DNA from: Verrucomicrobiia bacterium
Lineage (GTDB): Bacteria; Verrucomicrobiota; Verrucomicrobiia; Verrucomicrobiales; DEV007
Assembly: GCA_030427505.1 (NCBI GenBank)
Contig: JAUICH010000022.1
Coordinates: forward strand, 1 to 64,000
DNA length: 64,000 nucleotides
Direction: 5' to 3'
Shown: one piece after another, positions 1-64,000 of the stretch
How the letters are laid out: each line of letters begins with the position of its first letter
Numbering within the stretch: the stretch's first letter is position 1
Position numbers and translations under genes: made by a program
Notes under the pieces: generated by a model
The model's input: only the letters and a program-made list of their open reading frames with translations
Databases searched by the model: none
Told to the model about the DNA's origin: nothing

Positions 1-2
1 GT

Positions 3-197
3 TCTCTCCAGGAACTGGACAACGCCAACCTCAAAGGCCTCCTCCGCCGCGTCATCGGCAAGATCTTCAACGATCTCGAAATCAAGGGCTGGTGCCGCGA
101 GTTCGAAGTGAAGAACGGCGTACGGGAAGACGAAGAGAACGCGGCAACCGAGGCCGCCGAGGCGAAGGCTAAAGAACCCGCCGCCGTGGGTTCTTAA
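3..197 (+). CDS. C-terminal end of an unidentified protein (partial)
   Basis: The open frame enters from the left edge and gives 64 residues before a TAA at 195-197. The visible part is a charged helical stretch (around LRRVIGKIFNDLEIKGW) followed by an Ala/Glu/Lys-rich tail (EAAEAKAKEPAAVGS) that looks disordered. Codon use, with G or C at most third positions, matches the other genes. I do not recognise the family from this tail. The start and main domain lie outside the window. Confidence 0.6.
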   Translation, partial: SLQELDNANLKGLLRRVIGKIFNDLEIKGWCREFEVKNGVREDEENAATEAAEAKAKEPAAVGS

Positions 198-230
198 TCC
201 ACTAAGCAAGCCCGGCCTCCTCACAGCCCC

Positions 231-308
231 ATACGCCGGGTCGTCTGTTTCATCGCCACCAGTCTCGACGGCTTCATCGCCTCCCCGGACGGCGGCATTG
301 ACTGTATT
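231..308 (+). pseudogene. Remnant of a dihydrofolate reductase/RibD-like N-terminus
   Basis: The frame from 231 reads IRRVVCFIATSLDGFIASPDGG, cited here as RRVVCFIATSLDGFIA plus SPDGGID. This is the characteristic opening strand and loop of small dihydrofolate reductase/RibD C-terminal-domain proteins. The expected ATG is replaced by ATA at 231-233, and after GGID the frame turns into unrelated sequence that stops near 450. Only about 25 of some 180 residues remain, so it is a decayed fragment. It lies 34 bases after the preceding stop codon. Confidence 0.6.
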
Positions 309-309
309 T

Positions 310-411
310 CGGGTCCCTGGCAACAGGGGCTGGCCCGGAAGGACGCAAATCTTCCCCTACCTCATCTACACCGCCTTCACGATTCTGTTGTTGCTCAGCT
401 GGGTGTATTGA
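310..411 (+). pseudogene. Possible C-terminal remnant of a membrane protein
   Basis: Frame 1 reads a short hydrophobic helix, PYLIYTAFTILLLLSWVY, ending in TGA at 409-411. It joins directly to the dihydrofolate-reductase remnant but in another frame, as expected where two gene fragments were joined by a deletion. No start codon or upstream domain is visible. The stretch is too short to name a family and could be chance hydrophobicity. Confidence 0.3.
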
Positions 412-492
412 AGGCAAGCCTAAATCGTTTTCGACAGTCTATGGCTTAGTGACGAAGCGAGCCTGACGCCTTTTCTACGCAATCCCAGCTCG

Positions 493-618
493 CGAGTTCC
501 TCGCCCGGAGGTCGAGGACCACCTTCTCCGGTCGAAGCCCTGCCGTCATTCAGATCATGCAACGGCGCCGTTCGCTCACAAGGTGGGACGCGATCTCCGA
601 GCGCGTTCACGAATCGCC
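493..618 (+). repeat. Dispersed repeat, copy 1 (RWDAISE / VPxPEVEDH type)
   Basis: Two segments recur elsewhere in the window. Bases 493-525 (reading VPRPEVEDHLL) match 28766-28798 on the minus strand. Bases 580-618 (reading RWDAISERV) match 28948-28967 and 49869-49906 on the minus strand. Here the EVEDH part precedes the RWDAISE part, the opposite of the 28.9 kb copy, so this may be the end of one unit and the start of another. It lies in gene-free DNA. The family is not recognised. Confidence 0.5.
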
Positions 619-691
619 AAAACGGCTCCACTTCTTCCATCGCTAGGACATCCCACAAACCCCACTGCAAAAAGAGAGCACTTCTACCCCC

Positions 692-1624
692 TCACACCGC
701 CAAGTGCCCCAAAGCCAACAAGCCGTAATACGTGTATTCCAGGTCCAGCGTGTCGTCTTCCCAGTGACCGTGGAAACCACCTTCGGCGGTCCAGAGGGTA
801 TCGACAAAGTCCAGGCACGGCTCCACCAGATTCCGGTAGGGCACTTGAATGCCATCCAGCGCGTGTAGCGCCACCGCCGTGGAAAGCAGGTCCGGCATGG
901 GCGCGCCGGGAAAGGGTAGAAATCCTCCCTGCTCCAAGTGCCAGGAACTTAAGATAAAGCGGCCCGTGTCCGGTGAAATCGGCATCTGAAGGTTCCGGCA
1001 CAACGTAACCGCCGCCGCCGTGGCGGGCACATTGGGCACGGGAATCAGGTGATCGTTCACCCAGCCGCCCCGGCAGTCATCATCATCGCCGTCCTCTTCG
1101 TCATCGTCCGCCTCGGCGCGAAGCGAATCCACGCAGGCCCGCACGCCATCCAGGTTCGGCGGTTCCTGTCGATGATCGGCATAAGCTCCATAAGCCAGGA
1201 AACAGGCATAGGTGGAACCCGAGGCCGCCTTTGGCGCCTGGTTGTACCCACCATCCGCCGTGCGGAATGCTTCAATCCGCCCGAAAATTCCCGCCAGCGC
1301 TTCCGGCGGCACCCCCGGCTCCGGAAAAGCCGACCACAGCCGCGCCAGGCAACAGAGATGCACAAAGTCCAGCCCCTCTCCATCCGCGAAGGAACTCAAG
1401 TAAGGCACTAGAGTCTTTCCAGGCAATTCCGTCTGGAGAGCCGTCAGGCAATCCACCGCGAAAGACGTGTAATACAGATCCGGCTTTCCGTCCCGGTCTA
1501 GAAACCCACCCGTCGCCGCGTCCTGTTGCGAGCGGACAAATTCTTCCACCAGCGCCGTGGCTTCTTCACCCAACATCGTGGGCGCCAGCCGGGCAACCTG
1601 GAGCATTTCGAGACGGAGAGACAT
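692..1624 (-). CDS. Prenyltransferase/squalene-cyclase-like alpha-toroid repeat protein
   Basis: About 310 residues of helical repeats with glycine-rich turns, for example QQDAATGGFLDRDGKPD near the start, RTADGGYNQAPKA in the middle and EQGGFLPFPG plus TAEGGFHGHW near the end. These are the spaced Q/GGF repeats of the alpha/alpha toroid shared by protein prenyltransferase beta subunits and terpene cyclases. There is no signal peptide and no DxDD acid motif, so catalysis is uncertain. I prefer the ATG at 1624 (MSLRLEML) over a GTG at 1651, because homologous openings typically begin RLEMLQVARLAP; neither has a clear ribosome site. An acidic DDDEEDGDDDD stretch interrupts the middle. A class II triterpene cyclase lies 3 kb away, but they do not form an operon. 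Confidence 0.75.
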   Translation of the reverse strand: MSLRLEMLQVARLAPTMLGEEATALVEEFVRSQQDAATGGFLDRDGKPDLYYTSFAVDCLTALQTELPGKTLVPYLSSFADGEGLDFVHLCCLARLWSAFPEPGVPPEALAGIFGRIEAFRTADGGYNQAPKAASGSTYACFLAYGAYADHRQEPPNLDGVRACVDSLRAEADDDEEDGDDDDCRGGWVNDHLIPVPNVPATAAAVTLCRNLQMPISPDTGRFILSSWHLEQGGFLPFPGAPMPDLLSTAVALHALDGIQVPYRNLVEPCLDFVDTLWTAEGGFHGHWEDDTLDLEYTYYGLLALGHLAV

Positions 1625-1678
1625 GGCGGGGAATCGCACTCTATCCGTCACCGCGAGGGAAGCAATGTTTCCTCTCCC

Positions 1679-2164
1679 TCACAAACACCCCGCCATCTTC
1701 GCTCCAATTTCCCAAAGGGCTTTCTCTTCTGCCTCCGTGAAATCGTAGGGCTCGAATTTGCCGATCCCGAGGGTGCCTTTCAGATCATCCCCCTTGAGCA
1801 GGGGGATCGCGATGGAGCCGGAGACGTTGGTTTTCCGGGCATCCTCGCGGGCCACGCCGCCGAGGTCTTGCTGGAGGTTGCAGAGTTCCACCGCCTCGCG
1901 CCGTTCCGCGGCGGCTCCAGCGATGCCCTTGCCGATCGGGATGACCGTCACCTTCGGCATCAGTTCTTCGGGAATGCCCCGGTGAGCGCGCAGGTGCAGC
2001 ATCTTGTCGCCCCCCGCGTCATAGGTGTGAATGGTGCCCGTCGGGCAATTGAAAAAGGCCAGCACGGCTTCCAAAGCCGCCTGCCAACTTTCCGGAGGCG
2101 AGTTTTCTCCTTCAGTCAGGGCCGCTTCCACTTTTTCGATCACGGGGGCAATGTCGCTGTTCAT
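1679..2164 (-). CDS. GAF domain protein
   Basis: A 161-residue protein that is almost entirely one GAF domain. Visible features are LEAVLAFFNCPTGTIHTYD, the loop PIGKGIAGAAAERREAVEL and the closing IAIPLLKGDDLKGTLGIGK. GAF domains bind small ligands or act as redox and dimerisation modules. No output domain is attached, so this is a single-domain sensor or a free methionine sulfoxide reductase-like fold; the conserved cysteines of that enzyme class are not obvious. It is soluble with no signal peptide and lies 27 bases from the cyclase-like gene downstream on the same strand, so the two may be co-transcribed. Confidence 0.8.
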   Translation of the reverse strand: MNSDIAPVIEKVEAALTEGENSPPESWQAALEAVLAFFNCPTGTIHTYDAGGDKMLHLRAHRGIPEELMPKVTVIPIGKGIAGAAAERREAVELCNLQQDLGGVAREDARKTNVSGSIAIPLLKGDDLKGTLGIGKFEPYDFTEAEEKALWEIGAKMAGCL

Positions 2165-2229
2165 GGTACTCGTAAACTATCTTGGAAACCGGCGGATTCC
2201 ATCCTCTCTTTGAGGGACCTCACGGGGAG

Positions 2230-3378
2230 TCATTCCACCGGCTTCTCCCGGTCGGGTGTGACCAGCTTCACTTCGGTGGCGGAGGGTGGCTTCAGGTGAG
2301 TGTCCATCCAGGCATAGATCAGGGCGCGGGACTCGTGCTCCACGGAGTGCCCCCGGCCATGGACGTAGAAGGCGTAATTCTCCGGATGACCGGTCAGGGT
2401 CCACACATCCAGCAGCTTCAGGTTCATGAGGGCCCGCTGTTTCTGCGCCAGCGGATCGCCGTCGTTGACGGCGGAGACATCCAGATACGCGCGGGGCGCC
2501 ACCAGGGCGATGATCTCATGGAAATCGATGTCCGGCAGTTCGCCCTTCAGAAAGCCTTCCCGCAGAGGTTTGAAATAAATATACCAATGGTCCCGCGACC
2601 AATGGGTAACGTTTTTATTGTGCCGGAAAAAACTGGCGGCGCAGTTGGAAGCGGCGGCTTTGATTCGGCTGTCGTAGGCCGCCAGAAACATCGTCCCCTG
2701 CCCGCCCAGGGAATGGCCCAGCGCGCCAAGGTTCTCCATATCCACCTCCGGCAGAGACGCTAACACATCCACCGCAATGGAGTGCTCATAGGTAAACTTG
2801 CCCACCGCCGTCCAGTCCGGGTGCTTTTCGTAAAAGCGCGTGGTGTCGTACGGCCCCTCAGGCGGAATGCGGTGCCCGGACACGAAGTGCTCCGGCGCGA
2901 TGACAATGTAGCCCCGCCGCGCGAGGTGATCGAGGTAGGCTTTCTGTGGATTGTCCTCCAGCCCCGCCGCGCGCCGCGCTCCCTGGGCATGGGTCCCATG
3001 CAAGGCCACGATGGCGGGCGACTTCTCCGGCCGGTCCAGGGGCCGTGCCAGGTAGGCATGGGCCCGCTCGTCTGACTCCACCGCGTAGCTGATCAGTTGC
3101 CGCTCGTACACGCCGTCCACGATGACCGCTTCATGCACCTGGAGATCCAGGGGCGGTTTCTCCGGCTTGGCTTCGTCGCGGATCAAGTGCAGGAAGCGCT
3201 TCCGCAAGTCTTCGCGGTGCCCGGTCCAGTCCTCGGCGGTAGCCACGTCTTCCAGCAGGTCGTCCCAGGAAGACTCGATTACCGGCGGATCCGACACGGG
3301 ACGAGTCTGGGCCCGGATCAGGCCAGCTTGAAACAAGAGGAAGGCCAACAACAACCAGAGATGACACGGGGATTTCAT
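2230..3378 (-). CDS. Exported alpha/beta-hydrolase (dienelactone hydrolase/acetyl-esterase type)
   Basis: A 382-residue protein with a Sec signal peptide (LLLAFLLFQAGLIRAQ, cleavage near residue 24). The alpha/beta-hydrolase core shows the oxyanion region AIVALHGTHA (about 122-131), the nucleophile elbow GHSLGG with Ser223, and a late His in VHGRGHSVEHE. DPLAQ after VNDGD is a candidate acid loop. Such proteins in this phylum usually remove acyl groups from plant or algal polysaccharides. The substrate here is unknown. It is transcribed leftward towards the GAF gene, 65 bases away, and an element end (3450-3481) lies upstream. Confidence 0.8.
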   Translation of the reverse strand: MKSPCHLWLLLAFLLFQAGLIRAQTRPVSDPPVIESSWDDLLEDVATAEDWTGHREDLRKRFLHLIRDEAKPEKPPLDLQVHEAVIVDGVYERQLISYAVESDERAHAYLARPLDRPEKSPAIVALHGTHAQGARRAAGLEDNPQKAYLDHLARRGYIVIAPEHFVSGHRIPPEGPYDTTRFYEKHPDWTAVGKFTYEHSIAVDVLASLPEVDMENLGALGHSLGGQGTMFLAAYDSRIKAAASNCAASFFRHNKNVTHWSRDHWYIYFKPLREGFLKGELPDIDFHEIIALVAPRAYLDVSAVNDGDPLAQKQRALMNLKLLDVWTLTGHPENYAFYVHGRGHSVEHESRALIYAWMDTHLKPPSATEVKLVTPDREKPVE

Positions 3379-3449
3379 GGGAAAAGCTTACAGTAGACTG
3401 TTTGCCAATAGTCTGTTCGCAAATCGAAATTGAAAGTGGAGGATAGAAG

Positions 3450-3481
3450 CCGGTCCGCCCCCAATTTGTCCACACAGCCTA
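3450..3481 (-). repeat. Partial GGACAAATT element (copy A)
   Basis: On the plus strand the segment reads CCGGTCCG, then CCCCCAATTTGTCC, then ACACAGCCTA. It agrees with the right end of the complete copy at 34242-34272 in about 28 of 32 positions, including the inner CCGGTCCG. Only this arm is present; the bases further left are unrelated. Its last three bases (CTA, 3479-3481) are the stop codon of the neighbouring minus-strand gene. Confidence 0.65.
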
Positions 3482-4504
3482 CTCGTTCTCGACAAGCCAG
3501 TCCTGAATCCAGTATCGGGGCAATTCGAAGTCGCCAGTGTCGTCGATCATGTATAAACGAGCCATTTCCGGCCGCTCTTTGATCCATTGCCGCCAAGGCA
3601 CCAAATTCATTCGAACCCGGTCCCCTTCCCGGACTTTTCTTCCTAGAGTCACCTGCCGGTCTCTCAGGATCTGATCGATCCCGATGATACTCTCTCCGGT
3701 CCCTTCAATCTCGAACAAGCTCGCGCGCAAGGCGTCCGGATATTCGAATCGAACTTCGTCACCCAGCTCCAACTGAGTGGTCATCTTCATGCGTCCTATT
3801 TTCTGGATGGACTCAGTAGTAGAGGCAAACTCCGGATTGGGATCGAGAGGCATAAATTTCGGATTTGCAAAATGCCTGTCGGTAAATATCCACACCACCA
3901 GATCCACGTCTTCCAGGTATTCCTCTCGAAATACAAACAGGTAGTTGTGTACCAGATGCCCACCCCCATTATTACAGAGAACCTTGATCTCATGATCGTG
4001 TGTCGTGACGGAAATCTTCTCGGCAAAACTTTCCGCAAAGCACTCCCCCAGAAAAACCACATTCAGCGACGCGCCCGCCTTTGTGAAAATACCGCGTTCT
4101 TCAAGACGGTTGAGAATGATGTCCGCAATGCGCTTATTCGCCTCTGGCTTAAAGTGGAAACGGTCTTCCCCATAGAGGTCCTCCTTCAAATTCTCTCGAA
4201 GAATGGAGGAATAGAGGTTGATGACGGGAATACCCGCTTTCTCCAACTGATCCTGGGCGACATCGGCAACAAGCGTGACCTCATGGCGCTCTTTCAGCGG
4301 CTCGTCGTGGGCGTCCGTTACCTCTTCATAGAGCTCCGTCCGCACGGGCATCCGAACTATACATAAATCGGTTTCATTCCGCTCCAGTTCCTCTTTCAGC
4401 TCCAGAATAATGGAAACGTTTCTCAGCGTTTCAGCGGAGGTCACATGCGGAAACAAAACGAGTGACCACACAAACCAAAGCACAATTCTCACGACAGAAA
4501 CCAT
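3479..4504 (-). CDS. AlgX/AlgJ-like SGNH-fold protein
   Basis: A 341-residue protein with an N-terminal signal peptide (LWFVWSLVLFPHVTSA, about 9-24). The order of motifs matches the AlgJ/AlgX alginate O-acetylation family: LCIVRMPVRTELYEE, GIPVINLYSSI, then DRFHFKPEAN with the Asp114/His117 pair of the D-x-x-H motif, then FLGECFAESF where the family has a G-x-S nucleophile motif, then GGGHLVHNYLF and LVVWIFTDRHF. The nucleophile position is Cys155 rather than Ser; Ser159 is nearby. A C-terminal extension of about 120 residues follows. No MBOT acyltransferase partner is adjacent, so an O-acetylation role is inferred from fold only. The stop codon lies in a repeat end. Confidence 0.6.
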   Translation of the reverse strand: MVSVVRIVLWFVWSLVLFPHVTSAETLRNVSIILELKEELERNETDLCIVRMPVRTELYEEVTDAHDEPLKERHEVTLVADVAQDQLEKAGIPVINLYSSILRENLKEDLYGEDRFHFKPEANKRIADIILNRLEERGIFTKAGASLNVVFLGECFAESFAEKISVTTHDHEIKVLCNNGGGHLVHNYLFVFREEYLEDVDLVVWIFTDRHFANPKFMPLDPNPEFASTTESIQKIGRMKMTTQLELGDEVRFEYPDALRASLFEIEGTGESIIGIDQILRDRQVTLGRKVREGDRVRMNLVPWRQWIKERPEMARLYMIDDTGDFELPRYWIQDWLVENE

Positions 4505-4721
4505 TTGGCCAACTAGTCACCAGGTTCAGGCGGATGCAAGTCAAACACCCGTTCGCCCAGCCTTTCTCCTCCCAAAACGATGCACCCGTGTGTGCCTCGC
4601 GCTTCAGCCCCGGTATCTTCTCTCAACCCGTAAAAGCACTCCACCCATCTTCTGGCCGGTTGACGCTCCACCCGGTGGCCCCATCTTTCCCTGTCATTTC
4701 CACTCTTTTACTTCGCTCCCT

Positions 4722-6563
4722 GTGTCCATTTCAGACCTCCTCTCCGAAACCCTGACCAACGCGCGGCATTCCTTGCTGGCGGAACGAAACGCGGCGGGCC
4801 ACTGGGAAGGCGAGCTTTCCACCAGCGCCCTTTCCACCGCCACCGCCGTGGTGGCGCTGCACACCGTGGATCCGGAAGCCCACCGTTCCCTCATCCAGGG
4901 CGGCCTGCGCTGGCTGATCGATCACCAGAACGAAGACGGCGGCTGGGGGGATACCGTTCTCAGCTTCTCTAACATTTCCACTACCCTGCTCTGCTGGGCA
5001 GCCTTGAACCTGGCGCCCCAGACCGAACTCCTGCCCGGCCCCACCGAAGCCGTCGCCCGGGCGGAGAAATGGATTCATGGTTACGTGGGCAGCCTGGAGC
5101 CAGGCGCCATCGCGGAGAAAGTGAAAGACCGCTACGGCAAGGACCGCACCTTTTCCGTGCCGATCCTGATGTGCTGCGCCATCGCCGGCCGGCTGGGGAC
5201 AGACCCGAAAGCCGCCTGGCGGCGGGTGCTGCCCCTGCCGTTTGAGCTGGCCGCGTTCCCCAGGAAGATGTTTGCCATCCTGCGGCTGCCAGTGGTCAGC
5301 TACGCGCTACCTGCGCTCATTTCCATTGGGTATGCCCGTTTTTACCACGCGCCTCCTTCGTCACCCTGGCGCTGGCTCCGGCGCCGCGCCTGGCCGAAGA
5401 CCTCGCGGCTCCTGGAAACCATCCAGCCGTCCAGTGGCGGTTTCCTGGAAGCGGCTCCGCTAACCAGCTTCGTCACCATGGCACTGGCGTCCTCCGGTCA
5501 AAAGAGTCACCCCGTGGTGGCGCGGGCCGTGAGGTTCCTGGGAGACTCCGTCCGCCCGGATGGCAGTTGGCCCATCGACACGAACCTGGCCACCTGGGGC
5601 ACCACCCTGGCCGTGAAGGCCCTGATGGCTCAGGACCGGCCCCGGACGTTTTTTAAAGACACTCCGAATCCCGAAGATTTTTCGGAGAGGGACCGGGCCG
5701 GGGTTCGCGACTGGTTGCTCGGCCAACAATACACGGAGATCCATCCCTACACGGACGCTCCGCCGGGCGGGTGGGCCTGGACCGACCTGCCGGGCGGCGT
5801 GCCGGACGCGGACGATACCCCCGGCGCGCTGCTGGCCCTGCGCCAACTGGCGGACGAAGACACCTTCGGCCGCTGCCGGGACGCCGCCGTCCAGGGCATC
5901 CACTGGCTGCTGGGCTTGCAGAATACGAATGGGGGTATTCCCACCTTTTGCCGCGGCTGGGGCGCTCTGCCCTTCGACCGCTCCAGCCCCGACCTGACCG
6001 CCCACACCCTGCGCGCCTGGAATGCGTGGCTGCCGCATGTGGACCCCATCCTCCGGGCCCGCATCGGCCTGGCCAAGGATAAGGCCCTTGCCTACCTGGC
6101 CCAAACTCAGCAGGCGGACGGTTCCTGGGTACCGCTGTGGTTCGGCAATCAACACCTGCCGGACGAAACCAATCCCACCTACGGCACCGCCATGGTGCTG
6201 CTGGCGCTTTCCCAACTGGACGCGAACGACCTGATCGGTAAGGCCCTCCATTGGCTGCTGACAAACCAGCGGGACGATGGCGGCTGGGGCTCGGGAAAAG
6301 GTACCCCCGCGTCCATTGAAGAAACCGCCCTGGCCCTGAACGCTCTCGCCGCCCTGGCCGGAGTGGGCCTCGTGGCCCACGACGACCCGGCCATCCAGAA
6401 CGGCGCCCGCTACCTGGCGGAAGCAACTAAGAACGGCACCCAGTTCCCGCCATCCCCCATCGGCTTTTACTTTGCCAAGCTCTGGTACTTCGAAAAGCTC
6501 TACCCCATGGTCTGGACCGTGTCCGCTCTCACCCGGTTGCGGGAGCTGTCCGCGTCTTCATAA
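4722..6563 (+). CDS. Class II triterpene (squalene-hopene-type) cyclase
   Basis: From the GTG at 4722 the product is 613 residues, close to the 620-680 usual for squalene-hopene cyclases. The N-terminus carries GHWEGELSTSALSTATAVV; QW-type repeats appear as QNEDGGWGD (about 69-77), QTNGGIPTF-like turns, QADGSWVPLWFG and QRDDGGWGSG. The proton-donating DxDD motif is DADD at 362-365 and is intact. The predicted reaction is cationic cyclisation of squalene or a related polyprene at the membrane. The frame is open upstream to 4410 but that part has no conserved residues and overlaps the divergent gene, so the GTG before SISDLLSETL is chosen. No squalene-synthesis (hpnCDE) genes are adjacent. The exact product, hopene or another polyprenoid, cannot be read from sequence. 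Confidence 0.85.
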   Translation: MSISDLLSETLTNARHSLLAERNAAGHWEGELSTSALSTATAVVALHTVDPEAHRSLIQGGLRWLIDHQNEDGGWGDTVLSFSNISTTLLCWAALNLAPQTELLPGPTEAVARAEKWIHGYVGSLEPGAIAEKVKDRYGKDRTFSVPILMCCAIAGRLGTDPKAAWRRVLPLPFELAAFPRKMFAILRLPVVSYALPALISIGYARFYHAPPSSPWRWLRRRAWPKTSRLLETIQPSSGGFLEAAPLTSFVTMALASSGQKSHPVVARAVRFLGDSVRPDGSWPIDTNLATWGTTLAVKALMAQDRPRTFFKDTPNPEDFSERDRAGVRDWLLGQQYTEIHPYTDAPPGGWAWTDLPGGVPDADDTPGALLALRQLADEDTFGRCRDAAVQGIHWLLGLQNTNGGIPTFCRGWGALPFDRSSPDLTAHTLRAWNAWLPHVDPILRARIGLAKDKALAYLAQTQQADGSWVPLWFGNQHLPDETNPTYGTAMVLLALSQLDANDLIGKALHWLLTNQRDDGGWGSGKGTPASIEETALALNALAALAGVGLVAHDDPAIQNGARYLAEATKNGTQFPPSPIGFYFAKLWYFEKLYPMVWTVSALTRLRELSASS

Positions 6564-6572
6564 CGCCCCAGC

Positions 6573-7721
6573 TCAGTCATTCCCCTTGCTCACCCGCGCG
6601 CTCCACCAAAAGCCCACCAGAAGGAGCACGATCATGCCACCGCCAAGAACATTGCCGATCACCTCCTTCATTCCCGGCGCGGTGAACAGCCAGAACACAC
6701 CGGTCACGAACCCGGCAAACACCACCACAAAAAGTCCAAACCTCACCCAGAACGGCCAGCCATGAAGGCCTAGAAAGCCTCCCCTCACCCGCTCCACGCC
6801 ACCGGCCTTTTTCAGGAGTTCGGTCACCGTCAGGTATTCGTACACCCGGGCCGGCACCCACAGAAAGACGATCCAGACAGCCATCAACATCAAAGCCGGT
6901 CCGGCCAATACCAGCGCCAGGGGCAAGGCCAACGCCAGGGCCCAGCCCTTGTCATGGTACTTTTCCCAAACCCGGTAGCCCTTGCGGCACAGGTGCATGG
7001 GCAGGTTCAGAATTCTCAACGCCCAATCCTTCCGCCTGAGGGCTTCGGCCAGGGCCTCACGATAGACGGACTCGCCCGGGTCCAGGAGCAGCGCCCGCCG
7101 AAAGGCTTCTTCCGCGTTGTCCGCGTCATCCAGATCGTCCAGGTAAATCCGGCCGATGAAGTAGTGAATCGACGAGTTTTCAGGGTTCAGCCGGAGGGCT
7201 TTCTCCTGCTCCTCGATAGCCGCGAACCCCTTTAGCCGGTCCGCCTGGTGGGTGTGGTTCATCACCGTGGCCATGAAGCCTTCGACCTCCGCGTTCAGCG
7301 GCGCGAGGGAGCGGGCCTGCTCTCCCACCTCCCGGGCGCTGAGGGCATCGCCCCGGGCCAGGCAGTTCCACCCGTAGTGCAGCCAGACTTCCGCGTTCTG
7401 GGAGTCCAGGCGCAGCGCATCCAGGAGCGATTGCTTTGCCTTCAGCAACCGGTTTTCCCGCATATGCACGCGGGCCATGAGGACGTGCGAAAAGGAATCC
7501 TCCGCCTCACAACGGAGCGCCGCCTCCGCGTGCCGCCGCGCCGTGCGGGGCCGGTCCACATTCAGCGCGGCCTGCGCCATCATCTGGTGAGCCCAGCCGT
7601 TTTCCGGATCGTCCCGCAGCACTTCGCCGCCGAACTCCAGCACGCGTTCCCACTGCCCTCCTTCCACCAGCCGGGAGAGCAGCAGGGTTTTCTTTGCTTC
7701 GGTGGCGCCAGCGTGATCCAC
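6573..7721 (-). CDS. TPR protein with a C-terminal membrane domain
   Basis: A 382-residue protein. Residues about 10-245 form tandem tetratricopeptide repeats, with helices such as GWAHQMMAQAALNVDRPRTA, VWLHYGWNCLARGDALSA and DNAEEAFRRALLLDPGESVY. The last 125 residues hold about three membrane helices (ALALPLALVLAGPALMLMAV; FGLFVVVFAGFVTGVFWLF; GGGMIVLLLVGFWWSA). It is probably an inner-membrane scaffold with cytoplasmic repeats. It converges with the cyclase gene, whose end is 9 bases away. The signalling genes upstream read in the same direction (64-base gap), so co-transcription is possible. Confidence 0.75.
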   Translation of the reverse strand: MDHAGATEAKKTLLLSRLVEGGQWERVLEFGGEVLRDDPENGWAHQMMAQAALNVDRPRTARRHAEAALRCEAEDSFSHVLMARVHMRENRLLKAKQSLLDALRLDSQNAEVWLHYGWNCLARGDALSAREVGEQARSLAPLNAEVEGFMATVMNHTHQADRLKGFAAIEEQEKALRLNPENSSIHYFIGRIYLDDLDDADNAEEAFRRALLLDPGESVYREALAEALRRKDWALRILNLPMHLCRKGYRVWEKYHDKGWALALALPLALVLAGPALMLMAVWIVFLWVPARVYEYLTVTELLKKAGGVERVRGGFLGLHGWPFWVRFGLFVVVFAGFVTGVFWLFTAPGMKEVIGNVLGGGMIVLLLVGFWWSARVSKGND

Positions 7722-7785
7722 TGCGAAAACCTAGCGCTAAAATCCGCCCACCGGAAAGAACGAAGTAGCCACTTTGGCGGCCGGC

Positions 7786-8166
7786 TCAGGCGGCGGAGGC
7801 CCGGGCGAGCTGCTTTTCGATTTCCTGAACCAAAACGCCCAGCTCCACGGGCTTGCCCAGAACCGCGCACTCCATTCCGCCCATATTGGCGATGCCGCTG
7901 GCTTCCTTGGCGAGGGCCGTCAGCAGAATGACGGGCGTCTCTTTCAAATGCGGATCCGCCCTCAGCTCCGCGAGGACATCCCCCCCATCTTTCTCCGGCA
8001 TCATGACGTCCAGAACGATCAATTCCGGACGAAGCCGCCGGATGGTATCCAACGCCCGGAGAGAGTCATTCTCCGCCGTTACCTCATACCCGTACTTTTG
8101 CAGCGCCCGGCTGACAAGCGTCGTCAGGCCTACATTATCGTCGATGAGCAGTATCCGGCCGGCCAT
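7786..8166 (-). CDS. Single-domain response regulator (CheY-like receiver)
   Basis: A 126-residue receiver domain with no output domain. The phosphorylation site is complete: acidic pair Asp9-Asp10, phospho-acceptor Asp53 in LIVLDVMMPEKDG, Thr in ILLTALAK, and Lys105 in LGKPV. It is the last of three signalling genes on the minus strand, 90 bases after the second receiver. It could relay phosphate to, or control, the phosphatase encoded upstream, but its partner kinase is not in the window. Confidence 0.9.
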   Translation of the reverse strand: MAGRILLIDDNVGLTTLVSRALQKYGYEVTAENDSLRALDTIRRLRPELIVLDVMMPEKDGGDVLAELRADPHLKETPVILLTALAKEASGIANMGGMECAVLGKPVELGVLVQEIEKQLARASAA

Positions 8167-8256
8167 GACTTTTTGACTGAGCGTGCCCTAATCTACGTTC
8201 ATTCGGGCACCAATCAACCCTAAGCCAGGCTTTCGTTCTTGCCGTACCACAAGCGC

Positions 8257-15657: not shown

Positions 15658-17127
15658 TCAATACTCCCGGTCTTTCTTGATGCCGGGTTCCGGGATGGGG
15701 TAGCGGCCGTTTGCGTCTGGCATCAGCGGCGAGTCGGAGGTCATTGTCAACTGATCCGCCCCGGGACCGAACTCGTGGTCGCTGTTCAGGATCTGATCGT
15801 AGGTAATGACCTGTCCCGTGTGCGCCGCCATCCGGCCCATGGAGGTGACCAGGCTGGCCTTCAGGCCGCGCTCCACCTCATTGTATTCGGTGTCTTCCCG
15901 GATGGCCTTGACCAGCGATTCCCATTCCAGATCGTAGGGATTGGGTTCTCTCGGTTCCTGCGGAAACGCCCAGACCAAGTCGGGCTGATTCCGGGCCCGC
16001 CAGTTCTTCTCGATCTTCTGCCCCTTGTAGATGCGGCAACGCGCCGGGGTGTGCGAAGACGTGGAAATGACGGCCGACCCATTCGTGCCGTGGGCGTAGC
16101 TGGCGAACTCCTGGTGGCAGCCCAGCATGTTGCGCCCGTCCAGGAAGAGTTTCGCGCCATCCGGGAAGGTGTACTCCACCGCGTAGTGGTCGAAGTTCTG
16201 GTCGATGGCTTCTTCCGAACGGTAGTGCCGGCCGCCGACGGCCTGAGCTTCCACGGGCCAGTCGTTCTTCATCCAGCAGCATTCGTCGATATTGTGAATG
16301 AAGAAGTCACTGAACGAACCGCCACTGAGCCAGAGGAAGGAGTGGAAGCGCTTGATCTGATAGATCAGTTCGGGGTCGTCCCCTGGGTTCGGCCCCGAGA
16401 AACAGGAACCGATGGGTCCCTGCATGCGGTAGGCCCGCATCATCGTGATGTCGCCGATGGCGCCGTCCTGGATGCGCTTGTAAAGCTCGCCACGCGACAC
16501 GCAGTGGCGGCACATCAGACCCACGCCCACCTTCAGGTTCTTGGCTTTGGCCTTTTCGTTCAGTTCCAGCATCTTCCGCGTCGCCGGGCCGTCCGGCGTG
16601 AGCGGTTTTTCCATGAACACGTTCACGCCTTTTTCGATGGCGTACTGGTAGTGCACCCAGCGAAAGGCGCAGGGCGTGGTAAAGATGGCCACGTCTCCGG
16701 GCCGCAGGGTGTCGATGGAGTTCTTGAACCCGTCAAAGCCGATGAAGCGGCGCTCCGGCGGGCAGTCCACTTTCTCCGCGATCTCAGGCCGCTCCTTTTC
16801 ATTGGTCAGCGCTTTGTAGCTGCCTTCCATCTTTTCGGGCACCACGTCAGCCATGGAGTGCAGCCGCACCCGCGCGTCGCCATCGGAAATTTTCAAGGCG
16901 TTCAGCACCGCGCCCGTGCCGCGGCCGCCACACCCCACCAGGGCCAGGCGGACGGTGTCGTCGTCATTGGCGGCGTGTACGTGCGGAAGGGAAATGCCCG
17001 CCAGCACGGAGGCGCCCGCCAGTTTGCCGCCATCCTTCAGGAAATCGCGGCGAGTTTTGAAAGGAGAAGTGCCGGACGCAGCCGGAGTATCGGGGGCTGG
17101 AGATGAGGATTTCATAGGGGTTATCAT
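15658..17127 (-). CDS. Tat-exported Gfo/Idh/MocA-family oxidoreductase
   Basis: A 489-residue protein. The N-terminus has a twin-arginine signal, KTRRDFLKDGGKLAGASVL, with cleavage after about residue 53. The mature part starts with a Rossmann fold: VRLALVGCGGRGTGAVL, then VFMEKPLTPDGPATRKML, the EKP motif of this family. The second half is the substrate-binding sheet domain with HNIDECCWMKNDWPVEA. Such exported NAD(P)-type oxidoreductases are numerous in Verrucomicrobiota and Planctomycetota and act on sugars in the periplasm with tightly bound cofactor. An alternative start is the ATG at 17115. The substrate is unknown. Confidence 0.9.
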   Translation of the reverse strand: MITPMKSSSPAPDTPAASGTSPFKTRRDFLKDGGKLAGASVLAGISLPHVHAANDDDTVRLALVGCGGRGTGAVLNALKISDGDARVRLHSMADVVPEKMEGSYKALTNEKERPEIAEKVDCPPERRFIGFDGFKNSIDTLRPGDVAIFTTPCAFRWVHYQYAIEKGVNVFMEKPLTPDGPATRKMLELNEKAKAKNLKVGVGLMCRHCVSRGELYKRIQDGAIGDITMMRAYRMQGPIGSCFSGPNPGDDPELIYQIKRFHSFLWLSGGSFSDFFIHNIDECCWMKNDWPVEAQAVGGRHYRSEEAIDQNFDHYAVEYTFPDGAKLFLDGRNMLGCHQEFASYAHGTNGSAVISTSSHTPARCRIYKGQKIEKNWRARNQPDLVWAFPQEPREPNPYDLEWESLVKAIREDTEYNEVERGLKASLVTSMGRMAAHTGQVITYDQILNSDHEFGPGADQLTMTSDSPLMPDANGRYPIPEPGIKKDREY

Positions 17128-17267
17128 GGATGGATTGTGCTGTCAGTTAAGCACAGCTTCCCCTCTCTGGAGAAAAAAATCCTGGGGCGCAATCGTGTGA
17201 ATGCCCTCCCCCCGGAAATCGCCCGCTCCTGAAATCCCCCCTTCTCCGCCGCCGGCCGGGGAGTCCG

Positions 17268-17618
17268 CTAACCGGCCTGATAATCCGCCAGGCGGTCCAG
17301 AATCTTCTTCACCGTATCCAGCGGCAAATCGTCGAACGTCTGAAACCGGATGCAGCCTTTCCCGCAATTCAGGTGCCGCAGATCTTCCCGGAAATCGTCC
17401 AGAAAATCCCGGCACACATACAGCGCCAGGTACTGCTTTTGAGACGCCATGGCGCACAGCATCTCGCCCGCCTCGTCCGTGTAGGTGGGCATCTTGTAGG
17501 ACATGCCTTCCTGAGCGTGAGGAAGGCGCTCCCGGATCAGGTCCCTCAACTGCAGGAGCGACACCCGGCGATGGCCGGAGAGGGCGTCCAGATAACGATC
17601 GACCTCGTTTTCGCTCAC
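17268..17618 (-). CDS. DUF1801 (YdhG-like) domain protein
   Basis: A 116-residue soluble protein. The sequence LRDLIRERLPHAQEGMSYKMPTY followed by LCAMASQKQYLALYVCRDFL, GKGCIRFQTFDDLPLDTVKKIL and a short tail is typical of DUF1801, a frataxin-like fold sometimes linked to iron handling. No catalytic residues are known for the family. It starts 15 bases after the phoU stop on the same strand and may be co-transcribed with phoU. Confidence 0.8.
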   Translation of the reverse strand: MSENEVDRYLDALSGHRRVSLLQLRDLIRERLPHAQEGMSYKMPTYTDEAGEMLCAMASQKQYLALYVCRDFLDDFREDLRHLNCGKGCIRFQTFDDLPLDTVKKILDRLADYQAG

Positions 17619-17633
17619 CTGCCCCCGCCCAGC

Positions 17634-18308
17634 TTAGCCACCATGCCGGATGTCATCCGCCTTCTCAATATAGTAAGCACTCTCCGCGATATTCACGGCA
17701 TAGTCGCCAATGCGCTCCAGAGAGGTCATGATAAACACCACGTCCAGCAGTTGCTCGGTGTCCTGGTTCGGATCTTTCATCCGCTCCAGAGTCTCCCGGT
17801 AGTGTCTGCGGTAGCTTTTATCGATCTCAGAGTCCCGCTCCCGCGTGCGGAGGGCCAGGCCGATGTCGCCCTCCGTGTAGGCGTGAACGCTGTCTCTCAG
17901 CGCTTCGGCGACCAGCTGGTACAGCGGTTCGATCAATTCGCCGTAGCCCCACTGGTTGTTTCCGATGATGTTGATGGCCCGCTCCGCGATGGATTCCGCG
18001 TGATCGCCCGCCCGTTCCAGGTCCGTGGCGATCTTCATTCCGGCCACCACTTGGCGGAGATCCGACCCCACCGGTTGGAACCGCAACAGGATGACCCGCC
18101 CGGCGGCATCGATGCGCCGTTCGAAGTCGTCAAGATCCGCTTCCATCGCCTCCACGACGCCGTCTTCGGGCAATTCGCGCTTGGTCAGGATGTCCACCGC
18201 CTGCTTGACAAACTTTTCCGTGGTATTGGCCATGGCCAGTACCGAGCCCCTGAAGGCCTGAAGCTCCAAATCGAATTCCTGGAGAATGTGTCTCCTTTGT
18301 TCAGCCAT
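17634..18308 (-). CDS. phoU: Phosphate-uptake regulator PhoU
   Basis: A 224-residue all-helical protein with the two PhoU repeats. Metal-contacting E/D-x-x-x-D patterns appear as ATDLERAGDHAESIAERA in repeat one and MTSLERIGDYAVNIAESAYY in repeat two. The start FDLELQAFRGSVLAMA is typical. PhoU links the Pst phosphate transporter to PhoR signalling and modulates polyphosphate levels. No pst, phoB or phoR genes are in the window, but ppk1 is nearby. The upstream 236 bases (18309-18544) are AT-rich near the start (TTTACAATAAATTATTAC) and hold its promoter and that of the divergent gene. Confidence 0.95.
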   Translation of the reverse strand: MAEQRRHILQEFDLELQAFRGSVLAMANTTEKFVKQAVDILTKRELPEDGVVEAMEADLDDFERRIDAAGRVILLRFQPVGSDLRQVVAGMKIATDLERAGDHAESIAERAINIIGNNQWGYGELIEPLYQLVAEALRDSVHAYTEGDIGLALRTRERDSEIDKSYRRHYRETLERMKDPNQDTEQLLDVVFIMTSLERIGDYAVNIAESAYYIEKADDIRHGG

Positions 18309-18544
18309 AACTGCTTTATTTACAATAAATTATTACTTTTTCTGGAGCGCGCCCCACTACCCGGCCACCGGATAGTCTCATGTGTCATTTTATTTGCAAA
18401 GGCACAACCCGCCGTATGTGACAGGTTAGACTCAAAGCCCGCGCGACCACGATCGCGGATGCTTTTGGGGAACCGCACCGATTTTCCCCAGCTTTACCGC
18501 GTACTTGTTTGTTACGTCCCGCGCAATACAGTTTTCTCTTTTTC

Positions 18545-19309
18545 ATGAAACCTCACATCCATTCCCCCCGCCGGCGTCTCGCCAAGAACACTCCCCTTTT
18601 CACCGCATCTTGCCTCGGTTTCTTGGCCATCTGCTTGAGTGCCGATCGCGTGAACGCGGAAGAAGCCCTCCGGCCGCTGATGATTCAGACGGACCAGATT
18701 CTCCTGAGCAGCGAATTTGACGAAGCGGGCCCGCTGGACAAAAGCACCTGGACCGCCCGCCAGAAAACCCAATGGGAAACGCGCGACGGCGTGCTCCATG
18801 GCGAACCCTCCACCAAGGAGTACCAGGAATCCCGCAAGGATCACCGGGGCTTCGAGCCCCGCGTCAGTACAAAAAAGGAACTGGTTCCGGCCGACTTCGC
18901 GGTCGCCTTTTCGTTCCGCCTGAACTCAGGCGATCAGTCGAAGCTGGGCGCTTTCTTCGAACTGGGCCACCACATTGCCCGCGTCAGCATGCAGGCGGAA
19001 ACCACGGTCATGCTCACGGATCACGAATCCGTCACTCTGGACGAAGCCCCGGACTTTCATGTGGAGACCGGCAAGTGGTATCACGTCCTGGCTGAGGTGA
19101 AGGGGAGCGAGTTCGTCGTTCAGTTCCAGGATGGCCCCACGCTCTACGGCAAGAACGATACCGTGGCGGAAGCCAAGGACGGCTTCGGCCTCTGCGGCCT
19201 GAAGCTGGGCACCATGGATGTGGACGGCGTGACTATCTGGTCCGCGAAAGCCGAGTCCCAGCCCGGTTGGGAAGCGGCCCGCGCCAATCTGGCCAAGGCC
19301 GCCCAATAA
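18545..19309 (+). CDS. Exported concanavalin-like jelly-roll protein
   Basis: From the ATG at 18545 the product is 254 residues with a signal peptide (FTASCLGFLAICLSADRVNA). The mature domain has the layout of DUF1080/3-keto-disaccharide-hydrolase-like and LamG-like jelly rolls: LLSSEFDE at the start, WETRDGVLHGEP, FAVAFSFRL, KWYHVLAEVKGSEFVVQF, and a final GVTIWSAKAES. It may bind or act on carbohydrate in the periplasm. An unrelated-position relative with the same plan is encoded at 41906-42574. It begins a rightward run of five genes reaching 23980. Confidence 0.65.
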   Translation: MKPHIHSPRRRLAKNTPLFTASCLGFLAICLSADRVNAEEALRPLMIQTDQILLSSEFDEAGPLDKSTWTARQKTQWETRDGVLHGEPSTKEYQESRKDHRGFEPRVSTKKELVPADFAVAFSFRLNSGDQSKLGAFFELGHHIARVSMQAETTVMLTDHESVTLDEAPDFHVETGKWYHVLAEVKGSEFVVQFQDGPTLYGKNDTVAEAKDGFGLCGLKLGTMDVDGVTIWSAKAESQPGWEAARANLAKAAQ

Positions 19310-19372
19310 CCGCTGGGAGACATCACGGCCCTTGCACGGAACGGCCGGCTTCCACTAGGGTCGCCGGCATCC

Positions 19373-20707
19373 GTGAAATTCCGAAAACATCCCCATGGCA
19401 GCCTGAGTCTGGCGTTTCTGATTTTTCTGGCTGTCTTACCATCTTGCGACTCCGCGGATTCTTCACGCGACTCCACGGACTGGCCGCACTGGCGCGGCCC
19501 GGCTCGCAACGGGCATACCGGCGAGATCTCCGGTTGGAAAGCGGGTAAGCCGTGGCCCGCGAAAGCCCCCGCCTGGAGCGCGGACGTGGGCGAAGGCTCC
19601 ACCTCCCCCCTCGTAGTGGGAGACCGTCTTTACGTGATGGGCTGGGCGGATGGGCACGACCGGCTTACTTGCCTGAACAGCACATCAGGCGAGCCCGTCT
19701 GGTCCCTGGACTACCCGGAACCGCAATATCCCCGCTATGCCAAGGGCGACCAAAAGGCCTACGGTGGACCCACCGCCACGCCGGAATACGATCCCGCCAC
19801 CGGCTTTCTCTACACACTGGGCACCAATGGCGATCTTTTCTGCCGGGACACCGCCAAGGAAGGCCGCGAAGTGTGGCGCCTCAATCTCTATGACGCCTAC
19901 CACGTACCACAGCGTCCCAAAACGGGAGGCGGGCTCCGGGACTACGGCTACACCACCGCCCCGCTTGTGTGGGGAAAATGGCTCCTGGTGGAGGTGGGGT
20001 CCGAATACGGCACCGTCATTGCCTTCAACAAGCAAACCGGCCAAGAGGTCTGGAAATCTGAATACCATAACCCCGCCGGTCACACCGGCGGCATGACACC
20101 GCTGACGGTGGATGGCGTTCCCTGTGTGGCCGTGCTGACTCTCTATGATTTGGTGGTCCTGCGGCTCGACCCGGGACACGAGGGCAAAACGGTGGCGGTC
20201 TTTCCCTGGAAAACAGACTGGGCCAACAACATCCTGACTCCCACCGCGGAGGGCCGTTCCGTCATCATTGGCGCCTATCACACCCACCAATCCTATTGCC
20301 GGGTGGATGTCTCCCTGGAAACCGGCGCCACCAAGGCCTGGGAAACGCAGGTGCTGTCTCATGTGGGCAGTCCAGTCATCCACCAGGAACGCGTCTATAT
20401 TGCGGGCCGACAGCTTTCCTGCCTGGATTGGAACTCCGGCGAGATACTCTGGGAAACCGGCGCCTGGGGGAACGGCGGGTCGCTCATCGTCACCGGCGAC
20501 GGCAAGCTTGTCGTTTTCGGTGGTCCCAACAACCTGGCCTTGTTCGACCTCAATGAACTGGACCCCAAGGATCCCAAGCCCTTAACAGTGAGGGAACAGG
20601 TCCTGCCCGGCGATCACTGGGACAGTTGGCCCCACGTGGCGCTGGCAAACGGCCGGATCTATTGTAAGAACCGGCAGGGCCGGATCGTCGCCTTCGAGGT
20701 TCCCTGA
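19373..20707 (+). CDS. PQQ-like beta-propeller lipoprotein
   Basis: A 444-residue protein starting at GTG 19373. A lipoprotein signal ends in FLAVLPSC, with the acylated Cys at about residue 25. The rest is a WD40/PQQ-like beta propeller with the family opening WPHWRGPARNGHTGEI and blades such as SPLVVGDRLYVMGW, LTCLNSTSGEPVWSLDY, IAFNKQTGQEVWKSEY and LSCLDWNSGEILWE. Family members of this kind are abundant in PVC bacteria and mostly uncharacterised; a dehydrogenase or scaffold role has been suggested by fold. No PQQ-biosynthesis genes are near. It follows the jelly-roll gene by 63 bases. Confidence 0.85.
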   Translation: MKFRKHPHGSLSLAFLIFLAVLPSCDSADSSRDSTDWPHWRGPARNGHTGEISGWKAGKPWPAKAPAWSADVGEGSTSPLVVGDRLYVMGWADGHDRLTCLNSTSGEPVWSLDYPEPQYPRYAKGDQKAYGGPTATPEYDPATGFLYTLGTNGDLFCRDTAKEGREVWRLNLYDAYHVPQRPKTGGGLRDYGYTTAPLVWGKWLLVEVGSEYGTVIAFNKQTGQEVWKSEYHNPAGHTGGMTPLTVDGVPCVAVLTLYDLVVLRLDPGHEGKTVAVFPWKTDWANNILTPTAEGRSVIIGAYHTHQSYCRVDVSLETGATKAWETQVLSHVGSPVIHQERVYIAGRQLSCLDWNSGEILWETGAWGNGGSLIVTGDGKLVVFGGPNNLALFDLNELDPKDPKPLTVREQVLPGDHWDSWPHVALANGRIYCKNRQGRIVAFEVP

Positions 20708-20768
20708 CGAGCGCTCCGCTTCTCCGGTCCGCTCCCGTTTGACATAGTACCTTTCTCCCACCCTTCGC

Positions 20769-21683
20769 GTGCCCCTCTACCTGCTTCTGCCCTGCGGCGC
20801 CGCCGTGCTCTATTCGCTGGGCTCCATTTTCATGAAGCGATCCCTGGTGGAAGGCGCGCGGACGTTCCAGACCTTCCACGTCACGAACCTGATGGTGGGC
20901 CTGGTGTTCTCGCCCCTCATCCTGCTGCAAAAGGGCGAGATCGCCTGGAACGAACTCCACCACCCCCTGTTGGCGGCTTCCGCCTTTTTCCTGGGGAACT
21001 GGTTCACCTTCATCGCCATCCAGCGGGGTGACGTGTCGCTCGTGACGCCGCTCATGGGGACGAAGGTGGTATTCGTCGCCATCTTCGTTCTGCTGCTGAC
21101 CGGCGCCGCGCCATCCTCGCTGCTGTGGGTGGCGGCCATCCTGACCGCTGCCGGCATCTTCCTGATGGGCCTGAAGGACTTTCTGAAAGGCGGCTACCAC
21201 CCCCTCCAGACCATCTTCTTTGCCCTGCTAAGCTCCGCCACCTTTGGCCTGTCCGATGTGTTTGTCCGGAAGTGGGCGCCCTCATTCGGCCCCATGGCCT
21301 TCCTGACCATCTCCTCCCTGGTGGTGGCGGCCTTTTCCCTGATGGTTCTGCCTTTTCAGAAACGAAAAACGGGCCTGCCCGTCCTGCCTGAGAAAGGCCC
21401 CCGGAAATGGCTGCTGCTGGGCTCTTTCCTGATTGCGTTTCAGGCGGTCATGATCGGGCTGTCCCTGGCCTTCTTCGCCGACCCCACCGGCATCAACGTG
21501 GTTTACAGCTCCCGGGGCATGTGGGCTATCGTGCTGGTGGTCCTGCTGGGACCCTGGCTCGGCAACTGGGAACGCCGCACCGCCCGCGCGGCCCTGGTAT
21601 GGCGCTTCACGGGCGCGATGCTGCTCATGATCGCCATCGTTCTCGCGGTGCTGAATCAGACCAGCGGCCCCCCGCCGTCTTGA
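20769..21683 (+). CDS. EamA/DMT-family membrane transporter
   Basis: A 304-residue protein with about ten membrane helices in two similar halves, as in drug/metabolite transporters: the first half starts [17 protein letters not shown], the second [22 protein letters not shown] 20769 is the likely start, 61 bases after the propeller gene. Features of the EamA domain include [15 protein letters not shown] and [19 protein letters not shown] at the ends of each half. It probably exports a small metabolite. The substrate cannot be inferred. The stop is 29 bases before the next gene. Confidence 0.85.
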
Positions 21684-21712
21684 CTTTGCCCCGCCATTGG
21701 CCACCGTGCCAC

Positions 21713-23029
21713 ATGACGCATTCCCCCGCCCCCGCTTCGCTTTCGCCATCCTCGGTTTCCCGCCGCGCCGCGCTTTCCCGTTTGGGACTCGGGGCTCTGG
21801 CCGCCGGCGCCCCCCTGTCGAATCTGTTCGCGGAAGAGAAGCCGAAACACGTCCTGGTCCGTTCTTCCTGGCAGACGGTCAACATCGGCGACATTGCTCA
21901 CACTCCCGGCATTCTCCGCCTTCTGGAAACCTACCTGCCGGAGGCCAAAATCTCCCTCTGGCCCAGCCGGGTGGACAACGGCGTGGACGAACTGCTGATG
22001 AAGCGCTTTCCGAAACTGACCATCGTCCAAGGCGGCGAGGCCCTGTCGAATGCCTTTAAAGAATGCGACTTTCTCCTGCACGGTTCCGGAGCTTCCCTGG
22101 TGGCCCAGCGGGACGTGGTGAAGTGGAGCGAAAAGACAGGGAAACCCTACGGCATCTACGGCATCACCCTGCCGCCAAAGTCTTCCGCCAGCACGGTGGA
22201 GGCGTCCCAGAATGCTCTGAAAGAAACCGCCCGCGTGCTCAGCGGCGCGGACTTTGTGTTCTTCCGGGACTCCGTGTCCCTCGGCTTTGCCAAAGAGATC
22301 GGCACGACCTGCCCCATCATGGAGTTCGGCCCGGATGCCGCTTTCGCCACGGACCTGCGCGACGATGCCTCGGCCGAAGCCTTCCTGAAGGAGCATGGTC
22401 TGGAAGAAGGAAAATTCCTCTGCTGCATCCCGCGGCTGCGCTACACCCCCTACTGGACGATCAAAGAGAACTACAAGTTCGACGAGGTGAAGCACGCCCG
22501 TAACGAGGAACTCAAAGAGCACGACCACAAGCCGCTGCGCGACGCCATCATCGCCGTGACGCGGGAAACGGACATGAAAGTGCTGCTCTGCCCCGAGGAC
22601 ATGACGCAGATGCAGGTGGGCAAAGAAATGCTCTATGACAAGCTGCCGGAAGACGTCCTGAAGAAAGTCGCCTGGCGCCCAAACTACTGGCTGACCGGCG
22701 AAGCCGTCAGCACCTACGTCCGTAGCGCCGGACTCTTCGGGAACGAAATGCACTCCCCCATCATGTGCATCGGCAATGGCGTCCCCGCCATCGTCTGCCG
22801 CTGGGCGGAGCAGACCAGCAAAGGCTTTATGTGGCGCGACATCGGCCTGGAAGACTGGCTCTTTACCCTGGACAACGAAGACGAAGTCGCCCAGGTCGCC
22901 CCCACCGTCCTCGCCATGGCCAAAGATCCCGAAGCCGCCAAAGCCAAAGCCGCCAAAGCCAAAGCCTTCGTGGAAAAACGCCAGAAAGAAACCATGGGCG
23001 TGCTAAGGGAGCGGCTGGGCTTGGCATAG
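21713..23029 (+). CDS. Tat-signal polysaccharide pyruvyl transferase-family protein
   Basis: A 438-residue protein from ATG 21713. It starts with a twin-arginine signal, [17 protein letters not shown], followed by [14 protein letters not shown]. The body has the features of polysaccharide pyruvyl transferases: [67 protein letters not shown] and a final [19 protein letters not shown]. Known members transfer pyruvate from phosphoenolpyruvate to sugars in the cytoplasm, so a Tat signal is unusual and suggests a periplasmic relative with another role. An Ala/Lys repeat (KAKAAKAKA) lies near the end. The open frame extends further upstream inside the transporter gene but without conserved residues. 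Confidence 0.75.
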
Positions 23030-23078
23030 GCTTTTCGCTACTCTCAAACTCCGTCTCCATCATTCAGCTTTCATAACT

Positions 23079-23095
23079 CTTAAGCTAATCTTAAG
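23079..23095. promoter_or_regulatory. Paired CTTAAG motif upstream of the TIM-barrel gene
   Basis: CTTAAG occurs at 23079-23084 and again at 23090-23095, so the two palindromic hexamers start 11 bases apart, one helical turn. They sit 16-32 bases before the ATG at 23111 in locally AT-rich DNA. This spacing suits a dimeric regulator or overlaps a promoter, but no regulator is identified. Confidence 0.3.
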
Positions 23096-23110
23096 TCTAA
23101 CAAAATCCCC

Positions 23111-23980
23111 ATGAAACACATATTGCCTTTCCTCTTCGCCCTGGCCGCTCTGGCCCTCCCTTTTCAACCGACCAACGCGGCTGAAGCAGAGGGCAGCTTC
23201 CCCGGAACCCCCGGACTCCAGCTCTACAGCCTGCGCGAAATGGCAAAAGCCGACGGCGTGGCGGCGGCCTTCGACCAGGCCAGCAAGTTCGGCTTTAAGA
23301 ACATCGAAACCAGTCTGGTGGACGGCATGACCGCCGCCGAGCTGAAGTCTCTGGCTGAGGAAAAAGGCCTGACCATCGTTTCCATGATGGTGCAGTTCGG
23401 ACAGTTGAAGAACGGCCTGGACCAGATCGTGCAGGACGCCAAAGCGCTGGGCGTAAACTACGTCGGCTGTCCCTGGCTCCCGCACAAAGACGCCTTCGAC
23501 GAAGCCGAGTGCCGCGCCGCGGCTGAGGTCTTCAATCAGGCCGGAGACGTCCTGGCGAAAAACGGCCTGAAGTTCTTTTACCACAACCACGGCTACGAGT
23601 TCGAACCCTACCAGGACGGCAGCACCCTGTTCGATCTCCTGGTGGCCGAGACCGATCCAAAAACTGTGTTCTTCGAAATGGACGTCCTCTGGACCGTCCT
23701 CCCCGGCCAGGACCCCGCGCAGCTTCTCAGCAAGTATCCTGATCGCTGGATCCTGATGCACCTCAAAGACCTGAAGAAGGGCGTTCCCACGGGCGACCTC
23801 TCCGCCAAGACCGACCTGACCAACGACGTCGCCCTCGGCACCGGCCAAGTCGATTGGCCCGCCGTGTTCCAAGCCGCCCAAGACGCGGGCATCGAGTACT
23901 ACTTCATCGAAGACGAGTCCCCCACCGTGATCGACCAGATTCCTCAGAGCTTGTCTTTTTTGGATGAGCTTCGGTGGTGA
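23111..23980 (+). CDS. Exported sugar-phosphate isomerase/epimerase-like TIM barrel
   Basis: A 289-residue protein with a Sec signal peptide (FLFALAALALPFQPTNA, cleavage near 25). The rest is an AP-endonuclease-2/IolE-type TIM barrel: PGLQLYSLREMA, KFGFKNIETSLVDG, VNYVGCPWLP, KFFYHNHGYEFEP, KTVFFEMDVLWTV, DRWILMHLKDLKKG and EYYFIEDESP. The metal ligands Glu, Asp, His and Glu are at their expected positions. The family includes xylose isomerase-like and inosose dehydratase enzymes. Export is common for PVC members. The reaction is probably isomerisation or epimerisation of a sugar or cyclitol. Confidence 0.88.
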   Translation: MKHILPFLFALAALALPFQPTNAAEAEGSFPGTPGLQLYSLREMAKADGVAAAFDQASKFGFKNIETSLVDGMTAAELKSLAEEKGLTIVSMMVQFGQLKNGLDQIVQDAKALGVNYVGCPWLPHKDAFDEAECRAAAEVFNQAGDVLAKNGLKFFYHNHGYEFEPYQDGSTLFDLLVAETDPKTVFFEMDVLWTVLPGQDPAQLLSKYPDRWILMHLKDLKKGVPTGDLSAKTDLTNDVALGTGQVDWPAVFQAAQDAGIEYYFIEDESPTVIDQIPQSLSFLDELRW

Positions 23981-23986
23981 ATAGGA

Positions 23987-24012
23987 GAGGTTCTTCTCAA
24001 ATGGGGAACCTC
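23987..24012. terminator. Hairpin between convergent genes
   Basis: GAGGTTC (23987-23993) and GAACCTC (24006-24012) form a 7-base stem with a 12-base loop between the converging TIM-barrel and MscS genes. There is no clear T run, so a terminator role is inferred mainly from position. Confidence 0.4.
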
Positions 24013-24019
24013 ACGTCCT

Positions 24020-25897
24020 TCACTCTTCCCCCGAATCTTCCTTCCTAGACTCCGTCTTCGCTCCCTTCTCTTTCTTATTCACGACCGTCCGCCGTGGCCG
24101 CGAAGGCGATGGATTACGGGACGCGAACCCAAAGGTCGCTCCGTCTTCCGAGCCCGGTGGCGGGTGGAGGGTGACTTGGGTGAAGGGAATGACCCAGCCA
24201 TTTTCGTTGCAGGCGTCCACGGCCAGGCGTTGCAGGGCGCGCCGGAGCATTTCGTACTTGTCCGCCACGTCGCCCCGGAAATCGGCGAGGATTTCGTAGT
24301 TCAGCGAGGAAGAACCAGCTTCCTGAAACTCCACCTTCAGGCTGATGAGCTGCTCGCGCTCCTGCAGCACCCCGTAGAGCCCGGCGGTGATCTTCTTCCA
24401 CAGCAGATCCGGGATCTCCGTGGTGCAGATGGCCTGATGCTGGTAGTCAACGCCGAAGACTGACTTGATCCGGAAGTTGTGGGACAGGTTGTCCGGCGAC
24501 TGGCCGTAGAAGTCCCCGGTGGCATAGGACTTCCGGCTGCCGCCCAGGAGAATCAGCTGCACCATTTCAGGCGTCTGCAGAATGACCTTTCCCCGGGTGC
24601 CGTCGGCCAGGATCACCCAATCCCCCTCTTCGCAGGGAAACCATAGCTCGTGCTCCCCCAGCGGCCGGGAAACCTGACCGATCAACTGTCCGAGCGGGAT
24701 CCGCAGCTCGCCTCCCGTCAGCAGGGGATTGCGCAGCCGGGAGTAAAAACTCAGGCTTTCCACCCGGTAGGGGATGCCGTCTTTCAGGATGCGCTCCCCT
24801 TCCCGCACCTCGCCCACGTTCAGCAGCAGGCGGGCCTGATTGTAAAAACGCGGCAGCCCGTTCTTGGCCGCCAGGATGAGGCCGACCAGAAAGATGATCG
24901 CCAGGCCCATCAAGACCCAGTCCCCCGTCGCATACAGTACCAGGAGCGACGCCACCAGCGCGCCCAGGAAGGTGAAGGCATAGTAGAGCACATCCACCAG
25001 CCGGAAGTAGAAACCCTTCTTCCCCGGTTTGTGCCAGGGGCTCACCTTGTAGAGATACCGGTGCAGGTAGCGCAGTAGCAGAAAGACCACGAAAAAGGTC
25101 AGGATGGACAGCAACAGGTTCCGGCCCCGGCTGCGAAAGAAACTGGTCACCGTATTGGTGACGGAGTCGAAAAACGAATCCCGGCCGTCCAGGCTCTGCT
25201 TCAGGCGATAGTCGGTGACTTGAATGCGGCTCTCGATCTCCTGGAGCCGCTCTTTCCACTGTTCTTCAACCCCGGAAAGCTCCTCCTTCAGCGTCTCGTC
25301 CACTGCCATTTCCCGGAGGCGTTGGACGTTTTCCAAGGCCAGATTCACCGTTTCGCGCCGTTGCTCGTAGAGCTCCAGTTCGTTGCGCATCTCCTCGATC
25401 TCCCTCGGCTCCCGGGTGATCTCCTTGAGCTCCTGCAGGATGGGCGAAAAGAGCTGATCCAGCTCCCGGTTCAGATCCAGGGAGTCGTCCGGTTGCCCGA
25501 GAAAGCGTTCCAAGTCGATCCCCGTGGCGATGGACTGGAAGTCCTGCTCCATGGTCTGGAGCTTTTCGTTCAGGCCCGTCAGCTCGTGGGCAATGAGGCT
25601 CTGCTCCTCCGGCGTGGCGGCCTTCTTGTAGGCGGCCTGCTTGGCTTCGATCTCGTTTCGGAGCAGGTCGAGCGACAGCATCAGCGACCTCAGAGTCAGC
25701 ACCGCCGGCGGCAGTTCCTTCGCGTCCTCGGCCCCCGGCAACGCCGGGACGGGCTCCGCGGAAGTCTCCTCACGTTCTCCGTTTTCCGCGGGCGGCTGGG
25801 GCGGCGGAGAGTCCTGCGCCCGGACCGGGGCCGCCAGAGTCAGGAGCAGAGCGGCCAGGCCGCCATATAGAGTGATGCCACGCAATTGATCGTTCAT
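24020..25897 (-). CDS. Mechanosensitive ion channel (MscS family) with a periplasmic coiled-coil domain
   Basis: A 625-residue protein. A signal peptide (GGLAALLLTLAAPVRA) is followed by a Pro-rich linker and about 200 residues of Glu-rich helices likely to be coiled coil in the periplasm (EEMRNELELYEQRRETVNLA). About three membrane helices follow (LLLSILTFFVVFLLLRYL; YYAFTFLGALVASLLVLYA; WVLMGLAIIFLVGLILAAK). The MscS beta domain is seen in GDWVILADGTRGKVILQ. The layout resembles large KefA/MscK-type channels but shorter. A basic tail ends the protein. Osmotic-pressure release is the family role. It stands alone and converges with the TIM-barrel gene. Confidence 0.8.
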   Translation of the reverse strand: MNDQLRGITLYGGLAALLLTLAAPVRAQDSPPPQPPAENGEREETSAEPVPALPGAEDAKELPPAVLTLRSLMLSLDLLRNEIEAKQAAYKKAATPEEQSLIAHELTGLNEKLQTMEQDFQSIATGIDLERFLGQPDDSLDLNRELDQLFSPILQELKEITREPREIEEMRNELELYEQRRETVNLALENVQRLREMAVDETLKEELSGVEEQWKERLQEIESRIQVTDYRLKQSLDGRDSFFDSVTNTVTSFFRSRGRNLLLSILTFFVVFLLLRYLHRYLYKVSPWHKPGKKGFYFRLVDVLYYAFTFLGALVASLLVLYATGDWVLMGLAIIFLVGLILAAKNGLPRFYNQARLLLNVGEVREGERILKDGIPYRVESLSFYSRLRNPLLTGGELRIPLGQLIGQVSRPLGEHELWFPCEEGDWVILADGTRGKVILQTPEMVQLILLGGSRKSYATGDFYGQSPDNLSHNFRIKSVFGVDYQHQAICTTEIPDLLWKKITAGLYGVLQEREQLISLKVEFQEAGSSSLNYEILADFRGDVADKYEMLRRALQRLAVDACNENGWVIPFTQVTLHPPPGSEDGATFGFASRNPSPSRPRRTVVNKKEKGAKTESRKEDSGEE

Positions 25898-26208
25898 TCC
25901 AGGCTCGTGAGAGCGACTCCACTGTGCCCGAGGGGGTTACGCCCCGCAAGCCCAAGGGGATCCGGCTGCCCCATCTGACATATGGAGGAGTTCAGGCAGG
26001 AAAGGAACGCCATTTTCATGCTCAGCGGACGAAGATTCCGGTCCCGGCCCGTCCAGGGCTCCAAATCCCGCTTGTCATCGGGTATTTACCCCCTACATTA
26101 CCCGCCTTCCGCGCTGGATTGCAGGCGCTTCCGGGATTTCAGCGCGTCTTTTTTCGGAAGCAAAGCTGTAGGGTGATTAACCAAACAACCCAACCCTAAA
26201 CCTACATT
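25898..26208. other. Divergent intergenic region upstream of rpsA
   Basis: These 311 bases separate the divergent channel gene from rpsA and must contain the promoters of both. The last 60 bases are AT-rich (GTGATTAACCAAACAACC). A TGTAGGGT near 26168 might be part of a promoter. No gene and no clear structured leader were seen. Confidence 0.5.
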
Positions 26209-27945
26209 ATGTCAGATTCCACAGAGGCTCTTCTAGAGCTCATTGATACCAATTTTCGCACCTATCGCGAAAACTCCATCGTCCGGGGACGCATCCTCGA
26301 AGTCAAAAGCCAACACGTTGTCGTCGACATTGGCTACAAATCGGAAGGCGCCATTCCCGTCTCCGAGTTCGAAGACGAAGAATTTGAAGTAGGCGACGAA
26401 GTCGAAGTCCTGCTCGAACGCCTCGAAAACGACGAGGGCATGGTCGTTCTCTCCAAGGAGAAAGCCGCCCACAAGCAGAACTGGGACAAGATCGTCAAAG
26501 TGTTCAACGACGGCGGCCTGGTGAAGGGCAAAGTGAAGTCCGTCGTGAAAGGCGGCCTCATGGTGAACGTGGGCGTCGAAGCCTTCCTGCCCGGCTCCCA
26601 GATCGACATCATCCCGCCGAAGGACCTCAACGAATACGTCGGCAACGTTTACGAGTTCAAGATCGTCAAGATCAACGACGAACGGAAGAACGTCGTGCTC
26701 TCCCGCCGCGAAGTCATCGAAGCCGAGCGCGCAGAACAGCGGGCCCGCTTCCTGGAAACCGTCAAAGCCGGCGACCACGTGGAAGGTCTGGTCAAGAACA
26801 TCACCGACTTCGGCGCGTTCATCGACCTTCAGGGCATGGACGGCCTGCTGCACATCACGGACATGAGCTGGGGCCGCATCAACCACCCCAGCGAAATGCT
26901 CGTCATCGGCCAGCCGGTGTCCGTCATCATCCTGGACGTGGACCGCGAGAAAGAGCGCGTCTCCCTGGGCCTCAAGCAGCTTCAGGACAACCCCTGGGAA
27001 AACATCGAAAGCAAGTTCCCCGTGGGCACCAAGGTCAAGGGCCAAGTCACCAAACTGGTTCCCTACGGCGCCTTCGTGGAAGTGGAGCCCGGCGTGGAAG
27101 GCCTCATTCACGTGTCCGAACTTTCCTGGACCAAGCGCATCACGCGCCCCAGCGACGTGCTGGCGGTGGACCAGGAAGTGGAAGCCGTGGTGCTGGCCAT
27201 CAACACCGAGGAGCAGAAGATCTCCCTGGGCGTTCGCCAGCTCGACCCGAATCCGTGGGACGAAATCGAATCCCGTTACCCGATCGGCAGCAATATCAAG
27301 GGCGAGATCCGGAACCTTACCGCCTACGGCGCCTTCGTGGAACTGGAAGACGGCATCGACGGCATGATCCACGTGTCCGACCTGAGCTGGACCCGCAAGA
27401 TCAACCACCCCTCCGAAGTCCTCAAGAAGGGCGAGGAAGTGGAAGCTCTGGTCATCGACATCGACAAGACCAACCAGCGCATCAGCCTGGGCATCAAGCA
27501 GCTCGACGGCGATCCGTGGTCCGAGATCGATACCAAGTTCAAGGTGGGCGACGTGGTCAAGGGCACGGTCGCGAAGATCGCCAGCTTTGGCGCCTTCATC
27601 CAGCTGCAGGACGACATCGACGGCCTGGTCCACATCTCGCAACTGAGCGAAGATCACGTGGCCAAGGTGAAAGACGTGCTGAAAGTGGGCGACGAAGTGG
27701 AAGCCCGCGTCATCAAGGTGGACAAGATCGAGCGCCGCATCGGCCTCTCCATCAAGGCCGCCGACTACTCCGAAGATCAGTTGCTCAAGGAAACGCAAGC
27801 CTTCGAAGCCCTGCGTCCGAGCGCCGACCTCGTGGGTCTGGAGCACGCCTTCAACCTGGCTCAGGAAGAATACCGTCCCGGCGAATCCGGTCCGGAAGGA
27901 GAAGCCGCGGAAGCCGCTCCGGAAGAGGAAGACGAAGAGTCCTGA
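26209..27945 (+). CDS. rpsA: 30S ribosomal protein S1
   Basis: A 578-residue protein with six S1 RNA-binding domains: two degenerate N-terminal ones (about 22-85, RGRILEVKSQHVVVDIG; 104-170, GKVKSVVKGGLMVNVG) and four regular ones starting at GLVKNITDFGAFIDL, GQVTKLVPYGAFVEV, GEIRNLTAYGAFVEL and GTVAKIASFGAFIQL. S1 brings mRNA to the 30S subunit, which matters in organisms whose genes, as here, often lack a Shine-Dalgarno sequence. An acidic tail (EAAPEEEDEES) follows domain six. The ATG is preceded by CCTAAACCTACATT without a ribosome site. Codon use is strongly biased, as expected for high expression. Confidence 0.97.
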   Translation: MSDSTEALLELIDTNFRTYRENSIVRGRILEVKSQHVVVDIGYKSEGAIPVSEFEDEEFEVGDEVEVLLERLENDEGMVVLSKEKAAHKQNWDKIVKVFNDGGLVKGKVKSVVKGGLMVNVGVEAFLPGSQIDIIPPKDLNEYVGNVYEFKIVKINDERKNVVLSRREVIEAERAEQRARFLETVKAGDHVEGLVKNITDFGAFIDLQGMDGLLHITDMSWGRINHPSEMLVIGQPVSVIILDVDREKERVSLGLKQLQDNPWENIESKFPVGTKVKGQVTKLVPYGAFVEVEPGVEGLIHVSELSWTKRITRPSDVLAVDQEVEAVVLAINTEEQKISLGVRQLDPNPWDEIESRYPIGSNIKGEIRNLTAYGAFVELEDGIDGMIHVSDLSWTRKINHPSEVLKKGEEVEALVIDIDKTNQRISLGIKQLDGDPWSEIDTKFKVGDVVKGTVAKIASFGAFIQLQDDIDGLVHISQLSEDHVAKVKDVLKVGDEVEARVIKVDKIERRIGLSIKAADYSEDQLLKETQAFEALRPSADLVGLEHAFNLAQEEYRPGESGPEGEAAEAAPEEEDEES

Positions 27946-28023
27946 TCCCTCCACCCGCGGAATCGGGAGCCCTCAGCCTCGGCTGGTGACTCCCCTTTCC
28001 CGGAAACATCTCAATGATGGCAG

Positions 28024-28061
28024 ACAGCCGTCCGGTGCTCGCGCCGGACGGCTGTTCTCTT
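28024..28061 (+). terminator. rpsA terminator
   Basis: ACAGCCGTCCGG and CCGGACGGCTGT form a perfect 12-base stem with an 8-base loop, followed by TCTCTT. It lies about 80 bases after the rpsA stop. A weaker nested hairpin (GGGAG...CTCCC with CAGCC/GGCTG inside) occurs at 27964-27993. Confidence 0.8.
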
Positions 28062-28194
28062 GCCAGCCCGCCGTTTGCTGATACCGTTAGTCTTACCAAG
28101 CTGACGCTTAACCGGAAGCAGGCCGGACCTCCCAACCGGCGCCGCTCTGTTTCAAACGGACACTCCTGAATCAACGACTCACCTGATTATCCCT

Positions 28195-28575
28195 ATGGCT
28201 ACTGAAGACCTGCAAATCACTGCCTACCTGAAAACCTACTGCGGCTGGAGCGAAGGCGTTCGCGCCATCTTCCGCAAGTACGGCCTGGAATACGAAGAGA
28301 AAGACATTATCAAGAATCCCGCCTTCCGCTGGGAAATGGAACAGCGCAGCGGCCAGCCGCTTTCCCCCTGCGTCATGGTCAACGACACCATGCTGGCCGA
28401 CGTCAGCGGCGAGGAAGTGGAACAGTGGATGATCGAAAACGGCCTGCTCCAGGCAAACGAAGCCGAGCCGGACGCGCCCATCGATTCCGCCTGCACGGAC
28501 GAGCAACACGCCGCCATGGAAGCCGCCGCCCGCCAGCAAGGTGGTTCCGGCCGCATCCAGTTCATGGAAGATTGA
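28195..28575 (+). CDS. Monothiol glutaredoxin-like protein
   Basis: A 126-residue protein with a thioredoxin fold. ITAYLKTYCGWSEGVRAIF carries the active-site CGWS with a single Cys, followed by YGLEYEEKDI and the cis-Pro segment LSPCVMVNDTML. The single-cysteine CxxS-type site suggests a monothiol glutaredoxin or a relative. There is a second Cys before the conserved valine (SPCV), which is unusual because many members have Thr-Val-Pro there. A C-terminal 45-residue extension (DSACTDEQHAAME) is not part of the fold. Soluble, single gene with its own terminator. Confidence 0.8.
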   Translation: MATEDLQITAYLKTYCGWSEGVRAIFRKYGLEYEEKDIIKNPAFRWEMEQRSGQPLSPCVMVNDTMLADVSGEEVEQWMIENGLLQANEAEPDAPIDSACTDEQHAAMEAAARQQGGSGRIQFMED

Positions 28576-28590
28576 CAGGCCCACCGGCCT

Positions 28591-28660
28591 CAGCCTCTTC
28601 CGGCTGAATTTTTTTCAACGCCTACCGTTCCTCCCGCCTGGAGGGCCGGTAGGCGTTTTT
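28591..28660 (+). terminator. Tandem terminators after the glutaredoxin gene
   Basis: A first stem CAGCC (28591-28595)/GGCTG (28602-28606) runs into AATTTTTTT. A second, stronger stem ACGCCTACCG (28618-28627)/CGGTAGGCGT (28647-28656) is followed by TTTT. Both lie just after the stop codon at 28575. Confidence 0.8.
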
Positions 28661-28996
28661 GTTGATATGCCTTTCAGTTTTCTCGTGAATCTGAACACTA
28701 CTCCAGAAATTTGACTGGTATCCCGCCGGGCGGTTTCGTTCTTCGCCCAAGACGCGACGCCGCGGAAGGTGGTCCTCGACCTCCGGTGTAGGAACTCGGG
28801 AACCGGGCTTCGAGTATTTTGAAGCGGCGCGTCGTTCGTGAAAAGCGTCAATGAGGCGGGCTTTTCGCAAACCGGAGCCAAGGTCCAAACAGAGATCGTA
28901 GGCTGCTTTTTCCTGCTCCCGTGAATCTACCTGTCCGGCTCGGACTTCGGAGATCGCGTTCCACCTTTGCCCGCACTCTTGCGCCGATACAACCAA
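28660..28996 (-). repeat. Dispersed repeat, copy 2, with a small open frame
   Basis: The minus strand holds an open frame from 28996 leftward. It contains RWNAISEVRAGQVDSREQ near its start and SRVPTPEVEDHLPRR later, both shared with the copy at 493-618. The middle (LCLDLGSGLRKARLIDAFHE) is helical and could be a genuine small protein. The frame runs on into the glutaredoxin terminator, so its end is not natural and I treat it as a repeat-borne or decaying gene. The family is unknown. Confidence 0.45.
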
Positions 28997-29015
28997 CTAC
29001 AATTAGAATCAAAAA

Positions 29016-30629
29016 CTACCGCTCCTTCGGCCAAGGCAACACGTCCGCGTCCTTCGCCCACTCCGTCCAGGCCGCCGTCATCGCCCTCACCCGCTCCGGG
29101 TGCTTCGCAGCCAGATCATGCAACTCCACCCGGTCCGTCGCCATATCATACAGCTCCCACTTCGCCGGATCCGTCGCGTTCGTGGTCACCAGCTTCCAGT
29201 CCCCCTGCCGGATCGCGGCGTGGGTTTCGTGTTCGAAGAACAGGGTGCGTTCTTGATTCTCGGACTCCGAATTCTCCAACACCGGACGCAAACTCATCCC
29301 CCGCATCGGGTGAATGGCCACCCCGTCCCGCTCCTCCGGATACGATGCCTGTCCGAGATCGACACAAGTCGCCATCAGATCCACCACATGCCCCACCTGA
29401 TCCGACATCCGGCCCGGCGCTTCAATCCCCGCTGGCCAATGCGCGATGAGGGGGGTGGAGATGCCGCCCTCGTGCACCCAGCGCTTGTGACGGCGGAAGG
29501 GCGTGTTCGACGCGCAGGCCCAGGCCTGTCCCTGGCTGGCCGACCGGCCTGATGCCGTGCGCCAGGTCTCGTAATTTTCCATCCGGTTCTCCGGCCACCC
29601 GTAGCCGAACATGCCCTTTTCGTTCGAGCACCCGTTGTCCGAAAGAAATAGAATCAGCGTGTTGTCCAACTCCCCCGCCGCATCCAGCGCATCCACCACC
29701 CGGCCCACATTCTGGTCCAGGCGTTCCACCTGCGCCGCGTAGATAGCGCGCCGGAAATCCAGTTCCTTCTGATCTTCCGCACTCAGGTCCGCCCACGCCA
29801 CATTTTCAGAAGGCGGCAGCACCGTGTCCTCCGCCACCAGCCCCAGCTCTTTCATCCGCACCAGCCGCCGCTCGCGGAGCGCGTCCCAGCCTTCCAGGTA
29901 TTCTCCTTTGAAGTGCGCAATGTTTTCCTCCGGCGCTTCGATGGGCCAGTGCGGCGCGTTGTAGGCCAGGTAGAGGAAGAAGGGCTTTGCCGCATCCTTT
30001 TCCTCCAGAAACTTCAGCGCCCAGTCCGTGAACACATCCGTGGTGTAAAAGGGCTGCTCCGGGTGCAGCGTGTTCGGCGCGCTTTCCGTGGGAGGAATCG
30101 CCACCTCCCCATCCAGGTAAATCGGGCAGCCTTCCAGCACCTTGAAGTAACTGTCCACGTGAATGTTAATGCCGTAGAAGCGTTGGAAGCCCCGGTCGCT
30201 CGCCCGCTGTCCCTCCGCGTGGCCGACGTGCCACTTACCCGACATCAGCGTCTGGTAGCCTGCCTTTCCCAGCACCTCCGCCAGCGTCACGCATTCCCGG
30301 TTCAGGTAACCGAGATACCCTTCGCCATCGTTCCGGTAAACCATGCCGCCCACCCCCGCCTCGTGCGAGGAAAGCCCCGTCAACAGACTGGCCCGCGTGG
30401 GACAGCAACGGGACGTATTGTAAAACTGCGTAAACTTCACCCCACCCGCCGCCATCGCATCCAGGTGCGGCGTGGGAATCTCGCTCCCGTAACAACTCAA
30501 GTCCGAATAGCCCATGTCGTCGGCCAGGATGATCAAGATATTAGGACGCGACTCCTCCGCTGGAACCCGCGCCGCCAGGGCCAGGAAACCAACGGCCGCC
30601 GCGCAAAAGAGAACGAACCGGTTCATCAT
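29016..30629 (-). CDS. Secreted arylsulfatase (formylglycine type)
   Basis: A 537-residue sulfatase with a signal peptide (FVLFCAAAVGFLALAARVPA). The N-terminal metal site is ILIILADDMGYSD, and the maturation motif is C75-C-P-T-R79 followed by ASLLTG, where Cys75 would become formylglycine. Further family features are GKWHVGHAEG, FFLYLAYNAPHWPIEAP and ILFLSDNGCSNEKGMFGYG. The length and order match arylsulfatase A/B-like (S1) enzymes. Sulfate removal from a sulfated polysaccharide is the likely role. Two further sulfatases lie at 57341 and 59431. No formylglycine-generating enzyme is in the window. Confidence 0.92.
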   Translation of the reverse strand: MMNRFVLFCAAAVGFLALAARVPAEESRPNILIILADDMGYSDLSCYGSEIPTPHLDAMAAGGVKFTQFYNTSRCCPTRASLLTGLSSHEAGVGGMVYRNDGEGYLGYLNRECVTLAEVLGKAGYQTLMSGKWHVGHAEGQRASDRGFQRFYGINIHVDSYFKVLEGCPIYLDGEVAIPPTESAPNTLHPEQPFYTTDVFTDWALKFLEEKDAAKPFFLYLAYNAPHWPIEAPEENIAHFKGEYLEGWDALRERRLVRMKELGLVAEDTVLPPSENVAWADLSAEDQKELDFRRAIYAAQVERLDQNVGRVVDALDAAGELDNTLILFLSDNGCSNEKGMFGYGWPENRMENYETWRTASGRSASQGQAWACASNTPFRRHKRWVHEGGISTPLIAHWPAGIEAPGRMSDQVGHVVDLMATCVDLGQASYPEERDGVAIHPMRGMSLRPVLENSESENQERTLFFEHETHAAIRQGDWKLVTTNATDPAKWELYDMATDRVELHDLAAKHPERVRAMTAAWTEWAKDADVLPWPKER

Positions 30630-30981
30630 CAGAGTAAGGAGGGTTTTGTCGGGGGAATCTTCGGAAAGCCGCTACTGTAGAAATCCCACCGCCGTTGTCT
30701 TGGTCCGGAGTGCCGCGTTTTGGTATGGATGCGACAACACACCGCCCGCCCGCCTATGGCCGGGAGGATTCCGTGAGCAGTCTTTCAGGAGAGAGACCGT
30801 TTGTGAACCCGTTTTTAGTAGGCAGAATCCGGACCCTCTATTAGGGTGTAAGGACAAATTCCCGAACCGCCCGGAATAGATGAGAAAGGAAGAAAGAATC
30901 AGCGCCGCAAGCGGCGAATTTTCGAAAAACGCGGCCCAGTCAACCCGCCAATTTGTCCTAACACCCTAATCTGACGCCGTT
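30630..30981. other. Gene-free region between sulfatase and parB
   Basis: These 352 bases separate divergent genes. The left 200 bases are the sulfatase upstream region, with no clear coding frame. Bases 30840-30970 are a complete copy of the palindromic GGACAAATT element, ending 11 bases before the parB ATG. The parB promoter must therefore lie in, or upstream of, the element. Confidence 0.6.
30840..30970 (+). repeat. Complete GGACAAATT element (copy C, 131 bp)
   Basis: Terminal inverted repeats of 21 bases, ATTAGGGTGTAAGGACAAAT plus T (30840-30860) and its reverse complement with one mismatch (30950-30970). The interior has GAAAGGAAGAAAGAATC, then AGCGCCGCAAGCGGCGAAT, a small GCCGC/GCGGC stem, then ACGCGGCCC. 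The same blocks in the same order occur in the copy at 34053-34273 on the other strand. It encodes nothing. The size, inverted ends and recurrence fit a miniature inverted-repeat element. CT flanks both ends, a possible but weak target duplication. Confidence 0.75.
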
Positions 30982-31890
30982 ATGGCAAAACTCGCACTCG
31001 GCAAAGGGCTGGAGGCCCTGATCAAGGCCCCCCCCGCGGTCCAGAAGGCCCACGCGGAGCCCCTGGAAGGGGAGCGCGTGCGGAAAGTGCCCCTTTCCCG
31101 CATCGTCCCCAGCCCCTTTCAGCCCCGGAAACGCTTTGACGAAAAAGGTCTGGGCGAACTCGTGGACTCCATCCGCGAGCACGGCGTCATCCAGCCTCTC
31201 ATTGTCCGCGAGGTGGACAGCCAGTTGGAACTCATCGCCGGGGAACGCCGCTGGCGCGCCTGCCAGCAGTTGGAACTCGACGAAGTGCCCGTCATCGTCC
31301 GCCCCGCGTCGGATCGCGACGTGCTGGAGATGGCGCTCATCGAAAACCTCCAGCGCGAGGACCTGAACCCCATCGAAGAAGCCGAGGCCTACGCCCGCCT
31401 CGCTCGCGAATTCAAGCTGAAGCAGGAAGAGATCGCCCAGAGGGTCGGCAAAAACCGCGCCACCGTTGCCAACGCCATCCGCCTGCTGGACCTGGAAGAC
31501 TCCGTTCGCTCCCTGGTGTCTCAGGGCCTTCTCAGTAGCGGCCATGCCAAGGTCATCCTTGCCCTGAAGGATGACGAGGAGCAAAAGCTGATCGCGGACA
31601 TGATTCTCAAGAAAAAGCTGACCGTGCGCGCCACGGAGAAGCTGGTCTCCGATCATCTCCGCCAAAAGAACGCGACCCCAAAGACTTCGAAGAGTGCCAG
31701 CAGCGATAAGAGTCCCGCAAGCGGACAGCTGGAAGGCCACCTGGGAGCTCTCCAGGACCGCCTGCGCCAGCACTTCGCCACCCACGTCGCCCTCCACCAC
31801 GGTGACAAGAAGGGAAGAATCGAGATCGATTACTACGGAAACGACGATCTCGATCGCATCCTGACGCTTCTACGGCTCCCTGAAGAGTGA
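30982..31890 (+). CDS. parB: ParB-family chromosome partitioning protein
   Basis: A 302-residue ParB. The N-terminal MAKLALGKGLEALI is typical of chromosomal ParB. The CTP-binding domain shows SRIVPSPFQPRK, IREHGVIQPLIV, LIAGERRWRAC and ALIENLQREDLNPIEEA; the helix-turn-helix follows (LKQEEIAQRVGKNRATVANAIRLL), then a linker and the C-terminal dimer domain (IEIDYYGNDDLDRILTLL). It binds parS sites and loads chromosome-segregation complexes. No parA is adjacent on either side, which is unusual. Its stop overlaps the next gene by four bases (GTGA). Confidence 0.95.
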   Translation: MAKLALGKGLEALIKAPPAVQKAHAEPLEGERVRKVPLSRIVPSPFQPRKRFDEKGLGELVDSIREHGVIQPLIVREVDSQLELIAGERRWRACQQLELDEVPVIVRPASDRDVLEMALIENLQREDLNPIEEAEAYARLAREFKLKQEEIAQRVGKNRATVANAIRLLDLEDSVRSLVSQGLLSSGHAKVILALKDDEEQKLIADMILKKKLTVRATEKLVSDHLRQKNATPKTSKSASSDKSPASGQLEGHLGALQDRLRQHFATHVALHHGDKKGRIEIDYYGNDDLDRILTLLRLPEE

Positions 31891-32855
31891 AGCTCCCCAT
31901 TCTTCCTCCCTACTGGCGCGGCGGGATGGCCGCGCTGCTTCTCTGCGTGACCGGTGGCTGCCGGGGCTCGGACCGCTTTGAATTCGACCCTTCCGAAGCC
32001 GTCTGGCAGTCGTTCTCCGGGGAAAAGGCGCTCGCCTATGCCGCCCAGATCCTGGAACTCGGGCCCCGCCCTCCCGGTTCCGATGCCCTGGAAGTCTCCC
32101 GCGTTTATCTGGAGAACCAGCTTCAGTCCTTTGGCTGGACGGTCCAGCGCCAGACCTTTGATGATGCCACGCCTCGCGGTCCGGTCACCTTCGTCAATCT
32201 TCGGGCCCGCTTCACCGGAACGGACACGGCCACCCCGCCCGGAGATCTCTGGGAACGCCCCATCCGCGCCCTGGTCTGTTCTCACTACGACACAAAGCTG
32301 ATTGAAGATTTCACCTTCCTGGGAGCCAACGACCCGGTCTCCAGCATGGCCGCCCTGCTCGAAATTGCCCGCGTCGCGGCGGAAAATCCGGACTTCGCCC
32401 GGCACCTGGAGCTGGTCTTTTTCGATGGGGAAGAAGCCTTCGTGAAATACACCGCCACGGACGGGCTCTACGGCAGCCGCTACTACGCGGAGCGGCTCCG
32501 GAAATGGCCCGGCCACCTGCAGCCGGCCCATGGCGTCTTGTTAGACATGGTGGGCGATCAAGACCTGAAAGTCCGCGTGCCGAAGGACAGCCCTTACGCC
32601 CTGGTACAAAGGCTCTTCCTGGCGGCTGAAGAAGCCGGCCACCGCGCCCATTTCGGCATGGGAGACAATGCCCTGCTCGACGATCACGTGCCCCTGAACA
32701 ATGCCGGGGTGCCGACCATCGACCTCATCGATTTCGACTATCCCTACTGGCATACCAGCAGCGACACGCTGGACAAGCTAAGCGCCGCCAGCCTGGAAAT
32801 CATCGGCCAGACCACCGTGCTCCTGCTGGAACAGCACCTCGTCCCCGAGGAGTGA
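31887..32855 (+). CDS. M28-type lipoprotein (glutaminyl-cyclase-like)
   Basis: A 322-residue protein starting at GTG 31887, overlapping the parB stop, so translation is coupled. A lipoprotein signal (MAALLLCVTGGC, Cys at about residue 25) indicates membrane anchoring outside the cytoplasm. The M28 metallopeptidase/glutaminyl-cyclase fold is seen in LVCSHYDTK, FLGANDPVSSMAALLE, LVFFDGEEAFV, VLLDMVGD and DYPYWHTSSDTLDKLS, giving the His/Asp/Glu/Asp/His zinc set in the order of that family. The spacing of FDGEEA and the D-x-V-P loop (DDHVPLNNAGVP) resembles glutaminyl-peptide cyclotransferases more than aminopeptidases. Function: N-terminal pyroglutamate formation or peptide trimming outside the cytoplasm, inferred. 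Confidence 0.85.
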   Translation: MKLPILPPYWRGGMAALLLCVTGGCRGSDRFEFDPSEAVWQSFSGEKALAYAAQILELGPRPPGSDALEVSRVYLENQLQSFGWTVQRQTFDDATPRGPVTFVNLRARFTGTDTATPPGDLWERPIRALVCSHYDTKLIEDFTFLGANDPVSSMAALLEIARVAAENPDFARHLELVFFDGEEAFVKYTATDGLYGSRYYAERLRKWPGHLQPAHGVLLDMVGDQDLKVRVPKDSPYALVQRLFLAAEEAGHRAHFGMGDNALLDDHVPLNNAGVPTIDLIDFDYPYWHTSSDTLDKLSAASLEIIGQTTVLLLEQHLVPEE

Positions 32856-32943
32856 GCGGCAAAAAAGCCCTCGACCCGGCCCTCATATCTGCTTTCTTTG
32901 CAGCCCCCCTATTTTTTGTCGAACCTTCGATCCCCTCAGCCCC

Positions 32944-33999
32944 ATGAGCGCCCGAGTTACCGACCTGAACATTCTCTACAATGTCCCCCTGCCCGCTCCG
33001 GCGCTGCTCATTCACGAACACCCCCGCACCGATCAACAGGCCGACTTCGTCGCCAGCTCCCGCCTGGAGATCGAAAAGATTCTCCGCGGCGAGGACGAAC
33101 GCTTTCTCCTGATCGTCGGCCCCTGCTCCATTCACGACGTGGAGGGTGGCCTGGACTACGCCGCCCGGCTCGCGAAGCTCCAGCCCGCCGTGGCGGACAC
33201 GCTGAAGCTGGTGATGCGCGTCTATTTCGAAAAACCGCGCACCACCCTGGGCTGGAAAGGCCTGATCATGGACCCAGACCTGGACGGCAGCGCCAAGATC
33301 CCCAAGGGTCTCCGCAAGGCCCGGCGTTTCCTGGGGGATGTCCTGAACTTCGGCGTCGCCACCGCCACGGAATTTCTCGACCCGGTTACGCCGCAGTACA
33401 TCGCGGACCTCATCTGCTGGGCCGCCATCGGCGCCCGCACCACGGAGTCCCAGACGCACCGCCAGATGGCCTCCGGTCTTTCCATGCCGGTGGGTTTCAA
33501 GAACGCCACCTACGGCGGTATCGAACCGGCGGTGAACGCCGTCAAGGCCGCCACCCACCCCCAGACCTTCCTGGGCGTCAGTCCGGAGGGGGTGGCTTCC
33601 GCGGTCAGCACCCTGGGGAATAAGAACGCCCACATCATCCTGCGCGGTGGCGAAAGCGGCCCGAACTACGACGCCGAATCCGTGGCCAAGGCCTTCCGCC
33701 TCCTGGAAGACGCCGGCCTGCCGCCCGTGCTGATGATCGATTCCTCTCACTCCAACTGCGGGAAGGACCACACCCAGATGCCAGACGTCTTCCGCAACGT
33801 CATCCAGCAGCGCGCCGGAGGCAATCGCGCCATCTTCGGCGCAATGTTAGAGAGCAATCTCATGGCCGGAAACCAGGCCATCCCGGACGACCGCAGCCAG
33901 CTCGCCTACGGCCAGTCCATTACCGATCCCTGCCTGGACTGGGAGACTTCCGAAGCCCTGATCCTGGAAGCCGCCGAGGCTCTGAGGAAAAAGTCCTAG
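32944..33999 (+). CDS. 3-deoxy-7-phosphoheptulonate synthase (DAHP synthase, class I)
   Basis: A 351-residue enzyme of the AroF/AroG/AroH type, which condenses phosphoenolpyruvate and erythrose 4-phosphate in the first step of the shikimate pathway. Family features are the N-terminal RVTDLNILYNVPLPAP, FLLIVGPCSIHD, MRVYFEKPRTTLGWKGLI, PQYIADLICWAAIGARTTES, HIILRGGESGPNY and MIDSSHSNCGKD. Cys in GPCS, His in SSHSN and the metal-site Glu and Asp are present. The length matches the family. N-terminal residues of this class often mediate feedback by an aromatic amino acid. It stands alone, 88 bases after the M28 gene. Confidence 0.95.
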   Translation: MSARVTDLNILYNVPLPAPALLIHEHPRTDQQADFVASSRLEIEKILRGEDERFLLIVGPCSIHDVEGGLDYAARLAKLQPAVADTLKLVMRVYFEKPRTTLGWKGLIMDPDLDGSAKIPKGLRKARRFLGDVLNFGVATATEFLDPVTPQYIADLICWAAIGARTTESQTHRQMASGLSMPVGFKNATYGGIEPAVNAVKAATHPQTFLGVSPEGVASAVSTLGNKNAHIILRGGESGPNYDAESVAKAFRLLEDAGLPPVLMIDSSHSNCGKDHTQMPDVFRNVIQQRAGGNRAIFGAMLESNLMAGNQAIPDDRSQLAYGQSITDPCLDWETSEALILEAAEALRKKS

Positions 34000-34021
34000 G
34001 GCTCCAGGCTTCAGCCGCCCG

Positions 34022-34051
34022 CCCGCCCGGTGCTCGGTAGCCCCGGGCGGG
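34022..34051 (+). terminator. Terminator-like hairpin after the DAHP synthase gene
   Basis: CCCGCCCGG (34022-34030) and CCGGGCGGG (34043-34051) form a 9-base GC stem with a 12-base loop, 22 bases after the stop. No T run follows; instead the GGACAAATT element starts one base later, so the element may have inserted at the terminator. Confidence 0.55.
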
Positions 34052-34052
34052 A

Positions 34053-34273
34053 CTAGGCAGTGTGGACAAATTGGGGGGGCGGAGCGGCGCGAGGCCATTT
34101 TTTGTCTGGCAAGGCGCCGCGAACGGCATTGGGCCTACCCCCAATAGAGTGAGCGGGAACGAAGCCAGGCGAAGAAGGGGCCGCGTCTCCAGGTATTCGC
34201 CGCTTCGTGGCGCTGAGTTCTCTTTCCCTTTCTTCCTTTCCGGTCCGTTCTCCAATTTGTCCACACTGCCTAG
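34053..34273 (-). repeat. Complete GGACAAATT element (copy D, 221 bp)
   Basis: Perfect 22-base terminal inverted repeats: CTAGGCAGTGTGGACAAATT plus GG at 34053-34074 and the exact reverse complement at 34252-34273. Read on the minus strand, the interior shows GGACCGGAAAGGAAGAAAG, CTCAGCGCC then ACGAAGCGGCGAAT, and GAGACGCGGCCC, the same blocks as copy C. It is 90 bases longer, with an extra stretch that includes CCCAATAGAGTGAGCGGGAAC on the plus strand. No protein is encoded. The perfect repeats suggest recent movement. Confidence 0.8.
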
Positions 34274-34355
34274 CGTGACACTTTGGCCTAAAGACTTGCG
34301 CCACGGTGGCGGGATGACCTATCCATGGTCAGCGGTTGAATTCACCGCTCCGGCC

Positions 34356-35594
34356 ATGACTTGTTCTTCCACTTCTCCGTTCGCTCGCTTCCGCGCCTTG
34401 CTCGCGGCCGTCCTCATCACCCTATTGGCTGGCTCCGGCTGCGGCAAGAAAGAGGAGGAGGCGAAGAAGACCACCGAAGTAGAACAGCTGGAGATCCAGC
34501 CGGTGGAACTCCGGGAGGGCGATCGTGAAGCCTTTGAGGAATTTGCCCTCTTCCTGGAAGCCGAGCTGAATGCGGGAAACTACAATGCCCTGTCGGATCG
34601 TTTTTCCATGGACCACGCGGTCGACTACCTATTCAAAGACATGAATGTGAGCGCGGCGGACCTCCGCGGATTTCGTGAAGAGTTCCGGGACAACCTGGCG
34701 AGGGGTTTTCGCATCAACTTTGGGGAAAGCTCCGTCAAATTCCTCGAGTTCCGCCCCGGGGATGGGAGGCCGAAATTGCTCTTTCGGGTGATCGGAGCCA
34801 ATTCGGCGCTGTCTTATTTCGACCTCTACGTGATTCGAGACTCTGCCGGCGAGGTTCAGATCGCGGATATGTACAATTACGTGGCCGGCGAGATGGTCCT
34901 CCAGTCCGTGCGGCGAATGATGCTGGCGGTGCTCTCCCTACGGGACCGGACACTTCTCAGCCGCTTGACGAACCGGGACGCGGACCTGGCGAAGCACGCC
35001 GCGACGGTTGCGGAACTGAACCAGCTCCGTCAGGAAGGAAACTTTGAAGCCGCCTACGCCAAGCTGAAGGAACTGCCGGATTCCATCCGTTCCGAAAAGC
35101 CCACGATGATTATCGAAATCATGATCGCCTCGGAACTTGATGAATCGATCTACCTGGGAGCGATGGAAAACTTCCAGGCCACCTTTCCGGGCGACCCCTC
35201 GGTCCCGATGGTGATGCTCGACTACTATTTCCTCAACGAAGACTATGCCATGGTCCGGGAATCCGTCGCCTCGCTCAGGGAAGCCGTCAACGACCCCTAC
35301 CTTTACTACTACGACGTGCTTTCTTACGTGGCGGAGGAGAATTACGCCGCCGCCCGATCGAGCGCGGAGGCGTATCTCGCCGAGGACCCGGGGGCGGAAT
35401 ATGCCCTGTGGAGTTCGGTGGAAGTGGCTCTTTCCGAACCCGATCACGCGGAGCTGGCTACCCTGTTAACTCGCCTCGAAGCCGAGCATGGCTATGACCT
35501 GAGACCCTCCGTGGAGTCCAACGCCAACTACGCGGCCTTTTGCGAATCTCCCGAAGGCAAAGCCTGGATGGCGGCGGGCGGGACGCCGCGTTGA
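34356..35594 (+). CDS. Unrecognised lipoprotein, tandem paralogue 1 of 3
   Basis: About 412 residues from ATG 34356 (an alternative ATG is at 34314). The signal LLAAVLITLLAGSGC gives a lipoprotein with the acylated Cys near residue 28, then a charged linker (KKEEEAKKTTEVEQ). I do not recognise the mature part. It has an alpha/beta first half (DREAFEEFALFLEAELNAG; YFDLYVIRDSAGEVQIADMY) and a helical second half that looks TPR-like, with DPYLYYYDVLSYVAEENYAA and LLTRLEAEHGYDL. The same blocks recur in the next two genes. The exported location and repeat-like helices suggest a binding or scaffolding role. A MITE-like element lies directly upstream. Confidence 0.75.
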   Translation: MTCSSTSPFARFRALLAAVLITLLAGSGCGKKEEEAKKTTEVEQLEIQPVELREGDREAFEEFALFLEAELNAGNYNALSDRFSMDHAVDYLFKDMNVSAADLRGFREEFRDNLARGFRINFGESSVKFLEFRPGDGRPKLLFRVIGANSALSYFDLYVIRDSAGEVQIADMYNYVAGEMVLQSVRRMMLAVLSLRDRTLLSRLTNRDADLAKHAATVAELNQLRQEGNFEAAYAKLKELPDSIRSEKPTMIIEIMIASELDESIYLGAMENFQATFPGDPSVPMVMLDYYFLNEDYAMVRESVASLREAVNDPYLYYYDVLSYVAEENYAAARSSAEAYLAEDPGAEYALWSSVEVALSEPDHAELATLLTRLEAEHGYDLRPSVESNANYAAFCESPEGKAWMAAGGTPR

Positions 35595-35754
35595 CGGGAA
35601 TGCCGGTCTGGCGTATTTGGATCTATTGCCCGGCAGGTTGTGAGAACTTCAGAAATCGTTCGCCAGCCGTATGCTGAAAGGACCGCGCGCGGCCTTGCGC
35701 CTGGCTTTCACCGTTTTCAACTAGACGCCGTCCCTGGTTTCTTCCCAATCGAAT

Positions 35755-37032
35755 ATGAGGCTCCAATTACTCAACCGAACCGCTTGGATGTTATGGGCAT
35801 TAGCGCTCGTGGCCCTGCCCACTTCGCCGGCCCTTTCACAGGGAGATGAAGACGGCGCGGTCTCCCTGACAGACAGACCAGACAGCGGGCCCCTGGGACT
35901 GCCGTCTGGAGGCGCGCCAGCCTCAACCCCTCCCCCATCTCCCGCGCCCACCCCTAACCGGGAAGCCTACGAAGGCTTTGGCCGCTACCTGGAAAAGGAG
36001 TTCAACAACGACAACCATTCCGTCATCACTGACCACTACGACTGGGTCCGTCTTTATGAAGCCGCCTCCCAGGGGCTTCCCCTTACCGGAGCCGCCGCCA
36101 TCGAGGCCAGGCAGAGCCTGAAAACGTGGCTGGAAAAAGATTACGAAACCACAACGGAGTACTCAGAGTTATCTTACGTAAGCGAGAGGAATGAGGCCGG
36201 AAAAGACTTTCTCACCTTCCGCATGGAAGGGGGCATGTTCACCACCGCTTACTTCGATGTGGAAGTTTACCGTTCTGGTGCCGGCACGCTGACCATCACG
36301 GATGTCTACAATCTGGCCCTGGGCGACCGGGACTCGGAGATGGCCCGGCGTTTTCTCCTGGGAGAACTAGCCAAGCAATCTCCTTCCGCCCTGAATTCCT
36401 TACCTTCTCCTGAGGTAGAGATCGCGAAACACGCGGACGCCATGTTTCAAGCCAGAGACTCTTACCTTGACTATGAACTCGAAGAAGCCCTCAAGACCAT
36501 CGAGTCCCTTCCAAAGGACTTGCGGGCGCTGAAGCCGGTATTTCTCTTGGAATTGTACCTAAAGGCGGAACACAAAGGAGAGATTGACTACAGATTACTC
36601 TCCAAGATACGAGCCGCGGACCCGCTGGACCCGGCTCTGGCGTTGTTTTGGATCAACAACAGTTACATCGTCGAAGACCATGAAATCATGGTGCGGGATG
36701 TCCGGGAATTACGAAGCCGCCTCAGCCGTGACCCGTATCTCTGCTACTACGAAACGCTCAGCCACGTTTTGAACGACGATTTGGCTTCCGCTCAGAAAGC
36801 GGCTGCCGAATGCGCGGTGCTGGAGCCCGGTGGAATGGACGACCTCTGGTGCCAGTTTGAGATTACCAACTACCAGAAAGAATACGAAAGCTGCATCCAG
36901 GTCCTGAACCGCTTGGAGAAAGAGCACGAGTGTTACATGGCGGATATGATCGAAACCGACGAACTCTACGAGGGACTTCGGAATTCCGCCGCGGGAAAAG
37001 TCTGGCTGAGCGATCCGAACCGGCTTCGTTGA
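35755..37032 (+). CDS. Unrecognised exported protein, tandem paralogue 2 of 3
   Basis: A 425-residue paralogue with a conventional signal peptide (WMLWALALVALPTSPALS) instead of a lipobox, and a Pro-rich linker (PASTPPPSPAPTPN). Shared blocks are AYEGFGRYLEKEFNNDNHS, FDVEVYRSGAGTLTITDVY, LPKDLRALKPVFLLEL, DPALALFWINNSYIVEDH, DPYLCYYETLSHVLNDD, LNRLEKEHECY and AGKVWLS. It has four cysteines near the helical repeats that the lipoprotein paralogues lack. It is 160 bases after paralogue 1 on the same strand. Function unknown. Confidence 0.75.
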   Translation: MRLQLLNRTAWMLWALALVALPTSPALSQGDEDGAVSLTDRPDSGPLGLPSGGAPASTPPPSPAPTPNREAYEGFGRYLEKEFNNDNHSVITDHYDWVRLYEAASQGLPLTGAAAIEARQSLKTWLEKDYETTTEYSELSYVSERNEAGKDFLTFRMEGGMFTTAYFDVEVYRSGAGTLTITDVYNLALGDRDSEMARRFLLGELAKQSPSALNSLPSPEVEIAKHADAMFQARDSYLDYELEEALKTIESLPKDLRALKPVFLLELYLKAEHKGEIDYRLLSKIRAADPLDPALALFWINNSYIVEDHEIMVRDVRELRSRLSRDPYLCYYETLSHVLNDDLASAQKAAAECAVLEPGGMDDLWCQFEITNYQKEYESCIQVLNRLEKEHECYMADMIETDELYEGLRNSAAGKVWLSDPNRLR

Positions 37033-37200
37033 GGGCCTCCGTTAGGAAAAAGACCGTGGAGGAGACTGCGGAAATTGCCATAAAAAGCCTTTCTCTGAAG
37101 CGCAATGTAGTGGCCAATAGCGCTGACTTGCCAAGTGTGGTACGGTTTTTGCCCGATGAGACTTGCCGCCGGTCAGAACCAAACGGTACCGTTGCTCCCA

Positions 37201-38430
37201 ATGCGGATGAATATTGTGATTAATCGCTACTCCCCTGCCTGGATAACCGCCATCTTCCTCACTCTCGGGCTCTGTGGCTGCGAGGAGCCCAGACTGCCAG
37301 AGCCCAGCGCCGAAGCCCCACCGGAACCGGTCGCGGTACTGGAGACGAACCAAAAAGACTTCGAAGAGTTCGCCTATCTGGCGGAGACCGCGGTCAATAA
37401 CGGCCAAACGAAATTTCTCTCCGAGCGGTACGAATCGGAAGCGTTGCTCGACTATGCAACGGAGGGCGCCCGGATGGACGCGGCCTTTGAAAAGGACTTT
37501 CGTCAAAACGCCAGGGAGGTGTTGCCTGGCATGTTCAAGATCTACGAAGGCAGCAAAGCCAAGTACTTGAAGCTGGAGACCGCCCCAGACAGCACCAAGC
37601 TCTTGTTCCGTTTCATCAAGGCCAACGGAGATCTGACCTATACGGAGTTTTTCGTACGTCTGAATAATGACAATGAAGTCACTATTTATGATTTTTATGA
37701 CTATAGCTTGGGAGAAAGGTGGAACCCATTCATGCGTCGCCTGTTGTTCGCGATGCTCCCTCAAGAAAAGCGTTCTCTCCTCAGTCAACAAGGCGGTGCG
37801 GAGGCCGGGAAAATTGAAGACTTCAGGCAAGTTCAGGAAGTTTTCGGCAGCAGTGCCAAAGACGATGTCCCAAATGCCTTGAGCAAGCTGAAGGGACTTC
37901 CCACGGAACTCCGTTCTCTCAAGTCCGTGATGCTTCGAAAGCTCTCCCTGACGGCTGAGTCAGACAAGACCCTCTTCTCCAACACCCTGGAACTCTATCG
38001 CCTGAAATTCCCTCGCGACCCAAGTCTGGCTCTCTTTCTCATCGACTATCACTACGGCCACGGCAACTACGGTCAGATGCGTCAGGCCATCTCCCAGCTT
38101 CGCGAGACCGTTCAGGATCCCTACCTGTACTACTACGAAATTCTGTCGTACGTCGCGGAGAAAGATTTCCAGTCCGCCCGTAAGAGTGCCGAAACCTACG
38201 CGAAGGCAGATCCGGACTCGGAAAACATGGTCCTGGGTTATCTCAAAATCAGCCTGGCTGAAGCTGACTTTCCCCAGGCGGCAAAATTCCTCACCCGTCT
38301 GGAAAAGGAGCATGACTACCATCTGCTGTCCGACGTCCGGTCCGAAGAATCTTACCGGGCCTTCCGGGAGTCCGATGCCGGCCGCGCCTGGCTCCTCAAT
38401 TCCAAGAGACTTGGGGGCGGAAGCAAGTAA
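37201..38430 (+). CDS. Unrecognised lipoprotein, tandem paralogue 3 of 3
   Basis: About 409 residues from ATG 37201 (MNIVIN at 37207 is an alternative). The lipobox is LTLGLCGC; a Pro/Glu-rich linker follows. Shared blocks are DFEEFAYLAETAVNNGQTK, LTYTEFFVRLNNDNEVTIY, LPTELRSLKSVMLRKL, DPSLALFLIDYHYGHGNYGQ, DPYLYYYEILSYVAEKDFQS, LTRLEKEHDYHLL and AGRAWLL. Paralogue 1 is closer to it than paralogue 2 in the C-terminal half. The frame is open upstream to 37135 but that part lacks a signal-like start. A long hairpin (38450-38498) follows the stop. Function unknown. Confidence 0.75.
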   Translation: MRMNIVINRYSPAWITAIFLTLGLCGCEEPRLPEPSAEAPPEPVAVLETNQKDFEEFAYLAETAVNNGQTKFLSERYESEALLDYATEGARMDAAFEKDFRQNAREVLPGMFKIYEGSKAKYLKLETAPDSTKLLFRFIKANGDLTYTEFFVRLNNDNEVTIYDFYDYSLGERWNPFMRRLLFAMLPQEKRSLLSQQGGAEAGKIEDFRQVQEVFGSSAKDDVPNALSKLKGLPTELRSLKSVMLRKLSLTAESDKTLFSNTLELYRLKFPRDPSLALFLIDYHYGHGNYGQMRQAISQLRETVQDPYLYYYEILSYVAEKDFQSARKSAETYAKADPDSENMVLGYLKISLAEADFPQAAKFLTRLEKEHDYHLLSDVRSEESYRAFRESDAGRAWLLNSKRLGGGSK

Positions 38431-38449
38431 CGGAACTTTCCTCCTCCCC

Positions 38450-38498
38450 TAGCCTGCATTTCTCACCAGTTCTCGTGGCGAGAAAGAAATGCAGGCTA
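38450..38498. terminator. Long inverted repeat between convergent genes
   Basis: TAGCCTGCATTTCT (38450-38463) pairs perfectly with AGAAATGCAGGCTA (38485-38498), with an inner CCA/TGG pair in the loop. It lies between the third paralogue and the Nudix gene, which converge, and its last three bases (CTA) are the Nudix stop codon. It could terminate both transcripts, though there is no T run, or be a repeat end. Confidence 0.6.
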
Positions 38499-39059
38499 AA
38501 TCCAGAGGCTTCCCGTCTTGCTGTCTTTTCCCTTTTGCACGAAAAAGAGTCCCGCGAAGACCTTGGGGTCCACCATCAAACCGTCCGCCACTCTGTCGCG
38601 GCACCATGCCAGCACTTCTTTGACCGGCACGAAGTGGACGCGAATGTCTTCCGTGTGATCGCCGCCGCCGTCCCCCATCTTGGTCAGGCCGGTGGCGTGG
38701 AAAAAGGTGATCACTTCCGTGGTCATGCCCGCTGAAGAAGGACCGGAAATGAGTGCTTCCATCCCGCTGGCGCGGTAACCGGTTTCCTCATACAACTCGC
38801 GCAACGCCGCCGTGGCGAGCGGTTCGTCTTCCTGGTAGGGAATGTCCCCCGCCAGGCCCGCGGGCAGTTCGATGACGCGGCGGCCCACCGGCGGCCGGTA
38901 TTGTTCGGTCAGGATGAGCTGAGAATCGTCCGTGATGGCCACCACGACCACCACTCCTTTGGTGTTCTGCCGCCGCACATATTCCCACCCGTTCTTTTGA
39001 TAAAGCCCCAGGAACCTTCCTTCGTGCAAAATCTCTTCGCCCATACCATCGCTAGTCAT
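38496..39059 (-). CDS. Nudix hydrolase (ADP-ribose pyrophosphatase-like)
   Basis: A 187-residue protein with a Nudix box: GDIPYQEDEPLATAALRELY followed by EETGY, giving the G-x5-E-x-REL-x-EETG pattern with a slightly long start. The preceding ILTEQYRPPVGRRVIELPAG is typical of ADP-ribose pyrophosphatases (NudF/YffH type), which cleave ADP-ribose or similar nucleotide sugars. It is soluble. Its stop codon lies in the inverted repeat at 38450-38498. It is transcribed leftward and diverges from nothing close; the SRPBCC gene reads towards it, 112 bases upstream. Confidence 0.88.
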   Translation of the reverse strand: MTSDGMGEEILHEGRFLGLYQKNGWEYVRRQNTKGVVVVVAITDDSQLILTEQYRPPVGRRVIELPAGLAGDIPYQEDEPLATAALRELYEETGYRASGMEALISGPSSAGMTTEVITFFHATGLTKMGDGGGDHTEDIRVHFVPVKEVLAWCRDRVADGLMVDPKVFAGLFFVQKGKDSKTGSLWI

Positions 39060-39097
39060 GCCGGACTATACGACGGAATGCCACCGTGCCGGAGCGG

Positions 39098-39134
39098 AAA
39101 GGCCCGGAAAGCTGCCATCGCCTTTCGGGCCTTT
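39098..39134 (-). terminator. Terminator hairpin after the SRPBCC gene
   Basis: AAAGGCCCGGAAAG and CCTTTCGGGCCTTT form a near-perfect 13-base stem with a 9-base loop, flanked by A and T runs inside the stem. It lies 37 bases after the stop of the leftward SRPBCC gene. Confidence 0.65.
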
Positions 39135-39171
39135 GGTTCCTCCTGGAGTGGTTGACTGAAAGACCGCCGCT

Positions 39172-39672
39172 CTATTCGCTGACCTTCCCGGTCTTCAGGA
39201 GTTCTTCAAGCTGGTCGGTGGCTTTTCCCCATCCTTCATGGAAGCCCATCTTCTCGTGCGCTTCCCGATCCTCCACCGTCCAATGGAGGGCCTTCGCCGT
39301 GTAGCGGGTTTTGCCATCCTCCTCTTCCTCGAAGGTGATGACGCCGGTCATGAAGGGTTTTGCGGAGGGTTCCCAGGCGGACACGTAGGCGTCGGTAAAG
39401 ACCAGCCGTTCGTTTTCCACCACCTCCAGATAAATGCCCCGGTTGGGAAACTCGGTTCCGTCGGGCGCCCGCATGGTGATGACATTGGAACCACCCGGCC
39501 GCACGTCCAGTTCCGCCGCCGGCACGGTGTAGGGCCGGGGCGTGAACCACTGCTTCAGCAGCTCGGAATCGGTCCAGGCCTGATAGACTTTTTCGCGGGG
39601 CGCATCGATCAGGCGGGTCAGCACCAGTTCGCGTTCCACCAGAGAAGCAGCGGGATTGGATTCTTCACTCAT
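39172..39672 (-). CDS. SRPBCC/AHSA1-type START-like protein
   Basis: A 166-residue protein of the Aha1/SRPBCC group, recognised by LTRLIDAPREKVYQAWTD, LLKQWFTPRPYTV, the GGSNVITMRAPDG strand and the final helix FHEGWGKATDQLEELL. These proteins form a deep helix-grip cavity that binds hydrophobic ligands; most bacterial members have no assigned ligand. Pairing with VOC/PhnB-like genes, as here (57-base gap, same direction), is frequent in bacterial genomes. Confidence 0.9.
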   Translation of the reverse strand: MSEESNPAASLVERELVLTRLIDAPREKVYQAWTDSELLKQWFTPRPYTVPAAELDVRPGGSNVITMRAPDGTEFPNRGIYLEVVENERLVFTDAYVSAWEPSAKPFMTGVITFEEEEDGKTRYTAKALHWTVEDREAHEKMGFHEGWGKATDQLEELLKTGKVSE

Positions 39673-39729
39673 AACAGTCCGGAAGAGGAACCGGGTTAAA
39701 AAAACGAAAGTGGCCGGGTTCCGGCTGGC

Positions 39730-40170
39730 TCAAACCATTTCCGGTGACGGCACAATGACCATCCAGCTCACGCCGAAGCGGTCTTCCACCACACCGAAGC
39801 AGGGCGAGAAAAACGTTTCGCCCAGCGGCATTTCGATCTTTCCACCGTCCGCCAGGCCATCGAAATAGCGCTGGGCTTCTTCCTTGTCTTTGGCGCTGAG
39901 AGAGAGGCTGAAGCCTTCGAACTGGCGCGGCGAGCCGCCCATCCCGTCGGAGGCCATGACGACCGCGCCGCCCACGTTGAACGTGGCGTGCATGATCGAC
40001 TCGCCATCGGCTCCGGGGCAGGCTTCCTGATCCGGACTGTCTTTGAAGCGCATCATCATGGTGACTTCAGCGCCCAGGGCTTTATTGTAAAATTCCAGGG
40101 CCGCTTCGCAATCCCCCTGAAAAAACAGGTAGGGCTGAATCTGGGTTGGGGCCGGGGTGGTCGTGCTCAT
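39730..40170 (-). CDS. VOC-superfamily protein (PhnB-like)
   Basis: A 146-residue glyoxalase-fold protein. It shows the first beta-alpha-beta module in YLFFQGDCEAALEFYNKALG and EVTMMMRFKD, then IMHATFNVGGAVVMASD, and the closing FFSPCFGVVEDRFGVSWMV typical of PhnB/3-demethylubiquinone-methyltransferase-like VOC members. The metal-site glutamate is replaced by Asp or Val in places, so enzymatic activity is uncertain. It precedes the SRPBCC gene and is probably co-transcribed with it. Confidence 0.9.
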   Translation of the reverse strand: MSTTTPAPTQIQPYLFFQGDCEAALEFYNKALGAEVTMMMRFKDSPDQEACPGADGESIMHATFNVGGAVVMASDGMGGSPRQFEGFSLSLSAKDKEEAQRYFDGLADGGKIEMPLGETFFSPCFGVVEDRFGVSWMVIVPSPEMV

Positions 40171-40296
40171 TTCAAATAGAACGGTGAGTTTTTAAAGTTG
40201 GGTGTGATTTCAAAGCAATGACGAATGGACATTGCCAAAAAGGACAGCCCCGGCTCAATTTTCGAATTTTCCGGGAAATTTGAATCAGCGCCGCCG

Positions 40297-41796
40297 CTAC
40301 GGCTGCACGCCCAGGTGGTAGGTCGCGGTGTTTTCCAGCACGCTGGTGGCGCTGAGCACGTCCTTCGGCAGGTGGTCAAAGCGGTCTCCGTATTTCTCCA
40401 TCCATTCGTCGTGATAGATGATGGCCTTCAGTTTGCCCTCGTTCCATTCCCGGATGGTATCCGAGCTGGAGCGCACCGGCGGGCGGGGATCTTCCAGGTA
40501 GCAGCTCAGGGATTCGTGCTTCGGACGGACGATCTCCCACTCGCCACGGTCCGCCGGCAGGTAGGGCCGCGCCTGGTCGCAAAACTGTTTCAGGACGGTA
40601 TGGTTCTCCGCCACGGTGCGCCGGATTTCCAGGGCACCGTAGACACTCCACGCCACCGCGCTGAAGGCGACCAGCCCCGTCACGGCAGCCGGCGCCCAGC
40701 GGACGGGTTTTGGCGCCGCGGCCGCCCGCCGCAGCCAATCCATGGCCGTCAAGGAAATCAGGAGACACATCGGCGGCAGAACGGGGTAAATCCGGTCGGG
40801 CCGCTTGGATGGCACCAGGGACATCACCACCAGTCCGGCGAGAATCCAGCAGATCAGCCAGATTGTTTCATTGGACAAAACCGGCAGGCGCTGGTCCGAA
40901 TGGGCGCTGGCCGCGCTACTTCTCCGGTTTTTCCACCATCCGCCCGCCAGTATCAGCAGCGCGGCGGACCAGGGCAGCCACTTGTGCAGCAGGTGAGTGA
41001 CGTAGAAATAGACCGGCTGAGGCTCATAGCGCGCCTCGTCCCCGGTTTCGAAACGCTGGAGGAATTCGTCGTGCACCACCTCTTTGTAGAACGCCTCGTT
41101 CACCTTCAGGCCCACGCCCACCCAGAGGGCAAAAGGCAGCAGTGGCAGCAACAGGGCCAGAAATCCCGGCCACGCGGGCGCCAGGGTCCGGCCCCGGAAG
41201 CGGTTCGTCACCAGGTAGGCCACCATGGCCGGAACGACGAAGACGTATATGATAGGCCCCTTCAGGAAGCAGGCGAAGGCCAGCAAGACTCCCAGCAGCC
41301 ACCGGTGTTTGGCCGTCCACGGCTGACCAGCCTGGATGCGTTCCAGAAAAAGCAAACCCGCCCCCAGGGTAAAGGCCGCCAGCGCCATGTCCGTCCGGAC
41401 CAGGGTGGCGAGACGCAGGGACAGCATGTTAAACGCAAAGGCCGCCAGCGCGATGAGTCCCCCACCCCGCGCCGTCAACCGGTTTCCCCAGACATACAAT
41501 CCCCACAAAATGGCCAGCGACGCGAGAAAGGGCGGCAATCGAAAGGCCACCGGCCACGGCACGCCCACCAGGTGAAACCCCGCCGCCACCCAGCCCTGCA
41601 ATGGCGGCTTCGTGGCGGAGCGCCCCCGCGCGGTCTCCTGGTACCACCACTTGCCGCCTTCCACCATCTGGATGGAGGTGAAGGCCTGCTTCGCCTCGTC
41701 ATAGGCTTCGTAGTGCCAAGGCAGGTTCCGCACGGAAAACACCACCACGGCCAGCGCCACCACGGCGAAAAGGAACCACTTGGATGAAAGCGTCAT
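40297..41796 (-). CDS. ArnT/PMT-like membrane glycosyltransferase (GT39/GT83 type)
   Basis: A 499-residue protein with about 11 membrane helices. The first periplasmic loop begins YEAYDEAKQAFT with Asp33-Glu34, the acidic pair of the protein O-mannosyltransferase/ArnT superfamily, and continues WWYQETARGRSATKPPLQGW, where the K-P-P-L motif is typical. Helices such as WLLGVLLAFACFLKGPIIYV and FLALLLPLLPFALWVGVGL follow, then a hydrophilic C-terminal domain of about 110 residues. It probably transfers a lipid-linked sugar to a lipid or protein in the periplasm. Single gene. Confidence 0.85.
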   Translation of the reverse strand: MTLSSKWFLFAVVALAVVVFSVRNLPWHYEAYDEAKQAFTSIQMVEGGKWWYQETARGRSATKPPLQGWVAAGFHLVGVPWPVAFRLPPFLASLAILWGLYVWGNRLTARGGGLIALAAFAFNMLSLRLATLVRTDMALAAFTLGAGLLFLERIQAGQPWTAKHRWLLGVLLAFACFLKGPIIYVFVVPAMVAYLVTNRFRGRTLAPAWPGFLALLLPLLPFALWVGVGLKVNEAFYKEVVHDEFLQRFETGDEARYEPQPVYFYVTHLLHKWLPWSAALLILAGGWWKNRRSSAASAHSDQRLPVLSNETIWLICWILAGLVVMSLVPSKRPDRIYPVLPPMCLLISLTAMDWLRRAAAAPKPVRWAPAAVTGLVAFSAVAWSVYGALEIRRTVAENHTVLKQFCDQARPYLPADRGEWEIVRPKHESLSCYLEDPRPPVRSSSDTIREWNEGKLKAIIYHDEWMEKYGDRFDHLPKDVLSATSVLENTATYHLGVQP

Positions 41797-41830
41797 GAAT
41801 GTTGGGTTACCTGAACAGGCGGCAACATAA

Positions 41831-41878
41831 AGCCCGGGACCGGCGGGGGAGTCAAACCCTACCGCCAGTACCCGGGCT
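41831..41878 (-). terminator. Terminator-like hairpin
   Basis: AGCCCGGG (41831-41838) pairs with CCCGGGCT (41871-41878), with an inner GGCGG/CCGCC stem. It lies 28 bases after the stop of the leftward gene at 41906 and before the glycosyltransferase start. Confidence 0.55.
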
Positions 41879-41905
41879 GAAAGTGCGCGAAACGCGAAGG
41901 CCGCC

Positions 41906-42574
41906 TCAGGACTTCGGCGTGGCTTCCCAGACTTTCACGTTGTCGATCGCCACGGACTCGCCCTTCACCACGAAGCGGATGTTCGGCTTCTTCGTGTCAA
42001 AGCTGGGATGGGCCGCGGTGAGGGTGGCTTCGTCGCCGATCTTCACGGCAATCTGTTCGCCCACGACTTCAGCGGTCACGGTGTAGGATTTGCCGGGCTC
42101 CAGCGCCAGATCGGTTTTCGCCAGGGCTTCGGTCTTGGAATTCGGGTCTTTCTTGTCCCGGTCTTTCTGCAGAGTAGCGCCGGTGGGCGTGAGGCTGAGG
42201 CGCCACAGGTGGCCTTTCTCGTAGTTAAAGCTCAGGTCGAAGCCCTTGGCGCCGTCAAAGGCAATGTCGAACTGCACGACCACGTTCTGGTTGGGCTTGG
42301 TGTAGGAGAGGACGCCAGCGTGCTTGTCCGCCGCCAGTTCGGAGGCTTTCAGCACCCCGTCCTGGATCTCCCATTTGCCCTTGGCGGCGGCCCAGCCTTC
42401 GCCCAGTTCGCCACTCTTGGAAAAGTCTTCATCCAGCCACTGGTCCCCGGCTTCGGCCAGGGTCAGCTTAGGCGCCGGTCCGGCCGTCGCGACTGAGCCC
42501 ACCAGGGCGGCCATCGAAAAAGCGGAGAGACCCGCCACGGCGGTCAGGATACTAAGGGAGGTTTTCGGTTTCAT
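41906..42574 (-). CDS. Exported jelly-roll protein of unknown function
   Basis: A 222-residue protein with a signal peptide (GLSAFSMAALVGSVATAGPA). The mature part reads WLDEDFSKSGELGEGW, then KGKWEIQDGVLKASE, VVQFDIAFDGAKGFDLSFNY, LEPGKSYTVTAEVVGEQIAV and a closing IDNVKVWEATP. This is the same plan as the protein at 18545-19309 (DUF1080/LamG-like): an opening DxF strand, a W-x-x-x-DGVL strand, then KxY strands and a final V-x-VW strand. A carbohydrate-binding or hydrolytic role outside the cytoplasm is possible; no catalytic residues are evident. Confidence 0.7.
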   Translation of the reverse strand: MKPKTSLSILTAVAGLSAFSMAALVGSVATAGPAPKLTLAEAGDQWLDEDFSKSGELGEGWAAAKGKWEIQDGVLKASELAADKHAGVLSYTKPNQNVVVQFDIAFDGAKGFDLSFNYEKGHLWRLSLTPTGATLQKDRDKKDPNSKTEALAKTDLALEPGKSYTVTAEVVGEQIAVKIGDEATLTAAHPSFDTKKPNIRFVVKGESVAIDNVKVWEATPKS

Positions 42575-42648
42575 TCCCGGACCTTAGCGGTTTCCACTCC
42601 CGCTGGCATCTGGCGTCATGACGTAGTCCTTCCGCTTCCCGAAAACAG

Positions 42649-42682
42649 ACCGGGCCCAGCCAATTTCTCGGCCGGGCCCGGT
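42649..42682 (-). terminator. Terminator of the giant adhesin gene
   Basis: On the minus strand ACCGGGCCCGGCC pairs with GGCTGGGCCCGGT around an 8-base loop, followed by CTGTTTTC. It lies 28 bases after the adhesin stop. Confidence 0.75.
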
Positions 42683-42709
42683 ATTCCTTTCACTGACTGA
42701 CAGCTTTGC

Positions 42710-45700
42710 TTACTGGTCCTGCACGATAGGCAGGTAGACATCCGGGATGCCGAAGAGCCTCAGGCTGTTGTAGGCGCCCACGCTCAGGTCGTAGATCATA
42801 TAGATGCGGTAATCGGTGTCCTGGCGTCCGAACTGGCGGGCCGTCTTTTTCTTCTTACCGTTCTCTTCTTCCAGGAGTCCTTCGTTCCAGGCGTTCAGCA
42901 GATCTTCCAGGGAAGCGAAGTCCTCCAGGTCCACCGAGTTCAGGAAGGCCAGGAAGTCCATGGGCAGTTCGATTTCCGGCAGTCCGCCCTCCGGCAGTTC
43001 CACCGGAAGCTCGACTTCAGGAACCTCCACGTCACCACCGCCGGTAACGTCTCCTCCCGTGCCGCCACCTCCGCCGGAGGAACCACCGGTCACGAGGCCC
43101 GGCACGTCTTCGATGGCGTCGTAGTAGAAGGTGTAGCGGCCCGCGCCACTCACTGCGTTGTCAGCGTTGTAGTCGCTGGTGCCGTCACCCAGGCTTCCAG
43201 CGGCGAGACCGGTGAGATTTCCGTAACCACCGGGGCTCCCCACCGTGGCAATGGCGCCATTCGGGAAGGCGGAGGAACCGGGCACGGTGGAGACACCGTT
43301 GTTGTCCCACCACAGGTCAGGCTGCAGGTAGATCTCATCCGCGCGTTGGAAGGCGGCCTGTGAACCCAGCACATGAGAGGAAGGCATCGCGAAGTCCGCG
43401 TCCGTTCCCACGTAGGTGGTGGAGTCCTCGTTCAGGCGGGTTTGACTGTCGATCAGGTTATTCGACCGGGAGGGAATGTAGAAGCGCAGTTCCGTGCCCG
43501 CGCCGGACAGCCCGCTGGTGAAGACCGATCCCCAGGAGGTCAGGGTGCCCGGACCTCCGTGGAACGGATTGTTCCGGCTCACGCCGACGTAGGTATTCCC
43601 GCTCAAGGCCAGGGCGGAATTCCCCCCCAGCTGGGTCCACGGATCCACGTGGCCAACCAGGGTGTGATCGAACACCGCGCTGTTGCCCACGGAGATGGTG
43701 ATGTTGCCTTCCTTCAAGCCCGCGCCCGAAGAATCCGGCGTGTTCTTCATCCAGTCGCCATGACCGATCTTCACGTAGTTGTCGTTCAGGTTCGGGCTGT
43801 CGCTGTCCGCGGTGATCAGGTCGTTGCCGACCAGGATCACAATCTCGCCACTGGCGTTGCCGGACACGCTGGCGCCGCCGTTGCCGATCTGCACGAAGCT
43901 GTCCTTGATGGGGTTCAGCACCTCATTGGGCGTCTGAGCGCCGGTCATGAGCAGGTCGTGACCGGCCTGGACCGTAATGTTGCCCGTGTGAGTGCCGGGT
44001 TCCAGGTAGCTGCCGTTGCCGATCCTGACAAAGGCGCCAATCTGGCCCGCATACACCCCAGACACATCGAAGGAGGCTTCATTGTGCGAACCGGCTTCCA
44101 TGATCAGGTCATGGCCCACCGTCACGTTGATGTCGCCGGAGGTATTGCCATCCTGGCGATAGCCGCCGTGGCCGATGCTAGCGTGCGCGCCTTCCACGAT
44201 GATGGGAGCGCCGATATCCGATGGGTTCTGCGTGTAGGCATTCTGGCCGCCTTTCAGGATGAGATCCTGGCCGGCATTCACGGAGATGTTACCGGAATGA
44301 ATACCGTCGTCGTCGCCATTGCCGTTGGTGCCATGGCCGATCTGGGCTTGAGAGCCCCGGTAGCCATTACCGCCGTAGAGTTCCACGTTCTCCGCGGCCG
44401 TCACGATGATGTCGCCGTTGCCGTTGAAGTTGTCATTGTCGTAGGCGCCGCCATGACCGATGCGGACCGCATTGTCCATCGCGGGAACGCCCACCGGATT
44501 GGTGGAGGAGGTGATGTCCTGGTTCGCCTCGGCCGCGGCGGCGGCGTTCAGAATCACGCTGCCATTCTGGGACGTGACGGTCAGGTTACCGGTCGCGGTG
44601 AAGTTGTCGTCATTCGCGCTGCCCCCGTGACCGATCTGGGTGTAGTACCCCTGGTAGTCGCCGTTGTTCATCGTGATGTCGCCGCCCGCGATGACGGTGA
44701 CGTCACCATTCTTGTTAGCGCCCGTGGCCGTGGTGGTGTTCAGACGGTCGGAGTCCTGACCGCCGTGGCCGAACAGCACGTAGGCAAAGGCCGGAGAGAT
44801 GGTCGCGGACTGGTCGGTAAACGTCGCTGGCGTGGCATCTCCGGAAGCCATGTGATCCATGACAATGTCTCCGTCCACGGAGATGGAGATGTTCGCGGAA
44901 CCGTTGTAAACCGGCGCGCTGCCACCCCGGGTATAGTCGCCGCCTACCTGTCCGTGGGAGGAGTAACCGCCGTGCCCGATCTGCGCGTAGTTCCCCTGCA
45001 CCACGCCACCGGTGGCGATGAGGTCGCCATTGTTGACCGTCACCGTGATGTCGCCGGACTTGTGCTGCTGCTGAGTGGAGAAGCCACCGTGCCCGATCTG
45101 GGCAAAGGCGAAGCGGGTGCCGTCCGAGGAAGTGGCTCCGTCAGGATAGTTCCCGCCGCTCATCACCAGGTCGCCATTGGAGGTGACGGTGATGTCGCCT
45201 TTCAGAACATCGGAGTTGGCACCCTGCCCCATGTTGTAACCACCGTGACCGATCATGGCGTAGTTGCCGCGGCCTTCACCGGCGATGAGGTCGACCGCGC
45301 CGCTGATGGCATTCACCACGATGTCGCCATACATGTTCACCATGGCCAGGTTGCTGTCCGCCATGCCGCCGTGGCCAATCTTGGCGAAGGCGCGGGAGCG
45401 GTTGCCCACGACGCCCGCCGGGTAGTCACCGCCCCGGACGGAGATGCCACCGGTCCCATTGGAAGTGACGGTCACGTTACCGGACAGGGTGGTGTCCACC
45501 TGCGCGCCCCGGCCCGCGTTGCGCAGCGTGGCGTTGTTGAAGTCCGTGGAACCCACGCCACTGCCAGCGCCGGTGTTATTGAAGTAGCGAACCTGAGCCG
45601 TTCCCTCACGCGGATCCTGTGAAGCCAGGTAGGCTGGGGTATGGCCGATGGAGGCATAGCTCCCCACGCCACTGCCGGCGCGCACCGTCACGTCACCCCC

Positions 45701-48700
45701 GGCATCCACGTCAATGTTGCCGGTCACGCCGCCGAACTGGCCGGAGCCCAGGTGGCCGATGAGGGCGTAGCGCTGCGAGCCCGTGCTCTGCGAGGCCTGG
45801 ACCAGCACCAGACCGGCGGAGTTGGTCGCCAAACCGGTGGCGGGATCGATGCCCGTGCGAATGGTGATGTCCCCTTCCACGTCCGCGAGGCGGGCGATGG
45901 AAGCGCCGGCCCGGTTGTGGGTGGACCAGTTGACGGACCGCGCCGGAGTACTGGTCAGGCTCGTGTCCGTGGAGTCCCGGCCATCCCAGCCGCGGTTGGC
46001 CGATTCCTGGGCATAGCCCCCATGACCGATCTGAACATAGGCGTTGGTCCCCGTGCCGGCCTGAGCGATCAGGGCGCCCCGCGTCAGAACCGTGATGTCA
46101 CCGGTGGCGCCATTCTCCGGCAGCTTGTTGCCCATGCCGTCGGTGGTGTCATCCAGGTTGTGCCACCAGTAGTTGCCAGTGACCGAGTCCATCCAGTGGT
46201 CCGAATAGGGAACGAAAGTCGTGGCTTCGTCGCCGCTGTTCGGGATGCCGTCCGGATCGTAATACAGCGCACCGTCCGTGCTGCTGACCAGGGCCACGCC
46301 ATTCTGGCCGCCCACGGTCACTTCGTTCTGGCCCGCGATGGCGGTGTAGGTTTCACCGGACGCCATGGAGTCTTTGGTGAAGGCCACTTCCACGCCCGCG
46401 CCACCAGCGTCGATGGCGGTGTTGAAGGTGATCGTGCCGGTGGCGTAGTTGATCGTGCCCACGGTAGCGGCGCCGCTCTTCAGGTTGCCCGCGCCATCAT
46501 CCGTGTAGATGACGGGCGTGCCAGCCGGGCTCACCCGGACCTCAACGGAACCAGGCACCAGGTTGGTAAAGCCCACGCTCGCGCTGGCGCCGCCCCCCGC
46601 CTGGGCCGCGCTGTCGAAGGCGGTCGAGGTGTAGCCTTCGCCAAACACGGTGCCGACCGTCAGGTCGTAGTCGTTCACGCTGGTGCCGCCACCGCCATAG
46701 TTGATCCGGCCGGATGCCACAAACACCGCGCCGCTGTCATGGAAGCCCAACTGGGCGTGCGCCCGTGTCCCGGAAGAAGCGCCGGAAATCAGCACGTTGT
46801 AAGCGGCCACGTTGGTGTCGCCGTAGCGGCTGCCTACCTCCACATGGGTGCCGTTGCCCATGTCATTGACATAGACGGAACCGCTGTTGTTCCCGAAAGA
46901 AGTGGGCGTGCTGGAGATCGCCGCCCAGGCGTCCTCCGGGCTGACCGCGTTGATCTCGGTCAGGCCCGTCGAGCCATCCCAGCCAGACACCACGGTTACC
47001 GAGCCGCTGCCCGCGTTGCGCACGTGAGTGAGGAAATAGATATCCCCCGTGGCGAAGACGCCGAAGTCCGCAGAGGTGTTCCACTGGATGGCTTCGTTCC
47101 AGTCGTCATCCTGACCGACGTTCCGGAAGGTCACATTGCCGTTGCCGGAGCCCGCGGTCGTGGTGGCGATAATGAAGTTCGTCTCGCCCTGGAGCGCCGT
47201 GTTGATGGTGGAATAGGTCAACGTGTCGCTCAGGCTGTCGCCCACCGTCACGTTGGCGGGGTCCACCAGGAAGGTGCCCGCCGCGCCATTCACGGCGCTG
47301 GCCGTGGCCGTGCCGCGCAGCCAGAGATTGTTCTTACCGGACACCTCCACGAAACCGCCATTGCCCACGGCGCCGAGCGCGCGGGCGCTGATGGCGCCAT
47401 TGAAGGTGGTGTCGCCATCCGACCAGATGACGACGTTCCCGCCGTTGCCGCTGTTCAGCGCGTCCGCTTTGATCGTGGCGGTAGCGCCTACGACGGTCTG
47501 GCTGGAGTTGCGCAGGTTGGAGTCATTCCCCTGGAAGCCGCCCCCCACGTTCACCTGGCCGCCGCCAGAACCGCCCGAGGCGTCGATGGAGGCCGTGGTG
47601 GAAACTTCCACGTAGTCACCGGTGATGTTCACGGTGCCGCCAATACCCGTTCCGCCCGTGGCGGTCATGGTGCCGCGAGCCATGGTGTCGCCGGGAGAAT
47701 CGACGGTAATGGTGCCGCCATTTACGCCGCCGTTCGCGCTTACGTTGCTGGTGGAAGTCAGCTCCACGCTGTCCGCGCCGGTGATGGCGATGAGGCCGCC
47801 TTTCCCGTTGGCGCCGTTTGCCAGCACCTGTCCGCCGATGGTGGTGGCGCCCTGGCCTTCCACCGTAATGCTACCGCCGTTTTGCTCGCCATTCGCGCTG
47901 ATGACGGAACCGGTCAGCGTGGTGATGTCACCACCCGTCACATGAACCAGGCCACCGTTTACCGCGCCATCCGCGGCCAACTGACCCGCGATGGAGATCT
48001 GGCTTCCCGCGCCGCCGGCGACTAGCACCGTACCGCCGTCACCCGTGGAACCGCTCGCGCTGACGCGCGCGCCACTGCCGACGTTCACGGAAGCCGTGGG
48101 CGTTCCGCCATCCGTCCCCGTGGAACCGATCCTGACCGAACCACCATCGCCGCCGTCCGCGGTCACCCGCACGCCGGAACCGATGGAGATGTTTTCACCC
48201 ATCACGGAGATCGCGCCGCCGGGCAGACCGCCTAGGCCGTTGGCATCCAGCTTGCCCGCCGCGATGTCCACCGTGCTGGCGGGACCGCCGTCGATGACGA
48301 TCTCGCCACCGCTGCCGTCCACATTCCGCGCTTCGATGGCGCCGGTGTTCGTGATGTTGCCGCCCATCGCTCCGGCGGAAAGCAGGACGCGGCCGTTCTG
48401 GTTCACCGCGCCCGTGGCGCGAATGAGACCGCTGTTGTTAATGGCCAGGGCAAACACGTTGCCGTGGGCCTTCAGTTCCGCCGCGGCCGCCACAATACTG
48501 CCCGCGTTATTCACGCCCGTGCCTGTTCCGTTTCCGGCGCCCGCGTTCACAAAGACCCGCTCGTCGCCATGGGCTTTGATCAACACATCGCCTCCGGCGG
48601 CCAGGCCCACCCGGCCGTCCACCGCGCCGATGGTCCCCTGGTTGTCGATGTTGTGGCCGATCAGGAAGATGTCCCCCTTCGCGGACTTGATGGTGCCGTA

Positions 48701-49198
48701 GTTCGTCACCGCCGCCGTGGAAGGACCGTGGAAGCGGTCGTCGCCACCATTCAGGAAGTCCGCGTCATCGATGTCCAAAGTGGAACCGGTGAAGCCCCCG
48801 AAAACATCCACCACGCCGGAAGGACCCACCAGGATGCCGTTCTGGTTCACCAGAAGCAGCTTTCCGTTCGCGGTGAGCAGTCCGTTCAGAACAGAGGGAT
48901 GCACGCCCACCACGCGGTTCAAGGCCGCCGAAGACGCGCCCGGTTGAAAGAACTGAGTGATCTCTCCATTCTCAATCGAGAAGCTCTCCCAGTTGATGAT
49001 GGCTTTGTCCGTCATCTGGTGAATCTGCAGGTGCGCCGGATTCTCCACGTTGAACTCCGCCACGCCGTGCGTCACCACACCGCCGGAGGGGTTGGCCATT
49101 GCCGGAACGGCAAAGGTAAAGAGACTGGGGATCAAGGTCCCCAGAGAAACAACCCGCGCGGCAGTACTGCGGCGGAGAAACTTCACTACATTTTTCAT
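42710..49198 (-). CDS. Giant two-partner-secretion-type adhesin with IGHGG repeats
   Basis: A 2162-residue secreted protein. Signal peptide about 1-35 (SLFTFAVPAMA). Residues about 36-280 are a TPS/filamentous-haemagglutinin N-terminal domain: NPAHLQIHQMTDKAIINWES, FQPGASSAALNRVVG, NGKLLLVNQNGILVGPSG and GDIFLIGHNIDNQGTI. Next, about 300 residues of short Gly-rich beta-helix repeats end in AAGTFLVDPANVTVG, as in TPS adhesins. Residues about 1050-1820 hold some 15 repeats of 45-60 residues, each with an A/Q-I-G-H-G-G loop followed by GDITV strands. A Gly/Val/Pro/Glu-rich spacer (GGSSGGGGGTGG; VPEVELPVELP) leads to a 60-residue end domain (KKKKTARQFGRQ to LPIVQDQ) with no autotransporter barrel. 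The outer-membrane partner (TpsB) is not in the window. Confidence 0.88.
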   Translation of the reverse strand: MKNVVKFLRRSTAARVVSLGTLIPSLFTFAVPAMANPSGGVVTHGVAEFNVENPAHLQIHQMTDKAIINWESFSIENGEITQFFQPGASSAALNRVVGVHPSVLNGLLTANGKLLLVNQNGILVGPSGVVDVFGGFTGSTLDIDDADFLNGGDDRFHGPSTAAVTNYGTIKSAKGDIFLIGHNIDNQGTIGAVDGRVGLAAGGDVLIKAHGDERVFVNAGAGNGTGTGVNNAGSIVAAAAELKAHGNVFALAINNSGLIRATGAVNQNGRVLLSAGAMGGNITNTGAIEARNVDGSGGEIVIDGGPASTVDIAAGKLDANGLGGLPGGAISVMGENISIGSGVRVTADGGDGGSVRIGSTGTDGGTPTASVNVGSGARVSASGSTGDGGTVLVAGGAGSQISIAGQLAADGAVNGGLVHVTGGDITTLTGSVISANGEQNGGSITVEGQGATTIGGQVLANGANGKGGLIAITGADSVELTSTSNVSANGGVNGGTITVDSPGDTMARGTMTATGGTGIGGTVNITGDYVEVSTTASIDASGGSGGGQVNVGGGFQGNDSNLRNSSQTVVGATATIKADALNSGNGGNVVIWSDGDTTFNGAISARALGAVGNGGFVEVSGKNNLWLRGTATASAVNGAAGTFLVDPANVTVGDSLSDTLTYSTINTALQGETNFIIATTTAGSGNGNVTFRNVGQDDDWNEAIQWNTSADFGVFATGDIYFLTHVRNAGSGSVTVVSGWDGSTGLTEINAVSPEDAWAAISSTPTSFGNNSGSVYVNDMGNGTHVEVGSRYGDTNVAAYNVLISGASSGTRAHAQLGFHDSGAVFVASGRINYGGGGTSVNDYDLTVGTVFGEGYTSTAFDSAAQAGGGASASVGFTNLVPGSVEVRVSPAGTPVIYTDDGAGNLKSGAATVGTINYATGTITFNTAIDAGGAGVEVAFTKDSMASGETYTAIAGQNEVTVGGQNGVALVSSTDGALYYDPDGIPNSGDEATTFVPYSDHWMDSVTGNYWWHNLDDTTDGMGNKLPENGATGDITVLTRGALIAQAGTGTNAYVQIGHGGYAQESANRGWDGRDSTDTSLTSTPARSVNWSTHNRAGASIARLADVEGDITIRTGIDPATGLATNSAGLVLVQASQSTGSQRYALIGHLGSGQFGGVTGNIDVDAGGDVTVRAGSGVGSYASIGHTPAYLASQDPREGTAQVRYFNNTGAGSGVGSTDFNNATLRNAGRGAQVDTTLSGNVTVTSNGTGGISVRGGDYPAGVVGNRSRAFAKIGHGGMADSNLAMVNMYGDIVVNAISGAVDLIAGEGRGNYAMIGHGGYNMGQGANSDVLKGDITVTSNGDLVMSGGNYPDGATSSDGTRFAFAQIGHGGFSTQQQHKSGDITVTVNNGDLIATGGVVQGNYAQIGHGGYSSHGQVGGDYTRGGSAPVYNGSANISISVDGDIVMDHMASGDATPATFTDQSATISPAFAYVLFGHGGQDSDRLNTTTATGANKNGDVTVIAGGDITMNNGDYQGYYTQIGHGGSANDDNFTATGNLTVTSQNGSVILNAAAAAEANQDITSSTNPVGVPAMDNAVRIGHGGAYDNDNFNGNGDIIVTAAENVELYGGNGYRGSQAQIGHGTNGNGDDDGIHSGNISVNAGQDLILKGGQNAYTQNPSDIGAPIIVEGAHASIGHGGYRQDGNTSGDINVTVGHDLIMEAGSHNEASFDVSGVYAGQIGAFVRIGNGSYLEPGTHTGNITVQAGHDLLMTGAQTPNEVLNPIKDSFVQIGNGGASVSGNASGEIVILVGNDLITADSDSPNLNDNYVKIGHGDWMKNTPDSSGAGLKEGNITISVGNSAVFDHTLVGHVDPWTQLGGNSALALSGNTYVGVSRNNPFHGGPGTLTSWGSVFTSGLSGAGTELRFYIPSRSNNLIDSQTRLNEDSTTYVGTDADFAMPSSHVLGSQAAFQRADEIYLQPDLWWDNNGVSTVPGSSAFPNGAIATVGSPGGYGNLTGLAAGSLGDGTSDYNADNAVSGAGRYTFYYDAIEDVPGLVTGGSSGGGGGTGGDVTGGGDVEVPEVELPVELPEGGLPEIELPMDFLAFLNSVDLEDFASLEDLLNAWNEGLLEEENGKKKKTARQFGRQDTDYRIYMIYDLSVGAYNSLRLFGIPDVYLPIVQDQ
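43738..46035 (-). repeat. IGHGG-coding repeat array inside the adhesin
   Basis: About 15 in-frame repeats, each coding an I-G-(H/N)-G-(G/D/S/T) loop preceded by a strand ending in A-Q, V-R, Y-A or Y-V, spaced roughly 140-250 bases apart. Variants include IGHLG and IGHTP near 45650-45770, FGHGG near 44760 and IGNGG near 43880. DNA sequence between repeats has diverged, so they are old. A consensus unit is G-D-I-T-V-x(n)-G-G-D-x-(M/L)-x-x-G-G-x(n)-A-Q-I-G-H-G-G. Confidence 0.8.
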
Positions 49199-49665
49199 CT
49201 ACTTCTACTTGGCTAGGGGGTGGGATGGGAGCTCTCTGAACTAGCACAACTCCCACGGGGAGCCGGACGGTTCTTCGAAAAAGATCTACTCTGCTTTCAA
49301 ACGGTCGATACGCTTTTTAGTGGGTTTGTTAGTTTCGCGTATTCAATGAAGATTGTCTTATGGGAGAGATCCGTGACGGGCGGGATTCAAATATTTTCCA
49401 GATCGCTCAGATCGCCGGAACACCTTTAACCATGGTAGGTTACAGCCATTCTCTCCTGAAATATTGGGTGTTTGTCAGGGAGCCACCAGGAACGCTCCGC
49501 AAGCGATACCTCCCGGGATTCGTACACACCTCCGGCCGCTAGACGCCATTTAAAAGGAGGCGCTGACCGGTTGACTGGATCTAAGAGCGTTTCAGAAACA
49601 CAACCCGGCCGAGAGGGACGGAAACAAGTGCTTACCTATACTATACAAACAACCTTACGGATCTT

Positions 49666-49731
49666 GAGATGACTCAGAAATACTCGAACCTCCGAGAGGG
49701 CTTTACTGGGTGCTGCCTGCGGAGTCATCTC
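49666..49731 (-). ncRNA. Possible structured RNA element in the adhesin leader
   Basis: GAGATGACTC (49666-49675) and GAGTCATCTC (49722-49731) are perfect reverse complements enclosing 46 bases, which include a second small stem CTCG/CGAG (49683-49695). This could be a folded leader element on the adhesin mRNA or a small RNA. It matches no riboswitch class that I recognise. The distance to the adhesin ATG is about 470 bases. Confidence 0.25.
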
Positions 49732-49868
49732 CTACATGCAAGATTGTCGCCACGAAAAAAGATGTGACGGCATTTCAAATCGAGGGGTCAAGAATTCGAC
49801 TCCCACCGGCGAAAGGAATCCGGAAGAAGACCCGGCTATCTTCAGACGCGCCAACGGTGTGACGCGGC

Positions 49869-49906
49869 GGAATCCACGAACGCGCCCGGAGATCGCGTTC
49901 CACCTT
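49869..49906 (-). repeat. Dispersed repeat, copy 3
   Basis: On the minus strand AAGGTGGAACGCGATCTCCG followed by GGCGCGTTCGTGGATTCC agrees with 580-618 in about 32 of 38 positions, and the first 20 bases agree with 28967-28948. The shared reading is RWNAIS. It occurs in gene-free DNA, like copies 1 and 2. Confidence 0.5.
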
Positions 49907-49950
49907 CGTCTCGCGGCGTGGACGAGAGGATGCGGCCCTAAGGATAAGGA

Positions 49951-50412
49951 CTACATCCGCTGTTCTTCGATGTCGTAAACGTCAAACCAGACATAGACCG
50001 GCTTGTTCGCGGGAATGAATTCCGGAATGTAGCCTTCGAGGAATTCCTGGAGTTCCATGGGCATTTCGGAACGGCGCATGTCGCGGTACTTGTTGTTCCA
50101 GCGGATGATGTCCTGCCGGTCCTGCTTGCGGGCGTTCTCGCCAATCCACGTTTCCACCTCTCCATCCGTCGCGCCGGTGGCGACGAAGTGTTTGAAGTTG
50201 TCGCCGCTGATGCCGGTGAAATCGAAGAAGACGTTGTCGAGCGGGCAGTCGTAGTGGTACTCCCCCAGGGTGCCCGCCAGCGCCGCGCGGCACTTGTCCA
50301 GAGTGCGCGCCGCGATGATGTAGCCGCCCAACATTTCCCGCGGGCTGCGCGGAAAGTCCGTGGTCAGGTCGGGGGCGAGTTTCTTGACGGCTTCGAGATT
50401 GGCTTCGCTCAT
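49951..50412 (-). CDS. DUF5069 domain protein
   Basis: A 153-residue soluble protein. APDLTTDFPRSPREMLGGY, then ARTLDKCRAALAGTLGEYHY and DNVFFDFTGISGDNFKHFV match the DUF5069 family, common in Verrucomicrobiota and Planctomycetota and without a known function. The conserved RSPR, LDKCRA and GEYHY motifs point to a binding or catalytic site. The last third (IRWNNKYRDMRRSEMPMELQ) is helical. It lies downstream of the tRNA gene on the same strand, 161 bases away. Confidence 0.85.
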   Translation of the reverse strand: MSEANLEAVKKLAPDLTTDFPRSPREMLGGYIIAARTLDKCRAALAGTLGEYHYDCPLDNVFFDFTGISGDNFKHFVATGATDGEVETWIGENARKQDRQDIIRWNNKYRDMRRSEMPMELQEFLEGYIPEFIPANKPVYVWFDVYDIEEQRM

Positions 50413-50573
50413 GATTCAGAAAGGCTGAGGTCTAAGGGTTCCGTGAAAACAGTGCGCCTCCCGCTGAGAAATCCAGGGGAAGCCAGGTTATCGGGAAACG
50501 ACGTCAGAGAATCCGTCGCCTTACGGCGGCAGCGGAAAAGGCTTCAATAAAGCGGCCGCCCAGCCCCCTGAAG

Positions 50574-50647
50574 TGGCTACCCCGCAAGGATTCGAACCTT
50601 GACAAACGGAACCAAAATCCGTTGTGCTACCGTTACACCACGGGGTA
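50574..50647 (-). tRNA. tRNA-Gln (UUG anticodon)
   Basis: The minus strand folds as a cloverleaf: acceptor TACCCCG/CGGGGTA, D arm with GTGTAACGGTAGCAC, anticodon stem ACGGA/TCCGT around the loop TTTTGGT with anticodon TTG, and T arm CAAGGTTCGAATCCTTG. Discriminator G is followed by an encoded CCA (50576-50574). Residues such as GGT AGC in the D loop and TTCGAAT in the T loop are canonical. Confidence 0.95.
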
Positions 50648-50790
50648 ATCAGCCGTGAAGCTTTTCCAGGAGGCTTTCGCCATGAGCGGCGCGGGATTTC
50701 CCCACAGCCTCCGGAAAATGTGAAGCATACCGTTAGCGCGAGAACGTCCGGCGTGCAAGTGACTTGTCCTTCGCGCCTTGGGTGAATATC

Positions 50791-52341
50791 TCAAGCGGAT
50801 ACCGCTTCGCTGACTGGTTCGCGCAGGCTGTTGCCGGTCATGGCTTCGGGCTTCTCCACGCCCAGCATGTCCAGCAGAGTCGGCGCGATATCGGCCAGAA
50901 TGCCATTCTTCAGCTTGTACTCGTCCGCGTCCGCGGCCACGTAAATCAGGTGCACCAGGTTGGTGGTGTGCGCGGTATGGGGGGAGCCGTCGGCATTGCG
51001 CATCTGTTCGCAGTTGCCATGGTCCGCCGTGATGAGTAGTGAGCCACCCAGTTCCAGGGTCTTTTCCACCACGCGGCGCACGCCGCCGTCAATGGTTTCG
51101 ACGGCCTTGATGGCTGCCTCCACGTCTCCGGTGTGGCCCACCATATCCGGGTTGGCAAAGTTCAGGATGACCAGGTCGTATTTCGGCAACAGTTCCTCCA
51201 CTTTGCTGGTGACCTCTTCCGCGCTCATTTCGGGTTGCAGGTCATAGGTCGCCACCTTGGGAGACGGAACGATGACGCGGTCCTCCCCTTCATAGGCGAC
51301 CTCCTCGCCGCCGTTGAAGAAGTAGGTCACGTGCGGGTATTTCTCCGTCTCGGCGATGCGGAGCTGCTTCAGACCGGCGTCGGCCACCACTTTCCCCAGC
51401 ACGTCGTCCAGGGTCTGGGGCGGGAAGATGACGGGACATTTATACGTCTCGTCGTATTCGGTCATGGTCACGTAGTGAACCTTCGGCCAGTTCCCCCGGT
51501 CGAAACCGTCGAAATCTTCATAGAGAAAGGCGCGGGAAAGCTGACGGGCGCGGTCGGAGCGGAAGTTGAAGAAGATCACCACGTCTCCGTCGTTCACCCG
51601 CTGCTTGGCATGATCCACAAAGATCAGAGGCATGAGAAATTCGTCGGTTTTCTCCATCTCATAGGCCTGTTGCATGGCCTCGGAGGGCAGGACTTCACAG
51701 AAATCGCCCACGCCGTTGACGATGGCGTCCCAGCCGATCTTCGTGCGTTCCCAGCGGTTGTCGCGGTCCATGGCGTAGTAACGCCCCACGATGGTGGCGA
51801 TGCGCGCTCCCGCCGCCGCGAGTTGATCTTCGCAGTAGGAAATGTAGCCCTCTCCCCCGGTGGGCGAGGTGTCGCGGCCATCCGTGATGGCGTGCACGTA
51901 AATGTCCTGGACTCCGGCGTCGTGCGCCGCGTTGGCCAGGGCCACTAGATGTTTCTGGTGGCTGTGCACCCCGCCGTCGGACACCAGACCGATGAAGTGC
52001 AGGCGGTGTCCCTGGGCTTTGGCGAAGGCTTCTTTCAGCACCTCGATCTCACCCAGGCGGCCGCTTTCCACGGCCTTATTGATGCGGGTGAAATCCTGAT
52101 ACACGATGCGGCCGGCGCCCAGGTTCAGGTGGCCCACCTCGGAGTTGCCCATCTGGCCTTCGGGCAGGCCCACGTCCGGGCCGCTGCCGCTGACCCGGCT
52201 CTGCGGATACTTCTCGTAGAGCGAGTCGTGGAAAGGCGTTTTCGCCAGGAGAGTGGCGTCACCATTCTGCTTGGCTTTCTCGCGTCCGCCGGGGTTGTCC
52301 CCCCAGCCGTCGCGAATGATCAAAACTACTGGCTTAGACAT
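50791..52341 (-). CDS. gpmI: 2,3-bisphosphoglycerate-independent phosphoglycerate mutase
   Basis: A 516-residue glycolytic enzyme interconverting 3- and 2-phosphoglycerate with two manganese ions. Family features: VVLIIRDGWGDNPGG at the start, MGNSEVGHLNLGAG with catalytic Ser67, FIGLVSDGGVHSHQKHL, HAITDGRDTSPTGG, FFNFRSDRARQLSRAF, YFFNGGEEVAYEGEDR and the final metal site LLITADHGNCEQM plus HTAHTTN. The length matches. It stands alone between the ABC transporter operon and the tRNA, reading leftward. No ribosome site is clear. Confidence 0.96.
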   Translation of the reverse strand: MSKPVVLIIRDGWGDNPGGREKAKQNGDATLLAKTPFHDSLYEKYPQSRVSGSGPDVGLPEGQMGNSEVGHLNLGAGRIVYQDFTRINKAVESGRLGEIEVLKEAFAKAQGHRLHFIGLVSDGGVHSHQKHLVALANAAHDAGVQDIYVHAITDGRDTSPTGGEGYISYCEDQLAAAGARIATIVGRYYAMDRDNRWERTKIGWDAIVNGVGDFCEVLPSEAMQQAYEMEKTDEFLMPLIFVDHAKQRVNDGDVVIFFNFRSDRARQLSRAFLYEDFDGFDRGNWPKVHYVTMTEYDETYKCPVIFPPQTLDDVLGKVVADAGLKQLRIAETEKYPHVTYFFNGGEEVAYEGEDRVIVPSPKVATYDLQPEMSAEEVTSKVEELLPKYDLVILNFANPDMVGHTGDVEAAIKAVETIDGGVRRVVEKTLELGGSLLITADHGNCEQMRNADGSPHTAHTTNLVHLIYVAADADEYKLKNGILADIAPTLLDMLGVEKPEAMTGNSLREPVSEAVSA

Positions 52342-52445
52342 TATTTCAGACTTCGGGCATTCGGAACGTTTTTCAAGCAGGGAGAAAGGAATGTGCCAAG
52401 AGATTCATCAGGCGGAACTTCTCCCCGCCAGCCAAAAGTTCAGCC

Positions 52446-53336
52446 CTATTCGAAGTCCGGAACGTGAATCCGGGCGGCCTCGATCGCCGCTTCATGAGCG
52501 GCTTTGTCGATGCGGTGGAGGCGCGGACGCCGCTCGCCCAGCTTGGGCCGGCAATTGATGAGCGCCTGCGTGTAGGCGTTTTTAGGCTTCATCAGTACCT
52601 CCTCCGCGCTGCCGGATTCGATGATGACGCCGCGGTAAAGCACCGCCACGCGATCCGCCAGTTCTTCCACGATGCCCAGGTTATATGTGGCCAGGAGCAG
52701 CGTGATGCCCCGTTTTTCCCGGAGATCCATCAGCAACTCGATGAACTGCCCCTCCTCCGGAGAGTCCAGTTCCGCGGTCGGCTCGTCGGCGACGAGCAGT
52801 TCGGTCCCGCAGAGCAACGCCATCGCAATCATGAGCCGCTGCCGGGTGCCGGTGCCCAATTGCCAGGGATAGCGCCGGAGGCATTCCTCGGGCTCGGCGA
52901 TTCCCACCTCGTAGAGCTGGTGAGCGATGGCGTCCGGGTCCACGGGTTTCCGGGCGCTGCGCAGCATTTCCGTGACGTGGTCCCGCATGGTGTAGAGCGG
53001 GTCGAGAGCTTCCTCCACTTCGGGAAAGAGAAAGCCGATCGACGTCCGCCGGATTTCGCGAAGGCTGCCGTTGCCGAGCGTCAGCAGATCCCTCCCCCGG
53101 TAGCGCACCGCGCCGCCGGTGACCCGGCCCCGGCCGGGCGGCAGCAGCCCCAGCATGGCGCGCAGACAGATGGACTTCCCACTGCCCCGCTGCCCCACCA
53201 GCGCCATCGTTTCCCCTTCACGAAGCGCAAAGGAAAGTCCCCGCACGCGTGGCTGGGACAGGCCATGGCTCTCGCGGAACTCCACTTCAAAATTTTCCAC
53301 CTCTAAAAGAGGCTCTGTGTCCTTTGACTCCGTCAT
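52446..53336 (-). CDS. Oligopeptide-type ABC transporter ATPase
   Basis: A 296-residue ATP-binding protein of the DppD/OppD type. Walker A is GQRGSGKS (48-55); the signature region is LGTGTRQRLMIAMAL, a departure from the usual LSGG; Walker B is LLVADEPT. The oligopeptide-specific C-terminus appears in NAYTQALINCRPKLGERR. It is the last gene of a four-gene minus-strand operon (substrate-binding protein, two permeases, ATPase) and starts 10 bases after the permease stop. Such importers normally use two different ATPases (D and F); only one is encoded here, so it would have to form a homodimer or pair with a distant partner. Confidence 0.9.
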   Translation of the reverse strand: MTESKDTEPLLEVENFEVEFRESHGLSQPRVRGLSFALREGETMALVGQRGSGKSICLRAMLGLLPPGRGRVTGGAVRYRGRDLLTLGNGSLREIRRTSIGFLFPEVEEALDPLYTMRDHVTEMLRSARKPVDPDAIAHQLYEVGIAEPEECLRRYPWQLGTGTRQRLMIAMALLCGTELLVADEPTAELDSPEEGQFIELLMDLREKRGITLLLATYNLGIVEELADRVAVLYRGVIIESGSAEEVLMKPKNAYTQALINCRPKLGERRPRLHRIDKAAHEAAIEAARIHVPDFE

Positions 53337-53346
53337 GGCCGGTGAA

Positions 53347-54249
53347 TCAGAAAAAGTAACGGGGCACGGGGGTTTCGAAGTCTCTCCGGAACAGATTGGC
53401 GATGACTCCGAACAAGGCGCACACCACCACCAGGACGATTCCCGGGTAGAAAACCATCCAGGGAGCTTCGATCATCGACTCCCGCCCCTCCGCCATGATG
53501 CCGCCCCAGGTCTCCCAAGACGAACCGCCAAAGCCCAGCCCGGCGAAGTTCAGTCCCGTCTCCAGCAGCATGGCCATGGGCAGCCAGGCAATGGCCAGCG
53601 TGGCCAGAAACGGCAGGCCGTTCGGCGCCACATGCCGGGTGAACAGCCGCCACCGGCTCTGCCCCAGAGTTTGCGCGGCGCGGACGAAGCCCCGCTCTTC
53701 AATATCCAGGAAATACCGGCTCAGCGAACCCGCGATGCCCATGGCCCCAATGCCGCTGATGATGGCCACCGCCGGCCAGTAGCCGCTCCGGAAAAGGGCC
53801 ATCAGGGAAACGGCCACGGCGAAGGCCGGAAACCCTTCGCGCAGCCGGGCCAGCCCGGCGAGGACACGATAGCCCAGGCGCCCCAGGAGGAGGTTTGCCC
53901 AAGCCGCCAGCGAGAGCCCGCCAAAGCAGGCCAGCAAGGTGGACAGCAGCGCCGTGGACAGACTGAAGTGACTGGCCCGCAGCACCCGGTCATACACGTC
54001 ATGCCCCCGTCCGTCCGTCCCCATCCAGTGGGTATGGCTGGGCGCTTCCCAGGCGGAGGACGTGGCATGTTGCGCGCTGGAAGATGTGCCTAGATTTTCA
54101 ACCACCCGGATGCCCCAGGAGAGCACGAACAGCACCAGGGACACGGCCACCAGCAATGCCAGAATCCGGTCCCGCCACACCACGCGGATCAAGGTGCGCA
54201 CGGAACGGGAAACGGGATTTCGTGGTGGGTTCCCTTGGGCAGGTGGCAT
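53347..54249 (-). CDS. ABC transporter permease (DppC-like)
   Basis: A 300-residue permease with about six membrane helices. Family features: the N-terminal helix RILALLVAVSLVLFVLSWGI, the extracytoplasmic THWMGTDGRGHDVYDRVL motif of DppC/OppC proteins, and the cytoplasmic coupling helix GFVRAAQTLGQSRWRLFTRH, then the conserved NGLPFLATLAIAWLPMAML. It reads LNFAGLGFGGSSWETWGG near the end, typical of OppC. It transports the peptide-like substrate with the second permease upstream (42 bases away). Confidence 0.92.
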   Translation of the reverse strand: MPPAQGNPPRNPVSRSVRTLIRVVWRDRILALLVAVSLVLFVLSWGIRVVENLGTSSSAQHATSSAWEAPSHTHWMGTDGRGHDVYDRVLRASHFSLSTALLSTLLACFGGLSLAAWANLLLGRLGYRVLAGLARLREGFPAFAVAVSLMALFRSGYWPAVAIISGIGAMGIAGSLSRYFLDIEERGFVRAAQTLGQSRWRLFTRHVAPNGLPFLATLAIAWLPMAMLLETGLNFAGLGFGGSSWETWGGIMAEGRESMIEAPWMVFYPGIVLVVVCALFGVIANLFRRDFETPVPRYFF

Positions 54250-54291
54250 AGAGCGTGGCGAACGGCGTTGAGAGGAAATACGAATGCTTTT

Positions 54292-55173
54292 TCAGAAGCG
54301 TTGACGCGGATCCGTGGCGAAGACCAGGGCCTCGGAAACTGCCCGGCTGACGACCAGGACCAGCCCCACCGCCAGGTTGGCGGCCAACAGGACTCCGAAG
54401 TTTGCCTCCAGGGCCGCCTGCAGAATCAGCGAGCCGGCCCCGGGATATCCCAGCACCGGCTCCACCAGAATCAAGCCGCCAAACACGTAGGCGCCCACGG
54501 ACCAGGGCGTTTCAACGATGGGCCGGAGCGAGTTCCGCAGGACATGATGGACAAACAGTGTCTCCTCGCTCAACCCACGGGCACGGCCCGCCTCGATGTG
54601 GGAGGCCGCGATATTCAACAAGAGCGCTTCGCGAACGCGTAGGGCCAGCCAGCCCACTCCGGCGGGAGCCAGGGCCACGGCGGGCAGAAACACATGCCAC
54701 CAGGCGTCCAGGGCCCGGTCGCGTTCCGAAGCGAAGGAAGCCTGGCCGGTGGCGGCGCCAAAAACCCCCAACCCATAGCGATCCAACAGCCAAGCCGCCA
54801 GCAGACCCGCCAGCCAGAAACCCGGAGCCCACGCGGCCCCAAAAACGGGCAGCGCCAGGGCCGATCGCAGCAACGGCCAGTGCACCCGGCCCAGCAAGAC
54901 CCCCAGAGGCGCGCCCAGGGCCACCACCAGGGCAAAGGCCAGGCCAGCCACCTTCAGGCTGGCGCCCAGGCGCTCAAAGGTCAGCGATACCGCCGCCACG
55001 CCCTTCATCCCGCCGTCCTCCAGGAAAACCGTCTGCAGTCCACCCCCCTGCGATACCGGTCCGGAACCCAGGCCAAACAGGGGCGCCCATTGAAACACGG
55101 CGGCCAGCAAGACTCCCGCGAGGGTCCAACCGATCATTCCCGCCAGCAGGCGGCGCACGAAGTACACCGTCAT
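54292..55173 (-). CDS. ABC transporter permease (DppB-like)
   Basis: A 293-residue permease. The N-terminus YFVRRLLAGMIGWTLAGVLL is typical of DppB/OppB; the coupling helix is AGRARGLSEETLFVHHVLRN; a membrane segment ILVEPVLGYPGAGSLILQA and the closing TDPRQRF are conserved. The segment after the first helix is shorter than usual (the family has about 100 extracytoplasmic residues there), so the protein is slightly small. It forms the channel with the other permease and follows the substrate-binding gene by 12 bases. Confidence 0.9.
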   Translation of the reverse strand: MTVYFVRRLLAGMIGWTLAGVLLAAVFQWAPLFGLGSGPVSQGGGLQTVFLEDGGMKGVAAVSLTFERLGASLKVAGLAFALVVALGAPLGVLLGRVHWPLLRSALALPVFGAAWAPGFWLAGLLAAWLLDRYGLGVFGAATGQASFASERDRALDAWWHVFLPAVALAPAGVGWLALRVREALLLNIAASHIEAGRARGLSEETLFVHHVLRNSLRPIVETPWSVGAYVFGGLILVEPVLGYPGAGSLILQAALEANFGVLLAANLAVGLVLVVSRAVSEALVFATDPRQRF

Positions 55174-55185
55174 GATACAGGTCCC

Positions 55186-57279
55186 TTAGGGGTTTGAGCC
55201 CTCCGAGTCAATCGCTTCCCCCCGCACCCACCAGGGCATGGAGCGCATTAGCCCCACGCCGCGGGCCTCCAGGGGCTGACGTTCCCATTCCACCAGATTC
55301 CCGTCGCCCACCGGAACGGGACGGACTTCCCCGGTGGCGCCTTTACGGAAGACCCAGAAGTCGCCCTGAGCGCACAGGAAAAGGCAGGGTTGCCGCGCCA
55401 CAATCAGGTCCTGAAGCCGGATCGCCAGTTCCTGGGTCCGGCCGGAATCGAACGCCGTGCGCAAGTGCTCGAGTACCTCGTCCACCGCTTCGTCCTGAAG
55501 GCCGGTAAAGTTTCCCTGCCCCGGAGCGACTTTGGAAGAATGCCAGACGGAAAACTGATCCAGGCCCGGATCCATCCGCCAGCTCAGCAGGGCGCCGTCA
55601 AACTCCCCGGTCATGACCCGCGCGCCCACCATGTCTTCCCAGGAATGGGCCTCCACCTGGACGACGATGCCAGCCTCCGCCCACTCCCGGGCCAAGGCCA
55701 GGGCCAGCCGCCGGTGGGCCTCGTTGCTTCGTTCCACCAGCAAGGTCAGTTCCAAGATCTCGTCCTCCGCGTTGTGCCAGCCATTGAAATACCGGGTCCA
55801 CCCGGCGGCCTCAAGCAGTTCGGCGGTCTTGTCGGGATCGAACGCGGGCAGCCCGGCCTTGCCCCGCGCGAACCACGATCCCGGGTAAAAAAGGCCACTC
55901 CACGGCACGGCGTCCGGCCCCATGGTTTCCGCCACCAGACGGTTCTCATCCACGGCATGCGCCAGGGCCCGCCGCACCCGTTCGTCCTTTAGAAAGGGGT
56001 TCCGCAGGTTCCAGGCGACAAAACTTTCCAGCCGCGCCACGTCCTGGACCAGTTCAAAACGCGGGTCTCCCGACAGGCGGGTCACCTCGCCAACAGTGGG
56101 CCGAAAGCCGTCAATCACCGCCGTTCGCATGGCGACCGCCCGGTCCAATGGATTCCGCAACAACCGGAAGACGGTGCGTTCCTGCCGGGGCGCCCCCAGG
56201 AAGTAGTCGTCATTCCGGTCCAACATAATGGACCTTCCCTCTTTCCCGGCGAAACGGAACGGACCCGTTCCCACCGGGGCGGAGAAGAAAGGTCCCGGTG
56301 GTTTGCCCCGGAGCAGATGGGCGGGCAGGACGGGCAGTTTCTCCCACGTTTCAAGCGCGGGCGCGTAGGGCTTGCGCAGGATCACCCGCAAGGTGAAAGC
56401 GTCCACCTTTTCCACATTCTGGACGTAGTCGAACCGGCTCTTGAACTGCCAGCCGGACGTCTCTCCCGTGGCCATCTGGAAGGAGAAGACCACGTCATCC
56501 GTGGTGAACTTCGCGCCGTCATGCCACGCCACGTCTTGTCTCAAGCGCAGCAGCAGGATGGGATCTTCCAGGAATCTGGCGCTTTCCTTCGTTTCAATCT
56601 GCGCGTCCAATTGGTCGTTGGTGCGGTAGTACAACCCCGCTTCCTTCAGAAAACGCTCGGGCTCCCCAGCGATGGCGAGTTCCACCAGGTGGTTGTTTGT
56701 CATCCACGCGCGCTGGATCTGTTCGGCCTCCACCGCGTGGGCCGTGAAGTCGCGAAACGACTCCGCCGCGGCGCCCGAGGTGCGGATCTGCAGGTGAGTC
56801 ACCGGATACAATGCCTCCTCCGGAAACAGCCCGGCCAAAGACTCGGACACTTTGACCTGGTGTCCCTCCAGCAGAAGGCGGATTTCCAACTGATCCCTCA
56901 CCGCTTCCAGCAGCCCCCATTCCGCCCAGGATTCCTTGGCGGTTTCCACGGCTTCCGCGCCTTTCTTCGCGTCCTCGTCCGTCTGGAAGAAAAAGCGGAC
57001 CTGCGTCACCATTTCCCAGGACTCCAGCAAATGTGGCCGGAGACGAAGCTGCTCGTCCCGGACCAGGAGCCGGTCATAAATGAGGCTGGAGATGATCTCC
57101 CCCTCTGTATTGGCGGGACTGAACGGATTGAGCGGTCCCGGATCCTCACGCACACCCAGGATCAAGTCCTGATCCGCCCGGTAGTCGAGCCCCCGGACTT
57201 CGCCCACGAACCAGAGGGTGGCGCCAATCGCCACCACCGGCGCGGCGATCAGCAGGACGCGAAGCCAGGACATCAACAT
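55186..57279 (-). CDS. Membrane-anchored oligopeptide-binding protein with a large insertion
   Basis: A 697-residue SBP_bac_5-type binding protein. The N-terminal helix (VLLIAAPVVAIGATLWFV) has no clear cleavage site, so it may stay as a membrane anchor. The family core begins VREDPGPLNPFSPANT and IISSLIYDRLLVRDEQLRLR, then is interrupted by an inserted segment of about 150 residues (FFFQTDEDAKKGAEAVETAK to DAQIETKESARFLEDP) before resuming LRQDVAWHDGAKFTTDDVVFSF. The usual VGTGPFRF, DYFLGAP and GYPGSWFA-like segments follow. Typical length is 500-600. It heads the ABC operon and determines substrate; the insertion may dock onto another protein. Confidence 0.88.
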   Translation of the reverse strand: MLMSWLRVLLIAAPVVAIGATLWFVGEVRGLDYRADQDLILGVREDPGPLNPFSPANTEGEIISSLIYDRLLVRDEQLRLRPHLLESWEMVTQVRFFFQTDEDAKKGAEAVETAKESWAEWGLLEAVRDQLEIRLLLEGHQVKVSESLAGLFPEEALYPVTHLQIRTSGAAAESFRDFTAHAVEAEQIQRAWMTNNHLVELAIAGEPERFLKEAGLYYRTNDQLDAQIETKESARFLEDPILLLRLRQDVAWHDGAKFTTDDVVFSFQMATGETSGWQFKSRFDYVQNVEKVDAFTLRVILRKPYAPALETWEKLPVLPAHLLRGKPPGPFFSAPVGTGPFRFAGKEGRSIMLDRNDDYFLGAPRQERTVFRLLRNPLDRAVAMRTAVIDGFRPTVGEVTRLSGDPRFELVQDVARLESFVAWNLRNPFLKDERVRRALAHAVDENRLVAETMGPDAVPWSGLFYPGSWFARGKAGLPAFDPDKTAELLEAAGWTRYFNGWHNAEDEILELTLLVERSNEAHRRLALALAREWAEAGIVVQVEAHSWEDMVGARVMTGEFDGALLSWRMDPGLDQFSVWHSSKVAPGQGNFTGLQDEAVDEVLEHLRTAFDSGRTQELAIRLQDLIVARQPCLFLCAQGDFWVFRKGATGEVRPVPVGDGNLVEWERQPLEARGVGLMRSMPWWVRGEAIDSEGSNP

Positions 57280-57340
57280 GCCCGGTATTCTCCCTTACAG
57301 AAGGTCCGCCCGCAAGGCAGAGGGCGCCGGAGCGGAACTC

Positions 57341-58756
57341 TCAACGATATTTCCGGCCCTCCGGCATCTCGGGTTCCGCTTGGAGGCGCGGCTCGGTGCG
57401 GTGACTGGTCACCCAGGCGTCCACCTTTTCCACCAGGTCTCCGTGTCCGGCAGCGAGATCGTGGGTCTCTCCAATGTCCGTGGTCAGATCGTAGAGTTCC
57501 CACGGCTGGGAGGAATCTTCCCGGACCAGCTTCCACTTTCCATGGCGGACCGCCTGTGAATTGCCGATGTACTTGCCCTGTTTCCAGTTGTACTTGGGAT
57601 ATTCCCAATAGAGAAACTCCCGGGCGGTTTGCTTTTCGGGCATCTCCAGCAGGGTCGGCAGGATGGAAATACCGGTGACCTCCGCGGGCGTTTTCTCCGC
57701 GACGCCCGCCAGTTCGGCGGCGGTGGGAAGGAAATCGGGGAAGTAGGTGGGCAGATCACTCACCGAGCCCGCGGGAATCTTACCCGGCCACGCGGCGATG
57801 AACGGCGTGCGGATGCCGCCCTCATACATGGAGCGCTTCATTCCTTTCAGCCGTCCGCAGGAGTCCAGCGTGCCTTCGTGCCGGCCTGAGGAGCCGTTGT
57901 CGGAGCAGAAGAAAACAATGGTGTTGTCCGCGATGCCCAGTTCTTCCAGCAGAGCCATGGTTTCACCCAGTTGCCGGTCGATCATGGTAACGAAAGCGGC
58001 ATGCACCTTGTCCGCGTCCGGCCAGGGCTGATCTTTGTAGAACTGCCAGGCGGGATCGTCTTCCGGCATGTGGTAGGTGGCGTGCGGTGGTGTCCATGGC
58101 GCGTAGCAAAAGAAGGGACCGTCCTGATGCTCGCGAATGAAGGCCTGCATCTCGTCGAAGATCAGGTAAGCCGAAAACTGGCGGTCCCCCGAAACCGCCG
58201 GGCCCTTGGGCTTCACATCGTTCAGGTCCGCGTTCTTCGGCAGGGGAAAGTGCTCCCCGTCCTTGATGAGATAGGACGGATAATAGTTGTGCGCGTGAAT
58301 CTGGTGGTAGTAGCCGAAGAAAGTATCGAAGCCCTGTTTCTCCGCCACGCCCTCGGTATGGATGTCGCCCAGACCCCATTTCCCAAAGCCGCCGGTGGCG
58401 TAGCCCGCCTGCTTGAGAAGCTCCGCCACGGTCACGTCCTCATCGCGCAACGGGAGTCCCCCGGTGTTTCCCCGCACGGAGGTGCGGCCCATGTCGATGC
58501 CGGTCATCAAAGTCGAACGCGCCGGCGCGCACACCGTGCAGCCAGAGTAGGCGTTGGTGAACCGCATGCCCGCCTCTGCCAACCGGTCGATGTTCGGCGT
58601 GCGAACCGCTTCCGAGCCATAACAGCCCGCGTCGGCCCAGCCCATGTCATCCACCATGACGTAGATGATGTTGGGCTTTTCGGCGGCGGAGACGGAAGTA
58701 GTGAACAGCATCCCAGCCAATAGCGGGACGAGAAGGGAGAAAGGGGTTTTCATCAT
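57341..58756 (-). CDS. Secreted sulfatase (formylglycine type)
   Basis: A 471-residue sulfatase with a signal peptide (LLVPLLAGMLFTTSVSA). The metal-site opening is NIIYVMVDDMGWADAGCYG; the maturation motif is C76-A-P-A-R80 followed by STLMTG. Other features: GKWGLGDIHTEG, PFFCYAPWTPPHATYHMPED, VFFCSDNGSSGRHEG. Active-site His and Lys residues are present at the expected places. The order resembles N-acetylgalactosamine-6- or arylsulfatase-type S1 enzymes. The substrate is unknown. It is transcribed leftward and ends 61 bases before the ABC operon's first gene. Confidence 0.92.
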   Translation of the reverse strand: MMKTPFSLLVPLLAGMLFTTSVSAAEKPNIIYVMVDDMGWADAGCYGSEAVRTPNIDRLAEAGMRFTNAYSGCTVCAPARSTLMTGIDMGRTSVRGNTGGLPLRDEDVTVAELLKQAGYATGGFGKWGLGDIHTEGVAEKQGFDTFFGYYHQIHAHNYYPSYLIKDGEHFPLPKNADLNDVKPKGPAVSGDRQFSAYLIFDEMQAFIREHQDGPFFCYAPWTPPHATYHMPEDDPAWQFYKDQPWPDADKVHAAFVTMIDRQLGETMALLEELGIADNTIVFFCSDNGSSGRHEGTLDSCGRLKGMKRSMYEGGIRTPFIAAWPGKIPAGSVSDLPTYFPDFLPTAAELAGVAEKTPAEVTGISILPTLLEMPEKQTAREFLYWEYPKYNWKQGKYIGNSQAVRHGKWKLVREDSSQPWELYDLTTDIGETHDLAAGHGDLVEKVDAWVTSHRTEPRLQAEPEMPEGRKYR

Positions 58757-58865
58757 ATCTTTAAACGGGAGGTTGTGACCTCCAGCATGACAAGAATTCC
58801 CGGTGGATCAAGCCAGGGACCGTCCGCGATCACGGTGGGCGATGTTCGGAGAGCAGAAGAACTGG

Positions 58866-59321
58866 CTATTCCCCCGAAACGGTCCCCGAGCCGTTGAGCC
58901 GCCCTTCCAATTCCTTCAACTGGGTTGCGTAATACTCGTCCGGATGTTCCTTCAGGAGTTGGCGGAATTCTTGAAGCAGAGTCCTGAGTTTCAAGGCCAC
59001 GAGACTGATAGAGCGGCAGGTTTCCAGGACTTCCACATACCGCCAGGCCAGGGAATCCACGGTATGGACCCGGTCCGCGCCGGTCTCGGTTTCGAGAGCC
59101 TGCTCCAGGAGCCGGATGGCTATCTCGTGATCGCCCGTATAGTCCGCCCGCGTGGAGAGGATCTGAGGAATGGGGCCATATCTCTCCTGAAGTTCGTCGA
59201 GCTTTTTCAGTAGCCGCTCCCGGATCTCATCGCTTTCGTCCTCTCCGATCTCGTACGCATTCAAAAGGTCGCAAGCCAACTGATGGACCTGGTCCCAGTC
59301 TTCTCTTGTCACTTTGTTCAT
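58866..59321 (-). CDS. Small helical protein of unknown function
   Basis: A 151-residue soluble protein predicted to be wholly alpha-helical. Segments include WDQVHQLACDLLNAYEIG, SDEIRERLLKKLDELQERYG, HEIAIRLLEQALETETGADR and LKLRTLLQEFRQLLKEHPDE. The helix-turn-helix pairing in the middle is TPR-like. I do not recognise the family and see no signal peptide or catalytic motif. Third-position composition matches neighbouring genes, which supports a real gene. It lies between two sulfatase genes on the same strand, 109 bases from each, so it may be co-expressed with them. Confidence 0.7.
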   Translation of the reverse strand: MNKVTREDWDQVHQLACDLLNAYEIGEDESDEIRERLLKKLDELQERYGPIPQILSTRADYTGDHEIAIRLLEQALETETGADRVHTVDSLAWRYVEVLETCRSISLVALKLRTLLQEFRQLLKEHPDEYYATQLKELEGRLNGSGTVSGE

Positions 59322-59430
59322 GCGCGAGTGTTCGTCCCGAAAACCGGCGCCACCCCGTCACAAACGTGCCCAGGGCCGCGGCTCCAGATAAGGTTCGATC
59401 GAGCCTGTCCCGCCTCCGTGCGGCCGGTCT

Positions 59431-60909
59431 TTATTCGTCCTCGCCCTTCTTCTTTTGGTTCTTTCCTTTTTCTTTCGCGCCCTGCTTCTCCGCTTTCAGC
59501 TCTTTTTCGTCGATGCTGTCCTCGCGGTTGATCTTGGGCAGGAACTTCGCGTGTTCGGCAATGATGCCGGCGTATTTTTCATCGCCCGCCAGATTGGTCC
59601 ACTCCATCTCATCGGTGTCGTGGTCGTAAAGTTCCTCCGTGCCGTCGTTGTAATGAATGTAGCGATACCGGTCCGAACGCACCGCGTGATTGTTCCGCCC
59701 GTGCGTGGTCAGGGTGTAGGTCTTCCACTCCGCGGCCGGGTCTTTTAGCAGCGGTTTCAGGCTCACGCCCTCCAGCGCCGGGTTGTCTTTCAGTCCGCAG
59801 AGATCCACCAGGGTCGGGTAGATATCGAGCAGGTTGACCGGCGCGGCGCAGGTCTTACCCGCCGCCGTCACGCCCGGCACGCGCCACATCATCACCACTT
59901 GGGAGGCTTCTTCCCACAGGGCGAACTTCCGCCAGTGCTGTTTCTCGCCCAGGTGCCAGCCGTGATCGGACCAGAGGACCACGATGGTGTTGTCCTTGTA
60001 GGCGGAGTTCTCCAGGGCATCCAGCACTTTGCCGACGCAGACGTCGGTGAAGTTGATGCAGGCGAGGTAGGCTTGCACGGCTTTGCTCCATTGATCGTAT
60101 TCCGTCACCTTCGCATGATCGCCCTGGGGTTTGGCCATCTTGATGCCAACCGGAGGCACATCGTCCAAGTCATCCAACGGCACTTCGGGCAGGATGACTT
60201 TGTCGGCGGGAAACTTGTCGAAGTATTTCTGAGGCACGTTCCAGGGCAGGTGGGGTTTGAAGAAACCGCAGGCCAGGAAGAAGGGCTTGTCATGCTCCAT
60301 CTGGAGCTGACCGGAAATCCAGTCCGCCACCTGCATGTCGCCCATTTCCTGGTCCTCATTGGTCAGCGGACCCCAGTCAAAGTGACCGGTTTTCGGAATG
60401 CCGTTGGCGGGGAGATTCTTTGGCTTCGGATCTCCCGGTTTGTTCTGGGTCTGCGACGGCCAGTATTCCTCCCAACTGGCGGGGTCCGGGAAGCCGCCGT
60501 GGTAGATTTTTCCGCTGGCCCGGGCGGAATAGCCTTCCTTCATGAACCACTGCGGCAGGGTCACGGCGTCCTTCAGCACGGGGCTGAGCCGCCAGGGCTG
60601 GGAATTCGAATACACGCCGGAGGTGGAAGGCCGGATGCCGGTCATCAGCGCGGCGCGGGAAGGGTTACAGGCGGGCGCCGCGCAGTTCGCGTTGGTAAAC
60701 AGCACGCCGCTCTTCGCCAGCCGGTCGAGGTTGGGCGTCAGGGTCTGGGAGTGGCCGCCCAGCACGCCAATCCAGTCGTTCAAGTCGTCAACGGCAATGA
60801 AAAGGACGTTCGGCTTTTCGTCAGCCGCGCGGGAGGACAAAGGCGCGGCCATCATCGCGAAGGCGGCCACGGCGGCGAGGCAGAGCCCCAGAGGGAAGGA
60901 GAGTTTCAT
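59431..60909 (-). CDS. Secreted sulfatase (iduronate-2-sulfatase-like)
   Basis: A 492-residue sulfatase with a signal peptide (LCLAAVAAFAMMAAPLSSRA). The opening NVLFIAVDDLNDWIGVLGGH is typical of the iduronate-sulfatase group, and the maturation motif is C81-N-P-S-R85 followed by AALMTG. Other features are GKIYHGGFPDPASWEEYW, FFLACGFFKPHLPWNVPQKY, IVVLWSDHGWHLGEKQHWRK and a conserved metal set. The C-terminus is Lys/Glu-rich (EKGKNQKKKGEDE) and probably disordered. Substrates in this group include sulfated uronates and fucans; which one here is not evident. Confidence 0.92.
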   Translation of the reverse strand: MKLSFPLGLCLAAVAAFAMMAAPLSSRAADEKPNVLFIAVDDLNDWIGVLGGHSQTLTPNLDRLAKSGVLFTNANCAAPACNPSRAALMTGIRPSTSGVYSNSQPWRLSPVLKDAVTLPQWFMKEGYSARASGKIYHGGFPDPASWEEYWPSQTQNKPGDPKPKNLPANGIPKTGHFDWGPLTNEDQEMGDMQVADWISGQLQMEHDKPFFLACGFFKPHLPWNVPQKYFDKFPADKVILPEVPLDDLDDVPPVGIKMAKPQGDHAKVTEYDQWSKAVQAYLACINFTDVCVGKVLDALENSAYKDNTIVVLWSDHGWHLGEKQHWRKFALWEEASQVVMMWRVPGVTAAGKTCAAPVNLLDIYPTLVDLCGLKDNPALEGVSLKPLLKDPAAEWKTYTLTTHGRNNHAVRSDRYRYIHYNDGTEELYDHDTDEMEWTNLAGDEKYAGIIAEHAKFLPKINREDSIDEKELKAEKQGAKEKGKNQKKKGEDE

Positions 60910-61032
60910 AAGGAGGAGGATCGAGAGCGGAGATTGAAAACGTGAGTCTAGGGACCCGAGTATTGGGAATTCCCTCTCTCACATCAAATCCGTAATTGCG
61001 TGATGCCACCCCGGCCCGGGTTCCGGCAAACT

Positions 61033-61065
61033 GGCGGGGACAAACTTTTTTGTCCAATCCCCCGC
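61033..61065 (+). promoter_or_regulatory. Palindrome upstream of the ECF sigma gene
   Basis: GGCGGGGACAAA, then CTTT, then TTTGTCC and AATCCCCCGCC form an imperfect inverted repeat, with a perfect core GGACAAA/TTTGTCC (61038-61044, 61049-61055), 35 bases before the GTG at 61090. It could be an operator or a leader hairpin. The core resembles the GGACAAATT ends of the palindromic elements elsewhere in the window. Confidence 0.35.
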
Positions 61066-61089
61066 CCCGGCCCCTAAGATACTGAAGAC

Positions 61090-61686
61090 GTGCCCTTAGC
61101 CGACTCATTGGACCCCCCTGAATCTCAACCTGCTTTTGCCGGCGGCGCCAGCCCGGACGGCGCTCAGTTCGCCCGGCTCCTCCTGCGGCATGAGCGGGAA
61201 ATGCGTGCCCTGGCGCTGGCCATGGTGCCGGGCTGCCCGGACGTGGACGACATCATCCAGGAAACCAGCGTGGCCATGTGGAAACGATTTGGCGAATACG
61301 ACCCGGAACGCCCTTTCGCCGCCTGGGCGCTGGGCTTTACCCGCATGCAGGTGATGGCCTACCTGGAGCGGCAGTCGCGCCGCAACCGCCTGTTCTCCGC
61401 GGAATCGCTGGAGAAAATCGCCAACCATTTCATTCAAACCGCCGGCCAACAGGAGCACCCCACCGCGCAGGAGCCCCGCCTGGTGGCGCTGGAACAATGC
61501 CTTTCCAGGCTGAACGAACGGGAGCGGAACATGCTGCGGCTGCGCTACCGCGAAGGCTTTGGCGTGACCGAACTGGCGGACAGCGGGCACTTCAACAAAG
61601 GACGGGAAGCTCTCTACAAGGCCTATGCCCGGCTGCAACAACGGCTCCTGAAGTGCATCCGGAACCGCTTGAAACATTTCAGTTAA
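61090..61686 (+). CDS. ECF sigma factor of the PVC (Rhodopirellula/Verrucomicrobium) type
   Basis: A 198-residue sigma factor starting at GTG 61090. Region 2 is FARLLLRHEREMRALALAM, then GCPDVDDIIQETSVAMWKRF and DPERPFAAWALGFTRMQVM; region 4 is LEQCLSRLNERERNMLRLRY and FGVTELADSGHFNKGREALY. The opening and the MRALALAMV block are typical of the family abundant in Planctomycetota and Verrucomicrobiota. It directs RNA polymerase to genes under control of the membrane protein encoded 19 bases downstream, which would act as its anti-sigma factor. Confidence 0.92.
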   Translation: MPLADSLDPPESQPAFAGGASPDGAQFARLLLRHEREMRALALAMVPGCPDVDDIIQETSVAMWKRFGEYDPERPFAAWALGFTRMQVMAYLERQSRRNRLFSAESLEKIANHFIQTAGQQEHPTAQEPRLVALEQCLSRLNERERNMLRLRYREGFGVTELADSGHFNKGREALYKAYARLQQRLLKCIRNRLKHFS

Positions 61687-61705
61687 GCTTACAACGGACG
61701 GAAAC

Positions 61706-64000
61706 GTGAACACGGACGAACCCCACTCTTTTGAACTAAGCGAACGCCTCGAGGCCCTCTGGTGCCGCCTGGAGGACGATCCCGCCGACACGGGTGCTCT
61801 GGCGGAACTGGACACCCTGCTGAAGGAGGAGCCCGGAGCCCTCGATCTCTACGCGGCTCTCGCCCAGCTCCGCGCGGACCTCGGGTTTTCCCCGTCGCTC
61901 GAACCCGCCACCGCTGGAGCCAATCCCGCTGACAAGATCATCGATTTCTCGACCAAGTCCGGCGATCTCTCGGAAGCCGGTCCGGCATTCGCGGAAGCGG
62001 ACAGCGCCCCGGATTCCGGACGCGCCGCGCTCCGTCAGAAGTGGCGCGTGGTCGCCGCCGTCAGCACCGCCACGGCCGCCGCCCTGACCATTGCCGCCAT
62101 CTTGGGCCGCCCCACTTCGCCCTCTTCTCCGGCTGCCGTCACCCAGGCCTCCGCCACCGAACCGGCCCCGGAAATGAACCCCGTGGAGTCCCTCACTCAG
62201 GCGGACGCGCCCGGTCTGGCTCCTTCGTCCCCCACACCGATTGCCAAGGCAGCAGAACCCGATCCGAACCCAAGCCCAGCGGTTTCGGTTCCACCGGCTT
62301 CCACGCCGGATCCCTCCGCCAAACCTGAGCCCGGCACTCCCGTCAAAGCCTCGCCTCCAGCCGTCTTGGCAGCGTCGCAATCGCCCAAGCGTCCTGACAA
62401 ACTCACCAAGGCGGTTTCAAAGAAAGAGAACCCGGACGACGCCAAGGAGACCGAATACTACGCCCTCAGCAACAAGCACCCCGCCCTCTCCGGCAACGGC
62501 AAGGTGCGTGGCGGCATTCCGGAAGCCTCCGGCTCCATCCCCGTCACCGTTACCTACAACAAGCACATCCGCCCCATCCTCTCGGAAAACTGTTTCCACT
62601 GCCACGGACCGGACCCCAAGACCCGCGAGGCGGACTACCGCCTGGACGTGGAAGCGGACGCCAAGGCCGATCTCGGCGGTTACCAGGGCATCGCGCCCGG
62701 CAGCCCGGACGAGAGCGAACTCATCGCCCGCGTCTTGTCCAAGGACCCGGATGACGTGATGCCCCCGCCGGACTCAAACCGTTTCCTCTCTGACGAGCAG
62801 CGTGAGATTCTCCGCCGCTGGGTCGCCCAGGGCGCGGAATATCAGAAGCACTGGTCTTTCGAATTGCCGGTGGAAAGCGAGCCGCCCGCCGTCAGCAAAG
62901 CGGACTGGCCGCGCAACCCCATCGACCAGTTCATTCTCGCCCGGCTGGATTCGGAAGGTCTCGACCCCTCTCCGGAAGCGGACCGCGCCACGCTCCTGCG
63001 CCGGCTTTCGCTGGACCTCACCGGCCTGCCTCCCACCCCGGATGAACTGGACAGCTTCCTCGCCAACAAGAGCCCCACGGCTTACGAAGAGGAAGTGGAG
63101 CGCCTCCTGAAGTCTCAACACTATGGCGAGCGCATGGTCCTCCCCTGGCTGGATGCTTCCCGCTACGCGGATTCCAATGGCTTCCAGCAGGACGGCGACC
63201 GGCACCAGTGGATCTGGCGGGACTGGGTGGTGAAGGCCATGAATGACAACATGCCCTTCGACCAGTTCACCATCGAACAACTCGCGGGTGACCTCCTTCC
63301 TAACCCCACGACTCAGCAACTCATCGCCACCGGTTTTAACCGCAACCACATGCTCAATGGCGAAGGCGGCGCCATTCCCGAAGAGCAGCGGAACAACTAC
63401 GTCTTCGACCGGGTCGATACCACCGCCACCACCTGGCTCGCACTGACGCTGGCCTGCGCCCAGTGCCACGACCACAAGTACGATCCCCTCACGCAAAAGG
63501 ACTACTACTCCTTCTTCGCCTACTTCAACAACCTGCCCGAAACGGGCAAGGTGGACAAACGCGGTGGCCGCATCCAGTACGCCGAGCCCAGCCTCAGTCT
63601 GGCTTCGCCCGAACAGGAAGCCCGGATGAAAGAGATCGGGAAGGAAACCACCAGCCACCGGAAGGTCCTGAATCAAGCCAAGGCCGAAATCGACAAAGCC
63701 GTGCGCGCCTGGTGGGACGGCGAGCAGAAACCGGATCCCGCGTTGCTCTCCGACAAGCTCAAGCCACAGATCGGCCGGCTTTTCGAAACCATCGTGCCCT
63801 CCGAGCAACGCGAGATCACCACAATCTTCCTGAGGAAGAAAGGCAGGCCGGAATGGAAAACCGCCCAGGCCGCCATCGACAAGCTCGACGCGGAGAAAGA
63901 AAAGCTTCAGCGGGAGACGCCGGTTGTCATGATCATGAAAGAACAGGAGGAGCGCCGCCCGACGCACATCCTGTCTCGTGGCGACTACGAATCTCCCCTG
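61706..64000 (+). CDS. Anti-sigma-like domain fused to planctomycete cytochrome c and DUF1549 (partial)
   Basis: From GTG 61706, preceded by GGACGGAAAC, the frame is open to the window end (765 codons). Residues about 1-60 form a helical domain (SERLEALWCRLEDDPADTGA; LKEEPGALDLYAALAQLRAD) like the N-terminus of FecR-type anti-sigma proteins of PVC bacteria. A membrane helix (113-133) and a Pro/Ala-rich linker of 130 residues follow. Then come a planctomycete-type cytochrome c domain with haem site C296-FH-C299-H (ILSENCFHCHGPDPK) and MPPPDSN, and a DUF1549 domain (LLRRLSLDLTGLPPTPDEL; YADSNGFQQDGDRHQWIWRD) with a second C584-AQ-C587-H site. DUF1553 normally follows and lies beyond the edge. 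It probably links periplasmic redox or sugar sensing to the sigma factor. Confidence 0.9.
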   Translation, partial: MNTDEPHSFELSERLEALWCRLEDDPADTGALAELDTLLKEEPGALDLYAALAQLRADLGFSPSLEPATAGANPADKIIDFSTKSGDLSEAGPAFAEADSAPDSGRAALRQKWRVVAAVSTATAAALTIAAILGRPTSPSSPAAVTQASATEPAPEMNPVESLTQADAPGLAPSSPTPIAKAAEPDPNPSPAVSVPPASTPDPSAKPEPGTPVKASPPAVLAASQSPKRPDKLTKAVSKKENPDDAKETEYYALSNKHPALSGNGKVRGGIPEASGSIPVTVTYNKHIRPILSENCFHCHGPDPKTREADYRLDVEADAKADLGGYQGIAPGSPDESELIARVLSKDPDDVMPPPDSNRFLSDEQREILRRWVAQGAEYQKHWSFELPVESEPPAVSKADWPRNPIDQFILARLDSEGLDPSPEADRATLLRRLSLDLTGLPPTPDELDSFLANKSPTAYEEEVERLLKSQHYGERMVLPWLDASRYADSNGFQQDGDRHQWIWRDWVVKAMNDNMPFDQFTIEQLAGDLLPNPTTQQLIATGFNRNHMLNGEGGAIPEEQRNNYVFDRVDTTATTWLALTLACAQCHDHKYDPLTQKDYYSFFAYFNNLPETGKVDKRGGRIQYAEPSLSLASPEQEARMKEIGKETTSHRKVLNQAKAEIDKAVRAWWDGEQKPDPALLSDKLKPQIGRLFETIVPSEQREITTIFLRKKGRPEWKTAQAAIDKLDAEKEKLQRETPVVMIMKEQEERRPTHILSRGDYESPL

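Follow-up and report, generated by a model that had tools for sequence, protein, structure and literature searches.

An orphan TpsA-type exoprotein with IG[H/N]GG repeats and a conserved cysteine-free tail in a Verrucomicrobiia bacterium

The gene at positions 42710-49198 of the window (the whole stretch of 64,000 nucleotides analysed, from contig JAUICH010000022.1, hereafter C30) probably encodes an orphan TpsA of a two-partner (type Vb) secretion system. The protein would be exported in trans, would fold into a beta-helix filament at the cell surface with a ladder of turn residues pointing inward, and would be held there by its C-terminal tail. Adhesion is the usual function of such two-partner exoproteins, and by analogy we infer the same function for the C30 TpsA. 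The TpsA/type Vb kind of protein is already known; what is new is its type of repeat, the conserved tail free of cysteine and the association of this tail with an extended TpsB. With these elements, a seemingly orphan giant becomes a member of a definable two-partner exoprotein subfamily that has its own repeat unit, conserved ending and transporter type.

Domain organization of the C30 TpsA

The minus-strand reading frame is intact from its ATG start over 2162 codons, and the encoded protein of 2162 aa contains no cysteine. All parts described below lie on the minus strand. A putative signal peptide, read by eye, occupies residues 1-35 (49094-49198). The TPS secretion domain (residues 35-288; 48335-49096) was matched by PF05860 (E 9.4e-23; 81.9 bits against a Pfam cut-off of 33.5), as expected of the TpsA class, and by TIGR01901 (E 6.6e-17). 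A glycine-rich stretch without Pfam match (residues 289-640; 47279-48334) presumably continues as beta-helix, to judge from its sequence. The IG[H/N]GG repeat block with its 15 motifs spans residues 1040-1860 (43619-46081), and a beta-helix was predicted in the part that was folded (residues 1419-1930). In the alignment of relatives, the block is followed by a conserved C-terminal region (residues 1861-2035; 43094-43618) with the invariant columns DEIYLQPDLWWD, PGG..NL and YTFYYDAI, by a variable Gly/Pro and charged linker (residues 2036-2117; 42848-43093) and, as the tail comparison showed, by a conserved cysteine-free tail (residues 2118-2162; 42713-42847), YMIYDLSVGAYNSLRLFG.

At E values up to 1, the whole protein gave only the TPS domain in Pfam and only the corresponding adhesin domain in NCBIfam; the C-terminal translocator barrel of a classical autotransporter (type Va) was not found by Pfam at this threshold. 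The first-pass annotation had described a TPS-type exoprotein with an N-terminal TPS domain, a glycine-rich beta-helix, a Lys-rich stretch and an LPIVQDQ end. The first two are supported by the present analysis, and both of the latter are present in the translation.

Just downstream, a 222-aa protein (41906-42574, minus strand) showed a sub-threshold Pfam match to the 3-keto-disaccharide hydrolase/laminin-G-like type, and a PMT_2-type glycosyltransferase gene lies beyond it at 40297-41796. The glycosyltransferase was dropped as a candidate partner, since other genes lie downstream of the two other copies of this TpsA type.

Sequence of the repeat unit

The IGH-type motifs of the C30 protein begin at residues 1057, 1147, 1184, 1274, 1316, 1368, 1407, 1476, 1522, 1580, 1620, 1675, 1726, 1771 and 1811. 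The earlier count of about 15 IGHGG repeats is thus real, and the repeat length of 45-60 residues given with it holds roughly, the actual spacing being 37 to 90 residues. Exact GHGG occurs nine times, and Asn is the central residue in 2 of the 15 motifs. Within residues 1001-1900, the expression [ILFV]G[HN]G was observed 13 times, against at most 5 (mean 0.6) over 1000 shuffles. Anchoring on the motif in the TPS proteins of the same genome (G000; a 6.4 Mb assembly of 56 contigs) gave the consensus [YF]-A-Q-[IL]-G-[HN]-G-G, preceded by a coil G-D-I-x-V-x-A-G-G-D-[ILV]. Most often, the next G-D-I-x-V lies 9 residues after a motif, and a further 16 residues lead to the following motif. From these distances, the minimum repeat unit is 37 aa, corresponding to two beta-helix coils of 18-19 residues.

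When the flanks were fixed and the central position was left free, the central residue in 550 motifs of the G000 TPS proteins was His in 368, Asn in 107, Gln in 45 and another residue in 30, and never Asp, Glu, Lys or Arg. Among the 117 motifs from 24 relatives, 74% have His and 24% Asn, and charged residues are again absent. When 25 rows were aligned, His or Asn made up 183 of the 184 letters in the eight coil-B columns (C30 residues 1478, 1524, 1582, 1622, 1677, 1728, 1773 and 1813). In the other coil type, Gly or Asn predominates at the matching turn, with Arg, Asp and Glu tolerated, and near the C-terminal end of the C30 repeats His or Asn occurs in both coil types. The loop had been called invariant, with one histidine per coil; its central residue is in fact His, Asn or Gln, and, outside the C-terminal end, one histidine per coil does not hold either, the minimum unit comprising two coils. 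Being free of charge in hundreds of copies, this turn position offers a large natural data set on the residues that a beta-helix turn accepts.

The impression that the repeat was an unrecognised one agrees with our searches: neither Pfam nor NCBIfam (E up to 1) contained a model that matched the C30 repeats, and phmmer found no match of residues 1040-2162 among PDB sequences. The same two libraries, run on other TpsAs of G000 and on the TpsB, returned only TPS, TpsB and weak unrelated matches, and the idea of a known domain was dropped. A literature search with subscription journals outside its coverage found no account of the IGHGG repeat or of the conserved tail, and the term "histidine ladder" was found there only for leucine-rich repeats.

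Predicted structure and the probable role of the turn

AlphaFold2 was given C30 residues 1419-2162 together with 24 relatives. The resulting model had a mean pLDDT of 69.0 and a pTM of 0.72, with pLDDT of at least 70 in 408 of 744 residues and at least 90 in 207 of 744. A beta-helix pattern extends from about residue 1430 to about residue 1930, beyond which the confidence is low. The long beta-helix of imperfect repeats that marks a TpsA is thus predicted over this range, and outside the cell the chain would fold into a long parallel beta-helix. A Foldseek search of the PDB with the C30 model gave no significant match (best E 0.41). In a second structure comparison against the PDB (VIA), 67 chains were aligned, with beta-solenoids and parallel beta-helices at the top. 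The best row was 3p4g_C (Z 15.0, rmsd 3.5, 240 aligned), and other rows included polysaccharide lyases and epimerases (Z about 12), the Sf6 tailspike (11.3), UpaB (11.0) and Ag43 (10.1), though such Z values for repeat proteins may reflect a common arrangement. At the level of the model, these matches support a beta-helix and no particular family. The C-terminal part folded alone (mean pLDDT 61.4, pTM 0.53) was predicted, with low certainty, as a charged helix followed by a beta-hairpin.

In our best reading, the IG[H/N]GG repeats serve as structural turns. In the model, G-[H/N] lies in a strand break of two to four residues, and the residue before it is the last of the strand in all eight folded coil-B motifs. 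Since G-[H/N] lies at a strand break and the exchange among His, Asn and Gln is an uncharged one, a ladder-like turn fits better than metal or glycan binding. To judge from the alternation along the strand (Tyr out, Ala in, Gln out, Ile in, Gly out, His in), the central residue would point inward. Every second coil would then contain IG[H/N]GG as a tight turn, with the His, Asn or Gln side chain most likely facing inward and forming hydrogen bonds along the helix axis, as part of the scaffold and not as a binding site. The residue statistics and the turn position fit an asparagine ladder of the kind found in pectate-lyase-type helices, and the alternation suggests the inward orientation.

The conserved tail and the extended TpsB

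The last approximately 25 residues of the C30, C42 and C55 proteins read YMIYDLSVGxYNSLR[LI]FG. The expression Y-x-x-[DE]-x-x-x-x-x-Y-S-S-x-x-[VLI]-F-G or a close variant of it ends the protein in 24 of 24 distinct relatives' loci and in all three copies of G000, and it matches 1.6% of shuffled ends. Its core is Y-S/N-S-x-R-V/L-F-G, without cysteine, and the last 400 residues contain no cysteine in 24 of 24 relatives. The first-pass annotation had reported neither an autotransporter barrel nor a sorting signal at this end. The absence of a barrel stands; the second statement is not supported, the last approximately 25 residues being a tail conserved throughout the family. A related YSSF-x-VFG lies 60-74 residues from the end in five giant TPS proteins and is absent from C34a, C45, C47a, C7 and C43. 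A profile of the tail gave 22 matches in 10 of 57 genomes; 20 of these lie in frames of 805 to 2857 aa, and the other two fall in short frames where a contig begins. The tail is missing from six rows of a related group of repeat proteins (L093-L095, from G017, G025 and G032), which have proline-rich ends in which C-terminal repeats of PxPAMxDPFGTPPP replace YSSxRVFG.

The POTRA_2 domain lies at residues 194-255 in the TpsB on contig C9 of G000 and at residues 345-415 in a relative's TpsB, and the part preceding it has no Pfam match. This N-terminal extension (121 aa of the C9 copy) was matched in 10 of 57 genomes, nine of which bear the tail. Among the 57 genomes, nine have both, one has the tail only and one has the extension only. 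The single "extension only" genome (G035), scored as a miss, has a tail variant GHYSSNNLFG below the model cut-off, and the single "tail only" genome (G018), also scored as a miss, has a downstream frame weakly similar to the extension (39.5%). Some TpsB (ShlB match) is present in 30 of the 57 genomes, and within these the counts of 9/1/1/19 gave a Fisher p of 7e-6, a value confounded by shared descent and operon linkage. At the level of gene content, the co-occurrence shows linked inheritance, not binding. It suggests that the tail and the TpsB extension may work together.

Candidate TpsB partner

Full-length relatives of C30 residues 1040-2162 are encoded on C42 (57%) and C55 (53%) of G000. 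The C55 frame runs off one contig end and a C4 frame runs off another; the two seem to be pieces of a single gene, which gives three dispersed copies of the C30-type TpsA (C30, C42 and C4/C55). Six ShlB (TpsB) matches, all of them intact ShlB-type frames, were found in G000, and none of them is on contig C30. It had been stated earlier that no TpsB partner is present. This is correct for the neighbourhood of the gene and wrong for the genome.

A contig scan with an 11-row alignment gave 25 loci of relatives, of which L097 and L098 are nearly identical (24 distinct loci). All are labelled Verrucomicrobiales, Akkermansiaceae, Verrucomicrobiaceae or Verrucomicrobia/Verrucomicrobiia MAGs. A TpsB lies on the same strand downstream of the TpsA in 20 of the 25 loci (19 of the 24 distinct ones), and the contig ends within 450 bases in two of the five loci that have none. 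Two of these 20 TpsB frames, directly 3' of intact TpsAs, stop early (L113:12774-13640, 289 aa; L118:12666-13463, 266 aa), either because the genes are broken or because of errors in the assembly.

In a tree of ten TpsBs, the C9 TpsB, which carries POTRA_2 and ShlB, clustered with four operon TpsBs (100/98; 48 to 56% identity). Just upstream of it lies a frame-broken relic of approximately 260 bases from a C30/C42/C55-type TpsA (L078:6370-6640). Read in two frames, the relic best matches C42, at 56% over 51-52 residues followed by 56% over 32; C55 and C30 are matched as well. The simplest history would be that the usual operon was once present, that the TpsA was lost there, and that the C9 TpsB now serves the dispersed copies. 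In a relative (G020), a C30-type TpsA (C335) and an extended TpsB (C89) lie on separate contigs, and another TPS frame adjoins the C89 TpsB. A TPS-domain tree, built from 22 of 40 rows because the motif expression missed the TPS domain of the other 18, showed three clusters (the C30, C42 and C4 copies; the giants of G000 with others; the relatives) and neither proved nor contradicted the pairing with C9. The N-terminal TPS domain would direct the C30 TpsA to an outer-membrane TpsB, and export in trans would most likely proceed via the C9 TpsB, the ortholog of the TpsBs that lie directly downstream of C30-type TpsAs in relatives.

Alternative interpretations

It is worth noting that other interpretations of the repeats and of the gene have been weighed. 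The first-pass annotation had read the stacked histidines as a surface ridge of the helix that binds metal or an acidic glycan. Structure prediction, which it proposed as a check, does place the histidines at the same turn of the coil, with G-[H/N] at the strand break in eight of eight folded motifs, so that the motifs could line up along one edge as supposed, although not with one histidine per coil. In addition, all 25 rows have His at residue 1850, albeit outside the IGHGG motif. A binding ridge is nevertheless quite improbable. His, Asn and Gln exchange freely, Asn or Gln taking the place of His in 152 of the 550 own motifs; no acidic or basic residue or Cys occurs there, and no charged residue in the relatives' 117 motifs either. 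His and Asn also exchange at the orthologous columns 1677 (13 His, 10 Asn) and 1813 (8 His, 16 Asn), and the parity of the strand Y-A-Q-I-G-H groups His with the small or aliphatic Ala and Ile. A ladder-like structural turn is therefore the reading that we prefer.

As for export, a TpsA of the same kind could be served by one or several of the five other TpsBs of G000. All six frames are intact, the C30 TpsA is tied to no single partner by the TPS-domain tree, and TpsBs can serve more than one TpsA according to the available part of one account (PMC5422565). We consider this somewhat unlikely, since the C9 TpsB alone groups with the operon partners and has the TpsA relic beside it, and since the N-terminal extension, with one match in G000, is found only on the C9 TpsB. 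Less likely than this is an orphan copy that is no longer exported and serves as a store of sequence that can recombine with other TpsAs; the lack of an adjacent TpsB, the scattering of the three copies and the broken state of a further one would be in line with such a role, but the frame has stayed intact and has retained both the TPS domain and the tail. A TPS domain and a long beta-helix are also carried by CDI- or polymorphic-toxin-type proteins (PMC5422565, in the part available), in which a C-terminal effector would be expected. That the C30 protein belongs to them is very hard to believe: its C-terminus is conserved and not variable among orthologs, ends in a short tail and gave no domain match in Pfam or NCBIfam at E values up to 1. 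We thus retain an exported TpsA with the C9 TpsB as its most likely partner.

Comparison with known systems

FHA-type TpsA proteins (type Vb) have a TPS domain, a long repeat-built beta-helix, export by a TpsB and a precursor end that is processed. The C30 TpsA resembles them in its N-terminal TPS domain, its predicted long repeat-built beta-helix and its presumed TpsB export. It differs in that its repeat unit carries the IG[H/N]GG turn, no TpsB adjoins it, and a short conserved C-terminal tail stands in place of the processed end. HMW1/HxuA-type TpsAs likewise have the TPS domain and the beta-helix, and as in them the C-terminus of the C30 TpsA may be held at the TpsB. The anchor of the HMW subfamily, however, is a C-terminal disulfide (PMC4873976, in the text available), and an anchor of this kind is absent here because the C30 protein, like the last 400 residues of its relatives, has no cysteine. 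In the TPS adhesin CdrA, the C-terminal tail remains periplasmic (PMC5422565, in part). The CdrA tail is cleaved by LapG, whereas a LapG-family protease (PF06035) was not found in G000, the one genome searched, and C30 has no cysteine; LapG-type release was rejected on the absence of PF06035.

The charged linker and the conserved cysteine-free tail would probably keep the exoprotein attached at its TpsB. It is possible, and we put it forward tentatively, that this constitutes a third way of TpsA retention, in which the cysteine-free tail (the charged linker and a Y-S-S-x-R-V-F-G hairpin) docks on the additional periplasmic segment at the N-terminus of its own TpsB. The Verrucomicrobiales family concerned would have polar turn ladders longer than any others seen (tens to over 100 IG[H/N]GG steps). 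Should the tail act as an anchor, retention would here do without the disulfide by which the HMW subfamily is defined.

For the H/N turn, the asparagine ladder is the nearest precedent by analogy. A PL6 alginate lyase has a 10-step asparagine ladder in its T2 loops (PMC6879350, in the part available). Asparagine-ladder beta-helices (PL1, PL6, PL9 and AlgG) resemble the C30 protein in having a polar residue at one turn of successive coils. Unlike in these, His is the commonest residue in C30-type motifs and the step falls mostly on every second coil. The number of steps in the putative ladder is also far larger, with 15 in C30 and as many as about 146 IG[H/N] motifs in one of the giants.

Giant TPS proteins and abundance of the repeat

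G000 is an extreme case, with 14 TPS matches (13 above the cut-off) and frames of up to 8265 aa. Giant TPS frames with the same repeat are C41b (8265 aa, 146 IG[H/N] motifs), C34b (7388 aa, 111), C45 (5759 aa, 89), C41a (at least 6324 aa, 100) and C48 (at least 4407 aa, 61). The number and length of the giant frames on C41, C34, C45, C48 and C47 (L067-L076) are lower bounds, since several contigs end within a frame. An IGHGG pattern at the DNA level gave 269 matches in G000, against at most 26 in each of 144 other genomes of the phylum; in 56 relatives of G000, it gave at most 124 matches per genome.

Tandem arrays of at least three C30-type TpsAs, most of them with the tail, were observed at L090 and on contigs C56 and C124 of G018, and the N-terminal part of a G018 TpsB beside one such array has diverged. 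Another TPS type, whose frame is nearly constant in size at about 3,100-3,970 aa, was found repeatedly in several families within the order (genomes G037, G050, G044, G056, G026, G029, G012, G017 and G025).
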